From Methyloversatilis sp. (GTDB lineage Bacteria > Pseudomonadota > Gammaproteobacteria > Burkholderiales > Rhodocyclaceae): DNA of 64,000 bases. The stretch covers positions 1 through 64,000 of the forward strand of contig JAGNYW010000013.1 of the NCBI GenBank assembly GCA_017984755.1, written 5' to 3'. The position numbers were made by a program, and so were the translations under genes. Under the pieces are notes generated by a model. The model worked only from the letters and a program-made list of their open reading frames with translations, made no database searches and had not been told where the DNA came from. Shown here in pieces: positions 1 through 64,000 of the stretch (the stretch's first letter is position 1; each line of letters opens with the position of its first letter).

Positions 1-386
1 ACGTCGTCCAGACGCACTTCGGCCACCGACCTTTCCATGACTTCGCCGGCAACGCGGGCCATCAGCGGGTTCGACAGGTACACGTGCGACACGTCGATGT
101 CTTCGGTCCAGTGCCAGTGCGATTCCTCGGACATGGTCAGCAGCGAGGCATCGCCCGGCGCACAGTCGGCACGGGACCAGCGGCCATCGAAACGACGGTT
201 CATCGGCGTCTGACCGGTGCGGTAACGCACCACCATGAAGCGATCGAGCGGGGGAATCTCGACGTCGAGCCCGCGGTAATGATAGGAGCGCTGCGCGACG
301 TCCTTCCAGCCCAGGTCATCGCTGGCGGACAGCACCTTTCCGGGCACCCACTCGGGGAGCTCCTTCGGTGTGATGGAGTGCGGCAT
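1..386 (-). CDS. AraC-type transcriptional regulator, N-terminal part (runs off the left edge)
   Basis: Reading leftwards from ATG at 386-384, an open frame of about 128 codons reaches the edge without a stop. The start has a strong ribosome site (AGGAGGAG) about 6 bases upstream. The product begins MPHSITPKELPEWVPGKV and contains RTGQTPMNRRFDG and VYLSNPLMARVAGEVMERS, which resemble the N-terminal sensing/dimerisation half of AraC/XylS-family activators. The helix-turn-helix part would lie outside the window, so the family call rests on the N-terminal half only. It is transcribed in the same direction as the monooxygenase gene behind it and may control it, because a tandem AraC-like repeat lies upstream of that gene. 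The inducer cannot be guessed. Confidence 0.6.
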   Translation of the reverse strand, partial: MPHSITPKELPEWVPGKVLSASDDLGWKDVAQRSYHYRGLDVEIPPLDRFMVVRYRTGQTPMNRRFDGRWSRADCAPGDASLLTMSEESHWHWTEDIDVSHVYLSNPLMARVAGEVMERSVAEVRLDD

Positions 387-907
387 CGTGTTCTCCTCCT
401 GCTGGATTCCCCGATCGGCAAGACTCTCGGTCCGGTGCCGGACCGCAGGATTGCACTTCGCTCTGCGGGGTCGACGCAGCTTACCAGAGCGCGGCGAATG
501 CACATCTCACGGGCAGGGCTTGCCGCTCACGCCGCAAGCGCCAACGGATCACGACGCATGTACCGAATCCGTGACACCGCCGAGACGCCGTTCGACCGCG
601 GGTACGATCCATTGATCGACACGAAAAACAGCGCATCGTTTTCGGGGCAGCGCGAACGCGTTCGTTCCGGTCGAGCCTGCGAGCAAGCAACAACCGGCAC
701 TACCGGCAGGAGCGATCCATTGATCGCGAACGCGGACGTCGCGCATAGGCAGGCACCCGATCGACGCCCGGTTCGCGATCAATGGATCGCTGCTACGAAA
801 AACGGCACGTTGTGGTCGGGGGTGTGCGTTTCGCGATCGATGGAGCGCTCAGGCGGTGATTCGAGCTTCGTCCGGCTGACGCGGGCGCGCCAGCCGGATG
901 GGGTGCA
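387..907. other. 521-bp spacer between regulator and monooxygenase genes
   Basis: No credible gene is seen on either strand; the frames that cross it are Arg-rich and lack ribosome sites. It holds four copies of a palindromic 14-mer (listed separately) and two copies of ACGAAAAAC at 621-629 and 795-803, each just after one of the palindromes. The spacer is the upstream region of the AraC-type gene and the downstream region of the monooxygenase gene. Confidence 0.6.
605..847. repeat. Four operator-like palindromic repeats (CGATCCATTGATCG)
   Basis: The 14-mer CGATCCATTGATCG, made of 5-bp inverted arms around CATT, occurs at 605-618 and 713-726. Its reverse complement is at 776-789, and a copy with two mismatches is at 834-847. 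The match between the two middle copies extends to 21 bp (711-731 and 771-791), so these form a perfect inverted repeat with a 39-bp loop. Centres are about 108, 63 and 58 bp apart. The layout fits a multi-site operator for a dimeric regulator, or a small REP-like array. AraC proteins normally use direct repeats, so a different regulator may be involved. Confidence 0.6.
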
Positions 908-2557
<1,650 letters not shown>

Positions 2558-2997
2558 GTCTTGTCTCCTGCTCCTGATCTTGTTTGTATGCCGTTCTTGT
2601 GTTCAGACCGGCTGGCTGGCCCCGGGGATGACACATCGAGCTGCGCCTGCCGACAGGCCATCCGCAACAGACTCTATGACCGGGAGGTGCCGGCGGCTAG
2701 AACAATCGTGGAAAGTGTTTGAACAATCCGGTACGCACGCGATGCCGACATGGCAAGCCGTCCAGCCCGACGTGTCCGGATGAAACAGCGACCGGAAAAA
2801 TACTGCACGGCGCACACGACCGGCAAGGACCGTCGGACATGGCGACGGTACGCCTGCGCGCAAGAAGTCATCATTCGACCCACAGTTGACGCGGCGCATC
2901 CCGGAGCACTGCCACACCGTGCGCTGCGAACTAGAATCCGCATTGTGTAAGCGCCCGCGAGCGATGCGCGGAGTCAGACACCACGTGGGAGACGATC
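2558..2997. other. 440-bp divergent intergenic region
   Basis: This lies between the monooxygenase gene (leftward) and the patatin gene (rightward) and should carry promoters for both. Apart from the tandem GAACAATC repeat, no RNA gene, terminator or convincing -35/-10 pair is seen. Short frames here lack ribosome sites. Confidence 0.5.
2700..2728 (-). promoter_or_regulatory. Tandem direct repeat GAACAATC, 21 bp apart, upstream of the monooxygenase gene
   Basis: GAACAATC occurs at 2700-2707 and again at 2721-2728, exactly 21 bp (two helical turns) apart. This is the usual geometry of AraC/XylS activator sites. The pair lies about 143-171 bp upstream of the monooxygenase start, and in the reading direction of that gene it is GATTGTTC N13 GATTGTTC. 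Inferred: a binding site for the AraC-type regulator encoded at the left edge. Confidence 0.4.
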
Positions 2998-4104
2998 ATG
3001 GCAATCGACGGAAAGACCATCGGGCTCGCGCTTTCAGGCGGCGGGTATCGTGCGACGCTGTTCGGGCTGGGTTCGCTCTGGCGTCTCAACGACGCCGGAC
3101 TGCTGGGCCGGCTCGACCGCATCACCAGCGTGTCGGGCGGTTCCATCCTGATGGGTATCCTTGCTCACCGCTGGCGGCAGCTGCGCTTCAGGGACGGGCG
3201 TGCCGACAACTTCGCCGAAGTGATCGCCGAACCGGTGCAGGCCTTCTGCGGTACCACGATAGACATCGGTGCCGGCCTCAAGGGCCTGCTAACGCCCTTC
3301 AAGACAGCCGGCGATTTTCTGGCCGACCGCTACGCCGATGACCTGTTCGGGGACAGCACGATCAAGGACATGCCGATGGCCGGCGGCGAGGGCCATCCCA
3401 GGTTCATCTTCTACGCGACCAACATGCAGACCGGGCGCAGCTTCCGCTTCCGGCAGGACATGATCGCCGACTACCTGCTCGGCGTTTCGGAGACGACGAA
3501 TGTGACGCTGGCAGTCGCGGTGGCAGCGTCGAGCGCTTTCCCGCCGGTGTTTTCGCCCATCGTGCTGAAGACCGATCCGGGCGCCTGGAGCAAGGGCAGC
3601 GACCTGCCGAACCTGGAAGCGCTGCGCCGGCGCATCGTGCTGGCCGATGGCGGCGTCTATGACAACATGGGTCTGGAATCGCTGATCGACAACGTCGATA
3701 TCGCGCTGGTCAGCGACGCCGGCGCGCCGTTCGAGATCGACGAGACACCGGCCGAGGACGACGTCTTCCAGCTCGGCCGGGTGCGCGACATCCTGATCGA
3801 CCAGACGCGCGCGCTGCGCAAGCGCTGGCTCATTTCGGAGTTCGCGGCAGGCCGCAGGCGGGGCGCCTACTGGGGCATCGGCACGAAGATGTCGGCCTAC
3901 GCGCCGGTCGCCACCATGACCACCGATTCCGCCGCCAGCGACGCACTCGAACACGTGCCGACACGGCTCGCCAGCTTCGAACCCGAGCGTCAGGGCCGCC
4001 TCATCAACTGGGGCTATGCGCTGTGCGACGCATCGCTGCGCACGCGCGCCGGGCTGACGGTGCCGATGTCGACCGCGTGGCCGGACGAAGCCTGGCGGCT
4101 CTGA
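2998..4104 (+). CDS. Patatin-like phospholipase (first gene of CHAT cassette)
   Basis: A 368-residue cytosolic patatin-fold acyl hydrolase, expected to cleave acyl groups from membrane lipids with a Ser-Asp dyad. Seen: the oxyanion-hole loop SGGGYRA at residues 13-19; the nucleophile elbow SVSGGS with Ser46; and the Asp motif ADGGVYDN with Asp217. No signal peptide or membrane segment is seen, so the protein should stay in the cytoplasm and reach the inner membrane from inside. The ATG at 2998 follows GGGAGA. The CHAT protease gene starts 40 bp downstream on the same strand, and an MBL-fold gene follows, suggesting one operon. Patatin lipases are known killing effectors in several phage-defence systems (for example CapV in CBASS), but no nucleotide cyclase is nearby. 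The family call is firm; the defence role is inferred. Confidence 0.9.
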   Translation: MAIDGKTIGLALSGGGYRATLFGLGSLWRLNDAGLLGRLDRITSVSGGSILMGILAHRWRQLRFRDGRADNFAEVIAEPVQAFCGTTIDIGAGLKGLLTPFKTAGDFLADRYADDLFGDSTIKDMPMAGGEGHPRFIFYATNMQTGRSFRFRQDMIADYLLGVSETTNVTLAVAVAASSAFPPVFSPIVLKTDPGAWSKGSDLPNLEALRRRIVLADGGVYDNMGLESLIDNVDIALVSDAGAPFEIDETPAEDDVFQLGRVRDILIDQTRALRKRWLISEFAAGRRRGAYWGIGTKMSAYAPVATMTTDSAASDALEHVPTRLASFEPERQGRLINWGYALCDASLRTRAGLTVPMSTAWPDEAWRL

Positions 4105-4144
4105 TGGCAAAGCATCCGCGACCTTGCGCGTCAGGAGACAGGTC

Positions 4145-7132
4145 ATGAATCGCGAACATCTCGCCAGCTGGAGCCTCGAACTCACCGACGACGAATTTCC
4201 CGAGGCGCTGGCTGCACTCGGCGCGCTGGCCGCATTGGCGCCGGCGAGGCTGTCGTCCGCTTTCGGCGCCGATGGCTGGCAACCCGGACTGCTGGCCGCA
4301 TTGCTCGACGACGCGGTGTCGCCGGACAGCGGCATCGTGCACTGGACCCTGCCTCCGGCCGCGCCGCACGGCGCCCCGCCGCGCCTGCGGATCGTACCGG
4401 CCGGCGCCGCACGGCCGATTGCCGAGCCGGCGCCCGAAGCGGATGTGCTGGTCGAGGTGTGGCGCGAATTCCTGGCCGGCCTGCAGCGCCGCGACCAGGG
4501 CTGGCGCCTGCGGTTGCGTCTGGCGGTGCGCCTGAAGTCGGGTACCGCGGCGGGATCGATGGCGCTCGCCAGCCTGCTGGCGCAACCGCAGGTACGCGCG
4601 GCCGGCATATATATAGATGAAGTCTTCGCGTCCGACGGACGCACCGACTGGTGCTGGCCGTTCACCATCGCGACGCTGCCGGACGATCCGCTGACCGCAC
4701 CGCTGGCCGCGCTGCAACTGGCGTTTCCTCCGGTGTGGCCATTCCGTTTCATCAGCGCCGGGCGTGATCATCCGCGCGTCGAGGTGCTGGTGATCGGCGC
4801 CGCGGCCCAGAACGCACTGACCCGCGTGCTCGAAAGCCGGCTGCGGCTGCGATGCAGTCTGGTCATCGTCGCGGGTCTTGGCAGCGATTCGCCCCGCACC
4901 GCCGAACCGCTGCTGCGCGCGCTGGTGGCAAAGCTCGAAGCCGAAGGCGTGGCGGTGCTCGAAGCCGGTACGTCACCGCAGGATTTCGCGGAGCGGCTGA
5001 AGCACTTCGCCTACGAACTGACACACAACAAGACACTGGACGTGGCGCTCACCGAGGCCTTCCGACCCGGTCTGCTATTGCTGCTCAACCGCGATCTGCT
5101 GTCGGTGAGTCACCTGGACACTTCGGTCGGAAATATGGCGCAGCGCCTGCGCGAACTGCCCCCGGATACCGAAGTAAGACTGTCGGAACGTGCCTTCCGG
5201 CACCTTGGCCTGCCGCCGAAAAACATGCGTCCTGCCCTGCCGCGCATGCGATCGCGCTCGGCACCGCCCGAGCCATCAGGCGCCGCAGCGCCTTCCGACC
5301 TCGCCGATGCCATCGATACTGGCCGCGCACAGTACCGATTCGACAGCGAGGCGATGGAGGCATCGGCGGTGTCCGAACTGAACCGCAGCCTGCACGAGGA
5401 AGAATCGGCGGCGGAAAGGCAGACGGCGGTGCCGCGCTTCATCCACCAGCGGAGCCTGCGCAGGCAGGCCGGTGAATTCATCGAGGAAACGTCGGGTTAC
5501 GTGGTCGGGCAGCCGATCATGCTGTTCATTCACATCGGCCCGAAACGCGAAGGTTCCATCGCCTCGAAAACCGCCTTCCCGGAGGAAAAGCTCCCGAAAA
5601 ACCGGGCTTCGCACCGGCTGCAGGTGATGTTTCACGAACCTCAACAGTTCGATCAGCCGTTGCTGGATGAAATGCTGCTGCCCCGCAAGGGCGCAAGCAG
5701 CGCTGCGAAATTCGTGTTCACACCGAAGTTCGCGGGCCCGTTCGAAGGTCGCATTTCGGTGGTGCATCGCGGCCGCGTGCTGCAGACCGTCATGCTGCGC
5801 ACTCAGGTTTCGGCGCAGCCGGGTGACAAGACGCCCGACGGGGGAGCGCCCGGCATTTCGCTGGACGACGAAACACAGGTGCGCCACGACTGGTCCGATC
5901 TGGGGCGGCGCCGGCAGTTCGATCTGGCCATCGTGACCAATCACACCGGCACCGGTGCATCGACGCTGACCGGCCTCGCCGGCGAAAAGGCATGGGCGAC
6001 CGACCTCGAAGGCATCCGGGAGCCGCTGCTCGACATCAATGCCGAACTGTCGAAGGTCGCATACAGCACGGACGACTACGGCGACGGACTCGATCAGGGC
6101 GAAAACCCGGCGCTGCTGGTCGAACTGGCGCGCATCGGCGCCGATCTGTATTCGCAGCTCTATGTAGACCAGTTCGGTCGGCTCGCCACCGAAGGCTTCG
6201 ACATCGGACGCGACAGCGTGACCCACATCCAGATCGTCAGTGCGCGCGCCGATGCCGTGCTGCCGCTCGAATTCCTGTACGACTTCGAACCGCCCGACCC
6301 CGGCGCCAAAGTGTGCCCGCAGCATCGCGAGGCATTGGAAAAGGGGCGCTGCCCGGCCCGCTGCGCCCGTACCGATGCGCCGCGCGAGCACGTCTGCCCG
6401 ATGGGTTTCTGGGGGCTGAAGAAGGTGATCGAGCGGCACATCTTCGACCCGCAGGCGGCTGCAGCCGAAAGGGCTGCCGGCGCGGATGGCGCAGAAGTCG
6501 TGGTGCGTGCGGTCGAAGCGCTGGACGGACGCGACCGGCTGGACCTGAGCGCAGGGGCGCTGGTGGCGCACAGCGCCGAGGTTTCACCGGACGCGGTCAG
6601 CGCACTGGTCGGCATGCTCGGCGAACGTCTCGGCAGTCCGGTGCCGGTGGTGAAGGACTGGGCGGACTGGCTGCTCACGGTGCGCAACAAGCGGCCGGCG
6701 CTGCTGGTCGCGTTCCCGCACAACGAGGGGCGCAAGCGCAACATCCAGCTCGAGATCGGCGGCAAGAAGCTGTTCACGCTGCGCCTGCCGACCGATTACG
6801 TGCGCCCGGCAGACGGCCCGCCGCCGCTGGTGTTCCTGCTCGGCTGCGATGTCGCAGGCACGGCGGAGGAGTTTTCCGACCACATCCGCAACTTCCGTCA
6901 GGCGGGTGCCGCAGTGGTGGTGTCGACCATCGCCACGGTGTTCGGCACGCACGCCGTGCGCGTCGGTGAAGCCATCGTGAACGGCCTGCTGAAGACCGGC
7001 ACACCGGGCGAGCCGGCCGCGGATACGCGCATCGGCGAAGTGATGCGCGACGCCCGTCGCGCCGCGCTGCTGGACAGCGTGCCGATGGCGCTGTGCGTGG
7101 TGGCCTTCGGCGATGCAGACTGGCGGATCTGA
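4145..7132 (+). CDS. CHAT-domain (caspase-like) cysteine protease, large multidomain
   Basis: A 995-residue protein. The C-terminal ~200 residues have the CHAT peptidase pattern: His859 in LLVAFPHNEG and Cys901 in LVFLLGCDVAGT, then FRQAGAAVVVSTIATVFG. Just upstream is a cysteine-rich insert with C-x11-C-x3-C-x10-C spacing followed by GFWGLKKVIERH, probably a zinc-binding knuckle. Residues 1-350 form an unrecognised region that includes FAYELTHNKTLDVAL. Residues ~460-560 look beta-rich (VGQPIMLFIHIG, FTPKFAGPFEGRISVVHRG), like an Ig-type or adaptor fold. ATG 4145 is chosen because AGGAGA lies 7 bases upstream; an in-frame TTG at 4124 has no such site. CHAT proteases are known in Craspase and gasdermin-type systems, where they cut partner proteins. 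Here the partner could be the patatin lipase or the MBL protein (inferred). Confidence 0.8.
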   Translation: MNREHLASWSLELTDDEFPEALAALGALAALAPARLSSAFGADGWQPGLLAALLDDAVSPDSGIVHWTLPPAAPHGAPPRLRIVPAGAARPIAEPAPEADVLVEVWREFLAGLQRRDQGWRLRLRLAVRLKSGTAAGSMALASLLAQPQVRAAGIYIDEVFASDGRTDWCWPFTIATLPDDPLTAPLAALQLAFPPVWPFRFISAGRDHPRVEVLVIGAAAQNALTRVLESRLRLRCSLVIVAGLGSDSPRTAEPLLRALVAKLEAEGVAVLEAGTSPQDFAERLKHFAYELTHNKTLDVALTEAFRPGLLLLLNRDLLSVSHLDTSVGNMAQRLRELPPDTEVRLSERAFRHLGLPPKNMRPALPRMRSRSAPPEPSGAAAPSDLADAIDTGRAQYRFDSEAMEASAVSELNRSLHEEESAAERQTAVPRFIHQRSLRRQAGEFIEETSGYVVGQPIMLFIHIGPKREGSIASKTAFPEEKLPKNRASHRLQVMFHEPQQFDQPLLDEMLLPRKGASSAAKFVFTPKFAGPFEGRISVVHRGRVLQTVMLRTQVSAQPGDKTPDGGAPGISLDDETQVRHDWSDLGRRRQFDLAIVTNHTGTGASTLTGLAGEKAWATDLEGIREPLLDINAELSKVAYSTDDYGDGLDQGENPALLVELARIGADLYSQLYVDQFGRLATEGFDIGRDSVTHIQIVSARADAVLPLEFLYDFEPPDPGAKVCPQHREALEKGRCPARCARTDAPREHVCPMGFWGLKKVIERHIFDPQAAAAERAAGADGAEVVVRAVEALDGRDRLDLSAGALVAHSAEVSPDAVSALVGMLGERLGSPVPVVKDWADWLLTVRNKRPALLVAFPHNEGRKRNIQLEIGGKKLFTLRLPTDYVRPADGPPPLVFLLGCDVAGTAEEFSDHIRNFRQAGAAVVVSTIATVFGTHAVRVGEAIVNGLLKTGTPGEPAADTRIGEVMRDARRAALLDSVPMALCVVAFGDADWRI

Positions 7133-7153
7133 ACAATGAACGCGGGAGCCGCG

Positions 7154-8263
7154 ATGACCGACCCCTTCATGCGCATCGAAATGCTGCCGGCGCTGCATGG
7201 CGACTGTCTGCTGGTCGAGTACGGCGACGCACGGCGCACGCGCCGGGTGCTGATCGACGGCGGACCGATCGGTGCCTTCGGTGCGCTGCAGGCCCGCTTC
7301 GATGCGCTGCCGCCGGGCAACCGGCGCTTCGAACTGGTGGTGCTCAGCCACGTCGACACCGACCACATCGACGGTCTGGTGAAGCTGTTCGCGCAGCCGG
7401 TACCGTGGCCCTTCGTGGTCAGGGACGTGTGGTTCAACGGCTGGCGCCATCTGGAAAGGACACACGGACTGCTGGGCGGCAAGCAGGGAGAATATTTCAG
7501 CGCACTGCTGGCGCGCCGGCTCGATCCGGGCAGCTGGAACGGTGCCTTCGGTGGCCAGCCCGTGGTGGTGCGCGATGACGCGCCGCTGCCGGAGCACACG
7601 CTGGCCGGCGGCATGAAACTCACGCTGCTGTCACCCACCGTACCCAAGCTGGAAAAGATGCGTGACGCGTGGCGCAAGGACATCGGCGACGCGATCGACC
7701 CCGGTGATCTTGACGCTGCGTGGGACCTGCTGGCCAGGCAGAAGCGCTACCTGCCGGGTCAGGGCCTGCTGGGCAGCACACCGGCGCTCGACGCGCTGCT
7801 GGAAAAGCAGTCGCGGCCGGACAACGCCGCCGCCAACGGCGCAAGCATCGCCTTTCTGGCCGAGTTCGGCGACAAGCGCTGCCTGTTCCTCGCCGATGCC
7901 CATCCGGATGCGGTGTGCGCGTCGCTCGAACGGCTGCTGCAGGCGCGCGGGCTCGAGCGGCTGCGGGTTGACGCGGTCAAGGTGTCGCACCACGGCAGCA
8001 AGGGCAACACGACCGACGCGCTGATGGCGCTGATCGACTGTCCGCGCTTCCTGTTCAGCACCAACGGCGCGCAGTTCGGTCACCCGGATGCCGAAGCGGT
8101 GCAGCGCGTGATCGCCCGATCGGTGCGGCCGCACCCCACGCTCTATTTCAACTACCTGACCGACCGCAACCGCGAATGGCAGAACCCGGCGTTGCAGCAA
8201 ACGCTCGATTACAGTGCGGAGTTCAACACCGGAAAGGACCGACCGCTGGTCGTCACGCTTTGA
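7154..8263 (+). CDS. ComEC-like metallo-beta-lactamase-fold hydrolase (third gene of CHAT cassette)
   Basis: A 369-residue soluble protein of the MBL superfamily, closest in style to the C-terminal domain of ComEC/Rec2. Seen: a metal-binding SHVDTDHIDG with His66, Asp68, Asp70 and His71; FLADAHPD around residue 250; and VSHHGSKGN with His279-His280. There are no transmembrane segments, so it is a free-standing hydrolase. Known members act on nucleic acids or phosphodiesters, but the substrate is not predictable here. ATG 7154 follows GGGAG by 6 bases; an in-frame ATG at 7136, three bases after the CHAT stop, is an alternative. Either way it is tightly coupled to the CHAT gene. The last base lies 19 bp from the convergent antiporter gene, with no clear terminator. 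Confidence 0.85.
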   Translation: MTDPFMRIEMLPALHGDCLLVEYGDARRTRRVLIDGGPIGAFGALQARFDALPPGNRRFELVVLSHVDTDHIDGLVKLFAQPVPWPFVVRDVWFNGWRHLERTHGLLGGKQGEYFSALLARRLDPGSWNGAFGGQPVVVRDDAPLPEHTLAGGMKLTLLSPTVPKLEKMRDAWRKDIGDAIDPGDLDAAWDLLARQKRYLPGQGLLGSTPALDALLEKQSRPDNAAANGASIAFLAEFGDKRCLFLADAHPDAVCASLERLLQARGLERLRVDAVKVSHHGSKGNTTDALMALIDCPRFLFSTNGAQFGHPDAEAVQRVIARSVRPHPTLYFNYLTDRNREWQNPALQQTLDYSAEFNTGKDRPLVVTL

Positions 8264-8282
8264 AGGCTGCGCCTTCCGGTGC

Positions 8283-10025
8283 TCAGTGGTGCGGGGCGGC
8301 GGATACCTTCAGGCCGATGCCGGTGACGCGCCCGCCGGCATCGATGCTGCGCACCGAAAGCTGGATCGCGCCGATGCGCACCCGGTCGCCGACTACCGCG
8401 CGCCGGCCGAGGCTGGCCTGCATCAGCGACTGCAGATCGAGTCCGGCCTGTTCCGGCGGCAGGTCGAAACCGTAGTTCAGCGCCAGATCACCCGCCAGGC
8501 ACGCCGGATCGACCACGAATTCGCCGAAGAATCCGGCATGCGCACTCAGTTCGCCCGACACCGGGCTGAACGAGCGCGCGATCCCTTCGGCCAGTGCGTC
8601 GGACGCGGCGAACCAGACTGCATCGCCGGCGCACAGGCGCGAGTCCGGCTGCAGACGCAGCACCTGCTGGTCACGGGTGACTGCGACACAGCGCACCTCG
8701 CCGGGCTCGCCGAATCCGGCGGCAACGTCGTCCGGATGACTGCCTTCTGCCGCCGACCCGGAGCCGACCCGGTATTCCAGCAACTCCAGTGCGGCGTCTC
8801 CGCCGACCCACACGTCCTGACGATCGACCGGCTCGTCGCGCGGCGGCACCTCGACACCCAGCACGCGCGCCGCACCGGGCACGGTGGCGCCCTGCACCAG
8901 CAGCGACAGCAGCACCACGGCGAAGGCCACATCGAACAGCAGCAGCGAATCCGGCACGCCCATCATCACCGGCACGATGGCCAGCACGATGGGCACCGCA
9001 CCGCGCAGCCCGACCCACGAAATGTAGGCCACCTCGCGCGGCCTGAAGCGGAAGGGCCACAGGCCGGTCGCGACCGCGAACGGCCGCGCGACCAGCATCA
9101 GGAACACCGCCATGGCAAGCGCAGCCCAGGCATGGTCGAGCAGGTGCGACGGCGTCACCAGCAGGCCGAGCACCACGAACATGCCGGCCTGCGCCAGCCA
9201 CGCGAGGCCGTCCATCACGCGCAGCACGTGTTCGGTGGCATGACTGCGGCGGTTGCCGACCATCAGGCCGGCGATGTAGACGGCAAGAAATCCGCTGCCG
9301 TTGATCAGATTGGTGGCCGCGAACACGAGCAAGCCGCCGGACAGGATGAGCAGCGCATACAGACCTTCGGCCAGCTTCAGGCGGCGCAGCAGGCGCGCCA
9401 GCACCCAGCCCCCGGCCACGCCGGTCAACGCGCCCAGACCGAGCTGGCTGACCAGCATGAACACAAAGCGCAGCGGGCTGCTGTCTGCGGGTACGAGCAG
9501 CATTTCGACCATCATGGTGACCAGCAGGATGGCCATCGGGTCGTTGGCGCCCGACTCGATTTCCAGCGTCGCCTGCACCCGCTGGTTGAGCCGCACGCCG
9601 CTGTTGCGCAGCAGTGCAAACACGGCCGCGGCGTCGGTCGATCCGACGATGGCCGCCAGCAGCATGCCGAGGCGCCAGTCGACATCGAGCAGCCAGGTGG
9701 CGAACAGGCCGAGCGGAATGACGGTGGCGATGACACCCCAGCTGGCCAGCACCGCCGCCGGCCGCAGCGCAACGCGGAAGGTTTCGACGCGGGTGCGCAG
9801 GCCGCCGTCGAGCAGGATGATGGCCAGCGCCAGCTGACCGACCAGCGTGGCGGTCGTGAAATCGCTGAACAGGATGCCGCCCGGCCCGTCTTCGCCGGCC
9901 AGCATGCCGACCACCAGAAAAAGCAGCAGCAGCGGCAGGCCGAGGCGGGACGATACGGTGCTGCCGAGCACGCTGATGAACAGCAGAAGACCGGCGAGCA
10001 GCAGGTAGGTGTTGATCGCAGTCAT
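8283..10025 (-). CDS. nhaP2: K+/H+ antiporter, NhaP2/CvrA type
   Basis: A 580-residue inner-membrane CPA1 antiporter, close to the 578 residues of E. coli NhaP2. Seen: about 12 hydrophobic segments in the first ~390 residues, with the signatures GSTDAAAVF and LEIESGANDPMA that carry the ion-binding Asp/Asn residues. A cytosolic C-terminal tail follows with a TrkA-C-like segment (GEVRCVAVTRDQQVLRL) and a CorC/HlyC-like end. It exchanges K+ (or Na+) for H+ and protects against K+ excess or alkaline stress. ATG 10025 (MTAINTYLLLAG) is preferred over an upstream TTG because NhaP2 proteins start at this point. The gene is convergent with the CHAT cassette and probably not part of it. Confidence 0.9.
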   Translation of the reverse strand: MTAINTYLLLAGLLLFISVLGSTVSSRLGLPLLLLFLVVGMLAGEDGPGGILFSDFTTATLVGQLALAIILLDGGLRTRVETFRVALRPAAVLASWGVIATVIPLGLFATWLLDVDWRLGMLLAAIVGSTDAAAVFALLRNSGVRLNQRVQATLEIESGANDPMAILLVTMMVEMLLVPADSSPLRFVFMLVSQLGLGALTGVAGGWVLARLLRRLKLAEGLYALLILSGGLLVFAATNLINGSGFLAVYIAGLMVGNRRSHATEHVLRVMDGLAWLAQAGMFVVLGLLVTPSHLLDHAWAALAMAVFLMLVARPFAVATGLWPFRFRPREVAYISWVGLRGAVPIVLAIVPVMMGVPDSLLLFDVAFAVVLLSLLVQGATVPGAARVLGVEVPPRDEPVDRQDVWVGGDAALELLEYRVGSGSAAEGSHPDDVAAGFGEPGEVRCVAVTRDQQVLRLQPDSRLCAGDAVWFAASDALAEGIARSFSPVSGELSAHAGFFGEFVVDPACLAGDLALNYGFDLPPEQAGLDLQSLMQASLGRRAVVGDRVRIGAIQLSVRSIDAGGRVTGIGLKVSAAPHH

Positions 10026-10376
10026 GCGGAAGAAATCCGGGGTTCGGCGTTTAGGGTCGGGCGGTCGCGGGCAGCGCATCCACACACACCGCAAGACGTC
10101 ACCGGATGAACAGATCGGGCAATCGATCGAATGTTTCCGCGCAGCGCACTGCTTCCGTTTTTTTTACCACGAAACACTGCGCCCGGCGGTACGGCGGCGC
10201 GCCTTTTCCGGGCTTTGCCCCTGTCGGCGGATGGATCCGTTTTTTATAAGCTTGCCGTAAGGTAAGGGTCCTAGTATCCGGCACGCAGCAGTAAAGGGCG
10301 CCCGGACCGATGTCGGAAATCCTCTGGAAACCGGCTCCGGATCGGGTAGTTCACAAAACATAGGAGGAGAAAATCC
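10026..10376. other. 351-bp divergent regulatory region
   Basis: This lies upstream of both the antiporter gene (leftward) and the DUF4212 gene (rightward). It contains a T8 run at about 10160 and a short hairpin CGGA-TGGA-TCCG at 10228-10239 followed by T7. That hairpin is too weak to call a terminator with confidence. No confident promoter hexamers or known riboswitch are seen. Confidence 0.4.
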
Positions 10377-10634
10377 ATGGAAGACAGCAACAGCCAAGGC
10401 TACTGGAAAGCCACGCTGGGTCTGCTGACCAAGATCATGATCGTCTGGTTCGTGGTCTCGTTCGGAGCGGGCATCCTGTTCGCTGACGCACTCAACGGCA
10501 TCAAGCTCGGCGGTTACCCGCTCGGTTTCTGGTTCGCCCATCAGGGTTCCATCTACGTCTTCATCGCGCTGATTTTCTATTACGCGAAGAAGATGGGCGA
10601 TATCGACCGTCAGTTCGACGTACACGAGGATTGA
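10377..10634 (+). CDS. DUF4212 small membrane protein, symporter partner subunit
   Basis: An 85-residue protein with two hydrophobic helices (about residues 17-38 and 48-69) and a charged C-terminus (KKMGDIDRQFDVHED). This is the DUF4212 family, almost always found directly upstream of VC_2705-type sodium:solute symporters and thought to be a small subunit of the carrier. A very strong ribosome site (AGGAGGAG) precedes ATG 10377. The stop overlaps the symporter start by one base (TGATG), so translation is coupled. It probably sits in the inner membrane with the transporter. The role as an accessory subunit comes from genomic association in the family; its mechanism is unknown. Confidence 0.92.
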   Translation: MEDSNSQGYWKATLGLLTKIMIVWFVVSFGAGILFADALNGIKLGGYPLGFWFAHQGSIYVFIALIFYYAKKMGDIDRQFDVHED

Positions 10635-12445
10635 TGACCATGGATCTGCAAACAACCATCTATATCGGTGTCGGCCTGAGCTTCGCGCTCTACATCGGCA
10701 TCGCGATCTGGGCACGTGCCGGATCGACCAGCGAGTTCTATGCTGCCGGCGGCAGCGTCCACCCCGTGATGAACGGCATGGCCACTGCGGCCGACTGGAT
10801 GAGCGCGGCATCGTTCATCTCGATGGCCGGTCTGATCGCCAACATGGGTTACGGCGGCGGCCTGTTCCTGATGGGCTGGACCGGTGGCTATGTGCTGCTG
10901 GCGATGCTGCTGGCGCCGTACCTGCGCAAGTTCGGCAAGTTCACGGTGCCGCAGTTCATCGGTGACCGCTTCTACTCGAAGTCGGCGTCATCAGTGGCCG
11001 TGATCTGCCTGCTGACCGCATCCATCACCTACATCATCGGTCAGATGACGGGTGTGGGCGTGGCGTTCTCGCGCTTCCTCGGCGTATCGAGCGAAGTGGG
11101 CATCTACGTCGGCATGGGCATCGTGTTCCTCTACGCCGTGTTCGGCGGCATGAAGGGCATCACCTACACCCAGGTGGCCCAGTACATCGTGCTGATCCTG
11201 GCCTACACGGTTCCGGCGATCTTCATTTCGCTGCAGCTGACCGGCAACCCGATCCCGCAACTGGGTCTGGGCTCCAACATGGCCGGTACCGATGTGTCGC
11301 TGCTGCAGAAGCTGGACATGGTCGTCACCGACCTCGGCTTCGGTCAATACACCACGACCACGGCCGGCAGCACGCTGAACATGTTCGTGTACACGCTGTC
11401 GCTGATGATCGGCACCGCCGGTCTGCCGCACGTGATCATGCGCTTCTTCACCGTGCCGACCGTCAAGGACGCACGCAGCTCGGCTGGCTGGGCGCTGGTG
11501 TTCATCGCCATTCTCTATACGACCGCCCCGGCGGTGGCAGCGATGGCCAAGCTCAACCTGCACGGCACGGTCAACACCGCCGTCGTTCAGGGTGGCGATC
11601 TGTACGCGCCGGAAGCCAGCATCAAGGCCGAAGACCGTCCGGACTGGATGAAGCGCTGGGAAAAGACCGGTCTGCTGAAGTTCGAAGACAAGAACGGTGA
11701 CGGCCGCATCCAGTACTACAACGACAAGCCGAAGAACGACGAAGCCAAGGCCAAGGCCGAAGCTGCGGGCTGGAAGGGCAACGAGCTGACGGTCAACGCC
11801 GACATCATCGTGCTGGCCAATCCGGAAATCGCTCTGCTGCCGAACTGGGTGATCGCACTGGTCGCCGCAGGTGGTCTGGCTGCCGCGCTGTCGACGGCTG
11901 CGGGCCTGCTGATGGCCATCTCTGCCGCCGTGTCGCATGACCTCATCAAGAACATCTTCATGCCGGACATCAGCGAGAAGAACGAGCTGCTGGCAGGCAA
12001 GATTTCGATGGCGGTCGCGATCGTGATTTCCGGCTGGCTGGGTCTGAACCCGCCGGGCTTCGCGGCAGGTACGGTGGCGCTGGCGTTCGGCATTGCGGCC
12101 AGCTCGCTGTTCCCGGCGATCATGATGGGCATCTTCAGCAAGAAGATGAACAAGGAAGGCGCCATCGCCGGCATGCTGGCCGGTCTGGCAGTGACCCTGT
12201 TCTACGTGTTCGCACACAAGGGCATCTTCTTCGTGAAGGGCACGGACTTCGTCGACATGATCGGCGGCGCAAACAGCTTCTTCGGCATCACGCCGGAAGC
12301 CTTCGGTGCCGTCGGCGCGCTGGTGAACTTCATTGTCGCCTTCCTGGTGGACAAGGTGACCAAGGAACCGCCGGAGCACATCCAGCACATGGTGGAAGCC
12401 GTGCGCATCCCGCGTGGTTCCAAGGCGGTGGACGGCGCTCACTGA
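10634..12445 (+). CDS. Sodium:solute symporter, VC_2705 family (acetate permease-like)
   Basis: A 603-residue SLC5/SSF transporter with about 13 membrane helices. Conserved pieces include AADWMSAASFISMAGLI near the N-terminus and AAALSTAAGLLMAISAAVSHDL. The relatives are ActP-like carriers, so a short carboxylate such as acetate is the likely substrate, driven by Na+ or H+. Between helices there is a long hydrophilic loop (about residues 310-390) holding DKNGDGRIQYYN, which matches a calcium-type EF-hand loop. ATG 10634 overlaps the DUF4212 stop (TGATG); ATG 10640 is an alternative. A strong terminator follows 73 bp after the stop. The sensor kinase downstream carries the same SLC5 fold, suggesting that uptake and sensing of one substrate are paired. 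Confidence 0.93.
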   Translation: MTMDLQTTIYIGVGLSFALYIGIAIWARAGSTSEFYAAGGSVHPVMNGMATAADWMSAASFISMAGLIANMGYGGGLFLMGWTGGYVLLAMLLAPYLRKFGKFTVPQFIGDRFYSKSASSVAVICLLTASITYIIGQMTGVGVAFSRFLGVSSEVGIYVGMGIVFLYAVFGGMKGITYTQVAQYIVLILAYTVPAIFISLQLTGNPIPQLGLGSNMAGTDVSLLQKLDMVVTDLGFGQYTTTTAGSTLNMFVYTLSLMIGTAGLPHVIMRFFTVPTVKDARSSAGWALVFIAILYTTAPAVAAMAKLNLHGTVNTAVVQGGDLYAPEASIKAEDRPDWMKRWEKTGLLKFEDKNGDGRIQYYNDKPKNDEAKAKAEAAGWKGNELTVNADIIVLANPEIALLPNWVIALVAAGGLAAALSTAAGLLMAISAAVSHDLIKNIFMPDISEKNELLAGKISMAVAIVISGWLGLNPPGFAAGTVALAFGIAASSLFPAIMMGIFSKKMNKEGAIAGMLAGLAVTLFYVFAHKGIFFVKGTDFVDMIGGANSFFGITPEAFGAVGALVNFIVAFLVDKVTKEPPEHIQHMVEAVRIPRGSKAVDGAH

Positions 12446-12517
12446 GCTCGTTCCCGACCGTTGGTCACCATGCAGACATGACCATCGGCCCGATACCCGG
12501 CTGATGGTTTAATGTGA

Positions 12518-12550
12518 GGCCTCGCCGGCCATGCCGGCGAGGCCTTTTTT
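12518..12550 (+). terminator. Strong intrinsic terminator after the symporter operon
   Basis: A perfect 12-bp stem, GGCCTCGCCGGC (12518-12529) and GCCGGCGAGGCC (12533-12544), with a CAT loop, is followed by six T residues. It ends the DUF4212-symporter transcript and separates it from the signalling genes downstream. Confidence 0.95.
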
Positions 12551-12626
12551 CCGGATCTGCTGTCCCTTGAAACCGGCGGACGCGCGCCTGCACGATCCGC
12601 GCGCACCGACCCGGCAGGAGTTCGAC

Positions 12627-12980
12627 ATGGTGTTCGACATCAGCGTCGCGATGACGTGGATACTGTTTCTCGCGCTGTTTCCGCTGGCCTTCTTCTGGCT
12701 GCGCCGCGCGTGGCGCATCCTCGTCAAGCGCGACTTTTCCGAAGTGGCACTGAAGCACGGCGAATCACCGCCCGATGCCGCCCGCTGGGCGCCTTACGAA
12801 ATGACCATCAACGCGGTGGCGGGCATCGTCGTGGTGTGCGTCATCATCGGCATCGTCACCGGCACCTTCGAATACGAAACATGGTCGGCCATCGCAGGCT
12901 CCACCATCTGGTGCAAGTTCTTCGCGAGCTTCGCACTGAGCCGCCACGCGCACATGCGCAGCGGCAAGAAACCCGCCTGA
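12627..12980 (+). CDS. Hypothetical two-helix membrane protein
   Basis: A 117-residue protein with two hydrophobic segments, about residues 9-25 and 56-78, separated by a basic loop (RRAWRILVKRDFSEVALKH). ATG 12627 is chosen for the GGAG 8 bases upstream; the frame is open further upstream, but across the terminator. It lies first in a run of genes leading into the SLC5-type sensor kinase, with only 13 bp to the next gene. I do not recognise a named family. It may be an accessory membrane component of that signalling locus, but nothing in the sequence gives a specific role. Confidence 0.7.
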   Translation: MVFDISVAMTWILFLALFPLAFFWLRRAWRILVKRDFSEVALKHGESPPDAARWAPYEMTINAVAGIVVVCVIIGIVTGTFEYETWSAIAGSTIWCKFFASFALSRHAHMRSGKKPA

Positions 12981-12993
12981 GCGGCAGCCGTCC

Positions 12994-13191
12994 ATGACGG
13001 CGACACTGCGCAGGCAACGGCTGATCGCGCTGTTCGCGGCTGCGCTGCTGCTGTTCAACTTCCCGCTGCTGGCGCTGTGGGACCGTGACGCGTCCCTGTT
13101 CGGCCTGCCGCTGTTTCCGGCTGCCCTGTTCGTCATCTGGGGCACGCTGATCGGGCTGCTCGGCTGGACCATCGAACGCATGGAACACTGA
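12994..13191 (+). CDS. Small membrane protein next to the sensor kinase
   Basis: A 65-residue protein with two hydrophobic segments (about residues 9-28 and 38-58) and a basic N-terminus (MTATLRRQRL). The stop lies two bases before the kinase start, so the two are almost certainly co-translated. Small two-helix proteins of this kind commonly precede SLC5-kinase genes and may help the kinase's transporter-like domain fold or sense. The ribosome site is weak. No enzymatic motif is present and the function is unknown. Confidence 0.75.
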   Translation: MTATLRRQRLIALFAAALLLFNFPLLALWDRDASLFGLPLFPAALFVIWGTLIGLLGWTIERMEH

Positions 13192-13193
13192 TC

Positions 13194-15974
13194 ATGCTCT
13201 CCGCAGCGCTGCTGGTCGGCGCGTCCTTCGCCTATCTGCTGCTGCTGTTCGCGGTCGCCTGGTACGGCGACCGTCGCGCGCAGCAGGGACGATCGCTGGT
13301 CGGCAACGCATGGGTCTACGGGCTGTCGATGGCGGTTTACTGCACCGCCTGGACCTACTTCGGCAGCGTCGGGCGCGCCTCCACGTCAGGCGTGTGGTTC
13401 CTGCCCATCTATCTCGGCCCGACGCTGGCTATGATTCTGGCGTGGATGGTGGTGCGCAAGATGATCCGCATCGCACGCACCTACCGCATCACGTCGATCG
13501 CCGACTTCGTGGCCAGCCGCTACGGCAAGAGCCCGGTGCTGGCCGGTCTGGTGACACTGATCACTGTGGTCGGCATCGTTCCCTACATCGCCCTGCAGCT
13601 GAAGGCAATCGCCAGCGGATATGCCGTGCTGACGGTGGCGCCCGGCGACACTGCCGCCATCGCGCCGCATTGGTGGCGCGACAGCACGCTCTATGTCGCG
13701 CTCGCGCTGGCCGGTTTCACCATGGTGTTCGGCACGCGTCACCTGGACACCACCGAACGTCACGAAGGCATGGTGGCTGCGATCGCCTTCGAATCGGTGG
13801 TGAAGCTGGTGGCCTTCATGGCGGTCGGGCTGTTCGTCAGCTATTCGGTGTTCGACGGCCTGGGCGACCTGTTCGCGCGCGCCCTCGCCCACCCCGACCT
13901 GCGGCCGCTGCTCGGTCTGGAGCAAGGCCGTCCCTTTGCCTACGAACAATGGTTTGCGCTGACCGTGCTGTCGATGCTGTCGGTCATCTTCCTGCCGCGC
14001 CAGTTCCAGGTCATGGTGGTCGAGAACGTGGACGAGCGGCACCTCAAGCGCGCCATCTGGGTATTCCCGCTCTACCTGCTGCTGATCAACCTCTTCGTGC
14101 TGCCCATCGCGCTCGGCGGCCTGCTGCATTTCGGCCCGGGCAACATGAATGCCGAAAGCTTCGTACTGTCGATTCCGCTTGCCCACGGTCAGCACGCACT
14201 GGCACTGGCCGCATTCATCGGCGGGCTGTCGGCGGCGACCGGCATGGTGATCGTCGAAACCATCGCGGTGTCGACCATGGTGTGCAACGACCTCGTCATG
14301 CCGCTGCTGCTGCGCACCCGGCGCTTCGGCGGCCGCGCCGGCGGAGACCTGACGCGCGTGCTGCTGCGAATCCGCCGTACCGCCATCGTCGGCGTGATGC
14401 TTTTGGGCTACGTCTATTACCACGTTGCCGGCGAAGCCTATGCGCTGGTCAGCATCGGCCTTATCAGCTTCGCCGCGGTCGCTCAGTTCGCGCCGGCCGC
14501 ACTGGGCGGCATGTACTGGAAGGGCGGCACGCGCGGCGGCGCGCTGGCCGGGCTGTCGGCCGGCTTCGCGCTGTGGGCCTGGACACTGATGCTGCCGTCC
14601 ATCGCCAAGTCGGGCTGGATGGATGCCGGCTTCGTGGAGCATGGTCCATGGGGCATTGCGCTGCTGCGCCCGGAACAGCTGCTCGGGCTCGCCGGACTGG
14701 ACAACCTGACGCACTCGCTGTTCTGGAGCCTGCTCGCCAACATCGGCGCCTATGTCGCGGTGTCCTTGTGGCGCACGCCGTCGGCCAACGAAACGAGCCA
14801 GGCGATGCTGTTCGTCGACGTGTTCGAGCGTACCGCCGGCAGCGTGCCGGTGTTCTGGCGCGGGCGGGCGGAAGTGGCCGACCTGCAGTCACTGATGGCG
14901 CGCTTTCTCGGTGCCGGCCGCACGCAAATGCTGTTCGAGGACTACGCACGCCGCGCCGGCGCGGACCGGATCGACCAGATCAAGCCCGACGCGCGACTCG
15001 TGCAGTTCGTCGAAACGCAGCTCGCCGGCGCCATCGGCAGCGCGTCGGCACGCGTCATGGTGTCGTCGGTGGTGGAGGAGGAAACACTGGGGATCGACGA
15101 CGTGATGCGCATACTCCACGAGGCGTCGCAGCTGCGCACCTATGCGCATGAGCTGGAAGACAAGTCGCGTTCACTGGAGCGCGCCACGGAAGACCTGCGC
15201 GCCGCCAACGAACAGCTGAAGAGCCTCGATCGGCTCAAGGACGACTTCATGTCGTCGGTCACGCACGAACTGCGCACGCCGCTCACCTCGATCCGCGCGC
15301 TGTCCGAACTGATGGCCGATGACCCCGACATGGAGCCGGCGCAGCGTCAGCATTTCGTCGGCATCATCGTGAACGAGACCGAAAGGCTGAGCCGGCTGGT
15401 GAATCAGGTGCTCGACATGGCCAAGATCGAATCCGGTCACGCCGAATGGCACAACAGCGACGTCGATCTGCGCGCTCTGGTCGAACAGGCCATCGAAACA
15501 ACGCAGGAGGTGTTCCGCGAGCGCGGCGCGACCGTCGTGCTGCATGCCCCGGCGCAGGTGCGCACGCTGCGCGCCGACCCCGATCGTCTGACCCAGGTGG
15601 TGCTGAACCTGCTGTCCAACGCCGCGAAGTTCGTGCCGAAGGGCAGCGGCCATGTCGATGTTCACATCGACACCGACGAGGCCGGCATCACGGTCAAGGT
15701 GCATGACAACGGCCCGGGCGTGCCACCGGATCAGCACCTGCTGGTATTCGAGAGATTCCGCCAGGGCGGCGACGGCGTGAATCGCCCGCAGGGCACCGGG
15801 CTTGGCCTGCCGATCAGCCGGCAGATCGTCGAACACTTCGGCGGCAAGATGTGGCTGGACACTGATCCAGGGCAAGGTGCCTGCTTCGGTTTCCATCTAC
15901 CTTGGCCGGAAACGGAAATCCCGCCGGCACACGGTGCGCAGAGCGGGAACCATGAAGGAGGAGAAGTCCCATGA
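13194..15974 (+). CDS. SLC5-fused sensor histidine kinase (CbrA/CrbS-like)
   Basis: A 926-residue inner-membrane kinase. Residues 1 to about 520 form a sodium:solute-symporter domain with about 13 helices (VYCTAWTYFGSVGRASTSG near the start). A linker of the STAC type follows, then a coiled coil (about 640-680) and a complete kinase core. The H-box SSVTHELRTPL has the phospho-acceptor His691, followed by the N-box NLLSNAAKF and glycine boxes DNGPGVPP and GTGLGLPIS. Known relatives (CbrA, CrbS) sense or move a nutrient through the SLC5 domain and control carbon-use genes such as acetyl-CoA synthetase. The receiver gene overlaps its end by 4 bp and is the obvious partner. The neighbouring symporter suggests acetate or another carboxylate as the cue (inferred). 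Confidence 0.95.
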   Translation: MLSAALLVGASFAYLLLLFAVAWYGDRRAQQGRSLVGNAWVYGLSMAVYCTAWTYFGSVGRASTSGVWFLPIYLGPTLAMILAWMVVRKMIRIARTYRITSIADFVASRYGKSPVLAGLVTLITVVGIVPYIALQLKAIASGYAVLTVAPGDTAAIAPHWWRDSTLYVALALAGFTMVFGTRHLDTTERHEGMVAAIAFESVVKLVAFMAVGLFVSYSVFDGLGDLFARALAHPDLRPLLGLEQGRPFAYEQWFALTVLSMLSVIFLPRQFQVMVVENVDERHLKRAIWVFPLYLLLINLFVLPIALGGLLHFGPGNMNAESFVLSIPLAHGQHALALAAFIGGLSAATGMVIVETIAVSTMVCNDLVMPLLLRTRRFGGRAGGDLTRVLLRIRRTAIVGVMLLGYVYYHVAGEAYALVSIGLISFAAVAQFAPAALGGMYWKGGTRGGALAGLSAGFALWAWTLMLPSIAKSGWMDAGFVEHGPWGIALLRPEQLLGLAGLDNLTHSLFWSLLANIGAYVAVSLWRTPSANETSQAMLFVDVFERTAGSVPVFWRGRAEVADLQSLMARFLGAGRTQMLFEDYARRAGADRIDQIKPDARLVQFVETQLAGAIGSASARVMVSSVVEEETLGIDDVMRILHEASQLRTYAHELEDKSRSLERATEDLRAANEQLKSLDRLKDDFMSSVTHELRTPLTSIRALSELMADDPDMEPAQRQHFVGIIVNETERLSRLVNQVLDMAKIESGHAEWHNSDVDLRALVEQAIETTQEVFRERGATVVLHAPAQVRTLRADPDRLTQVVLNLLSNAAKFVPKGSGHVDVHIDTDEAGITVKVHDNGPGVPPDQHLLVFERFRQGGDGVNRPQGTGLGLPISRQIVEHFGGKMWLDTDPGQGACFGFHLPWPETEIPPAHGAQSGNHEGGEVP

Positions 15975-16345
15975 CACACCGCATCCTGATTGCGGACGAC
16001 GAGCCGAACATACTGATTTCGCTCGAATTCCTGATGAAGCGCGAAGGCTTCGACGTAACCGTGGCGCGTGACGGCATCGAGGCGCTGGCCGCCATCGTCG
16101 GGCAGCGACCCGACCTCGTGCTGCTCGACGTGATGATGCCGGGCAAGACCGGCTTCGAGGTGTGTCAGGAAGTGCGCGCGCAGGACGCGCTGAAAGACAT
16201 CCGCATCCTGATGCTCACCGCGAAGGGCCGCGACACCGACGTCGCGAAAGGCCTTGCGCTCGGGGCGGATGCCTACATGACCAAGCCCTTCTCCACCCGC
16301 GAACTGGTGCTGAAGGTGCGCGAAATGCTCGGATCCGCGCCGTGA
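15971..16345 (+). CDS. Stand-alone receiver-domain response regulator
   Basis: A 124-residue CheY-like protein containing only a receiver domain: acidic pocket DDE near residue 9, phospho-acceptor Asp53 in LLDVMMPG, a Thr in MLTAKG, and the conserved Lys in TKPF. No DNA-binding or enzymatic output follows. Translation is coupled to the kinase (ATGA overlap, with GGAGGAG upstream), and the next gene's GTG overlaps its stop. It should accept phosphate from His691 of the kinase. With no output domain, the signal presumably passes by protein contact, perhaps to the PAS/exonuclease fusion protein next door (inferred). CrbR-type partners normally carry an HTH, so this circuit differs. Confidence 0.93.
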   Translation: MTHRILIADDEPNILISLEFLMKREGFDVTVARDGIEALAAIVGQRPDLVLLDVMMPGKTGFEVCQEVRAQDALKDIRILMLTAKGRDTDVAKGLALGADAYMTKPFSTRELVLKVREMLGSAP

Positions 16346-18525
16346 ATCCGCGCAGCCGGCCGGACCGCCGCGTGTTGCTGTCGCTGGCTGCGCTGGCCGG
16401 TGTGATGCTGCTGTGGGCACTGGCCAGCGGTGCACTGGTGTGGTCGACGCTCGAGCCGGCGGAGCGCGAACTGGTCGGTCCGCTGATCGGCGGCCGCCTC
16501 GCACTGGCGGGCGTGGTGCTGTTGTTTGTGCTCATGCTCGCGGCAATCGGCATCAACGCGCTGTACCGGCAGTACATCGTGGCACCGGCGCGCCTGCTCG
16601 ACGACGCGCGCATCGTGCTCGGCACCGATGTCGCGCGCGAACTCACGCCGCTGGGTTCGGCCGAAAATCGCGCGCTGACCGAAGTCGTGTCGGGCTTTGC
16701 CGAACAACGCGCCGCGCTGCGCGCCGACATCGCGCAGCAGGTGCGCGACGCAAGCCGCTCGATCGAACAGGAACGCAGCCGGCTGGCCGCGCTGATGTCC
16801 GAACTGCGGCAGAGCGTCGTGGTGTGCAATCTCGACGGCCGCGTGCTGCTCTACAACAACCGCGCGCGCCTGCAGTTCCGCGCCTTGTCGGACGCGCCGT
16901 CGGTGGCGTCCGGGGCGGAACTGATCGGTCTCGGACGCTCGATCTACACCGTGTTCGACCGCAAGCTGGTGGCGCACGCGCTGGAGAACATCCAGCAGCG
17001 CATGCAGCGCGGCGTGGCCAGCCCGTCCGCGCAGTTCGTGACCACCACGCGCGCCGGCCAGCTGCTGCGCGCGCAGATGACGCCGGTCACCTCCGGTGGC
17101 TCCGACGGCGAAGGCCTCGCCATCGGCGGTTTCGTGCTGATGCTGGACAACATCACGCGCGAATTCGAAGAGGATTCGGCGCGCGACAAGGTGCTGCTCG
17201 GCCTCACCGAAGGCAGTCGTGCGTCGCTCGCCAACATGCAGGCCGCCATCGACATGCTGGATTTCCCCGACCTGGAACCGGCCATGCGCGAGCGCTTCCA
17301 GGCCGTCATCCGCGACGAGGTGGGCGCACTGAGCATGCGCATCCGCACGCTGGCCGACGAAGCGACGCGCGGACTCAAGGCACGCTGGCCGCTGGAAGAC
17401 ATGCTGGGCGAAGATCTGGTGTCGGCCGCGCTGCGCCGCATCGAAACACTGAACGCGCCGCGCGCGCAGGCCGACGAGGTCGACAGCGCGCTGTGGCTCA
17501 AGGTGGACAGCTTTTCACTGCTGCAGGCACTCACCTACCTGGCGAGCCGGCTGGCCGACGAGTACGACATCCGCAGCGTGCAGCTGCGGCTGCAGCCGGC
17601 GCCGCAGGGCGGACGGGCACACCTGGACCTGATCTGGCAGGGCCAGACCATGAGCACGGAAACCGTCATGAACTGGCAGATGGACGCCATGACCGCCGGC
17701 ACCGACCGCTCGCCGCTGTCGGTGCGTGACGTCGTCGAACGCCACGGCGGAGAATTCTGGCTGGAACGCGAACGCATCCGCCACCGCGCCTTCTTCCGAT
17801 TCCTGCTGCCGCTGGCCGGCGAGCGCGACCAGCTCGACGCCGCCACCGTCGTGCCACGGGGCAGCCGGCCCGAGTACTACGACTTCGACCTGTTCCAGGC
17901 CAGCGAATCATGCCGCGAACTGGCCGACCGGCCGCTGACCGAACTGACTTACACGGTGTTCGACACGGAAACCACGGGGCTGAACCCGAGCGAAGGCGAC
18001 GAAATCATCCAGATCGGCGCCGCGCGCATCGTCAATGGCAAGCTGCTGAGGCAGGAAAGCTTCGAACAGCTGGTCGACCCGCAGCGTTCGATACCCGCAG
18101 CATCGATCCCGATCCACGGCATCACACCCGACATGGTGACCGGCCAGCCGACCATCGACGCGGTGCTGCCGGCCTTCCACTCGTTCGCGCAGGACACGGT
18201 GCTGGTGGCGCACAACGCCGCCTTCGACATGCGTTTCCTGCAGCTGAAGGAGGGTCGCACCGGTCTGCGCTTCGAACAGCCGGTGCTCGACACGCTGCTG
18301 CTTTCGGCCCTGGTACACCCGAACCAGGCATCGCACCGGCTGGAGGCCATCGCCGAACGCTTCGACATCACCGTCATCGGCCGCCACACCGCGCTGGGCG
18401 ATGCCATCGTGACCGCGGAAGTGTTCCTGAAACTGATTCCGCTGCTCGCCGAAAAAGGCATCCACACCCTGGGCGATGCCCGAGAAGCCGCGCAGCAGAC
18501 GTATTACGCACGGTTGAAATACTGA
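16342..18525 (+). CDS. Membrane PAS/degenerate-kinase protein fused to a DnaQ-like 3'-5' exonuclease
   Basis: A 727-residue fusion. The N-terminus has two membrane helices (about residues 9-30 and 50-70), a short HAMP-like link, a PAS-like domain (about 150-260, VVVCNLDGRVLLYNNRARL), and a region shaped like a histidine-kinase core. That core lacks a recognisable H-box and the usual G-boxes; only RDVVERHGGEFWLERE at about 460 recalls a G-box end. From residue ~535 on it is a DEDDh exonuclease: FDTETTG (Asp541, Glu543), HNAAFDMRFL and HTALGDAIVTAEVF, as in DNA polymerase III epsilon. The GTG at 16342 overlaps the receiver stop (GTGA). Exonuclease genes near ActP-like symporters are known in other proteobacteria, but the physical link to a sensor module is unusual. 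The substrate and the reason for membrane anchoring are unknown. Confidence 0.85.
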   Translation: MNPRSRPDRRVLLSLAALAGVMLLWALASGALVWSTLEPAERELVGPLIGGRLALAGVVLLFVLMLAAIGINALYRQYIVAPARLLDDARIVLGTDVARELTPLGSAENRALTEVVSGFAEQRAALRADIAQQVRDASRSIEQERSRLAALMSELRQSVVVCNLDGRVLLYNNRARLQFRALSDAPSVASGAELIGLGRSIYTVFDRKLVAHALENIQQRMQRGVASPSAQFVTTTRAGQLLRAQMTPVTSGGSDGEGLAIGGFVLMLDNITREFEEDSARDKVLLGLTEGSRASLANMQAAIDMLDFPDLEPAMRERFQAVIRDEVGALSMRIRTLADEATRGLKARWPLEDMLGEDLVSAALRRIETLNAPRAQADEVDSALWLKVDSFSLLQALTYLASRLADEYDIRSVQLRLQPAPQGGRAHLDLIWQGQTMSTETVMNWQMDAMTAGTDRSPLSVRDVVERHGGEFWLERERIRHRAFFRFLLPLAGERDQLDAATVVPRGSRPEYYDFDLFQASESCRELADRPLTELTYTVFDTETTGLNPSEGDEIIQIGAARIVNGKLLRQESFEQLVDPQRSIPAASIPIHGITPDMVTGQPTIDAVLPAFHSFAQDTVLVAHNAAFDMRFLQLKEGRTGLRFEQPVLDTLLLSALVHPNQASHRLEAIAERFDITVIGRHTALGDAIVTAEVFLKLIPLLAEKGIHTLGDAREAAQQTYYARLKY

Positions 18526-18646
18526 TCCACTCCGGAATGCCGCCGAGGTTCCGGCGCGCAAGCCGCCGGCAAAAACCGGTCGCACAATCCCGCCGGCTGA
18601 GCGATCATCGCCGTGGCCGATGCCCGGCGCACAGGAACACAGCGCA

Positions 18647-19270
18647 ATGAGAAAGACCGGCCCTTCGAAAGCGGAAACCGATCTGCTGCCGCCCTTCCCG
18701 GGCGTGCCGCCGGCGTGCATCCACGTTCCCGCGGCACCCGCCGCGTTCGCCGCTGCCGCAGCCGACATCCGCGCCGCCGGCCGGGTCGGTTTCGACACCG
18801 AATCCAAGCCGACCTTTTCGGTCGGCGAAGTCAGCCGCGGACCGCACGTCGCGCAGTTCGCGCTGGCGGACAAGGCCTACGTGTTCCAGCTGCATCACGA
18901 ATGCGCCCTGCCTGTGCTGGCCGAGCTGCTGCAGGACCGCGGGGTGCTGAAGATCGGCTTCGGGTTGAGCGCCGACCGCAGCCAGATTCACGCACGGCTC
19001 GGCATCACGTTGCGCGCCGTGCTGGATCTCGATCACGTGTTCCGCAAGCAGGGCTACGGCAGCTCGATCGGCGCACGCGCCGCGGTCGGACTGATGCTCG
19101 GGCGCAACTTCCGGAAATCGAAGCGGACGACGACCTCGAACTGGTCTTCGCCGAGACTGACGGACATCCAGCTGCTCTATGCCGCAAACGACGCCTATGC
19201 GGCGCTCAAGGTGTTCGAGGCACTCGACCTGCCGCTGCACGCACTGCCTATCGGCGGCCTCGACGACTGA
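18647..19270 (+). CDS. 3'-5' exonuclease, RNase D-like (DEDDy)
   Basis: A 207-residue soluble protein with one DEDD exonuclease domain: VGFDTES (Asp, Glu), IGFGLSADRSQI (Asp) and a final YAANDAYAAL (Tyr, Asp), the DEDDy version typical of RNase D and WRN-type exonucleases. There is no HRDC domain, so it is shorter than RNase D. It could trim the 3' ends of RNA or DNA. ATG 18647 (MRKTGPSKAETD) follows AGGAA; an in-frame ATG at 18620 is an alternative. It lies 121 bp after the fused exonuclease gene, placing two unrelated-looking DEDD nucleases side by side. It converges on metH, with 43 bp between them and no clear terminator. Confidence 0.85.
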   Translation: MRKTGPSKAETDLLPPFPGVPPACIHVPAAPAAFAAAAADIRAAGRVGFDTESKPTFSVGEVSRGPHVAQFALADKAYVFQLHHECALPVLAELLQDRGVLKIGFGLSADRSQIHARLGITLRAVLDLDHVFRKQGYGSSIGARAAVGLMLGRNFRKSKRTTTSNWSSPRLTDIQLLYAANDAYAALKVFEALDLPLHALPIGGLDD

Positions 19271-19313
19271 TCGTCCGTCGCCCGCAGCGGCGACCAAGGC
19301 CGCCGCCCCCGAA

Positions 19314-22997
<3,684 letters not shown>

Positions 22998-23040
22998 CTG
23001 AATCTCCGTGAAGCGGTCAGGCAGGGGCGCAGCGGCGGCA

Positions 23041-23084
23041 AAAAATGCAAAAACCCGTCGAACGCAGGCAGCGTACCGACGGGT
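23041..23084 (-). terminator. Intrinsic terminator in the metH leader, pointing at metH
   Basis: Read on the minus strand, ACCCGTCG (23084-23077) pairs with CGACGGGT (23060-23053), with an inner ACGC/GCGT stem, and is followed by TTTTTGCATTTTTT. The run ends about 44 bases before the metH start codon. It could stop read-through from upstream, or act as an attenuator of metH. Confidence 0.8.
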
Positions 23085-23097
23085 CGGGACTCTCTGT

Positions 23098-23366
23098 AGG
23101 GTCTGTTCTCATTTGATTCGTGCGTCACGTTGCCCCTGGGCTGGTCGCGAACAAGGCGCGCGACGCAGTCGAGACTGGCTGTCTCGACCAGGCGTGCAAC
23201 GCGGTGCGCGGCCAGCCCAGGGGCAACCCGCAGGGCGTGCAGCCCGTGCGTCTCAGGGCTGCGTTGCACCTCCTTGCCTGACGGCCAGTCAGGCTGCGTC
23301 GGCGCGCCTTGACCTGCGGCGCACGGGCTGCACGCGTGAGGCACGAATCAAGTGGGAACAGACCCT
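23098..23366. mobile_element. 269-bp MITE-like element with terminal inverted repeats and two internal hairpins
   Basis: The ends, 23098-23129 and 23335-23366, are inverted repeats matching at 29 of 32 positions (AGGGTCTGTTC...TTGATTCGTGC). Inside are two more large inverted repeats: TTGCCCCTGGGCTGG starting at 23130 pairs with CCAGCCCAGGGGCAA ending at 23226, and GCGTGCAGCCCGTGCG (23235-23250) pairs with CGCACGGGCTGCACGC (23319-23334). Each domain holds a small hairpin (GTCGAGAC/GTCTCGAC and GCCTGAC/GTCAGGC). No protein is encoded and no target duplication is obvious at the ends. This fits a non-autonomous transposable element or a structured intergenic repeat. It separates the metH promoter candidate from the gene. 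Confidence 0.75.
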
Positions 23367-23420
23367 GACTGCATTTGTAACGCGCCCGCAAGCTTGAGGC
23401 TCAAATCGGCGCGAATGCGC

Positions 23421-23449
23421 ACATTAAAAGCGTGCGCACATCAAGTCAA
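23421..23449 (-). promoter_or_regulatory. Candidate sigma-70 promoter for metH with flanking direct repeats
   Basis: On the minus strand, TTGACT (23449-23444) lies 17 bases before TAATGT (23426-23421), with TTTAAT overlapping the latter. Two direct copies of TGCGCACAT (plus strand, 23416-23424 and 23433-23441; 17 bp apart) overlap the -10 and spacer, a plausible repressor site. The nearest gene in that direction is metH, with the MITE-like element between. Confidence 0.5.
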
Positions 23450-23483
23450 CAAGCCGGGGCGACCGGGCGGCCGCCCCGCACCG

Positions 23484-23873
23484 TCATTTGGCGTTGAGCG
23501 AGAGGATCCAGCCGACCAGCTTCGACGCATCGGTCTCGCTGATGGCAACCTCGTTGGGCGGCATCGCAAGACCGCTCACCTTGCCCTTCCAGTGGCTGGA
23601 ATACGGGTTCGAACCCTGCATCACCACCTGCCTGAGCTGCTTCGGAGCGTCCGCATTGCCCTTGTACTTGGCCGACACGTCACGCCACGCCGGGCCGATC
23701 GGCGCGCTGCCGTCGGCACGGTTGCCCGGCTCGACGCTGTGACAGGTCATGCACCCACTGGTGCTGGCCAGCTTGAGCATGGTGGTATCGGTCGCGGCAT
23801 CGGCCAGTGCGAGCGGGCTTGCCAGGCCGAGCGACACGACGCTGGCCGCGATGAAGGAATGAAGGATGTGCAT
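23484..23873 (-). CDS. Monohaem class I cytochrome c
   Basis: A 129-residue periplasmic electron carrier. It has a signal peptide (MHILHSFIAASVVSLGLASP, cleavage likely after ALADA at residue 26), the haem motif CMTCH at residues 41-45, and a Met ligand in SGLAMPPNEV near the C-terminus, as in cytochrome c-551/c5-type proteins. ATG 23873 is chosen because GGGAGAACC lies just upstream and the signal peptide begins there; the frame is open further back without a ribosome site. It is probably a single-gene unit between ruvA and metH. After the stop, a GGGGCG/CGCCCC hairpin is visible, without a good T run. Confidence 0.93.
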   Translation of the reverse strand: MHILHSFIAASVVSLGLASPLALADAATDTTMLKLASTSGCMTCHSVEPGNRADGSAPIGPAWRDVSAKYKGNADAPKQLRQVVMQGSNPYSSHWKGKVSGLAMPPNEVAISETDASKLVGWILSLNAK

Positions 23874-24043
23874 GGTGGTTCTCCCTGATGAGTGATCGTT
23901 CGATCGTCGATGCACGCCACCGCCCCGGCGGATACCATTGCGGGGAAACGGTGCATCGCAACAAGGATCACGCTACACCCTCGGCTCGCGCCTTGCATTG
24001 ACGGGAATCAACTGGATGCTGCAACGCAACAGAAAACCTGCGC

Positions 24044-24619
24044 TCAGGCGCGCGACAAGGCCTTCAGCGCCTGGCGGATGCCGTCCGACACGCCGACGCC
24101 GCCGGGCAGCGTCTTCAGCGCTGCCTGGGCTTCGCGCTCGCTGTAACCCAGCGCCATCAGGGCATTCAGGATGTCCGCGCCGGCATCCGGCGCAACGACA
24201 CCGGCCAGCGAGGTGGTCGGCAGGAGCTTGTCGCGCAATTCCAGCAGCAGGCGCTCCGCGGTCTTCTTGCCGATGCCGGGAATCTTCGTCAGCCGCCCGG
24301 CCTCCTGCATCGCGACGACGCGCGCCAGTTCATCCACCGACATGCCGGACAGCACGGCCAGCGCCATGCGCGGACCGATGCCGGTGATCTTCACCAGCTG
24401 GCGGAAGGCAGCCTGCTCGGCCGGCGCCCCGAAACCGAACAGGAAGTGACCATCCTCGCGCACCACGAAGTGCGTATGCAGCGTGACGCGCTCGCCCGGC
24501 GCAGGCAGGTTGTAGAAGGTGCTCATCGGCACGTCGATTTCATAGCCCACGCCCTGCACGTCGAGCAGGATGCGCGGCGGGTTCTTTTCCAGCAGCGTGC
24601 CGGTGAGGCGACCGATCAT
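24044..24619 (-). CDS. ruvA: Holliday junction branch migration protein RuvA
   Basis: A 191-residue protein with the usual start [15 protein letters not shown], two HhH motifs in the middle ([16 protein letters not shown] and [16 protein letters not shown]), and the C-terminal RuvB-contact domain ([19 protein letters not shown]). As a tetramer it holds the four-way junction and loads RuvB. ATG 24619 follows GGAG by 5 bases. It lies 49 bp after ruvC, but ruvB, which normally follows, is not here; a cytochrome gene follows instead. Confidence 0.98.
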
Positions 24620-24668
24620 GACAACTCCGGGGGTGATATTTCTACTGCAGATGACGCGGCAAAGGCGT

Positions 24669-25205
24669 TCAGGCAGGACGCCGCGCGATGATACGCCCGC
24701 CGCGGCGCCGGCCTCCGGGCCCGGCCAGTGCGCCGATGCCGCGTGCCGCATGCGCATGGCAGATGGCGCAGGCCAGTGCATCGGCCGCGTCGGTACCGGG
24801 TGAGGCTGCCAGCGCCAGCAGGCGCGCCACCATGAACTGCACCTGTTCCTTGTTGGCCTTGCCGTGCCCGACCACCGCCTGCTTGACCTGCAGCGCAGTG
24901 TACTCGGCCACCGGGAGGCCGCCGGCCGTCAGTGCAGACAGCGCCGCGCCGCGCGCCTGCCCGAGTAGAAGCGTCGATTGCGGATTGACATTCACGAACA
25001 CGATTTCGACTGCGGCATGCGTCGGCTGCCAGGTATCGACCACCTCGCGGATGCCTTCGAACAGGCTGGCGATGCGCAGGGGCAACGAATCGCGCTCGTT
25101 CGACGTGATGCGTCCGCTCGCCACGTACTGCAGCTTCGAACCGACCGCTTCCAGTACACCGAAGCCGGTCGTGCGCAGGCCGGGATCGATGCCGAGGATG
25201 CGCAT
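24669..25205 (-). CDS. ruvC: Crossover junction endodeoxyribonuclease RuvC
   Basis: A 178-residue RNase H-fold resolvase that cuts Holliday junctions. Seen: the start [16 protein letters not shown] with catalytic Asp7; [22 protein letters not shown] with the catalytic Glu; and [14 protein letters not shown] with the last acidic pair. The tail is basic ([15 protein letters not shown]). ATG 25205 matches the family start. An ATG at 25229, directly after the ptsI stop, would add eight residues, and at either start the gene is closely tied to the ptsI transcript. It is followed by ruvA. Confidence 0.97.
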
Positions 25206-25229
25206 CGGCCCGCTAGCGTTCGCGATCAT

Positions 25230-26978
25230 TCACTGCGGCACCGAGCTGCCGAGGTTGATGCGTTCGAGCTGTTCGCGGATGCGCAGCGGGTCATCCGAGC
25301 GCAGCAGCTTGTGCACGCGCGGCGCAATGTCGCCGCAGTCGCAGCGCAGCACCTCGCGCTTGACCTCGAGCAGCTGCGACGGATGCATCGAGAACTGGCG
25401 CAGCCCCATGCCGAGAAGCAGCCGTGCGAACTGCGGCTCGCCGGCCATTTCGCCGCACACGGCAACCGGCATGCCGGCCCGCTTTGCCTGCGCGATGACC
25501 TGCTGGATCAGCCGCAGCACGGCCGGATGCAGCGGATCGTAAAGATGGGCAACGGCCTCGTCGGCACGATCGATGGCCAGCGTGTACTGGATCAGATCGT
25601 TCGTACCGATCGACAAAAAGCTGAAATGGTTGATCAGCGTGCCGAGCGCGAGCGCGGCCGCCGGTATTTCGACCATGGCACCGATCGGCACGCGTTCATC
25701 GAATTTGCGGCCGGCTTCGCGCAATTGCTGGCGCGCCAGCGCGATCAGCGCCAGCGCGGATTCGATCTCGTGCTGGAACGCCACCATGGGCAGCATGATG
25801 CGAACGTTGCCGTAATGCGATGCACGCAGGATGGCGCGCAGCTGGGTGACGAACATGCGTGGCTCGGCCAGGCAGTAGCGGATCGCGCGCAGGCCGAGTG
25901 CCGGATTCGCTTCGCTGCGCTGGGCACCACGCAGTGCCTTGTCTGCGCCGATGTCCAGCGTGCGCAGCGTGACGGGCTTGCCCTTCATCGCCTGCACGAC
26001 GCTGCGGTAGGCCTCGAACTGTTCATCCTCGTCCGGCAGCGAGTCGCGGTTCAGGAACAGGAATTCGGTGCGGAAAAGACCGATGCCGTCGGCTTCGACC
26101 TCGCGCACCTGTTCGACGTCCTGCGGCAGTTCGATGTTCGCGAACAGCTGCACCACCTCGCCGTCGAGCGTGCTGGCCACGCCACCGGCCAGACGCTTCA
26201 GCTTCGAACGTTCGATCTCGATCTCGCGCGCGCGCAGACGGTACTCTTCGAGGATGCGCTCGTCGGGATTGACGATCAGCACGCCGCGCAGTCCATCGAC
26301 GATGAGCAGATCGTCGTCCTGGATCAGCGTGCGCGCCTGGTGCATGCCGACCAGCGCCGGAATGGCCAGACTGCGCGCGACGATGGCGGTATGCGACGTC
26401 GCACCGCCGAGATCGGTCACGAACGCGGCGATGCGCTGCGCCTTGAACTGTATGGTGTCGGCCGGCGACAGATCGTGCGCGACCACGATGCTGTCGGTAT
26501 CGCGGCGGCGCGTGCTGAGCCGACCGCGCTTGCCGGCCAGCGCCTTGAGCACCCGCTCGACTACCTGCACGACGTCGGCACTGCGGCTGCGCAGGTAGGC
26601 GTCGTCTATCTGGTCGAACTGTTCGACCAGCCGGTCCATCTGGCGCTTGATCGCCCATTCTGCGTTGCAGCGCCGGGCGCGGATGAACTCCCCCGCCTCC
26701 TCGAGCAGCAGCGGATCGTCGAGAATCATGCTGTGAAGATCGACGAAGGCCAGCAGTTCGTTGCGCGCATCGGCACCATCGTTCAACACGCCGCTGCGCA
26801 GCTCCACGAGTTCGGCACGCACGGTGTCGAAGGCGCGCCTCAGCCGGTTCACCTCGTCTTCGACCCGGCGCGGCTGCACCGCGTAATGCGCCACCTCCAG
26901 CGCCGCATGCGACACCAGATAGGCGTGACCGATCGCGATGCCGTGCGATACAGGCAGCCCGTGCAACGTGAAGGTCAC
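25230..26978 (-). CDS. ptsI: Phosphoenolpyruvate-protein phosphotransferase, PTS enzyme I
   Basis: A 582-residue cytosolic kinase that takes phosphate from PEP and passes it to HPr. Seen: the phosphohistidine motif GGATSHTAIVARSL with His196; the PEP-binding region GLFRTEFLFLNRD; and the C-terminal SIGTNDLIQYTLAIDR and CGEMAGEPQFARLLLGMGL. A GTG start at 26978, one base past the HPr stop, is chosen because it gives the family start TFTLHGLPVSHGIAIG and follows GGCGAG. An in-frame TTG at 27008 would overlap HPr. Together with HPr and EIIA it forms a phosphorelay with no sugar permease, so a regulatory PTS is inferred. Confidence 0.96.
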   Translation of the reverse strand: MTFTLHGLPVSHGIAIGHAYLVSHAALEVAHYAVQPRRVEDEVNRLRRAFDTVRAELVELRSGVLNDGADARNELLAFVDLHSMILDDPLLLEEAGEFIRARRCNAEWAIKRQMDRLVEQFDQIDDAYLRSRSADVVQVVERVLKALAGKRGRLSTRRRDTDSIVVAHDLSPADTIQFKAQRIAAFVTDLGGATSHTAIVARSLAIPALVGMHQARTLIQDDDLLIVDGLRGVLIVNPDERILEEYRLRAREIEIERSKLKRLAGGVASTLDGEVVQLFANIELPQDVEQVREVEADGIGLFRTEFLFLNRDSLPDEDEQFEAYRSVVQAMKGKPVTLRTLDIGADKALRGAQRSEANPALGLRAIRYCLAEPRMFVTQLRAILRASHYGNVRIMLPMVAFQHEIESALALIALARQQLREAGRKFDERVPIGAMVEIPAAALALGTLINHFSFLSIGTNDLIQYTLAIDRADEAVAHLYDPLHPAVLRLIQQVIAQAKRAGMPVAVCGEMAGEPQFARLLLGMGLRQFSMHPSQLLEVKREVLRCDCGDIAPRVHKLLRSDDPLRIREQLERINLGSSVPQ

Positions 26979-26979
26979 G

Positions 26980-27249
26980 TCACTCGCCTTCGCCGAACTT
27001 GTCTTCAATCAGGGCCACCAGTGCGTCCATGGCGGCATCTGCATCACCGCCTTCGGTATCGATCGTGATCGTGCTGCCCTTGCCGGCAGCCAGCATCATG
27101 ACGCCCATGATGCTCTTGGCGTTGATGCGGCGGCCATTGCGTTCCAGCCACACCTCGCAGCCGTGGCGACTGGCAATCTGCGTCACCTTGGCCGATGCGC
27201 GCGCATGCAGGCCAAGCTTGTTCGTTATTTCAATGTCACGCCTTGGCAT
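26980..27249 (-). CDS. ptsH: HPr phosphocarrier protein
   Basis: An 89-residue phosphocarrier. Both regulatory sites are visible: His15 in NKLGLHARASAK (phosphorylated by enzyme I) and Ser46 in NAKSIMGVMMLAAGKG (target of HPr kinase where present). No HPr kinase gene is in the window. The start overlaps the EIIA gene by 14 bp and the stop lies one base from the ptsI start, so the three are co-translated. Confidence 0.97.
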   Translation of the reverse strand: MPRRDIEITNKLGLHARASAKVTQIASRHGCEVWLERNGRRINAKSIMGVMMLAAGKGSTITIDTEGGDADAAMDALVALIEDKFGEGE

Positions 27250-27643
27250 CGCGCCCCGTCCTCATTGCCATCACGCCGTCACGACCGCCGCTGACCGCGC
27301 GGGCGACGAGTCCGGGCAGCGTTTCACGCTCGCGGTAGGTCAGGGTGCGCAGCAGCATGGGCAGATTGACGCCCGCCACCGCCTCGACCCTGCCCGGATC
27401 GCACAGCTTCAACGCAAGGTTGCTCGGCGTGGCACCGAACACGTCGGTCAACAGCAGCACACCGTCGCCGCTATCGACCACCGAAAGCCATTTCTGGGCC
27501 AGCGGCAGCAGATCGAGCGGATCGTCCTGTGCCGATACACCGAGCTGCGCCATCTGCAAAGGCCGCGTGTTGAGAACGTGGCAGGCGCACTGGATCAGCG
27601 ATTCGCCGTAACTGCTGTGTGTGATCAGAAACAGCCCGATCAT
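27236..27643 (-). CDS. PTS EIIA component, mannose (ManX) family
   Basis: A 135-residue protein of the EIIA(Man) fold, with the phosphorylatable His9 in FLITHSSYGESL and the conserved LLTDVFGATPSN. In proteobacterial regulatory PTS loci such a lone EIIA receives phosphate from HPr and serves as a signal output. No EIIB, EIIC or EIID gene follows; HPr and enzyme I do. ATG 27643 has a strong GGAGG about 7 bases upstream, so this is probably the first gene of the EIIA-HPr-EI-ruvC-ruvA transcript. Confidence 0.95.
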   Translation of the reverse strand: MIGLFLITHSSYGESLIQCACHVLNTRPLQMAQLGVSAQDDPLDLLPLAQKWLSVVDSGDGVLLLTDVFGATPSNLALKLCDPGRVEAVAGVNLPMLLRTLTYRERETLPGLVARAVSGGRDGVMAMRTGRDAKA

Positions 27644-27771
27644 TGGAATCCTCCGTAGCGAGCACGCATTCTAGACGCAGCGGACCGGATTCGGCCCCGC
27701 CGACTGATCGCAGCGCGCCTTCAGGATCGAAAGCTCGCCTGCCCGCTTGCACTGCGACGGGCACGCCATCG

Positions 27772-28587
27772 TCAGAACTTCGCGCACCTTTCGCACGGCA
27801 CCTGAAACACCGCCTGATCTTCCAGACGGATCGCCGTCAATTCGCCGCCCCACAGACAGCCGGAATCGAGCGCGATGACATGGTCGGCGGTGCGGTAGCC
27901 GAGTGCCGACCAGTGTCCGCACACCAGCGTATGGGTACGCCAGCGCGCGCCGGCCACCTCGAACCAGGGTTGATATCCTTCCGGCGGCTCGTCGGGCGAG
28001 CCCTTGCTGTGGAACTCCATGCTGCCGGCGGGCGTGCAGAAACGCATGCGGGTGAGTGCATTGACCACGATGCGCAGGCGGTCCCAGCCCTCGAGATCGT
28101 CCTGCCACATCGACGGCTCACCGCCCCACATGCGCTTCATGAAATCCTTGTGCGTCGGGGCACGCAGCGCCGCCTCGACCTCGCGCGCCAGATGCTGCGC
28201 CTGCGGGATGTCCCATTGCGGCAGCAGGCCGGCATGCACCATGGCGTAGTCGCCCTCGACATGCATCATCGGGCGCTGCCGCAGCCATTCGATCAGTTCG
28301 GCTCCATCGGGCGCATCGAGCACGTGATGGAAGGTGTCGAGCCGGTGCTGCTTGCCCTGACCGGCGGCGATCATCAGCAGCGACAGGTCGTGATTGCCCA
28401 GCACGGTGACCGCCGCATCCCCCAGATCGCGCACGAAGCGCAGTGTTTCCAGCGACTTGGGGCCGCGGTTCACCAGATCGCCGACGAACCACAGACGATC
28501 GCGGGCAGGGTCGAACGCACAGCGCTTGAGCAGGGCTTCGAGCGGATCGAAGCAGCCCTGCAGATCGCCGATGGCGTAGGTGCTCAT
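27772..28587 (-). CDS. apaH: Symmetrical bis(5'-nucleosyl)-tetraphosphatase
   Basis: A 271-residue metallophosphatase that cleaves Ap4A to two ADP and removes Np4N caps from RNA. Metal motifs are all present: GDLQGCFD (residues 7-14), GDLVNRGP, GNHD, and the later HAGLLPQWD and CGHWSALG. The length matches E. coli ApaH (280). The start ATG overlaps the stop of the polysaccharide dehydratase gene by 4 bp, so this housekeeping enzyme is translated at the end of the glycan operon. That is odd, and may be accidental linkage. Confidence 0.97.
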   Translation of the reverse strand: MSTYAIGDLQGCFDPLEALLKRCAFDPARDRLWFVGDLVNRGPKSLETLRFVRDLGDAAVTVLGNHDLSLLMIAAGQGKQHRLDTFHHVLDAPDGAELIEWLRQRPMMHVEGDYAMVHAGLLPQWDIPQAQHLAREVEAALRAPTHKDFMKRMWGGEPSMWQDDLEGWDRLRIVVNALTRMRFCTPAGSMEFHSKGSPDEPPEGYQPWFEVAGARWRTHTLVCGHWSALGYRTADHVIALDSGCLWGGELTAIRLEDQAVFQVPCERCAKF

Positions 28588-30491
28588 GTACGGGTCGTTC
28601 CCTGTTCCTCACTCCGGCCGGCGATCGTTGCGTCCGCCACGGGCAGGGTCACCGGCGGCATGTCGTGCTGCGGCTTGTATTCAGGCACCCACTGCGCCAG
28701 TTCGTTGCGCAGGGCCGCCGGCTCGGCCGGCAGCGGCCCGGACAGCCAGCGCTCGAGCCGGCCCAGCCACAGCGTGTCGTCCATTGCGCGGGCCCGCGCG
28801 ATGCGCACCTTCGGGTGATGCGTCGGCCGCGTCGTCTCGTCGCTGGCCAGCAGCTCTTCGTACAGCTTCTCGCCGGCACGCAGGCCGGTGAATTCGATCT
28901 TCACCTCGGATTCCGACGCGCCGGACAGCCGGATCATGTCGCGCGCCAGATCGGCAATGCGCACCGGCTCGCCCATGTCGAGCACGAAAATTTCTCCGCC
29001 TTCGCCCATCAGTGCCGCCTGCAGCACCAGCTGCGCGGCTTCGGGTATCGACATGAAGTACCGGATGATGTCCGGATGGGTGACCGTGACCGGGCCGCCG
29101 CGGGCGATCTGCTCCTGGAACTTGGGAATCACGCTGCCGGCGCTGCCCAGCACATTGCCGAAGCGCACCGTGCTGAACGCCGTCGCACCGCCGCGCGCCG
29201 CCAGCGCCTGGCACGCCATCTCCGCCAGCCGCTTGGTGGCGCCCATCACATTGACCGGATTGACCGCCTTGTCGGTGGACACCAGCACGAAACGCGGCAC
29301 ACCGCAGGCCTGCGCAGTGCGCGCCGCGGCCAGCGTGCCACCCACGTTGTTGCGGATGGCCTCCGCCGCATTCACGCCTTCCATCAGCGGCACGTGCTTG
29401 TACGCCGCGGCATGGAACACCACCACCGGGCGGAACTGCTGCATCGCCAGCGTGAGCCGGGCCTCTTCGCGCACGTCGCCGATCAACGGTTCGATGCGCA
29501 CCTGCGGGAAAACTTCGGAAAACTCCTCGACCAGGTTGTAGAGGAAGAATTCGCCGCGCTCGAAGGCGACGATGGCCGACGGCGCGAAGCGCGCGATCTG
29601 CCGGCACAGCTCGGAACCGATCGACCCGCCGGCGCCGGTGACCATGACGACCTGACCTTCGATCAGCTGACGCAGGCGCGGCGCGTCGATCTTCACCGGA
29701 TCGCGCCCGAGCAGGTCCTCGACTTCCACCTCACGCACCGCCGCCACTGCCACCTTGCCGCTGATCAGGTCGTCGAAGGACGGTACCGTCATCGGCTTCA
29801 CGCCCGCACGAACGCAGGCATTGGCCGCGATGCGCCGCGCCTCGTGCGAAACAGAGGGCATGGCGATGATCGCGTGGGACACCTTCAGATCGCGCGCCTG
29901 CCGGGCAAGCGAATCCAGGCCCCCCAGTACCTTGTGTCCATAGACCGTACGGTTGTGCTTCTTCGGATTGTCGTCGAGCAATCCGACCACACGCCACTGA
30001 CCTGAACGGCCGATCTCGCGCAGCAGGCTGACGGCCGACTCGCCAGCGCCCAGAATGAGCACGGGCTTCCCTTTTGCCGCCGCCGCTCCGAATTCTCGAT
30101 GATCACGCCATGCACGATAGGCGAATCGCGCCCCTCCCATGAGCAGTATCAGCAGGATGGGATCGAGCACATAGATCGTGCGCGGCACGATGCCTTCGGG
30201 CTTGATCAGCCATACCAGCAACGGAGCAAGCAGTGCCGCCGCACCGATAGTCATGACGAGGCGCTGCAGATCCGGCAGGCTGGTAAATCGCCAGATGCTC
30301 TGGTACAGCCCGAACAGCCGGAACACCAACGCTTGCGCGCAGACGACCCAGGGCAGGATGGTCAGCATCGATGGTACATATGCCGGCGGAATCGAAAGAT
30401 TGAAGCGGAGCAGGAACGACAGGTACCACGCAACGCCGGCCAGCGCTGCATCGCCAAGAAACACAACGCTGGAACGCGAAAGGATCGTCAT
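28584..30491 (-). CDS. Membrane UDP-GlcNAc 4,6-dehydratase-like protein (WbpM/PglF/CapD family)
   Basis: A 635-residue inner-membrane enzyme of nucleotide-sugar synthesis. Four membrane helices occupy residues ~8-110. A first Rossmann-like domain (LGAGESAVSLLREIG, ~147) and a catalytic extended-SDR domain from ~282 (VTGAGGSIGSELCRQI) follow. The active site has the Met-x3-Lys of 4,6-dehydratases (NPVNVMGATKRLAEM) in place of Tyr-x3-Lys. It should convert UDP-GlcNAc to UDP-4-keto-6-deoxy-GlcNAc, the substrate for the aminotransferase encoded directly upstream. ATG 30491 follows GAGG. It overlaps apaH by 4 bp. The family is certain; the exact nucleotide sugar is inferred. Confidence 0.93.
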   Translation of the reverse strand: MTILSRSSVVFLGDAALAGVAWYLSFLLRFNLSIPPAYVPSMLTILPWVVCAQALVFRLFGLYQSIWRFTSLPDLQRLVMTIGAAALLAPLLVWLIKPEGIVPRTIYVLDPILLILLMGGARFAYRAWRDHREFGAAAAKGKPVLILGAGESAVSLLREIGRSGQWRVVGLLDDNPKKHNRTVYGHKVLGGLDSLARQARDLKVSHAIIAMPSVSHEARRIAANACVRAGVKPMTVPSFDDLISGKVAVAAVREVEVEDLLGRDPVKIDAPRLRQLIEGQVVMVTGAGGSIGSELCRQIARFAPSAIVAFERGEFFLYNLVEEFSEVFPQVRIEPLIGDVREEARLTLAMQQFRPVVVFHAAAYKHVPLMEGVNAAEAIRNNVGGTLAAARTAQACGVPRFVLVSTDKAVNPVNVMGATKRLAEMACQALAARGGATAFSTVRFGNVLGSAGSVIPKFQEQIARGGPVTVTHPDIIRYFMSIPEAAQLVLQAALMGEGGEIFVLDMGEPVRIADLARDMIRLSGASESEVKIEFTGLRAGEKLYEELLASDETTRPTHHPKVRIARARAMDDTLWLGRLERWLSGPLPAEPAALRNELAQWVPEYKPQHDMPPVTLPVADATIAGRSEEQGTTRT

Positions 30492-30581
30492 GATCGGGCC
30501 TCTTCATCGGACAATCGCGCCGCCTTGCCGGAAAATTCAGTACGTGATGGCATGAATATGGGCGTCGTCTTCATCGGGTAC

Positions 30582-32060
30582 TCAACGCTCGACGAGCGTA
30601 TCGCGGATGACGCTGCATACTCGATCGATCTGCGAATCTTCCAGGCTGGAGCCTGACGGAAGGCACACACCGGAGAGAAACGCCTGATCGCTGAAGCTCC
30701 GGCCTTCCTCGTGGGGATAGTAGGCGCAGCCGGCGAAAAGCGGTTGTCGGTGCATCGGATTCCAGACGTGTCGTGCCTCGATGTTCTGTCTTGACAGAGA
30801 TGCGATGAAATCGGCCGGAGTCACCTCGGTGGCTTCCGGATCGAGTACGCAAACGCTGAGCCAGCGGGTGGCGCGGCCGAAGTCTGCCTCGGGCATCCAA
30901 TCAAGCCCCTTGATGTCCGCGAGCGCTTCACGATAGCGATCGAGCACGCGACGGCGGGCTGCAACCCGTTCTTCAAGCACCTGCAGTTGTCCGCGTCCCA
31001 CACCGGCAAGAATGTTGCTCATGCGGTAGTTGTACGCGACACGCTTGTGCAGGTACCAAGGGGCGGGTTCTCTCCCCTGGGTCGACAGAAAACGTGCCCG
31101 TTCGACCAGCTCGCCATCGTCGGATACGAGCATGCCGCCCCCCGATGTCGTGATGATCTTGTTGCCGTTGAACGAATAGATACCGATCTTTCCAAGCGTA
31201 CCGCTCGCTTTTCCGCGATATGTCGCACCGAGTGATTCGGCAGCATCCTCGACCACCGGAATACCGAAGCACCCGCACGCCTCGAGAATCGGGTCCATGT
31301 CGGCACTCTGGCCATAGAGATTGACGACGATGACGGCGGCTGGAAGCCGTCCGCGTCGATCTGCGTCAGCCAGCGCCCGCTGCAGGGCGGGCACCGACAT
31401 GTTCCACGAACCGGGCTCTGAATCAATGAAGATCGGCGTCGCACGCTGGTACAGGATCGGATTGGCCGTGGCGACGAAAGTCAGCGTCGAGCAGAACACC
31501 TCGTCGCCCGGCCCGACGCCCAGCAGGTCGAGCGCCAGATGGATCGCTGCCGTACCCGACGACAGCGCTGCAGCGTGACCAATGCCGACGTGAGACGCAA
31601 GCTCGGTTTCGAAGGCATCGACGTTCGGACCAAGCGGGGCGATCCAGTTCGTGCGGAACGCATCGTCCACAAACCCCCGCTCGCCGCTGCCGAGATGCGG
31701 CGTGGACAGCAGGATGGGGCTGCACAGATCACGCCGGAGCAACAGACCCGAAGGGCGTCCGGTCTCGTCGATCTGCGGAATGTGGTCCACCCGGTGGCGG
31801 TTCATCAATTCCAGTGCAGCCTCCGCACTGGCGTCGTCCCTGATGGTTTTCGGTTCGCATACAGGCAGCTCGGACAGCCGGTGGTCCAGGTTCGCTCCGC
31901 TGAGGAGCAGCCGACGCAAGTCTCCGTCGGTCACCGTCCGCTTGAGCCTGCCGTCGCCATCGACGAGCAGCAGCAGGCCACGTGCGGTCCGCTCCAGCTG
32001 GGCCAGCGCCGCACGTATATCTGCCTGCTCGTCGATCAGAAGTTTCTTTACGCTATTCAT
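30582..32060 (-). CDS. DegT/DnrJ/EryC1-type sugar aminotransferase with N-terminal CBS pair
   Basis: A 492-residue fusion. Residues 1-115 form two CBS repeats (LLLLVDGDGRLKRTVTDGDL and HRVDHIPQIDETGRPSGLL), modules that usually bind adenine nucleotides. Residues ~125-492 form a PLP-dependent sugar aminotransferase: the start TNWIAPLGPNVDAFE is like EpsN/PglE, and the Schiff-base Lys301 lies in NGNKIITTSGGG. It should place an amino group at C4 of the keto sugar made by the dehydratase. ATG 32060 (MNSVKKLLIDEQ) is the only ATG near; its ribosome site is weak and it overlaps NeuD by 8 bp. In Campylobacter legionaminate loci CBS domains sit on the nucleotidyltransferase PtmE, not on the aminotransferase, so the fusion is unusual. 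Confidence 0.9.
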   Translation of the reverse strand: MNSVKKLLIDEQADIRAALAQLERTARGLLLLVDGDGRLKRTVTDGDLRRLLLSGANLDHRLSELPVCEPKTIRDDASAEAALELMNRHRVDHIPQIDETGRPSGLLLRRDLCSPILLSTPHLGSGERGFVDDAFRTNWIAPLGPNVDAFETELASHVGIGHAAALSSGTAAIHLALDLLGVGPGDEVFCSTLTFVATANPILYQRATPIFIDSEPGSWNMSVPALQRALADADRRGRLPAAVIVVNLYGQSADMDPILEACGCFGIPVVEDAAESLGATYRGKASGTLGKIGIYSFNGNKIITTSGGGMLVSDDGELVERARFLSTQGREPAPWYLHKRVAYNYRMSNILAGVGRGQLQVLEERVAARRRVLDRYREALADIKGLDWMPEADFGRATRWLSVCVLDPEATEVTPADFIASLSRQNIEARHVWNPMHRQPLFAGCAYYPHEEGRSFSDQAFLSGVCLPSGSSLEDSQIDRVCSVIRDTLVER

Positions 32061-32673
32061 GTCTGTTTCGAGCCGGAATGCCAACTTTCAATTGTCCCTC
32101 AGCAACATCCTTCGTGACCACTGCGCCAGCGCCGATGATCGCGTCATCCCCGATCTGCAGCCCGGGCAGGATGATCGCACCGCTCCCGACCAGCACGCGC
32201 CGCCCCACGATGACGCCGCCACCCAGCACCGATCGTGGCGCGATGTGACTCCAGGCCCCCACCTGACAGTCGTGATCGACGATTGCGCCATGATTCACGA
32301 TCACGCCGTCACCCACTCGTGCGCCCGGGGCAATGACGGCCTGCGCTGCGACGAAAACGCCGTCTCCCAGTGTCGCATGCGGCGAGATCGTGGCCATGGG
32401 GTGCACGATCCGCAGCAATCGACCTCCCTGCTCACACATCAGCCTTGCCAGGCGGCACCGGACTTCGTTGGACCCGATGGCTACGTGCACCGCCCCTTCG
32501 AACACTCCGGACGGCAATGCGGGACTGACGACCGGCCTGCCCAGAAGCGGGCGCGATGTCGCGGAATCGTCACGCACGCACACGTCGATGTCCGGGCGCG
32601 CCTGCAGCAGCGCATCGAGAACCACGCAGCCGTGCCCGCCAGCCCCGATCAGCAGACAGGTATCAGTAGGCAT
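32053..32673 (-). CDS. NeuD/PglD-type sugar O- or N-acetyltransferase
   Basis: A 206-residue acetyltransferase. The N-terminal Rossmann half starts LLIGAGGHGCVVLDAL. The C-terminal half is a left-handed beta-helix of hexapeptide repeats (HPMATISPHATLGDGV, VNHGAIVDHDCQVG with the general-base His, APRSVLGGGVIVG). Known relatives N-acetylate UDP-4-amino-sugars (PglD, LegH) or O-acetylate sialic acid (NeuD). Directly after an aminotransferase and before a hydrolysing epimerase, N-acetylation of the C4 amine is the likelier job. It overlaps NeuC by 11 bp. Confidence 0.93.
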   Translation of the reverse strand: MPTDTCLLIGAGGHGCVVLDALLQARPDIDVCVRDDSATSRPLLGRPVVSPALPSGVFEGAVHVAIGSNEVRCRLARLMCEQGGRLLRIVHPMATISPHATLGDGVFVAAQAVIAPGARVGDGVIVNHGAIVDHDCQVGAWSHIAPRSVLGGGVIVGRRVLVGSGAIILPGLQIGDDAIIGAGAVVTKDVAEGQLKVGIPARNRHE

Positions 32674-33793
32674 TCAGTTTTGTCATCAAATTGGCGTCGA
32701 GCGGCAGCGTGGCAAGCCATTCAACGATACGCCGACTCGTCTGCCCGTCACCATAGACGTTTTCGCACCACTGCCGGCCGCGCTTCAGTGCAGCGTCGAG
32801 CGCCTCGTCGAATGCCGGTCGGCCCGGCTCGCTGTCGATGACATTGCCGCTTTGCTCGCGACCATGCTGACGGCCGCCGACGTTGACCACCGGCAGTCCG
32901 AAACTCGCCGCCTCAATAATGCCGCTGCTCGAATTGCCGACGAGTACATCAACGGATGCCAGACACGTCAGATATTCATCGCGCGGCAGGTGCGCCAGCA
33001 CTGCGAAACCCGGTGCCGACGAACGCGTCTCTATTTCGGCCCGCACAGCGGCGCCGCCTGCATCACTGTTCGGGAGAAGACAGATCGTCTGGCAGCTCCG
33101 GGCGTGCAGGGCATCAAGCAGCGCACGCGTCTGCAGTCCTGCCGTGTCGGCTTCCTGCAAAACAGGATGGAATACCATCAGCGCGACCGGGCGGGACGGA
33201 TCGAATCCGAAGCGACGGCACAGCGCGGAGCGGTCGGCTGCAACCTCATCAGTCAGGCCGTCCAGGCCCGGCGCGCCCGAGACGAACACATGCTCCGGTC
33301 GCTCACCCATGCGTATCAGTCGCTGCCGCGCCCCTTCGGTACTGGTGAAATGATAGTGCGACATCTTCGAAATCGCGTGGCGGACCGGCTCATCGACAGT
33401 GCCCGACAATTCGCCTCCGTGGATGTGCACCGTCGGGATGTTCAGGTGAAGGGCGGCCAGCGCGGCCGCCAGCATCTCCCCACGATCACCCAGCACCAGC
33501 ACAAGGTCCGGTCGATACGCATCGAACAGGCGGGTCATGCCATCCAGCTGGACGGCCAGTGCCAGTGCCATCGTTGCGCCAGACGAACCGTCGAGAACAA
33601 CCGGCACTCGACCGATGATCTTCAGGCCGCAGCCCTCGATCTCCCGCACCGTTTCACCGTAGGCTGACAACAGGTGCATGCCGGTGACGCACACGCCGAG
33701 ATCGAGCCGGGAATCACGGTTAATCGCCAGCAGCGTGCGCTGCATCAACCCGAAATCAGCCCGGGTACCGGTGACATACACGATGCGTCTCAC
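32663..33793 (-). CDS. neuC: Hydrolysing UDP-sugar 2-epimerase (NeuC/LegG type)
   Basis: A 376-residue GT-B-fold enzyme that removes UDP while inverting C2, giving a free ManNAc-type sugar. Seen: the start YVTGTRADFGLM, LVLGDRGEMLAA, HIHGGELSGTVDEPVRHAISK, and NSSSGIIEAASFG near the C-terminus, all typical of NeuC. The start is GTG at 33793, overlapping the NeuB stop (GTGA). With the dehydratase, aminotransferase and acetyltransferase beside it, the likely substrate is UDP-2,4-diacetamido-trideoxyhexose (LegG role) rather than plain UDP-GlcNAc. That choice is inference from context. Confidence 0.94.
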   Translation of the reverse strand: MRRIVYVTGTRADFGLMQRTLLAINRDSRLDLGVCVTGMHLLSAYGETVREIEGCGLKIIGRVPVVLDGSSGATMALALAVQLDGMTRLFDAYRPDLVLVLGDRGEMLAAALAALHLNIPTVHIHGGELSGTVDEPVRHAISKMSHYHFTSTEGARQRLIRMGERPEHVFVSGAPGLDGLTDEVAADRSALCRRFGFDPSRPVALMVFHPVLQEADTAGLQTRALLDALHARSCQTICLLPNSDAGGAAVRAEIETRSSAPGFAVLAHLPRDEYLTCLASVDVLVGNSSSGIIEAASFGLPVVNVGGRQHGREQSGNVIDSEPGRPAFDEALDAALKRGRQWCENVYGDGQTSRRIVEWLATLPLDANLMTKLNAY

Positions 33794-34854
33794 GGCGCAA
33801 GATCTTCCCGGTGCAGAGTGTCGCCCTCATGCATCGGCCGGATGACGATGCGTCCGACAATGCTGTCCAGCTCCGCAGGCGGAATGCCGTTGCCGGGCCG
33901 CATCAGGGTCAGGTCTTCCACGCACAGCCGCTGGCCGGCCCGGACGTCAACCGCGAGCGTCACGCTGCGTCGAGCCGCCACCCTGACTTCGAGTTCCGGC
34001 CCGGTAGGCGCCTTGAAGCCGTCACCCAGTATCAGTTCGGTATCGCGGATGGCGCCGACCATCCGGGCAAGCTCGGCAGGTTCGAGCGACGCAGCATGGT
34101 CGGGGCCCGGCATCGAACGGTCGAGGGTGAAGTGCTTTTCGAACACTCCGGCACCGAGTGCTCGCGCCAGCGGTGCGACGAAGATGCCCGCAGTATGATC
34201 GGAATAGCCGACCGGCAAGCCGAAACGATCCTGCAGCGTGCGCATCGCCAACAGGTTCACGTCGGTCAGCGGCGTCGGGTAGTTCGAAGTGCAATGCAGC
34301 AGCGTCAGTACTTCGGCCAGCGGGGCATCCTGGCCAGCGACCTGCCGGGCGTCACGCACCCAGTCAACCGCCTCCGCAACTTCATCGAGGGTGGCCATGC
34401 CGGTCGATACGATGAGCGGCAAGCCTTTGGACGCAAGAAAACGGACAAAAGGCGCATTCGTCAGTTCGCCGGACGGCAGCTTTAGCCGGCGTATGCCGAG
34501 TGACACCAGGAAATCGGTCGATGCCTCGTCAAACCCGGTCGACAGGAACTCGATGCCTTGCTCCGCACAGTGACGGCCGATGCGCGCATGCGCTTCCTCG
34601 TCCAGTTCGAGCGCCTTGAGCATCGAATACTGGTCGCCTTCGCCGGTCTGTGTTTCCTGGTAGGCAGCCTTCTTCGCGGCCCGTGTCACCAGACGATCCG
34701 CCTTGAAGGTCTGGAACTTGACGATGTCGGCGCCGGCCGCCACCGCGGCATCCACCAGTCTCAGCGCGTTGTCTTCCGAACCGTTGTGATTGACGCCGGC
34801 CTCGGCGATGATCAGGCAGCGCTGCATGACCGTCGATGCCCGGCTGCTCACCAT
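33790..34854 (-). CDS. neuB: Nonulosonate synthase (NeuB/LegI type)
   Basis: A 354-residue TIM-barrel enzyme that condenses a ManNAc-type sugar with PEP to form a nine-carbon keto-acid. Seen: IIAEAGVNHNG near the start, VKFQTFKADRLV, KLPSGELTNAPF, LLHCTSNYPTP and GYSDHTAGIF, and a C-terminal SAF antifreeze-like domain from about residue 290 (RRSVTLAVDVRAGQRLCVEDL). ATG 34854 follows GGAGG by 9 bases and overlaps the SDR stop; ATG 34827 gives the more usual family start but lacks a ribosome site. The product is likely legionaminic acid or a relative. Confidence 0.96.
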   Translation of the reverse strand: MVSSRASTVMQRCLIIAEAGVNHNGSEDNALRLVDAAVAAGADIVKFQTFKADRLVTRAAKKAAYQETQTGEGDQYSMLKALELDEEAHARIGRHCAEQGIEFLSTGFDEASTDFLVSLGIRRLKLPSGELTNAPFVRFLASKGLPLIVSTGMATLDEVAEAVDWVRDARQVAGQDAPLAEVLTLLHCTSNYPTPLTDVNLLAMRTLQDRFGLPVGYSDHTAGIFVAPLARALGAGVFEKHFTLDRSMPGPDHAASLEPAELARMVGAIRDTELILGDGFKAPTGPELEVRVAARRSVTLAVDVRAGQRLCVEDLTLMRPGNGIPPAELDSIVGRIVIRPMHEGDTLHREDLAP

Positions 34855-35672
34855 ATCGACAACCCTCCGTCGACCAGCAGGTTCTGGCCGGTCATGTAGG
34901 CTGATGCCGGTGAGGCGAGAAACAGCGCTGCGTCGGCGATCTCCTGTGCCTCGGCCATGCGACCCATCGGCACGCGAGCCCGATATCTGTCATGGAACAC
35001 ACCATTCTGCCCGCTCGATACGCCACCCGGCGAAATGGCGTTCACGCGGATGCCGTCGGCCGCCCACAGTGCAGCCAGATAGCGCGTCAGCGAAATGACG
35101 GCGCCCTTTGATGCTGCGTAGACCGGTGGCGTGTTGATCTGCTGACCGAGATAGAACGAGCCTTCGTAGATGCGCATGTCGGGCGCCATGGCGCCGTAGA
35201 TGGACGCCGTCTGCACGATGGCACCCCCACCCTGTTCGCGCATGCGCGCAGCGCATTCCCGCGCCATGACGAACAGGCCGTCCACATTGACCGCCATGAC
35301 TTCGTGCCAGGTGTCCAGCGAGTACGTGTCGACGGGGTCGAAGAAGCGTGCGAGGTCGCCGGTCTTGCTTGCCGCGTTGTTGAACAATACGTCGATGCGC
35401 GAACTCCAGCCGACGATGTCGCCGACCGTGCGGGTGATGGCGCCGGCATCCGCCAGATCGCAGGCAAAGGCGCGGACGCAGGTCGTATCGCCCTGTTCTC
35501 TGCCGATCTCCCCGGCCAGCTTTTCAAGGCCGGCTGCGTCGATGTCCACCAGCGCGACCCGGGCACCGAATCCGACGAGACGCCGGGCGATCACGTTGCC
35601 GATGATGCCGGCCGCGCCAGTCACGACGGCAACCTTGTCCTCGAGACGCAAGTAGGATGTTCGAGTGTTCAT
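34848..35672 (-). CDS. SDR oxidoreductase of the nonulosonate block (PtmA-like position)
   Basis: A 274-residue classical short-chain dehydrogenase: a cofactor loop TGAAGIIGNVIA near the N-terminus, LFNNAASK, a catalytic Ser in TASIYGAM, and Tyr-x3-Lys in YAASKGAV. The C-terminal LVDGGLSIW is typical. SDRs of this kind (PtmA) accompany legionaminic-acid and flagellin-glycan genes in Campylobacter, where the exact reaction is not settled. AGGA precedes ATG 35672. It overlaps neuB by 7 bp. The family is sure; the substrate is unknown. Confidence 0.9.
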   Translation of the reverse strand: MNTRTSYLRLEDKVAVVTGAAGIIGNVIARRLVGFGARVALVDIDAAGLEKLAGEIGREQGDTTCVRAFACDLADAGAITRTVGDIVGWSSRIDVLFNNAASKTGDLARFFDPVDTYSLDTWHEVMAVNVDGLFVMARECAARMREQGGGAIVQTASIYGAMAPDMRIYEGSFYLGQQINTPPVYAASKGAVISLTRYLAALWAADGIRVNAISPGGVSSGQNGVFHDRYRARVPMGRMAEAQEIADAALFLASPASAYMTGQNLLVDGGLSIW

Positions 35673-35694
35673 TCAGCGGGTCCTGTAGATTCGT

Positions 35695-36618
35695 TCAAGC
35701 AATGTGCGGGTCTGCATCGACACGGCAACCGTCTGCAAGGGACTGATGAATTGCATCCACCCAGCGCACGGTCGACAGTGCGGTGGCTGCATCGCAGGAC
35801 CGCGGGTCGGCGCCCGACATCGCGGCCAGATGCTGCTGCCGCATCATCGCGTCCCGCTCGACCACGACCTGTTGCTCATCGCCATTGATCGCCAGCGTGC
35901 CTTTGACAAGATCGGCCTTCAGGGTGCCGAACGGGCCATTGACCAGAATCCATCGCGACACTGATCGATCGAGGTAATTCATGTGCACGGTCACCAGCTC
36001 GCAGCGCTCGCAGCGGGCAAGCACCGTCACGGCATCTTCGCTGTCGATGTCCAGCGTGCTCAGCTTGCCGCCTGCAGCGATGGTGCTGCACCAGCGCCCC
36101 GCGAGCAGCTGAGCGTAATCGAGTTCGTGGCTGAGGTCCCGAACCACACCGCCGTCCTCGCGTCTTGCCGAGTAACTTTGCCGGTAATCACGGTCGGGAC
36201 GCCAGTCAGGAAGATACTGACCGACATAGGCCGTGAAGGTCCACAGCGCCTGTCCATCTAGTTGTTCCATCAAGCGGGTGATCAACGGGTGGAATCGCAG
36301 GGTGTAGCCGACGAAAACCGGCCCGGACGGCAGCACCCGCGCTTCGCCGGATCCGGCGAGCATGGGTTTCTCAACCAGGGTGGTCCCGGAAAAGCCGTGT
36401 CTGGCCAGCACAGCGAGCGTCGGGCCATGCAGGCGGGTATCGTTGGCGATCACCACATAACCCGGTGCAAACTCATCGAGTGCGCTCCGGAGATCGCGAA
36501 AAGCGGGCAGGGACGTGTCGGTTGCGGACGTGACCACCGCAACTTCGAAACCGATCTCGCCGAGCACCCGGGCGTGACGCCGGCCAATCGATCCGAAGCC
36601 GATCACCAGACACTTCAT
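35695..36618 (-). CDS. Gfo/Idh/MocA-type oxidoreductase
   Basis: A 307-residue NAD(P)-dependent enzyme. It has an N-terminal Rossmann fold (LVIGFGSIGRRHARVLGE) and the EKP motif in TLVEKPML that marks this family. Its C-terminal beta-sheet domain holds EDGGVVRDLSHELDYAQLL, where the His lies. It probably oxidises or reduces a sugar of the pathway, as PtmF-like proteins may do. It overlaps neuA by 4 bp (ATGA). The substrate is unknown. Confidence 0.9.
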   Translation of the reverse strand: MKCLVIGFGSIGRRHARVLGEIGFEVAVVTSATDTSLPAFRDLRSALDEFAPGYVVIANDTRLHGPTLAVLARHGFSGTTLVEKPMLAGSGEARVLPSGPVFVGYTLRFHPLITRLMEQLDGQALWTFTAYVGQYLPDWRPDRDYRQSYSARREDGGVVRDLSHELDYAQLLAGRWCSTIAAGGKLSTLDIDSEDAVTVLARCERCELVTVHMNYLDRSVSRWILVNGPFGTLKADLVKGTLAINGDEQQVVVERDAMMRQQHLAAMSGADPRSCDAATALSTVRWVDAIHQSLADGCRVDADPHIA

Positions 36619-37325
36619 GACGCAGCGGCCCGCCGTTCCAGCAGCAGACTGACGATCTCGAAATCGAGTTCGCTGTCGATGTCGATGGAGCGCTCCTCAG
36701 CCATGACATACAGCTGGGTGTCCGGGTGGAACAGCCCCTCGCGCTCGAACAGGGCATCGCGTGTCCAGGCGTATATCGATGCGTTCATGTCGAAGCAGGC
36801 CGGCGCATCCTGCCGGCGCAGGATGGGCACTTCAGGCCGCTTGGCGAGATCGATCCGTCCATCGGGCATGCGTTCGAGCAGGTTGAAATAGGGCGAGCGT
36901 CGCGCCGGAGCAGCCGTCACTACGTTTCCGGCGCCGCTGGCGCGGAGCAGCGCGGCGCATGCGCGGATGTCCGACGGCAGGCGAAGCGGCGATGTGCAGT
37001 CGAGATCGATGACCACGTCCGCACGGAAACCCAGCTGCGCTTCGGCCTCCGACACGCAATGCCGGATCACTGGCAGCTTGCCGGCGACATCGGTGGCCAG
37101 TTCTGCCGGCCGGTGGATCAGCACCGTTGCACCGGCTCTTGCCGCCAGATCAAGATAGGTTTCACTGTCGCTGCTGAAGGCGATGGCATCGAACAGGCCG
37201 CTCTCGATGGCCTGTCCGACCGTGTGGGCAAGCAGCGGCTTGCCCGCCACGAGGCGCGCATTCTTGTTGGGCACACCCTTGGAACCGCCGCGGGCGCAGA
37301 TCGTGCAGAGCATTCGTTCAGCCAT
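36615..37325 (-). CDS. neuA: CMP-nonulosonate cytidylyltransferase (NeuA/LegF type)
   Basis: A 236-residue enzyme that activates a nonulosonic acid with CTP to CMP-sugar. Seen: the nucleotide motif CARGGSKGVPNKN near the start, AFSSDSETYLDLA, IDLDCTSPLRLPSDI, FDMNASIYAWTRD, and a C-terminal DIDSELDFEI. The length fits NeuA/LegF/PseF. It is the last activation step and would hand CMP-Leg (or similar) to a glycosyltransferase encoded elsewhere in the array. The ribosome site is weak. A 129-bp gap upstream holds nothing recognisable. Confidence 0.95.
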   Translation of the reverse strand: MAERMLCTICARGGSKGVPNKNARLVAGKPLLAHTVGQAIESGLFDAIAFSSDSETYLDLAARAGATVLIHRPAELATDVAGKLPVIRHCVSEAEAQLGFRADVVIDLDCTSPLRLPSDIRACAALLRASGAGNVVTAAPARRSPYFNLLERMPDGRIDLAKRPEVPILRRQDAPACFDMNASIYAWTRDALFEREGLFHPDTQLYVMAEERSIDIDSELDFEIVSLLLERRAAAS

Positions 37326-37454
37326 CGTGTTCGTAAGGGAATCTGTCCGGTGAGCCAGTGCGCTGCGCAGCTTGAAGCGGCACCGACAGCCCGCTTCCGT
37401 CTGCCGTGGAGGGCGTTCGGTTGCAGCGCAGTCGGCAGCAGGTTCCGGGCGGTT

Positions 37455-38543
37455 TCAGAAGGGTCTCAGCTCTGTCAGACGGCCTGAAAGCCAGCTTACC
37501 ACGCGCAGCCTTTCGCCCTGGAACCGCAGCCCGACCGGATCCAGCAGTTCGCCCGGACCTCGACCGAAACGCAATGCGCGGCCGATGAAACGGAAGTCGC
37601 GGTCGAACTTGAAGACGCTGCCCTGCTGCTTGTCGATCATGTAAATGTGGCCACCGGCCAGCGTGACGTCATTGCACACCTGAACCGGATCTGTCGCGTG
37701 GCGCGCGATCGCGCCCGATGCGATGTCGCAGCATGTGATATGCCCGAAGTCGGCATTGTCCAGACAATGAATGACCCCGTCGATCAGCCGCGCAAAGTGC
37801 ACCTGACTGCAGGGTGTCCGCCACAGGACTGCGCGGGGACGGTCGCGCCAGATTACGCCGGAGTGATCGAGGAAATACAGTCCGCCGTCGTGCTCGAAAA
37901 CAAGCGGAACCGGCTGATCGTGCGCAATTTCGGTCCATTTCAGGCCATCGACGAGATGCGCGCCCGGCGTGTAGATCGACCCGACCGACAGGCGTCCATC
38001 GGGCAGCGGATCGAGCTGGGTCGGCAGGCCGCGACGCCAGCTGACCGCGCCCGATGCATCCTCGCGATGAACGTTGAGTTCGTCGGACGTCAGCCACCAG
38101 CGCGCGCCCTGATGTGCAACGCAGTCCCACGGCTTGCTCCCCGGCAGCGTGACTTCGCACAGGTCGGACACCGTGAAGTCTGCCGGACGCCCGCGATCGA
38201 GCAAGCTCTGGATGCAGTAGTTGAGTCGCTGTGCCCTCATCCTCAGCGGACGCGAGCCCCCTGCGGCCAGCTGCGAACACATGAGGCGCGACAGTCGCGT
38301 TGCAAGCTCGCGCCAGTGCGGGTAGCGCGAGAGGTCGTCCGTATCGTTCAACAGGCGGGCAGTGAGCAGATCGAGCAAAGCCGGATCGTCGGGCGAATCG
38401 GCGGCGAGCAGCGCGTCGGCCAGTTCGCCACCCGGGCGATTGTCCGGCATGCCGGAAATCCGCACCGGATCACCCGGCAGCAGGTCGTACCAGGTGAGCG
38501 GATCCGTCTGGCTGCCGACGAAGTCGCTGTAGATCATTTCCAT
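37455..38543 (-). CDS. Beta-propeller-like protein of unknown function
   Basis: A 362-residue protein without signal peptide or membrane helices. The C-terminal two thirds look like a beta-propeller with repeated short strands, among them GGLYFLDHSGVIW, GHIYMIDKQQGSVFKFD and FGRGPGELLDPVGL. The last is common in 6-bladed NHL/TolB-like propellers. The N-terminal ~110 residues are helical (DSPDDPALLDLLTARLLND). ATG 38543 (MEMIYSDFVGSQ) is chosen because the frame further upstream overlaps the methyltransferase gene and reads as an Arg-rich shadow. No enzyme is recognised; a glycan-binding or scaffold role is only a guess from the operon. Confidence 0.65.
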   Translation of the reverse strand: MEMIYSDFVGSQTDPLTWYDLLPGDPVRISGMPDNRPGGELADALLAADSPDDPALLDLLTARLLNDTDDLSRYPHWRELATRLSRLMCSQLAAGGSRPLRMRAQRLNYCIQSLLDRGRPADFTVSDLCEVTLPGSKPWDCVAHQGARWWLTSDELNVHREDASGAVSWRRGLPTQLDPLPDGRLSVGSIYTPGAHLVDGLKWTEIAHDQPVPLVFEHDGGLYFLDHSGVIWRDRPRAVLWRTPCSQVHFARLIDGVIHCLDNADFGHITCCDIASGAIARHATDPVQVCNDVTLAGGHIYMIDKQQGSVFKFDRDFRFIGRALRFGRGPGELLDPVGLRFQGERLRVVSWLSGRLTELRPF

Positions 38544-38563
38544 GGCTGTGAAACTCGCCGATG

Positions 38564-39589
38564 TCAGCCGTGCAGCAAGGGCGTCCGGCTGCCACCCCAA
38601 TCGCCGTCGGCCACGGCGACGACGCGCATGTGACTCGACAGCAGGTTCTGCTGAAGAAAGGTCTGAAAAGCCTCGCTCGCCCGCTCGTCGCTCAGGATGA
38701 GATTCAGGCACGGGTCGTCGCCGAACACCTCCGGATGCTCTGCGCGGTATCCCTGCAGGCGGGCAACGTCGAGTTTGCCCGGCGTGCACAGCTCGACGAC
38801 GCGGAATCCATTGCGTTCGAGCAGCGTGGAGATCGAAGCCGGATTGTAGAGACGCACATGATCGAACAGGATGTTCGATGAGTCGGTACCCAGCCGGCGT
38901 GTCTCGACACTGCGCTCATTCGGCGTCGACAGGATGAACGGGGCCCCGGGCTTCAACACCTGGCGAACCACGCGCAGGAACTGATCGGGTTCGATCAGGT
39001 GCTCGATCAGCTCCCAGGCGAAGACCGCATCGAAGCTGCGGTTGGCCGCCCCGAGCGCCTCGAAACCATCGGTCATGATCTCGATCCCGGGCAGCCCCAG
39101 ATTCAGTGCCTGGGGTTCAAGCAGGACGATGCGTTCAACGATGCCCGTCGCCGACAGTGCTTCGGCGAATTCGCCGTTGCCCGCCCCGAACTCCAGGGTC
39201 ACTTGCGGCCTGACACCCAGGCGCGCCCAGACATCGCGTGCGTAGGCCGCCCGCTCCTCGTACATGGGCTGGCGTGTGCGTTTCATGTCTGCCGGCAGGT
39301 GTTCGCGCCAGAACTCCATGGCCCGGCTGCTGCGGACGAAATCGAGGTGCAGGCTTTCGGTCGGGCCAGGCGAGATGAACAGCGTTTCGCACTGTCCGCA
39401 ACGGCGGTAGAAAAGCGATTGATGCACGAAGGCGTGCGGCACGTCATCTCCGTGACAAGCCGGGCAGGCCGTGTCGACAAAGGCGCCTTCATGCGTACGC
39501 AGGTCGTCGATGTCAAGTTGCATAAGACGATCGAATTCCTCGGCTACACCTGCCGCGTGAATGTCGCGGACTTTCATCTTTTCGTTCAT
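38564..39589 (-). CDS. SAM-dependent methyltransferase with N-terminal zinc ribbon
   Basis: A 341-residue protein. Residues ~40-75 carry two CxxC pairs (CPACHGDD and YRRCGQCETLF), a small zinc-ribbon-like domain. The rest is a class I methyltransferase: the SAM loop TLEFGAGNGEFAEAL, FDAVFAWELIEHLIEP, and LKPGAPFILSTPN. This zinc-ribbon plus methyltransferase layout is common in sugar C- or O-methyltransferases of surface-glycan clusters. ATG 39589 (MNEKMKVRDIH) is chosen because it lies just past the stop of the preceding gene. Confidence 0.88.
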   Translation of the reverse strand: MNEKMKVRDIHAAGVAEEFDRLMQLDIDDLRTHEGAFVDTACPACHGDDVPHAFVHQSLFYRRCGQCETLFISPGPTESLHLDFVRSSRAMEFWREHLPADMKRTRQPMYEERAAYARDVWARLGVRPQVTLEFGAGNGEFAEALSATGIVERIVLLEPQALNLGLPGIEIMTDGFEALGAANRSFDAVFAWELIEHLIEPDQFLRVVRQVLKPGAPFILSTPNERSVETRRLGTDSSNILFDHVRLYNPASISTLLERNGFRVVELCTPGKLDVARLQGYRAEHPEVFGDDPCLNLILSDERASEAFQTFLQQNLLSSHMRVVAVADGDWGGSRTPLLHG

Positions 39590-39596
39590 TGTGGCG

Positions 39597-42155
39597 TCAA
39601 TCAGTAAGGCGGCTATCGGGTGAGAAGTACAACTCCATCTCCGAAATACCGGCGTAAGCCCCCGGCACATCCTCGGTCGGCATGAAGCGGATGCGGTAGA
39701 AAGGAAATGCCGGCGCATCGGGAATCAAATAAGTCGACGGCATCGAAATATCCTGGCTGACCCGCTCGCGGTTTCGGCTATCGATTCGCGTCCAGACCTG
39801 ACCATCGGCGGAACCTTCCATTGTCCAGGTGTAGCGGTCCGCCTTCTGCATGCTGCGGATATGCAGTGCGGTCATCCGGTATGCCCGCAGGGATTGCTGC
39901 GCCATTGCAGGGACATGAAAGCGGATCTCGGCACTCCGGGCGGCATTCCACGACACCGACGACCCGTTGTTGAAGTCGGCAACATGTTCGGCCTGTCCTC
40001 CGATATTCGGCGCGAGGAGGATATTGGCGAAAGGGGCATGGTTGGGCAATACAGGCACCTGAAGCGACGCATCATCAACGGTACGGTGCAGGCCCCCGGC
40101 CGGGAGCTCAAGCCGCGCCCCGGCGAACAGGAAGCTTGCCGTCGGCTGTGCGGAGGGCATCAGCCACCAGTGCGCCGGCATCGAGATTGCCAGAGCCTGG
40201 TTGCGGTGCGGATGGCGCGGCTTTCCAAGCTCGCTGGCCAGCACCGGATAGGCCGTCAGGCGCCCGGGGTTCCAGACAATCCACGCCTGCCGTGCCTCGA
40301 GGGCTTGCGAGCTGTCGGGAAGCACCGAAACCTGCGCCGCATCACCTCCGCGCAGTCGCAGCAGTGACGCAAGCACGGGGCGCATCGCGGGTTCGTTCAC
40401 ATAGACCTGCTGGCGTTCGCGAACGATTTCATTGCCGTGTCGACCTACCAGTTCCAGGGCCGGAAAAATGTAGGTCGGACTGGTCAGGATGGCCCATCCG
40501 GCCGCACCCAGCGCGATCAACACATAGCCGGGGACCCAGGCCCCGACGCGCGGTCGCACCGGGCAGGTCGCTTCAGGACTGGACCGGCCAGCCGCGACCA
40601 GCGCAAGCGCGGCAACAGCGAACGCAATACCGATGACTTCGTTTCGTTCCTGCGGCAGAAACAGCGACAGGACGGCAAACATCGTCAGCATTGCAATCAA
40701 CGCCGCGGCGCTGCCGGCACGGGAAGGCGACGATTTGCTGCCGAACAGCGCCTGCAGGGCCCCGAACGTGCCCGAAGCGAACACGACAAGCGCGGCAATC
40801 AGGGCCGGAATGCCCGCCATCAACGCGATGTCCAGGTAAAGAGTGTGTGTCGAGTAAGTGCTGGTGAGGCCGCTGAATGAATTGCCTTCGAGGGGCAGAT
40901 CGAGCGTACCAACACCATGACCGTACAGCCAGGCGTCCGGCAGAATGGCAAGCCCGTTTTCAGCCAGAGCCGAACGCGACGTGTTTGCGTTGGCCACCTC
41001 TGCCACAGACGCACTCTGCGGCTTCGTCCCGCTGGTCGGTTGATCCGCGATCGTTGGCTCGAAGGACGTCCACGCGCCGACGTTATCGGACGCTCCTGCA
41101 TCGGTCGGATGGTCCTTCGCCGAAGTCGACAAAGCCTGCGGCGGAGCGTTCGTCAGCGTGGGTTTGAGGTAGAGCAGATGCGGTGCGACGAGCGCGACGG
41201 CGAACAGCGACATCACAGCAACATACCATTGGCGTCGCCACAGCGAGGTCACGAACAGAACGGCCAGGCCGCTCATGAGCGCCAGGCTGACGGCTCGCGT
41301 GTTGTTCAGGATGGTCAGTCCGATCAGGGCAGCGGCAGCCAGCCATGCACCGACGCGTTGCCTGGCGCCGGTCAGGCCCAGAAAGGCGAAGGCAGTCAGC
41401 CCGACGATACAGGCGGCTGGCGCGTGGTAGTAATCGGTCCCGCGTACCCGATGAAAGCCCTCGGATGTTCCGGGAACCGCAGCGATGACGTAAGAGAAGT
41501 CGGCACTCATCCACTGCAGGGCAATGACCGCACCGACGATCAACCCACCGATGCCCAGTGCCTTCAAGGCCTGCTGCAGCTGTGTCTCGTCACGAACGAG
41601 CAGCAAGGTAAGCACGGCCCAATAGACCCACGTGGCCCACCCCGACAGACCGGTCGCCATCTGCGACAGATCGGCTTCGGACAGCGCGTCGGCGCCGCTT
41701 GAGGCAACCGTCAGCACGCCCCACCACCAGAAAATCCCGAGTGCAGCCACGAAGGCAACATGCGGCAGGCCCGCCTGGCGGTCACGACGCAGGAGGAAAA
41801 GCATCAGGCCCGTAACGCAGAGTGCGTCATACAGCAGCAGGCTGAAATCAGGCAACAGACCGAGCGGCTGTCCGAATACGTCCGTCAGGGCGTGTATCAC
41901 ATGACTCACCGGCGCAGCCGCCAGACCGGCAATCCAGCCTGCACTGCTGATCAGCGCGCACGCAGCCAGCGCTGCTGCGATTGTCCGGCGCGTACCCGGG
42001 CGGCCCGTCAGGACGCAGATCAGTGCCAGACCGGCAAGCAGCCGAACGGCGCCCTGCCAGACCGGCAGCATCGGCAGTGCGATCGCGCCGCACAGCAGAA
42101 ACAACAACGCAGGGAACAACCAGCCCGGAATGCTTCGCGAGGGTGTTGCCGTCAT
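39597..42155 (-). CDS. O-antigen polymerase/ligase-like membrane protein with discoidin-like C-terminus
   Basis: An 852-residue inner-membrane protein with about 12-13 hydrophobic helices in the first ~560 residues. It has a large periplasmic loop (about 335-420, rich in Ser/Thr/Asn). The loop HRVRGTDYYHAPAACIV resembles the conserved part of O-antigen ligase/Wzy proteins. After the membrane part, residues ~700-845 look like an F5/8 type C (discoidin) carbohydrate-binding domain: YTWTMEGSADGQVWTRID, then YRIRFMPTED and ISEMELYFS. That tail is unusual for this family and would lie in the periplasm. ATG 42155 overlaps the upstream stop (ATGA). It likely polymerises or ligates the cluster's glycan. 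Confidence 0.8.
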   Translation of the reverse strand: MTATPSRSIPGWLFPALLFLLCGAIALPMLPVWQGAVRLLAGLALICVLTGRPGTRRTIAAALAACALISSAGWIAGLAAAPVSHVIHALTDVFGQPLGLLPDFSLLLYDALCVTGLMLFLLRRDRQAGLPHVAFVAALGIFWWWGVLTVASSGADALSEADLSQMATGLSGWATWVYWAVLTLLLVRDETQLQQALKALGIGGLIVGAVIALQWMSADFSYVIAAVPGTSEGFHRVRGTDYYHAPAACIVGLTAFAFLGLTGARQRVGAWLAAAALIGLTILNNTRAVSLALMSGLAVLFVTSLWRRQWYVAVMSLFAVALVAPHLLYLKPTLTNAPPQALSTSAKDHPTDAGASDNVGAWTSFEPTIADQPTSGTKPQSASVAEVANANTSRSALAENGLAILPDAWLYGHGVGTLDLPLEGNSFSGLTSTYSTHTLYLDIALMAGIPALIAALVVFASGTFGALQALFGSKSSPSRAGSAAALIAMLTMFAVLSLFLPQERNEVIGIAFAVAALALVAAGRSSPEATCPVRPRVGAWVPGYVLIALGAAGWAILTSPTYIFPALELVGRHGNEIVRERQQVYVNEPAMRPVLASLLRLRGGDAAQVSVLPDSSQALEARQAWIVWNPGRLTAYPVLASELGKPRHPHRNQALAISMPAHWWLMPSAQPTASFLFAGARLELPAGGLHRTVDDASLQVPVLPNHAPFANILLAPNIGGQAEHVADFNNGSSVSWNAARSAEIRFHVPAMAQQSLRAYRMTALHIRSMQKADRYTWTMEGSADGQVWTRIDSRNRERVSQDISMPSTYLIPDAPAFPFYRIRFMPTEDVPGAYAGISEMELYFSPDSRLTD

Positions 42156-43510
42156 GAGTGCCGCGATTCGCTGATCGCAATCGTCGCGACGCCGTAGCCG
42201 CCGCATCGCCCCGCGCCGCCCACGCCCAAACTATCGACGTCGGACAAGTGCAACGTCTGCTCGTCCAGCACATAGGTCCAGTGGCGGCCAGGCGCAACCA
42301 CGTCAAAGTTATCGTGGTGATATCGACCGGATATGGTTTTCACTGCAAGAAAAGGCTGGGGACCGAACAGGCTGCCGTTCGCGAGCCACACATGCAGGCG
42401 GTTGCCGTCGAGTTCGATCAGAAATTCGGGCGGCGCTTCGGATGTTTTCTTCGTCAGCGCAGTCGTGTGCAGGCAGGCTGCTTCTTCTGCACCGGAAAAG
42501 CGCAATCGAACCGACGGAAAGTCCCTGCCGACCTTCTCCAGCAGCTTCCTGACATGCCTGACATCGGGCCGGATGTCGCGATAGTCGTGATCGGCGAAGG
42601 CAAGGATCGCACTTCCCCGCGTCAGCGCATCGCGGAACGCATCATGCACGTCGGCTTCGGTCAGCTGACGCAGACGGGTTCCCACGTTGAGACAGCGGAA
42701 AATCCAACGGCGACATTGGCCGGGTACCTGGTAGTCATCGTGGTGCGGGTGATAGCCGAGCCAGTCGAGGGGTGCGCGCCGCCAGTCACCGAAGCGCCCC
42801 AGATGCGTGTCCTTTTGTTCGCTTTCCGAAATCACGCAGGACTGATTTGCGTAGTCGAACGGAATCCACTGCTCGAGAAACGCATGCGAATCGGGTCTTT
42901 CAGAGTGAAAACCCGGACGATTGGTCGTGGGAAACCAGCCGTCCTCGATGATCCGGCGTGCCAGCACCGACAGCAGGATATCCATGCTGTTCGAATAGGA
43001 TGTGGCGGCAGCGAGCGGTTCCCGGGTGAGCGACAGCGGATGGAAGTGCCAGTTTATTTCGTCGTCGACACTTCCCGTTTCCGCCAGCATATCGCGGTAA
43101 AAGTGAAATATCTTCCCGTAGCCAAGGTCCTTTCGCCGGGGGTTCGACGTGTAACCCAGATGGTCGAGACAATGCCAGCTATAGACCCAGCCGCGCCCGT
43201 TTTCATCCGTCATTTCGCGCCTGAAACGGAGGCTGAGGGCCTCGTCAAGCATGCAGCGTATGTCTGTCCAGTTGCGATTGTAGGACAGCAGGTCAGGGGT
43301 GATTACCGCGGCAATTTCGTGTTCGAGGCCATTCAGTGGGATATCCCGGCGCTGCAGCGCGGCCAGCGTCTCTCCCGAAACGGGCAGGCGTACGCCGAAA
43401 AGACCTTCGATCCGTTTGAAAGTGGCCTCGATGTCTTCATCGAGCGGTCCTTCGGTATCGATGCAGTGAACGACGTGCAGGACCGGTGGGTTCAATTGAT
43501 CAATTTGCAT
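42152..43510 (-). CDS. Polysaccharide-deacetylase-like protein, paralogue 1
   Basis: A 452-residue cytosolic protein. It has the markers of a NodB-like barrel: an Asp in HCIDTEGP (Asp18), a His pair in INWHFHPLS, and a later AFADHDYRD. It shares long identical stretches with the protein encoded at 47192-48544 (DTEGP, RPDSH.FLEQ, HDDYQVPG, FGPQPFLA), so the two are paralogues. The C-terminal ~100 residues form a beta-rich domain (FLIELDGNRLHVWLANGSL). ATG 43510 (MQIDQLNPPVLH) is used; the frame is open upstream to 43555 but there it overlaps the glycosyltransferase-like gene. Deacetylation of a sugar is inferred from the motif pattern; the family is unnamed to me. Confidence 0.65.
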   Translation of the reverse strand: MQIDQLNPPVLHVVHCIDTEGPLDEDIEATFKRIEGLFGVRLPVSGETLAALQRRDIPLNGLEHEIAAVITPDLLSYNRNWTDIRCMLDEALSLRFRREMTDENGRGWVYSWHCLDHLGYTSNPRRKDLGYGKIFHFYRDMLAETGSVDDEINWHFHPLSLTREPLAAATSYSNSMDILLSVLARRIIEDGWFPTTNRPGFHSERPDSHAFLEQWIPFDYANQSCVISESEQKDTHLGRFGDWRRAPLDWLGYHPHHDDYQVPGQCRRWIFRCLNVGTRLRQLTEADVHDAFRDALTRGSAILAFADHDYRDIRPDVRHVRKLLEKVGRDFPSVRLRFSGAEEAACLHTTALTKKTSEAPPEFLIELDGNRLHVWLANGSLFGPQPFLAVKTISGRYHHDNFDVVAPGRHWTYVLDEQTLHLSDVDSLGVGGAGRCGGYGVATIAISESRHS

Positions 43511-44756
43511 GTGTACGGGCGCGCCTCGTGACCTCGAGACTGTAGTTGCGCGCATGAACGGTCGTTTCTATCAGGTCGCAGATCCGGTGCGACGCGCCGC
43601 CGGGGCTCGGCAACCGTGACCGGAGTTGCTGCAGCCGTGCTGATTCGGGGGTGTCGTGCAACAGATCGGACAATCCCCCGGCAGTCTGCTCCAGCGCATC
43701 AACGACAAGCGCTCCATCATCAGCGCCGTAGGTTACGGCATTGCTGAACTCCGATATGCGGATGACGAGTAACGGCTTGTTGCAGAGCAAAAGCTCCCAC
43801 CCAACGGTGGATGTCAGCGTAACGCCGGCATCGCAGGCATGCATGACGTGTGACAGGGGCTCATGCGCATGGCTCTGCAGGCAATCGGACGGAATCTGCT
43901 CCGCGCGATGATCGGTGCTGCTTGGATGCAGACGCACGACCAGCCGCCAGCCCCTGGTGCGGCACAGATCCGCCAGATGCAGACGCACCCTGCGCGGAAG
44001 TTCCGGGTCACCGGGTTCCGGCTGTTCAGCCCAGAACACGAGTTTTTCGTGGTCGGCAACCCCGCGTTCATGGCGCCACTCACGCCCCGCAGCAGGCAGG
44101 TCCTGATCGGCCAGCTGATCGAACATCGGACTGCCCGTGAGATGGATGTCACAGGCCTGACGACCCGCGGCCACGAGGCGTCTTCGGACGTCATCACGGG
44201 ACACGGCCAGTACATGGCCATTGTCGGGCCGGCTGAGCCATGGCTCCTCGAGCAGTCCGAACAGTTCAACCATGCACAGGCTGGGAATATCGAGTTGAAA
44301 AGCCGCACGCAGGGCCGCTTTTTCCATGCGCGGCGATGTGGTCGCGACAACGACATCAGGTTCGAAGTGTGAAATGACCCTGCGCATGAAGCGGACAGGC
44401 GCGAATGCATTCAGACCGTATTTCTCGTAGCGTCGCCAGGCTTCCGCCTCGCCGAGATCCGCAGCCAGTTCGCAGAACGAAACGCCCAGGTAGGCAATGG
44501 ACTCATCGCGGGACAGCCCCTTGCCTTCGGTATGGTGGCGTTGCGCCAGGCGCTCACCCCATGCGCGAATGTCTGCATCGGCCGTGTCGACGAAGTCGAT
44601 CGGACGCGAGTAGGGCAGCTTCCAGCGTCGCGCCGTCTCCGCTGCGGTGGTCAGCGCAAGTAGGTGGCAGACGTGACCGCGATCCACCAGCGCCCGGTGC
44701 AACGGGATGATCGCCGATACATGAGCCCCTCCGTAACAAGTCAAAAACACTCTCAC
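43500..44756 (-). CDS. GT-B-like glycosyltransferase-type protein, paralogue 1
   Basis: A 418-residue protein with a two-Rossmann GT-B layout: the N-terminal FLTCYGGAHVSAIIPLHRAL, mid-part PDVVVATTSPRMEK, DIHLTGSPMFDQLA, and the C-terminal nucleotide half with VRLHPSSTDHRAEQ and TSTVGWELLLCNKPLLV. It aligns along its length with the protein encoded at 45968-47188. The GTG at 44756 (VRVFLTCYGG) is chosen because it starts just before the first beta-strand and follows GGAG; the frame further up overlaps the acyltransferase gene. It probably transfers a sugar in the cluster's glycan; the donor is unknown. Confidence 0.75.
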   Translation of the reverse strand: MRVFLTCYGGAHVSAIIPLHRALVDRGHVCHLLALTTAAETARRWKLPYSRPIDFVDTADADIRAWGERLAQRHHTEGKGLSRDESIAYLGVSFCELAADLGEAEAWRRYEKYGLNAFAPVRFMRRVISHFEPDVVVATTSPRMEKAALRAAFQLDIPSLCMVELFGLLEEPWLSRPDNGHVLAVSRDDVRRRLVAAGRQACDIHLTGSPMFDQLADQDLPAAGREWRHERGVADHEKLVFWAEQPEPGDPELPRRVRLHLADLCRTRGWRLVVRLHPSSTDHRAEQIPSDCLQSHAHEPLSHVMHACDAGVTLTSTVGWELLLCNKPLLVIRISEFSNAVTYGADDGALVVDALEQTAGGLSDLLHDTPESARLQQLRSRLPSPGGASHRICDLIETTVHARNYSLEVTRRARTHAN

Positions 44757-44793
44757 TTTCGATGTTTCTCCGAAGCATGCATCCCTGCGCCGA

Positions 44794-45948
44794 TCATGGC
44801 ACGCCTCGCGTCGGCACTGTCTTGTGACGCCCGGCAAGAAGTTCGCCGAACCTCCGGTAGTGCCGCTCGAAAACGTACCAGAACATGATCGCAGCGATGT
44901 TGCAGACAATGAGGTACATCAACAGATCCAGCAAATCGCTGCCGGATGTCAGATCGAAGGCGTGCAGCATGAAAATCACGCTGTAATGAATCAGGTAGAG
45001 CGAATAAGAGTAGTCGGCGATGAAACGGGCAATGCGACTGCGTCCGCCCCGAGTCGTTGTTCCCTCGAGAAGGAACAGCACAACGCAAAGCGCCATGATC
45101 AATCCATACAGATTGAAATCGTAGAACAACAAGCGCTCGAAGGGCTGTCGTGTTTCCAGAAGACCGGTCCACAACAGGCGGGCGGCGATGAGCAGCAGCA
45201 GCAGAACGGGCGCAGCACGCAGGAACCCCCGGACAGGCCCCGCGCCATTCATGATGGCGGCAATGCCAGTGTCGATCCGCTCCCGCCCGCGCCAGTAGAT
45301 CCATGCCAGACCGCACATGACGAACCAGACAAGGCTCAGTCCGGCGCCGGTGCCGGCGACGGCATTGAACAGCGGCACACTCGCACAGACGATGAAAAGC
45401 AGTTGCCAGCTGCGTGACGAGACTATCTGCCTTGCGCGGAAGACGAGCAGGCCGAAGACCAGGTAGAGCCACCACTCGACAGCCACCGTCCACAGGGGTC
45501 GAGCACTCGAAAAGGTCGACAGCTTGAGGCTCGATGCGCCCAGAATCTCGTCGAAAAACAGGCCGGCCGGATGTTGCTGCAGCATCAGCAGGGAGGCAAC
45601 GAAGTCCTGAAGCGTGTAGTGCTCGATGTAGGTGCGGGTGTCGGTCCACGCGAACACCGCACTGTCGATGAGCAGGATCAGAACGAGCGCCGGCAGGTAG
45701 GGCACGAAAATCCTGCAGAAACGATCGGCCAGATAGCGTCGAAGATCGTAATCACTGCGGCTGCACCGATTCAAGGTCGTGTAGCCGATCAGAAAGCCTG
45801 ACAGCACGAAGAACACGACAACCCCCAGATCACCGATTCCGAGCGTGTGCCCGGGTCGCAGCACCAGGGAGTAGATATGCCCGATGAGCACAATCTGCGC
45901 GGCAGCGGCGCGAAGGCTGTCTAGCAGCGAAGCCTGGGACGGGGTCAT
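44794..45948 (-). CDS. Acyltransferase family 3 (OafA/WecH-like) membrane protein
   Basis: A 384-residue integral membrane protein with about 10 helices. Seen: the family start LLDSLRAAAAQIVLIGHIY with the catalytic His; VFFVLSGFLIGYTTL; the RYLADRFCRIFVPYLPAL segment; and a late YSYSLYLIHYSVIF. Such proteins transfer acetyl or other acyl groups to sugars of surface glycans across the inner membrane. ATG 45948 fits the family. A second acyltransferase 3 is encoded at 53009-54181. The acceptor sugar is unknown. Confidence 0.92.
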   Translation of the reverse strand: MTPSQASLLDSLRAAAAQIVLIGHIYSLVLRPGHTLGIGDLGVVVFFVLSGFLIGYTTLNRCSRSDYDLRRYLADRFCRIFVPYLPALVLILLIDSAVFAWTDTRTYIEHYTLQDFVASLLMLQQHPAGLFFDEILGASSLKLSTFSSARPLWTVAVEWWLYLVFGLLVFRARQIVSSRSWQLLFIVCASVPLFNAVAGTGAGLSLVWFVMCGLAWIYWRGRERIDTGIAAIMNGAGPVRGFLRAAPVLLLLLIAARLLWTGLLETRQPFERLLFYDFNLYGLIMALCVVLFLLEGTTTRGGRSRIARFIADYSYSLYLIHYSVIFMLHAFDLTSGSDLLDLLMYLIVCNIAAIMFWYVFERHYRRFGELLAGRHKTVPTRGVP

Positions 45949-45967
45949 GATCCGTGTGCCTGCGAGG

Positions 45968-47188
45968 TCAATTCACATCGCCCACGCCACCGAGTTCGCG
46001 CACCAGGCGGCAAACGCGGTCGGTCGCACGCTCCTGCGACGGATAGGCGAGCCGCGCGAGGTCCGGCTGTGTCATCCGGCGCAGCGCGGGTCCAGCCTCG
46101 GCGAGAACGCCGACATCAACGGCCAGTCCATAAGCGGAGTACGGCGGATAGTCCCCTGCGCCGACGGTGACGACGGGCTTGCCGAGCAGCGCAGCCTGAA
46201 GCCCGACCGTGGAGGTTTCGAGAATGACCTGATCGCACGCATGGAGGCAGGTTTCTATCGTGACACCGGACGGGCAGAACGAACCGCGTCGAAGTGGGGT
46301 TCCCGGCGCCACGACTGGCTTGCTGGGATGCTGACGGATCAGATACCGGGTATCCGGCCACGTGTCGCAATACGCTTCGAGGAAGGCGATCATCGAGGCC
46401 GTTTCGATGAACGGCTTTCCGATCAGCGACACCGGTGCGGACGGACAGGCCCACAACAGCAACTTCTGATGTTCGCCCATGCCCAGCCGTTGGCGCAGCG
46501 ATGCGGCGGCTACTGCATGTGTGCCATCGAGAAGGCTGTCGAACGCAGGGCTGCCGGTGACATGAATGCGTTCAGCCGAAAAACCTTTGTGAGAGATGTA
46601 TTCACCCACTGCCGCTGCCATCACCGTCAGGTGTTTCGCATAGCCCGGCGCACAGATGTATGACGACTCGTGCTGAAGGAAGAGGTCGGACACGGCCAGC
46701 GATTCGATGCCTTCGAGCCGGGCTGCGCGCAGCAGCGCGAGTTCCGAGCGCGGACTGGTGGTGGCAACCACCAGATCGGGCGTCAACCGCCGAAGGAGGC
46801 GGCGCATTGCATGCACCGGCATGAAGGCCTTGCGGCCGTCGCGGGCAAAGATTTCGCGGGCCTTGTCGGCTCCATGGTCGATGTGCAGATCGCGCAGTCC
46901 GAGAGCGTAGTACGCAATCGACTCATGCTCCGAAACCTCCGGATGCAGTGGTTTTTCGATGCAGGTCTGCGCCAGGGAAAGCCAGGGCGCATCGTCGGTG
47001 TCGAGCAGCGAGCTGTAACCGACAGCCGGGATGCCTGCGTTCCGGAATGTCGCCAGTGCAGTAGTGAAGCCGATCACCGTGACGGAAATGTCCGGTTGGT
47101 CGGAAAGTTGGCGCACTACGGGCAGCAGGCTCTGCACGTGCCCTCCGCCGTAGCATGCGATCAGTACCTCGACCGTGTCCCGCAGCAC
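45968..47188 (-). CDS. GT-B-like glycosyltransferase-type protein, paralogue 2
   Basis: A 406-residue protein with GT-B architecture: LIACYGGGHVQSLLPVVRQL at the N-terminus, PDLVVATTSPRSEL, RIHVTGSPAFDSLL, then IRQHPSKPVVAPG and LETSTVGLQAALLGKPVV in the C-terminal half. Matching blocks show that it is a paralogue of the protein encoded at 43500-44756. The start is GTG at 47188, 3 bases after the stop of the deacetylase-like gene, with GAGG upstream. It probably transfers an early or branch sugar; the donor is unknown. Confidence 0.75.
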   Translation of the reverse strand: MLRDTVEVLIACYGGGHVQSLLPVVRQLSDQPDISVTVIGFTTALATFRNAGIPAVGYSSLLDTDDAPWLSLAQTCIEKPLHPEVSEHESIAYYALGLRDLHIDHGADKAREIFARDGRKAFMPVHAMRRLLRRLTPDLVVATTSPRSELALLRAARLEGIESLAVSDLFLQHESSYICAPGYAKHLTVMAAAVGEYISHKGFSAERIHVTGSPAFDSLLDGTHAVAAASLRQRLGMGEHQKLLLWACPSAPVSLIGKPFIETASMIAFLEAYCDTWPDTRYLIRQHPSKPVVAPGTPLRRGSFCPSGVTIETCLHACDQVILETSTVGLQAALLGKPVVTVGAGDYPPYSAYGLAVDVGVLAEAGPALRRMTQPDLARLAYPSQERATDRVCRLVRELGGVGDVN

Positions 47189-47191
47189 TGG

Positions 47192-48544
47192 TCAGCGATC
47201 CTCGTTCTCGTGGCGCAGTACGACCGTGTTACCCATCATGTCGTTGGCTGCGACGCTGATCGTGTCGACATCGCTCCAGGGCAGCGTGTCACCGTGAAAT
47301 GCGTAATACCAGACACGGCCGGACACGTCGAAGTCGAAATTGTCGTGGATGTACCTGCGTGACCGTGTCTTGATCGCCAGAAAGGGCTGCGGGCCGAAGA
47401 CGGTGCCCTGTTCCGTTCTGACTTCGATGTATGGCACGTCCCGGCCCCGCTGCTCCGGCTGAAATCGAAGAGACAGGGACAGCGGTGCTTCAGCGACCCG
47501 ATCTGCCGGAAGTTGCGCGCGAAATGCATCGCGGCAGCTGCTGTACAGGAAGGGAACCTCCGGATACCTCGATTTCGCTTCGTACAGAAAGCGGAAGGCG
47601 TTTTCCACCTCCGGCACCAGATCCCGCCAGTCGTGACTGCACAGTCCGATCAGCACATCCTCACCGGCGCGCGCGCGCGAAAATCCCTGATCCATTTCTT
47701 CCTGCGTCATCCGGGCGATCCGGCTGTTCAGGTTCAGCGCGCGTCCGATCAGTCTGCGGCAGCGCCCGGGCACCTGATAGTCGTCGTGGTCGGGGTGATA
47801 GACCGTCCAGTCATGCGGCGCCTTGCGCCAGTTGCCGGAACGTCCGTTTCTGAAGTCGATCGAGGCGTCGATGTCGGAGGTATCCGCCGTCGCCATGTTG
47901 GAAATGTCATACGGGATGAATTGTTCCAGAAACCAGTGGCTGTCGGGTCGTTCCGCCTGAAAACCCGCGCGATAGGACGACGGGAAAAAGCCGCGATCAA
48001 TGATGCGGCGGCACAAGATCTGGTAAAGATCTTCGGTACGCAAGTAGTGCGTCGCGCAGCGGTGAGCATCGCGATAGGTCGACATCGGATGGAAATGGAA
48101 CTCGACCGAATCCCGCGCCCAGGCCTGCCTTTTCACGAGTGCGATGTAGTGGTCGTGCACATTGTGATGGCCGATGTCGCGCTTGCGCGGATTCTCGAGA
48201 TAGCCGACGTGGTCCATGCAGAACCACGTGTAGGCCCAGCCGCGCCCCTGGCTGTCCGGATATCGGTGCCGGAATTCGCGCGAACAGGCGGCCTCCAGCA
48301 TCTGGTCGATTTCCGTCCAGGTACCCAGCGTGTTGGCCCGGTGGCTGCGCAGCATGTCGCGCACTGCGTCGGTGCGATCGCCAAGATCGATCTCGCCCTC
48401 CTGCAGTCGGCGCAGGTTGCCGGGCGTCGGTTCGATGCCCACAATGCCGAAGAGGTCGTCGAGCCGCTCGAACTTGGCTTCCAGCGACTCGTAAAGCGGC
48501 CCTTCGGTGTCGATCGCGTGGACGATATGTACTGTGCCGGTCAT
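47192..48544 (-). CDS. Polysaccharide-deacetylase-like protein, paralogue 2
   Basis: A 450-residue paralogue of the protein encoded at 42152-43510. Seen: HAIDTEGP with Asp12, VEFHFHPMSTYRD with the His pair, GLCSHDWRDLVPE, and the shared HDDYQVPGRCRR and FGPQPFLAIKT. A GGGGAG site precedes ATG 48544 (MTGTVHIVHAID). The pattern fits a metal-dependent NodB/CE4-like barrel followed by a beta-rich C-terminal domain. Here it precedes its GT-B-like neighbour, whereas in the first module the order is reversed. Function inferred: removal of an acetyl group from a sugar of the growing glycan. Confidence 0.65.
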   Translation of the reverse strand: MTGTVHIVHAIDTEGPLYESLEAKFERLDDLFGIVGIEPTPGNLRRLQEGEIDLGDRTDAVRDMLRSHRANTLGTWTEIDQMLEAACSREFRHRYPDSQGRGWAYTWFCMDHVGYLENPRKRDIGHHNVHDHYIALVKRQAWARDSVEFHFHPMSTYRDAHRCATHYLRTEDLYQILCRRIIDRGFFPSSYRAGFQAERPDSHWFLEQFIPYDISNMATADTSDIDASIDFRNGRSGNWRKAPHDWTVYHPDHDDYQVPGRCRRLIGRALNLNSRIARMTQEEMDQGFSRARAGEDVLIGLCSHDWRDLVPEVENAFRFLYEAKSRYPEVPFLYSSCRDAFRAQLPADRVAEAPLSLSLRFQPEQRGRDVPYIEVRTEQGTVFGPQPFLAIKTRSRRYIHDNFDFDVSGRVWYYAFHGDTLPWSDVDTISVAANDMMGNTVVLRHENEDR

Positions 48545-48563
48545 CGCGCTCCCCTGCTTCGGT

Positions 48564-49604
48564 TCATCCGGCGAAGCGTTCCGGGAAAACAAGGCGCATC
48601 TCGTATTCGTAGGGGTCCGTGCGGTAACCCTGCGAGCCTCGCCCTGTGGTCAGCCACTTGCGGAATCGTTCGTCCAGAAATGGCTCCGTGACGAAGTCGA
48701 ACATCCGGTCCCACTCCGTCTTGTCCGGGATGAAACCTGAGGTCTGGTAGCCGAGGCGGGAGAAATGGGGCTGCGAGACGAGCTCGATGAAAATGGTTTC
48801 CGCCCGGCTCAGGTGTTCGGGCCAGCGCGGGCGGGCGTCGGGCAATGTCCTGTAGGTCGTGCCGAATGAGGTGTTCGACGCCCAGTCTTCGCCATCGGCC
48901 TGCAGCTTGCCGGCATCGATCATCGAGGGCGAGTACGTCAGACCAAGAAACTCGCACATCAGACGCGCGTGGTGCTCGGGCGCCTGTGCAACGTCTTCTG
49001 CGCGGACGGCCAGCACGCGGTCGGGAAACTGTTGCGTCAGCTGCTCCAGACACTCTGCCGATCCCCGGAAGTTGAACGCTGCGTCGAGAAAGGTATTGCC
49101 CGGCTCGAAGGTCATCAATTTGTAGGACACCGCGACATCGCGCGGATCACGGAAGATGTGGATGGCCTTGCCGCGCGGGAACATCTTCAGAAAGATCGGG
49201 ATGTCTTCCCATTGGGCCGCCAGTTTTTCGGCCCATCGAACGCGCGTGCCCGCTCCCCGGCCGAGCATGTCCTGCATGATGAGGTCGTACATCAGTGCAT
49301 AGCTGGGCGACGCTGAAAGGTCCGCCTGACGCAGTATGCCTTGTTCATCAAGGGACAGCTCCCAGCGCTTGCGTATGCGGGCATGCGTGTCGGCGATCAA
49401 TGCCGAACGGTTTTCCCGAATGCCCATATCGCCATATCGGTTCAGGCAGAAGCGAAGGAACTTGACCGTCGACGAGGAAGCCCGGATCTCCGGATGCGCA
49501 CCGAGCATGGCAGTGAGGAAGGTGGTCCCGGAACGGTAGACGCCCGAGATCATGATGGGTTCGGTGTCGTGCAATGTGCCGGCGTTGGTCGCACTGCTCG
49601 TCAT
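48564..49604 (-). CDS. PAPS-dependent sulfotransferase
   Basis: A 346-residue cytosolic sulfotransferase. The 5'-phosphosulfate loop is ISGVYRSGTTFLTAML (near residue 18), and the 3'-phosphate motif is HIFRDPRDVAVSYK (about 150-165). It should move sulfate from PAPS to a hydroxyl of the glycan or its lipid carrier. ATG 49604 overlaps the upstream methyltransferase stop by 4 bp (ATGA). Sulfation adds negative charge to surface glycans and is not common in such bacterial clusters. No PAPS synthesis genes lie in the window. Confidence 0.9.
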   Translation of the reverse strand: MTSSATNAGTLHDTEPIMISGVYRSGTTFLTAMLGAHPEIRASSSTVKFLRFCLNRYGDMGIRENRSALIADTHARIRKRWELSLDEQGILRQADLSASPSYALMYDLIMQDMLGRGAGTRVRWAEKLAAQWEDIPIFLKMFPRGKAIHIFRDPRDVAVSYKLMTFEPGNTFLDAAFNFRGSAECLEQLTQQFPDRVLAVRAEDVAQAPEHHARLMCEFLGLTYSPSMIDAGKLQADGEDWASNTSFGTTYRTLPDARPRWPEHLSRAETIFIELVSQPHFSRLGYQTSGFIPDKTEWDRMFDFVTEPFLDERFRKWLTTGRGSQGYRTDPYEYEMRLVFPERFAG

Positions 49605-50383
49605 GCGCGCTCGCCCGCTAGAAAGGTTTTCGAATGTTCGCTGGCAAACGGCGGAAAGTCGCCGACCACCGGTCCCCGCGTGAGGACGATCATGTATTCG
49701 TAGAAATGATCCGGAGGCGGCGTCACGCAAGCCGCCCTGGCAAAATCACCGCGACGGGGAAAGCACAGCACGGCGTCGACCCTGTGCCCCTGAGCCTGCA
49801 GCAGTTCGACCATACGGCGGGTATCCGTGAAGAAATTCGGGTGCTGCTTGCGCCGCGCACCGATCTCCGCGTCGAGCGCAGCCCGGTCATCCTCATGATA
49901 GAGATCGTTCTTGCCGGTGAAGAACAGCCGCGCACCGGGCTTGGTCACGCGAAGGAACTCGCGCAGGGCCTGATCCTGGAAAGTGGCATCGAAGGTCGCG
50001 ATGCAAGCCAGATTGTCGAAGCTACAGTCATCGAAAGGCAGGCTTTCGGCGGGCGACTCCTGAATGCTCTCGATGTCGGGATGTCCCGCCCACTGTTCCT
50101 GGGCGGCCCCGACCATCGCTGCGGAAATGTCGACGGCACTGAGTTTCAGGCTGTGTGCAAGGTACAACGGAAACATGCGGCCCCATGCGCAGCCGACCTC
50201 GAGCACACGCCCGCGATTGAATCCATATGTCGAGAACAACACCCGATAGACGTCGTCATCCTCGGTATTGGCATCTCCCTTGATGACCTGACTGCTGCCG
50301 ACACCGGCTTCATCAACGCGGGATTTCCAGTACTTGTAGTACGCCTCGTTCCAGTAGCTCTTGCGCGGATCATCGGTGACCAT
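49601..50383 (-). CDS. Class I SAM-dependent methyltransferase
   Basis: A 260-residue methyltransferase of the Methyltransf_11 type: the SAM-binding loop VLEVGCAWGRMFPLYLA, an acidic turn SAVDISAAMVG, LPFDDCSFDNLACIATFD, and LRVTKPGARLFFTG. ATG 50383 (MVTDDPRKSYWN) is chosen because further upstream the frame overlaps the amidotransferase gene. It has no good ribosome site, so the start is uncertain. It likely methylates a sugar of the cluster's glycan; the position is unknown. Confidence 0.87.
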   Translation of the reverse strand: MVTDDPRKSYWNEAYYKYWKSRVDEAGVGSSQVIKGDANTEDDDVYRVLFSTYGFNRGRVLEVGCAWGRMFPLYLAHSLKLSAVDISAAMVGAAQEQWAGHPDIESIQESPAESLPFDDCSFDNLACIATFDATFQDQALREFLRVTKPGARLFFTGKNDLYHEDDRAALDAEIGARRKQHPNFFTDTRRMVELLQAQGHRVDAVLCFPRRGDFARAACVTPPPDHFYEYMIVLTRGPVVGDFPPFASEHSKTFLAGERA

Positions 50384-50442
50384 CGTACGTGTCCATGTAT
50401 TGTGAATTGCAGGGGGGTCGTGCTTGCCCACCGAACGGTTGA

Positions 50443-51657
50443 TCAGCCTTTTTCCCAGATCGGCTGGCGCAGGCGCCATTGTTCGCCATCCTTCACCCAC
50501 AGGTGCGGCGTGCGGGCGTCCTCGATCACTGCATGGAACTGATCGGCGGTGATGTCCATGTACTCGAGGCAGTCGGCAAGGTACTGATGCGGATATTCAC
50601 CGTCATAGCGCTTGATCAGGGCAATGCCCTCGTCGCGCGTGATGTCGCCGTTGCGGATTTCCTGCGCCGAATCGTAGGTCGCACGGCCGATGCCGAATTT
50701 GACGTGGGCGGTGTAGTAGTGAAGCCAGTCGATTTCATCGTCGAGCGAGCTGTACTTGCTGTAGCTGCCTTCGGTTCGATGGACGTTCGGTACGAAGCCG
50801 GAATGCTCGACGGCGAAGTAATACGTTTCCTGCGGATGCCAGCGCAGGTAGAAACCCAGGTAGTGGACTTCCGTGCCGGTTTCGAGAAGACGGTTTGGAT
50901 CGACCGGCAGATAAGCCTCGAGATCGGCTTTGGTGAATCGGTACCGATCCATCAGTTCGCGCGCACTCACACCGCCGAGATACAGATCGTCCAGCCGGCC
51001 CTCGGCGCTGTAATACTTCGGATCGCGCGTCGGCTTTTCGTTGTCTACGATCGGATTTCCGTACTCCGCCTCGTTCTCGCCGAAGATGACCAATGGAATG
51101 TCGAGCAGCGCCGACATCTTGGGCGCCAGATTCTTCTGACCGAGAATGAAGGGCTGGAACGGATGACACAGGTTGAGAAAAGCCTGTTGCGTGAGTATCC
51201 GGTGCACCTTGCGATTCTGGTGATACGTGTAATTGGCGAACCCGATGTCGAGCCACTTGTTGAAATTGAGCTGTCCGATGCCGGTGTAGATGGCCGGGGG
51301 CCACGTCACGAGGATCGGGTTCATGCCGTACTTGTATTTCAGCACGTGAGCCGCCATCACGCTGTCCTTGCCGCCGCTGCCCGGGACAACGACGTCGTAG
51401 CGGCCATCATTGCGTCGGAAACGGTTGCACAGTTCGACCAGCTGCTGCTCGCGGGACTTCCAGTCGATCTGTTTCTTGAGTTCGGCGAAATTGCACGCGT
51501 CGCAGACGCCGTGCTCGTCGAAAACAAGCGACTGCTTCAGTTGTCCCCTGACGTTCCTGAACTCGACCGTCGATGCCGGACGCTGATTGCTCATCGTGCA
51601 TTTCCGGCAGAACTTCACGTCGAGAGGAAGTCCGTACTTTCCCTGTGTGGCAGTCAT
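50443..51657 (-). CDS. N-acetyl sugar amidotransferase (WbpG/PseA-like)
   Basis: A 404-residue ATP-pyrophosphatase enzyme. Seen: two CxxC pairs (residues 17-20 and 52-55) forming a zinc ribbon, and the PP-loop VVVPGSGGKDSVMAAHVL with SGGKDS at 94-99. The rest matches the N-acetyl sugar amidotransferase family. With the HisH and HisF homologues encoded directly upstream it should use ammonia from glutamine to turn an acetamido group into acetamidino, as in P. aeruginosa WbpG and Campylobacter PseA. The three genes are consecutive (gaps of 7 bp each). ATG 51657 is used. Confidence 0.94.
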   Translation of the reverse strand: MTATQGKYGLPLDVKFCRKCTMSNQRPASTVEFRNVRGQLKQSLVFDEHGVCDACNFAELKKQIDWKSREQQLVELCNRFRRNDGRYDVVVPGSGGKDSVMAAHVLKYKYGMNPILVTWPPAIYTGIGQLNFNKWLDIGFANYTYHQNRKVHRILTQQAFLNLCHPFQPFILGQKNLAPKMSALLDIPLVIFGENEAEYGNPIVDNEKPTRDPKYYSAEGRLDDLYLGGVSARELMDRYRFTKADLEAYLPVDPNRLLETGTEVHYLGFYLRWHPQETYYFAVEHSGFVPNVHRTEGSYSKYSSLDDEIDWLHYYTAHVKFGIGRATYDSAQEIRNGDITRDEGIALIKRYDGEYPHQYLADCLEYMDITADQFHAVIEDARTPHLWVKDGEQWRLRQPIWEKG

Positions 51658-51664
51658 GATCTTT

Positions 51665-52270
51665 TCAGAGCTCAACGAAGTTCTTCAGCAGTCGAATACC
51701 GGCGTCCCGGCTTTTTTCGGGATGGAATTGAACGCCGAACAAATGGTTTTTCGCAACGGCAGAAACGAACTGGTGCTCGCCGTGTATGGTCAGACTCGAC
51801 ACATCGGTGTAATTCACGAACTCGTACGAGTGCATGAAATAAAATTCCGCGTCGCCGGCCAGGCCGCGGAAAAGCGGTGAATCGCCGATCTTCCGGATCT
51901 GCTTGAAACCGATATGCGGGATGGCCGCCTTGCAGACCACTGGCCTCACTTCTCCGTCTATCAGGCCGAAACCGGCCGTTTCGCCGAACTCGTAGCCAAC
52001 CCTCGCCAGCATCTGCATGCCGAGACAGATGCCCAGTATCGGTGTCGATTCCGCTGCAGTGATCAGTGGCTCGAACATGCCGCGCTCGCGAACCTGCCGC
52101 ATGGCCTCTGCAAAGCTGCCGACGCCCGGCAGCACGAGCTTGTCTGCGCCTGAAAGATTGCGGGCGTCGTCGATGATCCGCACCTGTGCGCCCGCCGCAA
52201 CGAGCGCCTTCCGGATGCTCTCTATGTTTCCCGTCGAGCCGTAATCCACGACACCGATCGTTCTGGACAT
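51665..52270 (-). CDS. HisH-like glutamine amidotransferase subunit (sugar amidination)
   Basis: A 201-residue class I glutaminase: VVDYGSTGNIESI at the start, catalytic Cys82 in LGICLGMQ, and the His-Glu pair in GVQFHPEKSR near residues 180-186. It is a homologue of histidine-pathway HisH, but its place between an amidotransferase and a HisF homologue inside a glycan cluster points to ammonia supply for sugar amidination. No other his genes are near. AAGG precedes the ATG. Confidence 0.94.
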   Translation of the reverse strand: MSRTIGVVDYGSTGNIESIRKALVAAGAQVRIIDDARNLSGADKLVLPGVGSFAEAMRQVRERGMFEPLITAAESTPILGICLGMQMLARVGYEFGETAGFGLIDGEVRPVVCKAAIPHIGFKQIRKIGDSPLFRGLAGDAEFYFMHSYEFVNYTDVSSLTIHGEHQFVSAVAKNHLFGVQFHPEKSRDAGIRLLKNFVEL

Positions 52271-52277
52271 GTGACCT

Positions 52278-53012
52278 TTACTCCCCGTCTTTCAGTGCGT
52301 TCTTGATGTCCTGGATGCTGCAGAGACCGTAGTGAAGCACGCTCGCCACGGCAACGGCGTCCGGGCGGGCCTTGCGCGCCATGGCGACGATGTCTTCCAC
52401 GCTCCCGGCGCCGCTGGCTGCCACGACCGGTACCGAAACACTGTTCTTGACCTGCGAAATCAATTCGATGTCGAAACCGGCGCGACGGCCGTCGCAGTCG
52501 ACCGACTGCACCAGAATCTCGCCCGCTCCGCGTTGTTCCGCCTCGCGTACCCACGCCAGCACGTCCTTGCCGCTGCGCTCGCGGCCACAATCGGTGTAAC
52601 ACTCCCACCAGCCATCCCAGCGCTTGGCCTCGACATTGATGACGATGGCCTGCGACCCGAATGTTCGCGCCGCGCGGTCGATGAGGTCGGGCTCCTGCTG
52701 GACTGCGTGGGTGTTCAAGGTGATTTTGTCGGCACCGCTGTGGAACATGCGCGAGATATCGTCCAGGGTTCGTATTCCTCCTCCGACGGCAAACGGTACG
52801 AAGATATCGGCCGATGCTCTGCGGATTTCATCGAACAGCACCTCCCTGCGATACAGCGACGCGACGATATCCACGTAAAAGATCTCGTCTGCACCCTGCT
52901 CGTAGTACTGCCGCGCGAGCTCCGCCGGCGAACCGATCTTGCGCAGGCCCTCGAAATGAACCGGCTTCACGACGTAGGGCGGTTTGACGTCAAGTTTTGC
53001 GATGACTCTCAT
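52278..53012 (-). CDS. HisF-like cyclase subunit (sugar amidination)
   Basis: A 244-residue TIM barrel starting MRVIAKLDVKPPYVVKPV, with FAVGGGIRTLDDISRM and PVVAASGAGSVEDI as phosphate-binding loops. It is a HisF homologue (WbuZ-type) that pairs with the HisH-like glutaminase and channels ammonia to the N-acetyl sugar amidotransferase. The length is near HisF (~250). ATG 53012 overlaps the acyltransferase stop (ATGA). Confidence 0.94.
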   Translation of the reverse strand: MRVIAKLDVKPPYVVKPVHFEGLRKIGSPAELARQYYEQGADEIFYVDIVASLYRREVLFDEIRRASADIFVPFAVGGGIRTLDDISRMFHSGADKITLNTHAVQQEPDLIDRAARTFGSQAIVINVEAKRWDGWWECYTDCGRERSGKDVLAWVREAEQRGAGEILVQSVDCDGRRAGFDIELISQVKNSVSVPVVAASGAGSVEDIVAMARKARPDAVAVASVLHYGLCSIQDIKNALKDGE

Positions 53013-54181
53013 TGGGTTCTTTCTTGTCGATCCGTCTTGAACTCCGGTGTGCGTCCGGTTGCCGCGCCCGGCACGCCGGTGTGGTTGCGCGCTGCATGGT
53101 CGAAGACGAATCGCTCCTTGCCCCAGCGCAGCACACGCATTTCGACAAGTCGATGAAAGGTGATCGACAGCGCGAACGAACACACCACAATCGCTACGCA
53201 GAGCACCGCCGCGTTCGTTCCCGGGGAAAACGCCGGAATGAAAACACCGCGTCCACCGACTGCGGCGAAACCGTGAAAGAGGACCGGGTGCAGAAGATAG
53301 ATTCCGTAGCTGGCATCACCCAGACTGCCCGAAAACCTCCGCATGATACCGCCTACCGGTAGTCGGCTCCATGCAAGGACCACAAGTACTGTCAGCACGG
53401 CACGCCCCCACCCCTGCAGTCCGGTCAGCATGCTTGCCTGCGGGCTCGCATGATCCGCAAAAAGCAGTACCAGCAACGCGATGGCAGGTATCCATGCCCA
53501 TGCACTCCAGCGACGCCCCGGCGCGGCGCGCAGCAACAAGCCGATGGCGCAGCCACCGGAAAAGTAGGCAATGAACGCGGCGAATTGCGTGTAGGCGAAC
53601 ACATGATCGCTGAATCGAGCCATCCCGGACTGAAGCACGCTGTCGACGAAACCCTGCTGTATCAGCAGCGTCAGCGCGAGCATCGCTGCAGCGAGCCAGG
53701 GTTTGCCGCGGGCCAGCGATGCGCAGACGAGAAACGCAGGAAACAGCAGGTAGAAAAGAAATTCGATGCCGAGCGACCAGCCACCAATGACCAGTGAGGA
53801 CGCCCCGGGATTGCCGAGCCCGAACAGCATCGTGATGTTCGGCAGCAATTGCATCGCCTTGTGCAGCAGCGCATCGTTGTCCCGTGCCACGACCCGATAC
53901 GCCATCGCCAGCGCCAGCACCGCCATGTAAAGCGGCGCCAGCCGCAGATAGCGAATCGCCATGAATGACCGGAAATCCGCCAGCGTGCGAAGTTTGTCCG
54001 CATAGGCCAGCGTGATGCTCGCGCCGGACAGCACGAAGAACACATAGACCGCATACAGACCGATCGCGTCCAGCGTCACAATATGTTGCCAGTTGAGCAG
54101 GTGATAGCACGCGACTGCGATGGCACAACATCCTCGCAGCAGATCGAATGCATGCATCCGCGGCGTCGCGACGAGGGTCAC
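53009..54181 (-). CDS. Acyltransferase family 3 membrane protein
   Basis: A 390-residue integral membrane protein with about 10 helices. The family start HAFDLLRGCCAIAVACYHLL carries the catalytic His, followed by VYVFFVLSGASITLAY, RYLRLAPLYMAVLALA, GGWSLGIEFLFYLLFPAFL and SYGIYLLHPVLFHG. It should O- or N-acylate a sugar in the periplasm or during assembly. The start is GTG at 54181 with GGAG 9 bases upstream; ATG 54157 is an alternative. It overlaps the HisF-like gene by 4 bp. Confidence 0.92.
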   Translation of the reverse strand: MTLVATPRMHAFDLLRGCCAIAVACYHLLNWQHIVTLDAIGLYAVYVFFVLSGASITLAYADKLRTLADFRSFMAIRYLRLAPLYMAVLALAMAYRVVARDNDALLHKAMQLLPNITMLFGLGNPGASSLVIGGWSLGIEFLFYLLFPAFLVCASLARGKPWLAAAMLALTLLIQQGFVDSVLQSGMARFSDHVFAYTQFAAFIAYFSGGCAIGLLLRAAPGRRWSAWAWIPAIALLVLLFADHASPQASMLTGLQGWGRAVLTVLVVLAWSRLPVGGIMRRFSGSLGDASYGIYLLHPVLFHGFAAVGGRGVFIPAFSPGTNAAVLCVAIVVCSFALSITFHRLVEMRVLRWGKERFVFDHAARNHTGVPGAATGRTPEFKTDRQERTQ

Positions 54182-54236
54182 AGTGCATCACTCCGCCAGG
54201 GCGACATGCGGGCACGACGCGACGGTAGGGCACCCA

Positions 54237-54791
54237 TCAGTAGCTGCCTTTGCCAAGCACCTGATGCACTGTCATCACCAGTATCTTCAGATCGAGCCAG
54301 AGCGATTGCCGGCGTACATATTCGAGGTCGAGCGCGAGCCGCTGCCCCGCCCTGGCTTCGGACCGCAGCGTTGCCTGAGCCAGCCCGGTGATGCCGGGAC
54401 GCACTGATGTGCGCAATGCCCAGTCCTGTTCCGAATAAAGTTCTCGCTGCGCAGGTACGTCGGGGCGAGGCCCGACGAAACTCATGTCGCCGAGCAGTAC
54501 GTTGAACAACTGCGGCAATTCGTCAAGGCTGGTCTTTCGCAGCCATCTGCCCGAGCGCGTGATGCGCGGATCGCCCTGGTGTGTCTGATAGCCACCGATC
54601 CGGTCGGCGTCGATCACCATGCTGCGGAATTTGAACATCCCGAACGAGCGCCCGTGAAGCCCGATCCTGACCTGCCGGTAGACAAAGGGGCCGGGCGAAT
54701 CGGTCCGCACGATCAGCGCAATCACGACCAGCAGTGGCCAGATCAGCGCCAGCAGGAGCAGCGCAAAAACAATGTCAGTCAGACGTTTCAT
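54237..54791 (-). CDS. Undecaprenyl-phosphate phosphoglycosyl transferase (PglC/WcaJ-type sugar transferase)
   Basis: A 184-residue monotopic phosphoglycosyl transferase: one N-terminal hydrophobic re-entrant helix (DIVFALLLLALIWPLLVV), then MFKFRSMV, the catalytic Asp-Glu in TSLDELPQLFNVL, and FVGPRPDVP. Without extra N-terminal helices it is the short PglC form. It should start the glycan by placing a sugar-1-phosphate (often diNAc-bacillosamine or GalNAc) on undecaprenyl phosphate. It is the only initiating enzyme in the array. Confidence 0.95.
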   Translation of the reverse strand: MKRLTDIVFALLLLALIWPLLVVIALIVRTDSPGPFVYRQVRIGLHGRSFGMFKFRSMVIDADRIGGYQTHQGDPRITRSGRWLRKTSLDELPQLFNVLLGDMSFVGPRPDVPAQRELYSEQDWALRTSVRPGITGLAQATLRSEARAGQRLALDLEYVRRQSLWLDLKILVMTVHQVLGKGSY

Positions 54792-54812
54792 GGGTCGATG
54801 AGCAGGATCCGT

Positions 54813-56666
54813 TCAGGGACGCACAACGGGCGCCGTTCGAAGATCGAGACCGAGCGACTGGAAGTCGGGGGCGGCCACATCAGCGAAATCGCTCGGATCG
54901 ATGAATGTCCGCGCCCACAGCTCGACGGCGATCAGCGCGCGCAGTTCGCGCGTGCGGTCGGTCTTGCCTCCCCGGTGCCCGTCGATCAATGACCGCACCA
55001 CCACCGGATCGAACAATCCCCGTCCGATGGTCCGTTCGCCGAGCAGAACCTCTTCGACGAAGCCGGACAGGCTATCTCGGAACCACTCGCCGACCGGCAC
55101 CGTGAACATCTGCTTCCGGCGATAGGCCAGATCATTGCCGATCAGCGGGCTCACGGCCTTCTTGTAGAGGTACTTCGTCTCGCCGTCCTTCAGCTTGAGC
55201 GAGCCCGGCATGCGGAAGGCCAGTTCCATCATCCGGTAGTCGAGAAAGGGCGTCCGTGCCTCGAGCGATACCGCCATGCCCATCCTGTCGGGCTTGACCA
55301 GATTGTTGCCGGACAGCAGCAGCTGCATGTCGATGTACAGCGCCTGGTTGATGCGGTCCATGTGTCGCGCTTCGTCGAACAGCGGACCGGTGACGCTGCG
55401 GGAGTCGATGTCACCGATCTGCCTGGACAGCGTTGACGTGTAGAGGGTGCGCTTTGCGGCTTCGTCGAACAGACTGAGATTGGCGTGATAGGCGTGCCGG
55501 AAATCAGCCTCGGACATTGCAGTGGCCGCCGGGCGGGCGAAAAAATTGCGGTGCTTGTCGTAGCCGGCAAAAAGCTCATCGCCTCCGTCGCCGGTCAGCA
55601 CCACCTTCACTTCGCGTGCGGCAAGCTCGGCAACCCGGTAAGTGGGCAGGAAAGACACATCCCCGTGCGGCTGGTCGCAGTGCCACACGGCGAGTGGCCA
55701 GAGATAAAGCATGTCTGCATCCACCTTCTGCAACGTGTGCCGGGTACCGAACAGTTCGGCCGCACGGGCTGCATAGGGGCTTTCGTCGAATCGCTCCTCG
55801 TGAAATCCGATGGCGTACGTATTGACGGGCTCGGTCATGTGGCGGCTCATCATGCCCACCACGGTGCTCGAATCCACACCGCCGGAGAGGAAGGCGCCGA
55901 AAGGCACATCCGAACGCAGGCGGAGCCGTACGGCGTCGTCCAGCGTCTCATTGAAGGCGTCGATCCAGTCTCCTTCGGCATGCGTTTCCACCTGCTGGTC
56001 GGCCAATGACCACCAGCGTGACTCGGTGCAACCCTTGCGGTCGATGCGCGCCAGATGCCCGGGCATCAGGTGGCGAATGCCTTCGAAAAGCGTATGGGGT
56101 GGCGGGGCATAGTTGAACGTGAGGTAGTGGTGCAGCGCGACCGGGTCCATCTTCCGGGGCACACCGGCGCTCAGCAATGACTTGATCTCCGACGCGAAGC
56201 ACAGCCGGGTGCCGTCGTCGTGAATATAGAGCGGCTTGACGCCGATGCGGTCGCGTATCAGGAACAGCGTATCGATTCGCGCATCGTGAATCGCAATGGC
56301 GAACATGCCGTTGAGCCGGTGCAGGAAATCGATGCCGTCACGCTCGTAGAGGCGCAGCAGCACTTCGGTATCGGAATGGGTCCGGCACTCGAACGGCGTG
56401 CCGGACAGTTCCGCCGCCAGTTCTACATGGTTGAATATTTCTCCGTTCTGGACGATGGCAATCGTTTCGTCATCGGACAGAAAAGGCTGGTGACCCCCTG
56501 CGATATCGATGATGGAGAGGCGGCGATTGCCGATCGCGACGCCATCCACCTCATGGACGCCGGTGTCGTCAGGCCCCCGGTGACGAAGCAGGCGTCCCAT
56601 GGCCTGCAGTCTTGCATCGTCCATCCGGACGTGTTGCCGGTCGTAATAGCCGAAAATTCCGCACAT
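54813..56666 (-). CDS. Glutamine-hydrolysing asparagine synthase family protein (AsnB-like)
   Basis: A 617-residue enzyme with an N-terminal glutaminase (MCGIFGYYD, nucleophile Cys2; NRRLSIIDIAGGHQP; NGEIFNH) and a synthetase domain with the ATP-pyrophosphatase loop FGAFLSGGVDSSTVVGMM around residue 260. In O-antigen clusters AsnB homologues amidate the carboxyl group of uronic or nonulosonic acid sugars, a likely job here beside NeuA/NeuB-type enzymes. GGAG precedes ATG 56666. It could also be a housekeeping asparagine synthase. Confidence 0.93.
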   Translation of the reverse strand: MCGIFGYYDRQHVRMDDARLQAMGRLLRHRGPDDTGVHEVDGVAIGNRRLSIIDIAGGHQPFLSDDETIAIVQNGEIFNHVELAAELSGTPFECRTHSDTEVLLRLYERDGIDFLHRLNGMFAIAIHDARIDTLFLIRDRIGVKPLYIHDDGTRLCFASEIKSLLSAGVPRKMDPVALHHYLTFNYAPPPHTLFEGIRHLMPGHLARIDRKGCTESRWWSLADQQVETHAEGDWIDAFNETLDDAVRLRLRSDVPFGAFLSGGVDSSTVVGMMSRHMTEPVNTYAIGFHEERFDESPYAARAAELFGTRHTLQKVDADMLYLWPLAVWHCDQPHGDVSFLPTYRVAELAAREVKVVLTGDGGDELFAGYDKHRNFFARPAATAMSEADFRHAYHANLSLFDEAAKRTLYTSTLSRQIGDIDSRSVTGPLFDEARHMDRINQALYIDMQLLLSGNNLVKPDRMGMAVSLEARTPFLDYRMMELAFRMPGSLKLKDGETKYLYKKAVSPLIGNDLAYRRKQMFTVPVGEWFRDSLSGFVEEVLLGERTIGRGLFDPVVVRSLIDGHRGGKTDRTRELRALIAVELWARTFIDPSDFADVAAPDFQSLGLDLRTAPVVRP

Positions 56667-56726
56667 CGATCTGCTCCGTAGGGGGCTGAGGGCCTGCCGG
56701 CACGCGCGAGGCCCCGTCAGTGAAGT

Positions 56727-57539
56727 CTATCTGCCTGCAATTTCGCGCACGATGCGGACGACTTCCGCATGATTCGCCGCAAGGGTGGCTTCATCCGCCT
56801 CGCTGTATTCGTCGAATGCCGCGCGCAGGCGCGCGAGCTCGCCCGGAAAGTCCATCTCGGACTGCATGGCTTGAACATCCGCCGCCTGTCGGTGAAAGGT
56901 ACGCGACAGGATGGCGGAGCTGGAACCCAGGCGAACGTGTTCCCCGATGATGCGCTCGGCCGGCAGCAGCCCTTCACCGACCCGCGCCAGCCCACCGAAT
57001 CCGAACGGAACACCGATCTGGCGCAGCTGCGCGGCTGCGCGATCGAGCAGACCGTCGGCCAGCGGTTCGAACATGAATTTCAGCCCCAGCGAAAGATGCA
57101 GGTCGTTCAGTCCGATGAAGATTTCCGCAACACCGGGCACACTGGCCACCTCGGGCAATGCGTCAAGCGCCGCAGCTGTCTCCACCAGTGGAATGACCGG
57201 TACGCGACCGCCTACTGCGGCACAGAAAGCCTCTACCTCGGTCACCTGATGAAACATGGGCAGCATCAGGAGATCGGCCCCACGGGCAATCGCATCTTCG
57301 ATCTCATCGCCCGACTGATCGTGCCAGGGGTTGAGTCGCACGAGCAGCGTCGTGTCGCCGATCGCATCCCTTACCCGGCTGATGTCCGCAGGCACGTGGC
57401 GGGACAACCAGGTATCCAGATGTCCCTGACGCTCCTGCTTTCCCAGGTACTCCAGATCCACAAAAATGCGATCGACGCCGCATTGCGCGACGAACTTCGC
57501 GATGTCAGGCTGATTGACGATCATCATCAATTTCATCAT
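56727..57539 (-). CDS. HpcH/HpaI-type aldolase/citrate-lyase-like protein
   Basis: A 270-residue protein with a PEP/pyruvate-binding TIM-barrel look: DRIFVDLEYLGK (metal Glu region), LLVRLNPWHDQ, LMLPMFHQVTEVEAF, IPLVETAAALDALPEV and IFIGLNDLHLSLG. These blocks match the HpcH/HpaI aldolase family that joins or splits pyruvate and an aldehyde. Its presence in a glycan array suggests it forms or cleaves a keto-acid sugar, but that is inference. ATG 57539 overlaps the murJ stop by 4 bp (ATGATGA). Confidence 0.88.
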   Translation of the reverse strand: MMKLMMIVNQPDIAKFVAQCGVDRIFVDLEYLGKQERQGHLDTWLSRHVPADISRVRDAIGDTTLLVRLNPWHDQSGDEIEDAIARGADLLMLPMFHQVTEVEAFCAAVGGRVPVIPLVETAAALDALPEVASVPGVAEIFIGLNDLHLSLGLKFMFEPLADGLLDRAAAQLRQIGVPFGFGGLARVGEGLLPAERIIGEHVRLGSSSAILSRTFHRQAADVQAMQSEMDFPGELARLRAAFDEYSEADEATLAANHAEVVRIVREIAGR

Positions 57540-59074
57540 GGAGCGCTCTCTTTCGGGGGCCTTGCAAAAGATGCACGCAGTCTGCCATCGAGGAGCAAGG
57601 TACTGGCCAGAAATGCGGCGAAAGACGCGCCAGCCCAGGCTGCGCGTGCAACCAGGCCATCGCTGCTCCGGTCGCCAAGGATTGCGATGCCCGCAGCAAT
57701 CACCGCAGGCAGTACAAGCGCCTTTGGCGCGTCCCTGAGTGCGAGCGAAACGGTACCCGGACCGAATCGCTTTTCTGCCTGCCATGACAACAGCACGGCA
57801 CCCAGCGCATAGACACCTGCATAAGCGGCCATCACCCCGGGCAGGCCAAGCAAGCTGCGGGCAATCGGGGCGAGGGCAGCTACGGCGGCAAGCATGATGG
57901 CCGCCGTCACGACGAGCGGGCGCGTATGGCCACTGGCCGCGAACGCCGAACCGTAAATGGTCAGCAAACCCTGAAAAGGAAGAGACACGAAACCGATCGC
58001 TGCAAGCACCGAAAGGGCTTCGATCTGCCCGGACCCGAATGACGCCCTGAAAAAAGCAAGCTGTACGAGCGTGTCCGAAAATACCGCCGCAGGAATCGCG
58101 ATGCCTGTCGAAATGCAGAGGACTGCGCGCATGCCGACTGCCAGATTAGCCTGTACGAGATCACGCGTACCGTCGGCTACATCAGCAGCGAGACGCGGCA
58201 GCAGCACCGTGCTGATCGATCCGATCACCACACCCATCGGCAACTCGATCAGCTTGTAGGCGTAGTTGAACAGGGAAAGCGCGCCCGCTTCCTCGAGTGA
58301 AGAGATGGCGCGTGCAAGGGGTGGAAGCGCCACCAGAATGGTGATGAAGCTGAAACTACCGAAAAAATGCCGGACCAGCGACCGGTCGATGAGGTTTTCT
58401 CGCCTGACCGGCGCAGCCCAATCGTGCCGGAGTTCGGATGCCTGCATGAGCAACCGAAGCAGACACCCACCTGCTACGCCAACAGCGATGGCCAGCACGG
58501 TATCGTCAGCGTCTGCAATCAGCAGGCAGGAGATGACCGCAAGGTTGAACACCAGTGTTCCCGCCGCACCTATTGCGAAACGCCCGTTTGCGTTCAACAG
58601 TGCCACCACGACGCCGGACAGCGCGGCCAGGGGGAGCGCCACCGTCATCAGACGGAAGGCGCCACCGTGAGGTGCGAGCGTGGCGGCCGGCAAACCGGGC
58701 GCGAGGACGCCGAGCATTTGCGGTGCCAGCGCAAACAGCACCATGGCAAGCAGCAGGAACAGGCCGCCGACGAGTCGGGATGCCTGCAGCAACAGGGCTG
58801 TGTCAGCGCCATCCTTGAGTCGCTTGAAGGCCGGAACCAGCGCAGCAGCCAGCCCGCCGCTGAGCAGCAGGTTGACCATGAGGTCGGGAAAAGTAAGAAC
58901 GACGATTGCGATATCGGTGGTGTCACTCGCGCCGGCGCGCAGTGCAATCAGCCACTCCCGTCCGAATCCCGTAACGCGGCCTAGCAGTACGAGACCGGCG
59001 ATGACCAGCGTACTGCGCAGCATCGCGTCACCGTGACCCCTCGCGCGGGCGGAGACGGGCGCGCTGCCCTTCAT
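57536..59074 (-). CDS. MurJ/MVF-family lipid-linked glycan flippase
   Basis: A 512-residue protein with about 14 hydrophobic helices of the MurJ/MVF fold: RVTGFGREWLIALRAGASDTTD near the N-terminus and NLLLSGGLAAALVPAFKRL following it. MurJ itself flips lipid II, but homologues inside polysaccharide clusters often act as the flippase for that glycan. Here it is the first gene of the array and no Wzx is present, so a Wzx-like role is inferred. ATG 59074 lies at the edge of the 329-bp intergenic region. A second, housekeeping MurJ would be expected elsewhere in the genome. Confidence 0.9.
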   Translation of the reverse strand: MKGSAPVSARARGHGDAMLRSTLVIAGLVLLGRVTGFGREWLIALRAGASDTTDIAIVVLTFPDLMVNLLLSGGLAAALVPAFKRLKDGADTALLLQASRLVGGLFLLLAMVLFALAPQMLGVLAPGLPAATLAPHGGAFRLMTVALPLAALSGVVVALLNANGRFAIGAAGTLVFNLAVISCLLIADADDTVLAIAVGVAGGCLLRLLMQASELRHDWAAPVRRENLIDRSLVRHFFGSFSFITILVALPPLARAISSLEEAGALSLFNYAYKLIELPMGVVIGSISTVLLPRLAADVADGTRDLVQANLAVGMRAVLCISTGIAIPAAVFSDTLVQLAFFRASFGSGQIEALSVLAAIGFVSLPFQGLLTIYGSAFAASGHTRPLVVTAAIMLAAVAALAPIARSLLGLPGVMAAYAGVYALGAVLLSWQAEKRFGPGTVSLALRDAPKALVLPAVIAAGIAILGDRSSDGLVARAAWAGASFAAFLASTLLLDGRLRASFARPPKESAP

Positions 59075-59403
59075 CGAGAAAGAACCATCAATTAGTCAGG
59101 TCTGGAGAAACGAATCGCTGCGCAGGCGAGCAACATCATGCAACCGGCCGCTCACGGCGCGGGGTACCAGGCCCGCGGCGCAGTCTCTGAACAAACGCGC
59201 GCGTCAGCCCGTTACAGTGCTGCCCATGCACGGGCGGATATTAACAGGCTGGCAACAAACCCGGCGCGCCGCAGATCCCGGCGGACAAAACAGAAAGGCA
59301 CTCCTGCGGCACGACAGCTTTGTCAGGCCAACGCATCTCTGTACGATTCGGGGCCTCCGGGCATCATGGCGCCTTGCTTTCCCGAACCGCGACCGACCCA
59401 CGC
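59075..59403. other. 329-bp divergent intergenic region
   Basis: This lies between the glycan array (leftward) and waaA (rightward), and is probably the promoter region of the whole array. No RNA gene, terminator or convincing -35/-10 pair is visible. The frames that run through it have no ribosome sites. Confidence 0.5.
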
Positions 59404-60702
59404 ATGCGCTTCCTTTATTCCATCCTCTGGACCCTGATCCTGCCGCTGGCACTGCTGCGACTCTTCTGGCGCTCGCGGCGCGAGGCGGGTTACGCAGTCA
59501 ATGTCTTGCAACGGCTCGGATTGTTTGGTGCCGTGACCCGGCAATCCACGATCTGGCTACATGCGGTATCGGTCGGGGAAACCCGGGCAGCCGGACCACT
59601 GATTGCGCGATTGCGCGACTGTTATCCCGACCGGCGCATCCTGCTGACCCAGACCACGGCGACCGGTCGTGCGACGGCGCAGTCGCTCTACGGGGACTCC
59701 GTGACGCTGGCGTGGCTGCCGTGGGATCTGCCATGGTCGCAGCACGCCTTTCTGCGCGCCTGGCGCCCGGACGTTGGCATCCTGATGGAAACGGAGCTCT
59801 GGCCCAACCTGATCGCCGAGTGCCGTCTCGCCGGTGTGCCGTTGGTTCTCGCGAATGCCCGCCTGTCCGAACGGTCGGCGCGCCGCTACGCGCGCCTGTC
59901 GTCGCTTGCCGGTGCCATGCTGCAGAGCCTGTCGGGCATCGCAGCCCAGACGAACGCCGACGCGGAGCGACTGCGTGCGCTGGGTGCGCGCAACGTAACG
60001 GTCGCCGGCAACCTCAAGTTCGACCAGTCGCCGCCGCCGGATCAGCTCGCCCTCGGCGCGCGTTGGCGCGCGGCGCTGGGCACACGCCACGTTGCACTGT
60101 TGGCCAGCACGCGCGAAGGCGAAGAGGCGATGCTGTTGCCGGCTCTGCAGGCCTGCCTGGCAGATGACGTGCTGATCGCGCTGGTGCCGAGGCACCCGCA
60201 GCGTTTCGACGAGGTCGCGCGACTGGTGGCCGGTCGCGGCATGACGCTGGTGCGGCGCAGCGCCGGTACGCTGCCGGGCGCTGACGATCGGGTGTGGCTC
60301 GGCGATTCGATGGGTGAATTGTTCGCCTGGTATGCGCTCGCCGATCTGGCGGTCATCGGCGGCAGCTGGCTACCGCTGGGCGGGCAGAACCTGATCGAGG
60401 CGTGCGCCGCGGGTTGTCCGGTGATCATCGGACCGCACACCTTCAACTTCGCCCAGGCCACCGAAGATGCACTGGCTGCAGGCGCCGCGCGGCGCGCCGG
60501 AAACGCCGACGAGATGGCGGCAGCGACATGCCGGCTGCTCGCTGACCCGGCATCCCTGAAACTCATGTCAGACGCAGGTCGTGCCTTTGCCGCCTCGCAT
60601 CGCGGGGCGACCGAACGCTGCATGGACCTGATTCGGCCGCTGCTGCCCCGGCTGGCTGACGATGATCACGACACAAGCCACCGCTCCAGCTTGAAACCAT
60701 GA
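59404..60702 (+). CDS. waaA: 3-deoxy-D-manno-octulosonic acid (Kdo) transferase
   Basis: A 432-residue inner-membrane-anchored GT-B enzyme that attaches Kdo to lipid A precursor. Seen: one N-terminal anchor (FLYSILWTLILPLALLRLF), the catalytic Glu in WLHAVSVGETRAAGPL, LMETELWPNLI, LANARLSERSARRY, and the C-terminal GGSWLPLGGQNLIEACAAG and GPHTFNF motifs. ATG 59404 matches the family start. It is a Gram-negative core gene, probably fixed at the border of the variable glycan array. Confidence 0.97.
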   Translation: MRFLYSILWTLILPLALLRLFWRSRREAGYAVNVLQRLGLFGAVTRQSTIWLHAVSVGETRAAGPLIARLRDCYPDRRILLTQTTATGRATAQSLYGDSVTLAWLPWDLPWSQHAFLRAWRPDVGILMETELWPNLIAECRLAGVPLVLANARLSERSARRYARLSSLAGAMLQSLSGIAAQTNADAERLRALGARNVTVAGNLKFDQSPPPDQLALGARWRAALGTRHVALLASTREGEEAMLLPALQACLADDVLIALVPRHPQRFDEVARLVAGRGMTLVRRSAGTLPGADDRVWLGDSMGELFAWYALADLAVIGGSWLPLGGQNLIEACAAGCPVIIGPHTFNFAQATEDALAAGAARRAGNADEMAAATCRLLADPASLKLMSDAGRAFAASHRGATERCMDLIRPLLPRLADDDHDTSHRSSLKP

Positions 60703-61005
60703 TCAAGATCGCTGTATCACAGGAAGGGGCGCCGGGTGCGTTGCATCATGTGCCGTTCATCGCGCTTCGATAGCGCAAGAGTTGCAGCGATCCGCGCCGG
60801 CGAAAAGCCGGATTTAACGGCAGGGACACCGTCGGCGTTCACCTCATCCAACCCACGGCTTCAATCGACTGCCCGGGTATTTCCGATAGACTCCGTGCGC
60901 TTCCGGTGATCGAGCAACGGCACTGTTGCTGCAACTTGAGGCCGCAGCAGTAGTCGCCCGCATTCAATTCGGATCCACCGCTGGAAAACCGCTCGTTCTG
61001 ATGTC
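60703..61005. other. 303-bp intergenic region after waaA
   Basis: A short hairpin CCGGC-GAAAA-GCCGG at 60797-60811 is followed by ATTT only, so it is a weak terminator candidate. No gene or RNA is recognised. Base composition begins to fall towards the methyltransferase gene downstream. Confidence 0.45.
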
Positions 61006-61614
61006 ATGGACAACGTAGATCAATACAGGATTCTTCATCAGACCAATCCGGGCTATGGTGCCTCGTCAATCAAGTTCATCGAAGAGATTTCACTGTTCAT
61101 CGAGCACCTCAGACCCCGCAAGGTGCTGGACTTCGGCTGCGGCAAGGGAACGCTCATTCACGAGCTGACGCGCAGATACCCGGAAGTCACCTTCGTCGGC
61201 TACGACCCGGCCATACCCGGCAGGGAACATCTGCCGGACGAAGCATTCGATCTCGTGATCAATACCGATGTGCTCGAGCACATTCCGGAACAGACGCTGC
61301 CGGAAGTTGTGAAGAAGATCTCGACGTTGTCACAGAACGTCTATTTCAACCTGCACCATGCAGCGACGCGCACCATTCTTCCGAACGGTGAAAACGCGCA
61401 TTGCACGATCAAGCCACCGGAGTGGTATCACGCACTGATGCGGAATCACTTCAACCACGTTGTTCCGCTGAAGGGCCGTCGGGATTATCTGTCGGTGGTC
61501 ATCACTTTCCCTGTACCGACGAGTCTGCTTGAACAATACGCAGCCGATCTCACGCGCCTCTCGAAACGACCACTCTGGAAGCGTCTGCTGCGAACGCTTG
61601 CCGGACGCTGCTGA
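61006..61614 (+). CDS. Small class I SAM-dependent methyltransferase
   Basis: A 202-residue methyltransferase: the SAM loop VLDFGCGKGTLIHELTRRYP, VGYDPAIPG, FDLVINTDVLEHIPEQ and LHHAATRTILPNGENAH. The ATG at 61006 has a poor ribosome site. The coding sequence is visibly less GC-rich than its neighbours, uses more A/T-ending codons, and lies alone between waaA and a TIGR03790-type gene, so recent acquisition is possible. The substrate is unknown; similar proteins occur in glycan loci. Confidence 0.85.
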   Translation: MDNVDQYRILHQTNPGYGASSIKFIEEISLFIEHLRPRKVLDFGCGKGTLIHELTRRYPEVTFVGYDPAIPGREHLPDEAFDLVINTDVLEHIPEQTLPEVVKKISTLSQNVYFNLHHAATRTILPNGENAHCTIKPPEWYHALMRNHFNHVVPLKGRRDYLSVVITFPVPTSLLEQYAADLTRLSKRPLWKRLLRTLAGRC

Positions 61615-61677
61615 GAAGGCGCCGCAGGTGTGCACGATGTCTGCGGTCAAACGCAGCGTTCACGCGCCACTTCCCGA

Positions 61678-62871
61678 TCATCGAACCCTGACCGCACCGG
61701 CCGACAGCACCAGCAGCTTCTGCTTCGCGTAGCCCGCCGGCAGGGACAGGAACCCCACGGTTCGATAGGGCCCGACCACGCTCGGGGCAACTTCGACCAC
61801 TGCGCGGCGCCCTGTTGCCGAGTGAGATTCGACCCACCAGCCCTCTGCATCGCGCAGCGTGCGCGTGCCGAAGGGGCGCGCCAGCGGCTCGCCGATGAAC
61901 ACGCCCTCGCCCGGCCAGGCGACGCTTTTCCAGTAGGCTTCGATCAGGGTGTCGCCTTCGGCGTAGGCGCTCATCAGGATGCCCGGATGCGGAAACTTGC
62001 CGAGGTGGTTGCACGGCTCGACCACCGTGCCATAGCTGCCCGTGGCACCCGCCTTCAGCCACTCGATGGCACTCATCTGTGCGGTGTTGTCGAGCAGCTG
62101 GCCGCCGATCGACGTCAGGTGATCGCCCGGTGCGCCGGGCAGAAAGCCCAGGCTGGACAGCGCCGGTACGCGCACCGCGCCGGTGAAGTAGCCGATCACG
62201 TCCTGCTGGCCGAAAGCTTCGGCGGCCGTCGGGCTGCGGAACTGCAGGCCGCGCACCTGAGACATCGTGTCTTCGAACAGCACCGCGCGAACATTGCGCG
62301 CGGTGTCTTCGGTACGTACCAGATACACCGTGCCCTTCGGATAGCTGAAATCGGCCGCGATGCCGCGATCGATCAGCGCCCTGACCTGCTCCACCGATTC
62401 ACCAGCCAGCAGCATGGTCGGGCGCGGCATCGGGGCGCCGTCCGGCGCATTGCGCCCGCTGTTGAAGTAGCGGCTGGCACGGGTCGGGCCGCAGCTCGAC
62501 GAACAGAAGCTTTCGTCGTACCCGAAAGCAAAGGCCGATGTGATGCTCATGCAGCCGGCGCGCCACGGGCGCGTCCACGCCAGCGCAAGCGCCTTGACCT
62601 GCGGCGGCAGGCGGGCCGCCACTTCGGACTGCACACGCTCGAATTCCTCGCGAGACAGCGCGTTGCGATCGTGTGGGAACTTCACCTCGATGACATTGCT
62701 TTCGGGGATGCCGCGCTTCAGCCGGTAATAGGCAGCCGCTTCCACGCTGACCGGATCGGACGCATTGACGACGAGCGCCAGCTCGCCGGGACCGAGTGCG
62801 TGCGCAGGATGGACGAACGCAAGCAGCAAGGCGAGCAGCAGGCCGCGAAAGCAGGGCGGGAGTTTCGGCAT
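61678..62871 (-). CDS. TIGR03790-family secreted protein
   Basis: A 397-residue protein with a signal peptide (residues 1-25, LLLALLLAFVHPAHA). The body has the features of the TIGR03790 family: LALVVNASDPVSVEAAAYY, the KRGIPESNVIEVKFP block, FNSGRNAPDGAP, and a C-terminal GATGSYGTVVEPCNHLGKFP. Cys residues (CMSITSA, CSSSCGP) may form periplasmic disulfides. Family members are of unknown function. It has no close neighbours on its strand, and it is divergent from the dehydrogenase gene, with 145 bp between the starts. Confidence 0.88.
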   Translation of the reverse strand: MPKLPPCFRGLLLALLLAFVHPAHALGPGELALVVNASDPVSVEAAAYYRLKRGIPESNVIEVKFPHDRNALSREEFERVQSEVAARLPPQVKALALAWTRPWRAGCMSITSAFAFGYDESFCSSSCGPTRASRYFNSGRNAPDGAPMPRPTMLLAGESVEQVRALIDRGIAADFSYPKGTVYLVRTEDTARNVRAVLFEDTMSQVRGLQFRSPTAAEAFGQQDVIGYFTGAVRVPALSSLGFLPGAPGDHLTSIGGQLLDNTAQMSAIEWLKAGATGSYGTVVEPCNHLGKFPHPGILMSAYAEGDTLIEAYWKSVAWPGEGVFIGEPLARPFGTRTLRDAEGWWVESHSATGRRAVVEVAPSVVGPYRTVGFLSLPAGYAKQKLLVLSAGAVRVR

Positions 62872-63016
62872 GTGGCGTTCGGGAGATAATGCGGCCAGGC
62901 CGTCAGTCTATATAGGCAAGCGCCTGCGAGACACCTGACCGCACCGGAGCATGGCAACATCGCAACGCAGATCCAGCCCTGTGCCCACGACAATATCCAA
63001 CGGAGGTTCCACCCGA

Positions 63017-64000
63017 ATGCGTTATCAAGCCTACCTCGAGCAGTGCAATGCAGACAGCCTGACGATGATCGACGCCGAAGTGCCGCGCCCCGGTCCCGGC
63101 CAGGTACTGGTGAAAATGCGTGCCGCGTCGCTGAACTACCGCGACCTGTTCATCCTCCAGGGGCTGTATCCCGGCGTCGACTCCAAGGATCTGGTTCCGC
63201 TGTCCGATGGTGCCGGCGAAGTGGTCGAGACCGGTGAGGGCGTTGACCGCTTCGCCGCGGGCGACCACGTGATCGGCACCTTCTTCGAAACCTGGATCGC
63301 AGGTCGGCTGCAGCCGAATTACTTCGGCAAGACACTGGGCGGCACCGCGCCCGGCGTGCTCACCGAATACCGCCTGTTCCCGCAGGAATCGCTGGTGACC
63401 AAGCCGGCCCACCTGAGCTTCGAGGAAGCGGCAACGCTGCCGTGCGCCGCCCTGACCGCCTGGAACGCGCTGTTCGAGGGTCCGGCGCCGCTGCGCGCCG
63501 GCGAGCGCGTGCTGGTGCTCGGCACCGGCGGCGTGTCGATGTTCGCATTGCAGTTCGCGAAGGCGGCGGGCGCCGAGGTGATCGCCACCTCGTCGAGTGA
63601 TGCCAAGCTGGAAAAGGCGAAGGCGCTCGGTGCGACCACGCTGATCAACTACCGCAGCCATCCGGAATGGGACCAGGAAGTGCGCACCGCCACCGGCGGC
63701 GTGGGCGTCGACCACGTGGTCGAAGTCGGCGGCCCGGGCACGCTGCAGCGCTCGATCGCTTCGCTCGGCCAGAACGGTCAGGCGCACCTGATCGGCGTGC
63801 TGACCGGCGGCGAGATCAATCCGTTGCCGCTGCTGTTCACCACCTCGACCGTGCGCGGCGTATTCGTCGGCTCGCGCGAAATGTTCGAGTCCATGAACAA
63901 GGTGCTGTCGCTGCACAAGATCCACCCGGTGATCGACCGCGTGTTCGCCTTCGACGAAGCGCGTGCCGCCCTGGCACACCAGCAGAGCCAGGCGCACGTC
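63017..64000 (+). CDS. MDR-type NAD(P)-dependent alcohol dehydrogenase/quinone oxidoreductase (3' end outside window)
   Basis: From ATG 63017, with GGAGG 10 bases upstream, an open frame of 328 codons runs off the right edge. Seen: SLNYRDLFILQGLYPGV near residue 40, VPLSDGAGEVVETGEGV, the cofactor loop VLVLGTGGVSMFALQFAKAAGAEVIATSSS (shown in part), and a final VFAFDEARAALAHQQ, so only about 8-10 residues are missing. The catalytic zinc Cys of classic ADHs is not at the usual place, so it resembles zinc-independent quinone oxidoreductase-like members. The substrate is unknown. Confidence 0.9.
   Translation, partial: MRYQAYLEQCNADSLTMIDAEVPRPGPGQVLVKMRAASLNYRDLFILQGLYPGVDSKDLVPLSDGAGEVVETGEGVDRFAAGDHVIGTFFETWIAGRLQPNYFGKTLGGTAPGVLTEYRLFPQESLVTKPAHLSFEEAATLPCAALTAWNALFEGPAPLRAGERVLVLGTGGVSMFALQFAKAAGAEVIATSSSDAKLEKAKALGATTLINYRSHPEWDQEVRTATGGVGVDHVVEVGGPGTLQRSIASLGQNGQAHLIGVLTGGEINPLPLLFTTSTVRGVFVGSREMFESMNKVLSLHKIHPVIDRVFAFDEARAALAHQQSQAHV

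Follow-up and report, generated by a model that had tools for sequence, protein, structure and literature searches.

The three-gene cassette described here is probably a Canu-like, protease-triggered abortive-infection system, in which the protease is of the CHAT/separase type and a phospholipase serves as second effector; its defence role is argued from the families of its proteins, their spread and the way parts are exchanged. The cassette lies in a 64,000-nucleotide stretch of Methyloversatilis sp. DNA (hereafter the window), taken from a genome of 3.27 Mb in 96 contigs. Three ORFs on the + strand (2998-4104, 4145-7132 and 7136-8263) encode proteins of 368, 995 and 375 aa, the second being read from ATG and reaching 1002 aa if an upstream TTG is used. 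The patatin stop is separated from the CHAT start by 40 bp, and the CHAT stop from the MBL ATG by 3 bp. The features are as follows.

2998..4104, + strand: patatin-like phospholipase, 368 aa, with nucleophile Ser46 and Asp217 (Pfam PF01734, 4.4e-16; 37/37 rows)
4145..7132, + strand: cysteine protease of the CHAT/separase type, 995 aa including a long N-terminal part, His859/Cys901 (AF2 model, Foldseek)
4145..5434, + strand: alpha/beta region at the N-terminus (about residues 1-430), whose putative function is that of a sensor (secondary structure of the model)
5438..5812, + strand: beta-sandwich (about residues 432-556), putatively Ig-like (strands of the model; weak Foldseek match to ASF1A)
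5858..7129, + strand: CHAT protease domain (about residues 572-995; model, Foldseek, catalytic residues)
6314..6415, + strand: cysteine cluster C724/C736/C740/C751, then CPMGFWG, inside the CHAT domain (column conservation)
7136..8263, + strand: MBL-fold pro-nuclease of the LmuA/Avs1a/CanC kind, 375 aa (PADLOC, NCBIfam and ComEC matches)
7454..7492, + strand: predicted gating loop 1, residues 107-119, with L113-G114 (low pLDDT, LG conservation)
7733..7819, + strand: predicted gating loop 2, residues 200-228, with L212-G213 (low pLDDT, LG conservation)

An earlier note on this DNA had described three closely packed same-strand genes for a patatin lipase (Ser46/Asp217), a 995-residue CHAT protease (His859/Cys901) and a ComEC-like MBL hydrolase with an HxDxDH motif, the last starting within 25 bp of the CHAT stop. 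The ORFs are confirmed with their catalytic residues intact, the measured distance agrees, and each of the three assignments held in the searches reported below. The flanks in the window are ordinary chromosome, with monooxygenase and K+/H+ antiporter genes found by Pfam/NCBIfam search; further flank genes were judged from their sequences to be symporter- and methionine-synthase-like. One promoter-like site (2909-2937; 0.4 expected) and five terminator-like sites (4.0 expected) were found, neither above chance.

The 995-aa protein gave one chance-level row in Pfam and no match in NCBIfam or PADLOC, thus its CHAT assignment is invisible to these three collections. An AlphaFold2 model built from an alignment of 61 proteins (mean pLDDT 88.9) matched separase (5fby, E 4e-8), TPR-CHAT/Csx29 (7zoq, E 2e-7) and SAVED-CHAT (8tl0, E 2.4e-4) in Foldseek, and from the first two matches it follows that the original CHAT call was right. 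Across the 61 aligned proteins, the window's included, His859 is present in all and Cys901 in 60, the exception being L053, which has Arg instead. The cysteine cluster inside the domain (C724, C740 and C751 in 61/61 rows, C736 in 50/61) may form a zinc knuckle. The beta-sandwich ahead of the protease domain gave weak Foldseek rows to ASF1A (7lny, 3.1e-3; 1tey, 5.7e-3), whose fold we take to be Ig-like, and the N-terminal region had no family match in Pfam, NCBIfam or PADLOC. The CHAT fold is shared with Craspase (TPR-CHAT/Csx29) and SAVED-CHAT, from which the cassette differs in that the likely substrate is the MBL protein encoded beside the protease; searches of the three proteins against Pfam, NCBIfam and PADLOC gave no CRISPR or SAVED match, and no gRAMP CRISPR effector gene lies beside the cassette, the likeness to Craspase being a match of fold only.

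The MBL protein barely passed the Pfam cut-off for Lactamase_B (2.6e-5); in PADLOC it matched LmuA (8.7e-69), Avs1a (7.7e-48) and RTasMBL (4.2e-39), and the NCBIfam Avs1a profile reached 4.2e-67, but at 226.6 bits this is below the 420-bit cut-off. The best match among solved structures was the MBL domain of ComEC (9ic4; Foldseek 2e-11, HMM 1.6e-12), and the catalytic residues His72, Asp74, Asp76, His77, Asp254, His285, His286 and His316 are present in 64/64 MBL proteins, the window's counted. On sequence grounds, membership of the defence pro-nuclease family of LmuA, Avs1a and Canu CanC is supported. The same MBL family is found in Avs1 (Avs1a), Lamassu-hydrolase (LmuA in PADLOC) and nuclease-protease Hachiman (HamM), whose proteases are trypsin-like and fused to another defence protein, whereas here a CHAT protease is found; Pfam gave no trypsin match in the cassette proteins. 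The MBL family was also observed without this CHAT protein, the MBL gene preceding a CHAT-ATPase-subtilase fusion in L145 and standing divergent to a small CHAT protein in L144.

A precedent for protease gating in this family is given by PMC12799240 (Science 2025, November 2025), the main text of which describes Canu, named for caspase and nuclease, as loci combining a caspase with an MBL pro-nuclease, reports that HamM of Hachiman and Avs1a are opened by partner trypsin-like proteases cutting two gating loops, and states that related MBL enzymes have been shown to be DNases. According to the same main text, CanC becomes a nuclease by the action of the CanAB complex (KaeCanABC), glycines are conserved in both CanC insertions, and mutating either predicted CanC cut site ablated defence against T4. 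In the MBL protein studied here, about 80 residues absent from ComEC lie between the conserved halves (profile 80-219 against chain 81-140), and within this extra part the model has two internal low-confidence regions, 109-113 and 209-233, with pLDDT below 50 at 109-113 in loop 1 and at 209-215, 217-219 and 224-233 in loop 2. From the ComEC comparison and the main text of PMC12799240 it follows that the two insertions would cover the active site.

Both loops carry a Leu-Gly motif. L113 and G114 of loop 1 are each found in 63/64 MBL proteins, and LG falls inside the loop 1 segment in 62/64 and inside the loop 2 segment in 63/64, whereas 500 composition shuffles gave 23.8 and 24.6 on average and never more than 37. 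The flanks of the two motifs are alike within a protein (DDILGA/DDILGD in L060, HGLLGG/QGLLGS in the window), with 77 matches between loop 1 and loop 2 flanks in the 62 of 64 rows used, against 45.3 expected and a maximum of 63 in 5000 permutations; when the set was thinned to 15 rows below 60% identity the flank matching was kept (21 against 11.4, P 0.001) and a correlation of acidic flanks was lost (P 0.14), the shuffles, permutations and thinning removing the relatedness of the MBL proteins only in part.

The cassette is like Canu in that a gene for a cysteine protease, possibly caspase-clan-like, lies directly upstream of an MBL pro-nuclease gene and in that the MBL protein has two disordered loops with a conserved glycine; that of loop 1 is invariant in 8/8 rows (the window, six caspase-type plasmid rows and one CHAT-type plasmid row). 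The loop motif differs, being LG in the cassette and FG, YG or LG in caspase-type rows, where loop 2 has Leu-, Phe- or Tyr-Gly in 4/6 and L167 and L168 are without it. Further differences are the CHAT/separase-like fold of the protease, the position of the putatively Ig-like part, which precedes the protease domain here and follows it in KaeCanA according to the main text of PMC12799240, the absence of a gene in the place of CanB from the three-gene cassette, and the linkage of a phospholipase to the cassette in most loci with room for one. The CHAT protein has a His/Cys dyad but gave no profile match to five caspase-annotated proteins in the CanA position (hhalign probability 0.1%) or to five CanB-position proteins (1.2%). 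Since it is without CanB and its protease is not detectably similar in sequence to the tested caspases, we do not file the cassette as plain Canu. CanB may itself not define the Canu family, because canu loci are described in the main text of PMC12799240 as variable in organisation.

A genome-contig scan with an alignment of five gave 68 CHAT loci, and synteny was counted in the window plus these 68, with L009-L012 excluded as the same loci as L015, L037, L035 and L060. In 65/67 loci with room the CHAT gene is immediately followed by an MBL gene (median gap 12 bp; L072 and L078 without), and in 38/62 loci with room it is preceded by a patatin gene (median gap 13 bp; 24 without); since near relatives (Accumulibacter, Thauera) are among the 68 loci, these counts do not represent independent events. 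The conserved synteny of the three families, on which the earlier note had made its proposal depend, is thereby borne out, and these counts together with the conserved catalytic residues leave chance neighbours or an artefact of reading a practically negligible probability. As MBL is kept in 65/67 loci against 38/62 for patatin, the protease-MBL pair is regarded as the core of the cassette. SulP (L009/L015) and ThiC (L017) genes, which also occur before CHAT, were taken as unrelated neighbours.

The CHAT tree covers nine phyla, including Methanoperedens, and within the order of the window the CHAT protein occurs in 5/399 genomes (its own counted), all five with a strong adjacent MBL match. In the 399 genomes at 1e-3, patatin matches were found in 81 and MBL matches in 70, many of which read as patatins of a general kind and as ComEC-like proteins. 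The CHAT protein had no relative in viral contigs, and phage records gave two weak MBL matches. The neighbourhood of the cassette was scanned with PADLOC at 1e-15, using 110 of 234 eligible neighbours from 54 loci, a few of which are possible effectors (L073, L076). The 110 neighbours matched 19 PADLOC families and the 46 other window proteins matched 3, which gives no defence enrichment among cassette neighbours; three of the neighbour families were represented by three proteins apiece, all RtcR-type regulators and in our view general sigma-54 activators, and the remaining 16 (methylases, BrxH, DpdF, PsyrT, mads, ZorB) by a single protein. A location in defence islands, which the earlier note had suggested checking, thus received no signal from the scan of these 110 neighbours. 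This result, as well as the ordinary chromosomal flanks in the window, would suit a housekeeping or lipid-turnover operon with an incidental protease and hydrolase, a reading which we consider very unlikely given the presence of the cassette in so few genomes of the order and its spread over phyla, the relatives on plasmids, the closeness of the MBL protein to defence families, and the exchange of both lipase types and protease types.

Exchange of the lipase is seen in loci that lack patatin. Ser46 and Asp217 of the patatin are present in all 37 aligned rows, the window's counted. In three loci the patatin is replaced by a Tle1-like phospholipase (PF09994, GFSRG motif; 2.8e-72 to 1.7e-81), its gene lying upstream of CHAT in two of them (L073, L080) and downstream of MBL in the third (L074). 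The three loci occupy separate positions on the CHAT tree, with L080 on a long branch and of unsure placement. A further locus, L076, has a GHSLG hydrolase with no Pfam match, and the remaining 20 of the 24 patatin-less loci thus have no recognised adjacent lipase; an HMM made from the three Tle1 proteins found no further Tle1 in the loci.

For patatin relatives apart from CHAT, 14 loci (L141-L143, L146, L154-L163) were studied, taken from a first set of three relatives with E <1e-80 and four weaker ones (G272, G060, G220, G279), others of similar strength being left out (e.g. G330, G104, G144, G012, G301, G181), and from a second search in which all seven besides the window were taken; in 8 of these 14 an MBL match adjoins the patatin or lies within one gene of it. 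As third gene, such patatin-MBL loci have a zincin gene in L141, L143, L159 and L161, all of a single family with HETTH, and a subtilase gene in L142 and L155; L154 stops at a contig end and L163, with MBL on both sides of the patatin, is a different locus type containing E2/ThiF/JAB. Gene calls in L143 and L145 were made from ORF lists, as the codon-usage caller gave antisense shadows in high-GC genes. No MBL match was found by the patatin relative in the other six (L146, L156, L157, L158, L160, L162), so that this kind of patatin is not confined to such cassettes.

The retention of the lipase slot through replacement by an unrelated lipase, together with the occurrence of patatin relatives with three protease types (CHAT, zincin and subtilase), might suggest that the lipase is the main effector, with CHAT activating or releasing the patatin and the MBL protein regulating, e.g. 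by removing a signal. We hold this to be unlikely: MBL is the more constant partner of CHAT (65/67 against 38/62), related MBL enzymes are shown DNases in the main text of PMC12799240, and a search for a conserved cut-like site in the patatin found none, LG at 161-162 being present in just 26/37 rows and the other LG-like places reading as general family motifs. Patatin phospholipases act as killing enzymes in CBASS; the cassette differs from those systems in having no cyclase gene and in a switch that would be proteolytic or other.

Linkage of a lipase with a protease-MBL pair was also seen on plasmids. MBL matches occurred in 62 plasmid records, and in 7 of the 16 neighbourhoods examined, whose gene tables are incomplete, a caspase-annotated gene precedes the MBL gene (L165-L169, L171, L175); the caspase-type plasmid MBL proteins are 34-40% identical to the window's. 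Two of these seven operons have an adjacent lipase, both Pfam-confirmed, namely a patatin divergent to the operon in L165 and a DUF2235/Tle1 protein in line with it in L166. The divergent gene in L171 is annotated as alpha/beta hydrolase, and no lipase is annotated nearby in the incomplete tables of L167, L168, L169 and L175. L177 has four genes in line, in the order patatin-annotated, hypothetical, S8 peptidase and MBL. The name of the PF09994 family refers to T6SS effectors, which could point to an interbacterial effector or weapon module rather than phage defence; we think this scarcely probable, as the plasmid neighbourhoods examined have no gene annotated as part of a secretion system (incomplete tables; L170 unannotated) and gated MBL enzymes with partner proteases are known from intracellular immunity in the main text of PMC12799240.

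We return to the Canu-like reading, under which the CHAT protein would sense infection through its N-terminal and putatively Ig-like parts, probably with oligomerisation, and the CHAT protease would then cut the MBL protein at Leu-Gly in its two disordered loops, as the loop anatomy and the published relatives suggest. The cut MBL protein would become a DNase destroying phage and host DNA, and the phospholipase, judging from its conserved linkage and replacement, may attack membranes as second effector. The earlier note had proposed CHAT as a switch acting on either the lipase or the MBL enzyme; the two-loop Leu-Gly motif, with the precedent in the main text of PMC12799240, makes activation of the MBL enzyme the best reading, whereas activation of the lipase finds no comparably conserved patatin site. 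More tentatively, and with doubt prevailing, one may envisage a superfamily of suicide systems with two effectors. In each, a single protease from one of several unrelated families (CHAT/separase, caspase, subtilase or zincin) would be triggered by infection and would release a phospholipase of the patatin or Tle1-like type along with a DNase, destroying membrane and genome at once; the lipase would itself be a pro-enzyme under protease control.

The claim that the system is undescribed stands in part. Loci combining a caspase with MBL are already published as Canu; the form with a lipase, CHAT and three genes was not found in the literature searched, where no paper on the three-gene set was met. 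A term search of the main text of PMC12799240 met no lipase, CHAT protease or patatin, and one in passages of PMC7159879, PMC8195603 and PMC12419801 found no such system.

If the Canu-like reading is true, the recently published bacterial theme of the protease-gated nuclease reaches CHAT/separase-type proteases and gains a membrane-directed second effector associated with proteases of several types. The MBL protein, with matching motifs in its two separate loops, offers predicted cleavage sites, so that two purified proteins would suffice to test the mechanism. Separase-like proteases would then act as bacterial death switches, which would bear on the origins of caspase-type cell death.

Within the CHAT domain, that of the caspase-like/separase-type cysteine protease of the cassette, window positions 6314-6415 encode invariant cysteines together with CPMGFWG, a possible zinc knuckle. 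Elsewhere in the window, the genes at 32666-37313 resemble those of nonulosonic acid and surface polysaccharide synthesis, as read from the starts of the sequences.

Among the loci with CHAT relatives, the Accumulibacter-type loci L062, L064, L065, L066, L068 and L069 carry a 200-203 aa gene 3' of the metallo-beta-lactamase-fold (MBL) gene, with neither patatin nor Tle1 adjoining; in L062, the only one of the six tested, this gene encodes a YitT membrane protein (PF02588). In Bacteroidales-type loci, small, apparently membrane-spanning proteins are encoded before CHAT, none with a Pfam match above cut-off:

L042, 2031-2414, small protein before CHAT
L043, 9495-9950, small protein before CHAT
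L056, 8964-9467, small protein before CHAT

Two further loci show a second, weaker patatin match of about 400 aa on the opposite strand, just past the cassette:

L035, 13799-15013, opposite strand, second patatin match (E 1e-23)
L037, 15116-16318, opposite strand, second patatin match (E 3e-23)

Four loci of patatin relatives away from CHAT carry another operon:

L143, 9077-13372, zincin - MBL - patatin
L161, 7843-11917, zincin - MBL - patatin
L159, 4334-8586, zincin - MBL - patatin
L141, 9098-13726, zincin - MBL - patatin

All four zincins form a single family with an HETTH motif, for which Pfam gives no match, and these operons are a sister arrangement in which a metalloprotease replaces CHAT. 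Adjoining the L159 operon, a second MBL match (9316-10446, E 3e-103) lies on the opposite strand.

On a Methylorubrum plasmid, neighbourhood L176 (40-6715) has, by annotation, a CBASS-like group of cyclase, E2 and TIR genes, directly followed by an S8 peptidase gene and the gene in the MBL position. In L145 (8431-13741) the MBL gene precedes a single-chain protein combining CHAT, ATPase and subtilase domains. Subtilase (S8) is a further protease type found with patatin and MBL genes:

L142, 2067-8450, subtilase, MBL and patatin genes
L155, 7614-12263, subtilase, MBL and patatin genes
L177 (plasmid), 1041-6643, subtilase, MBL and patatin genes, from annotation only
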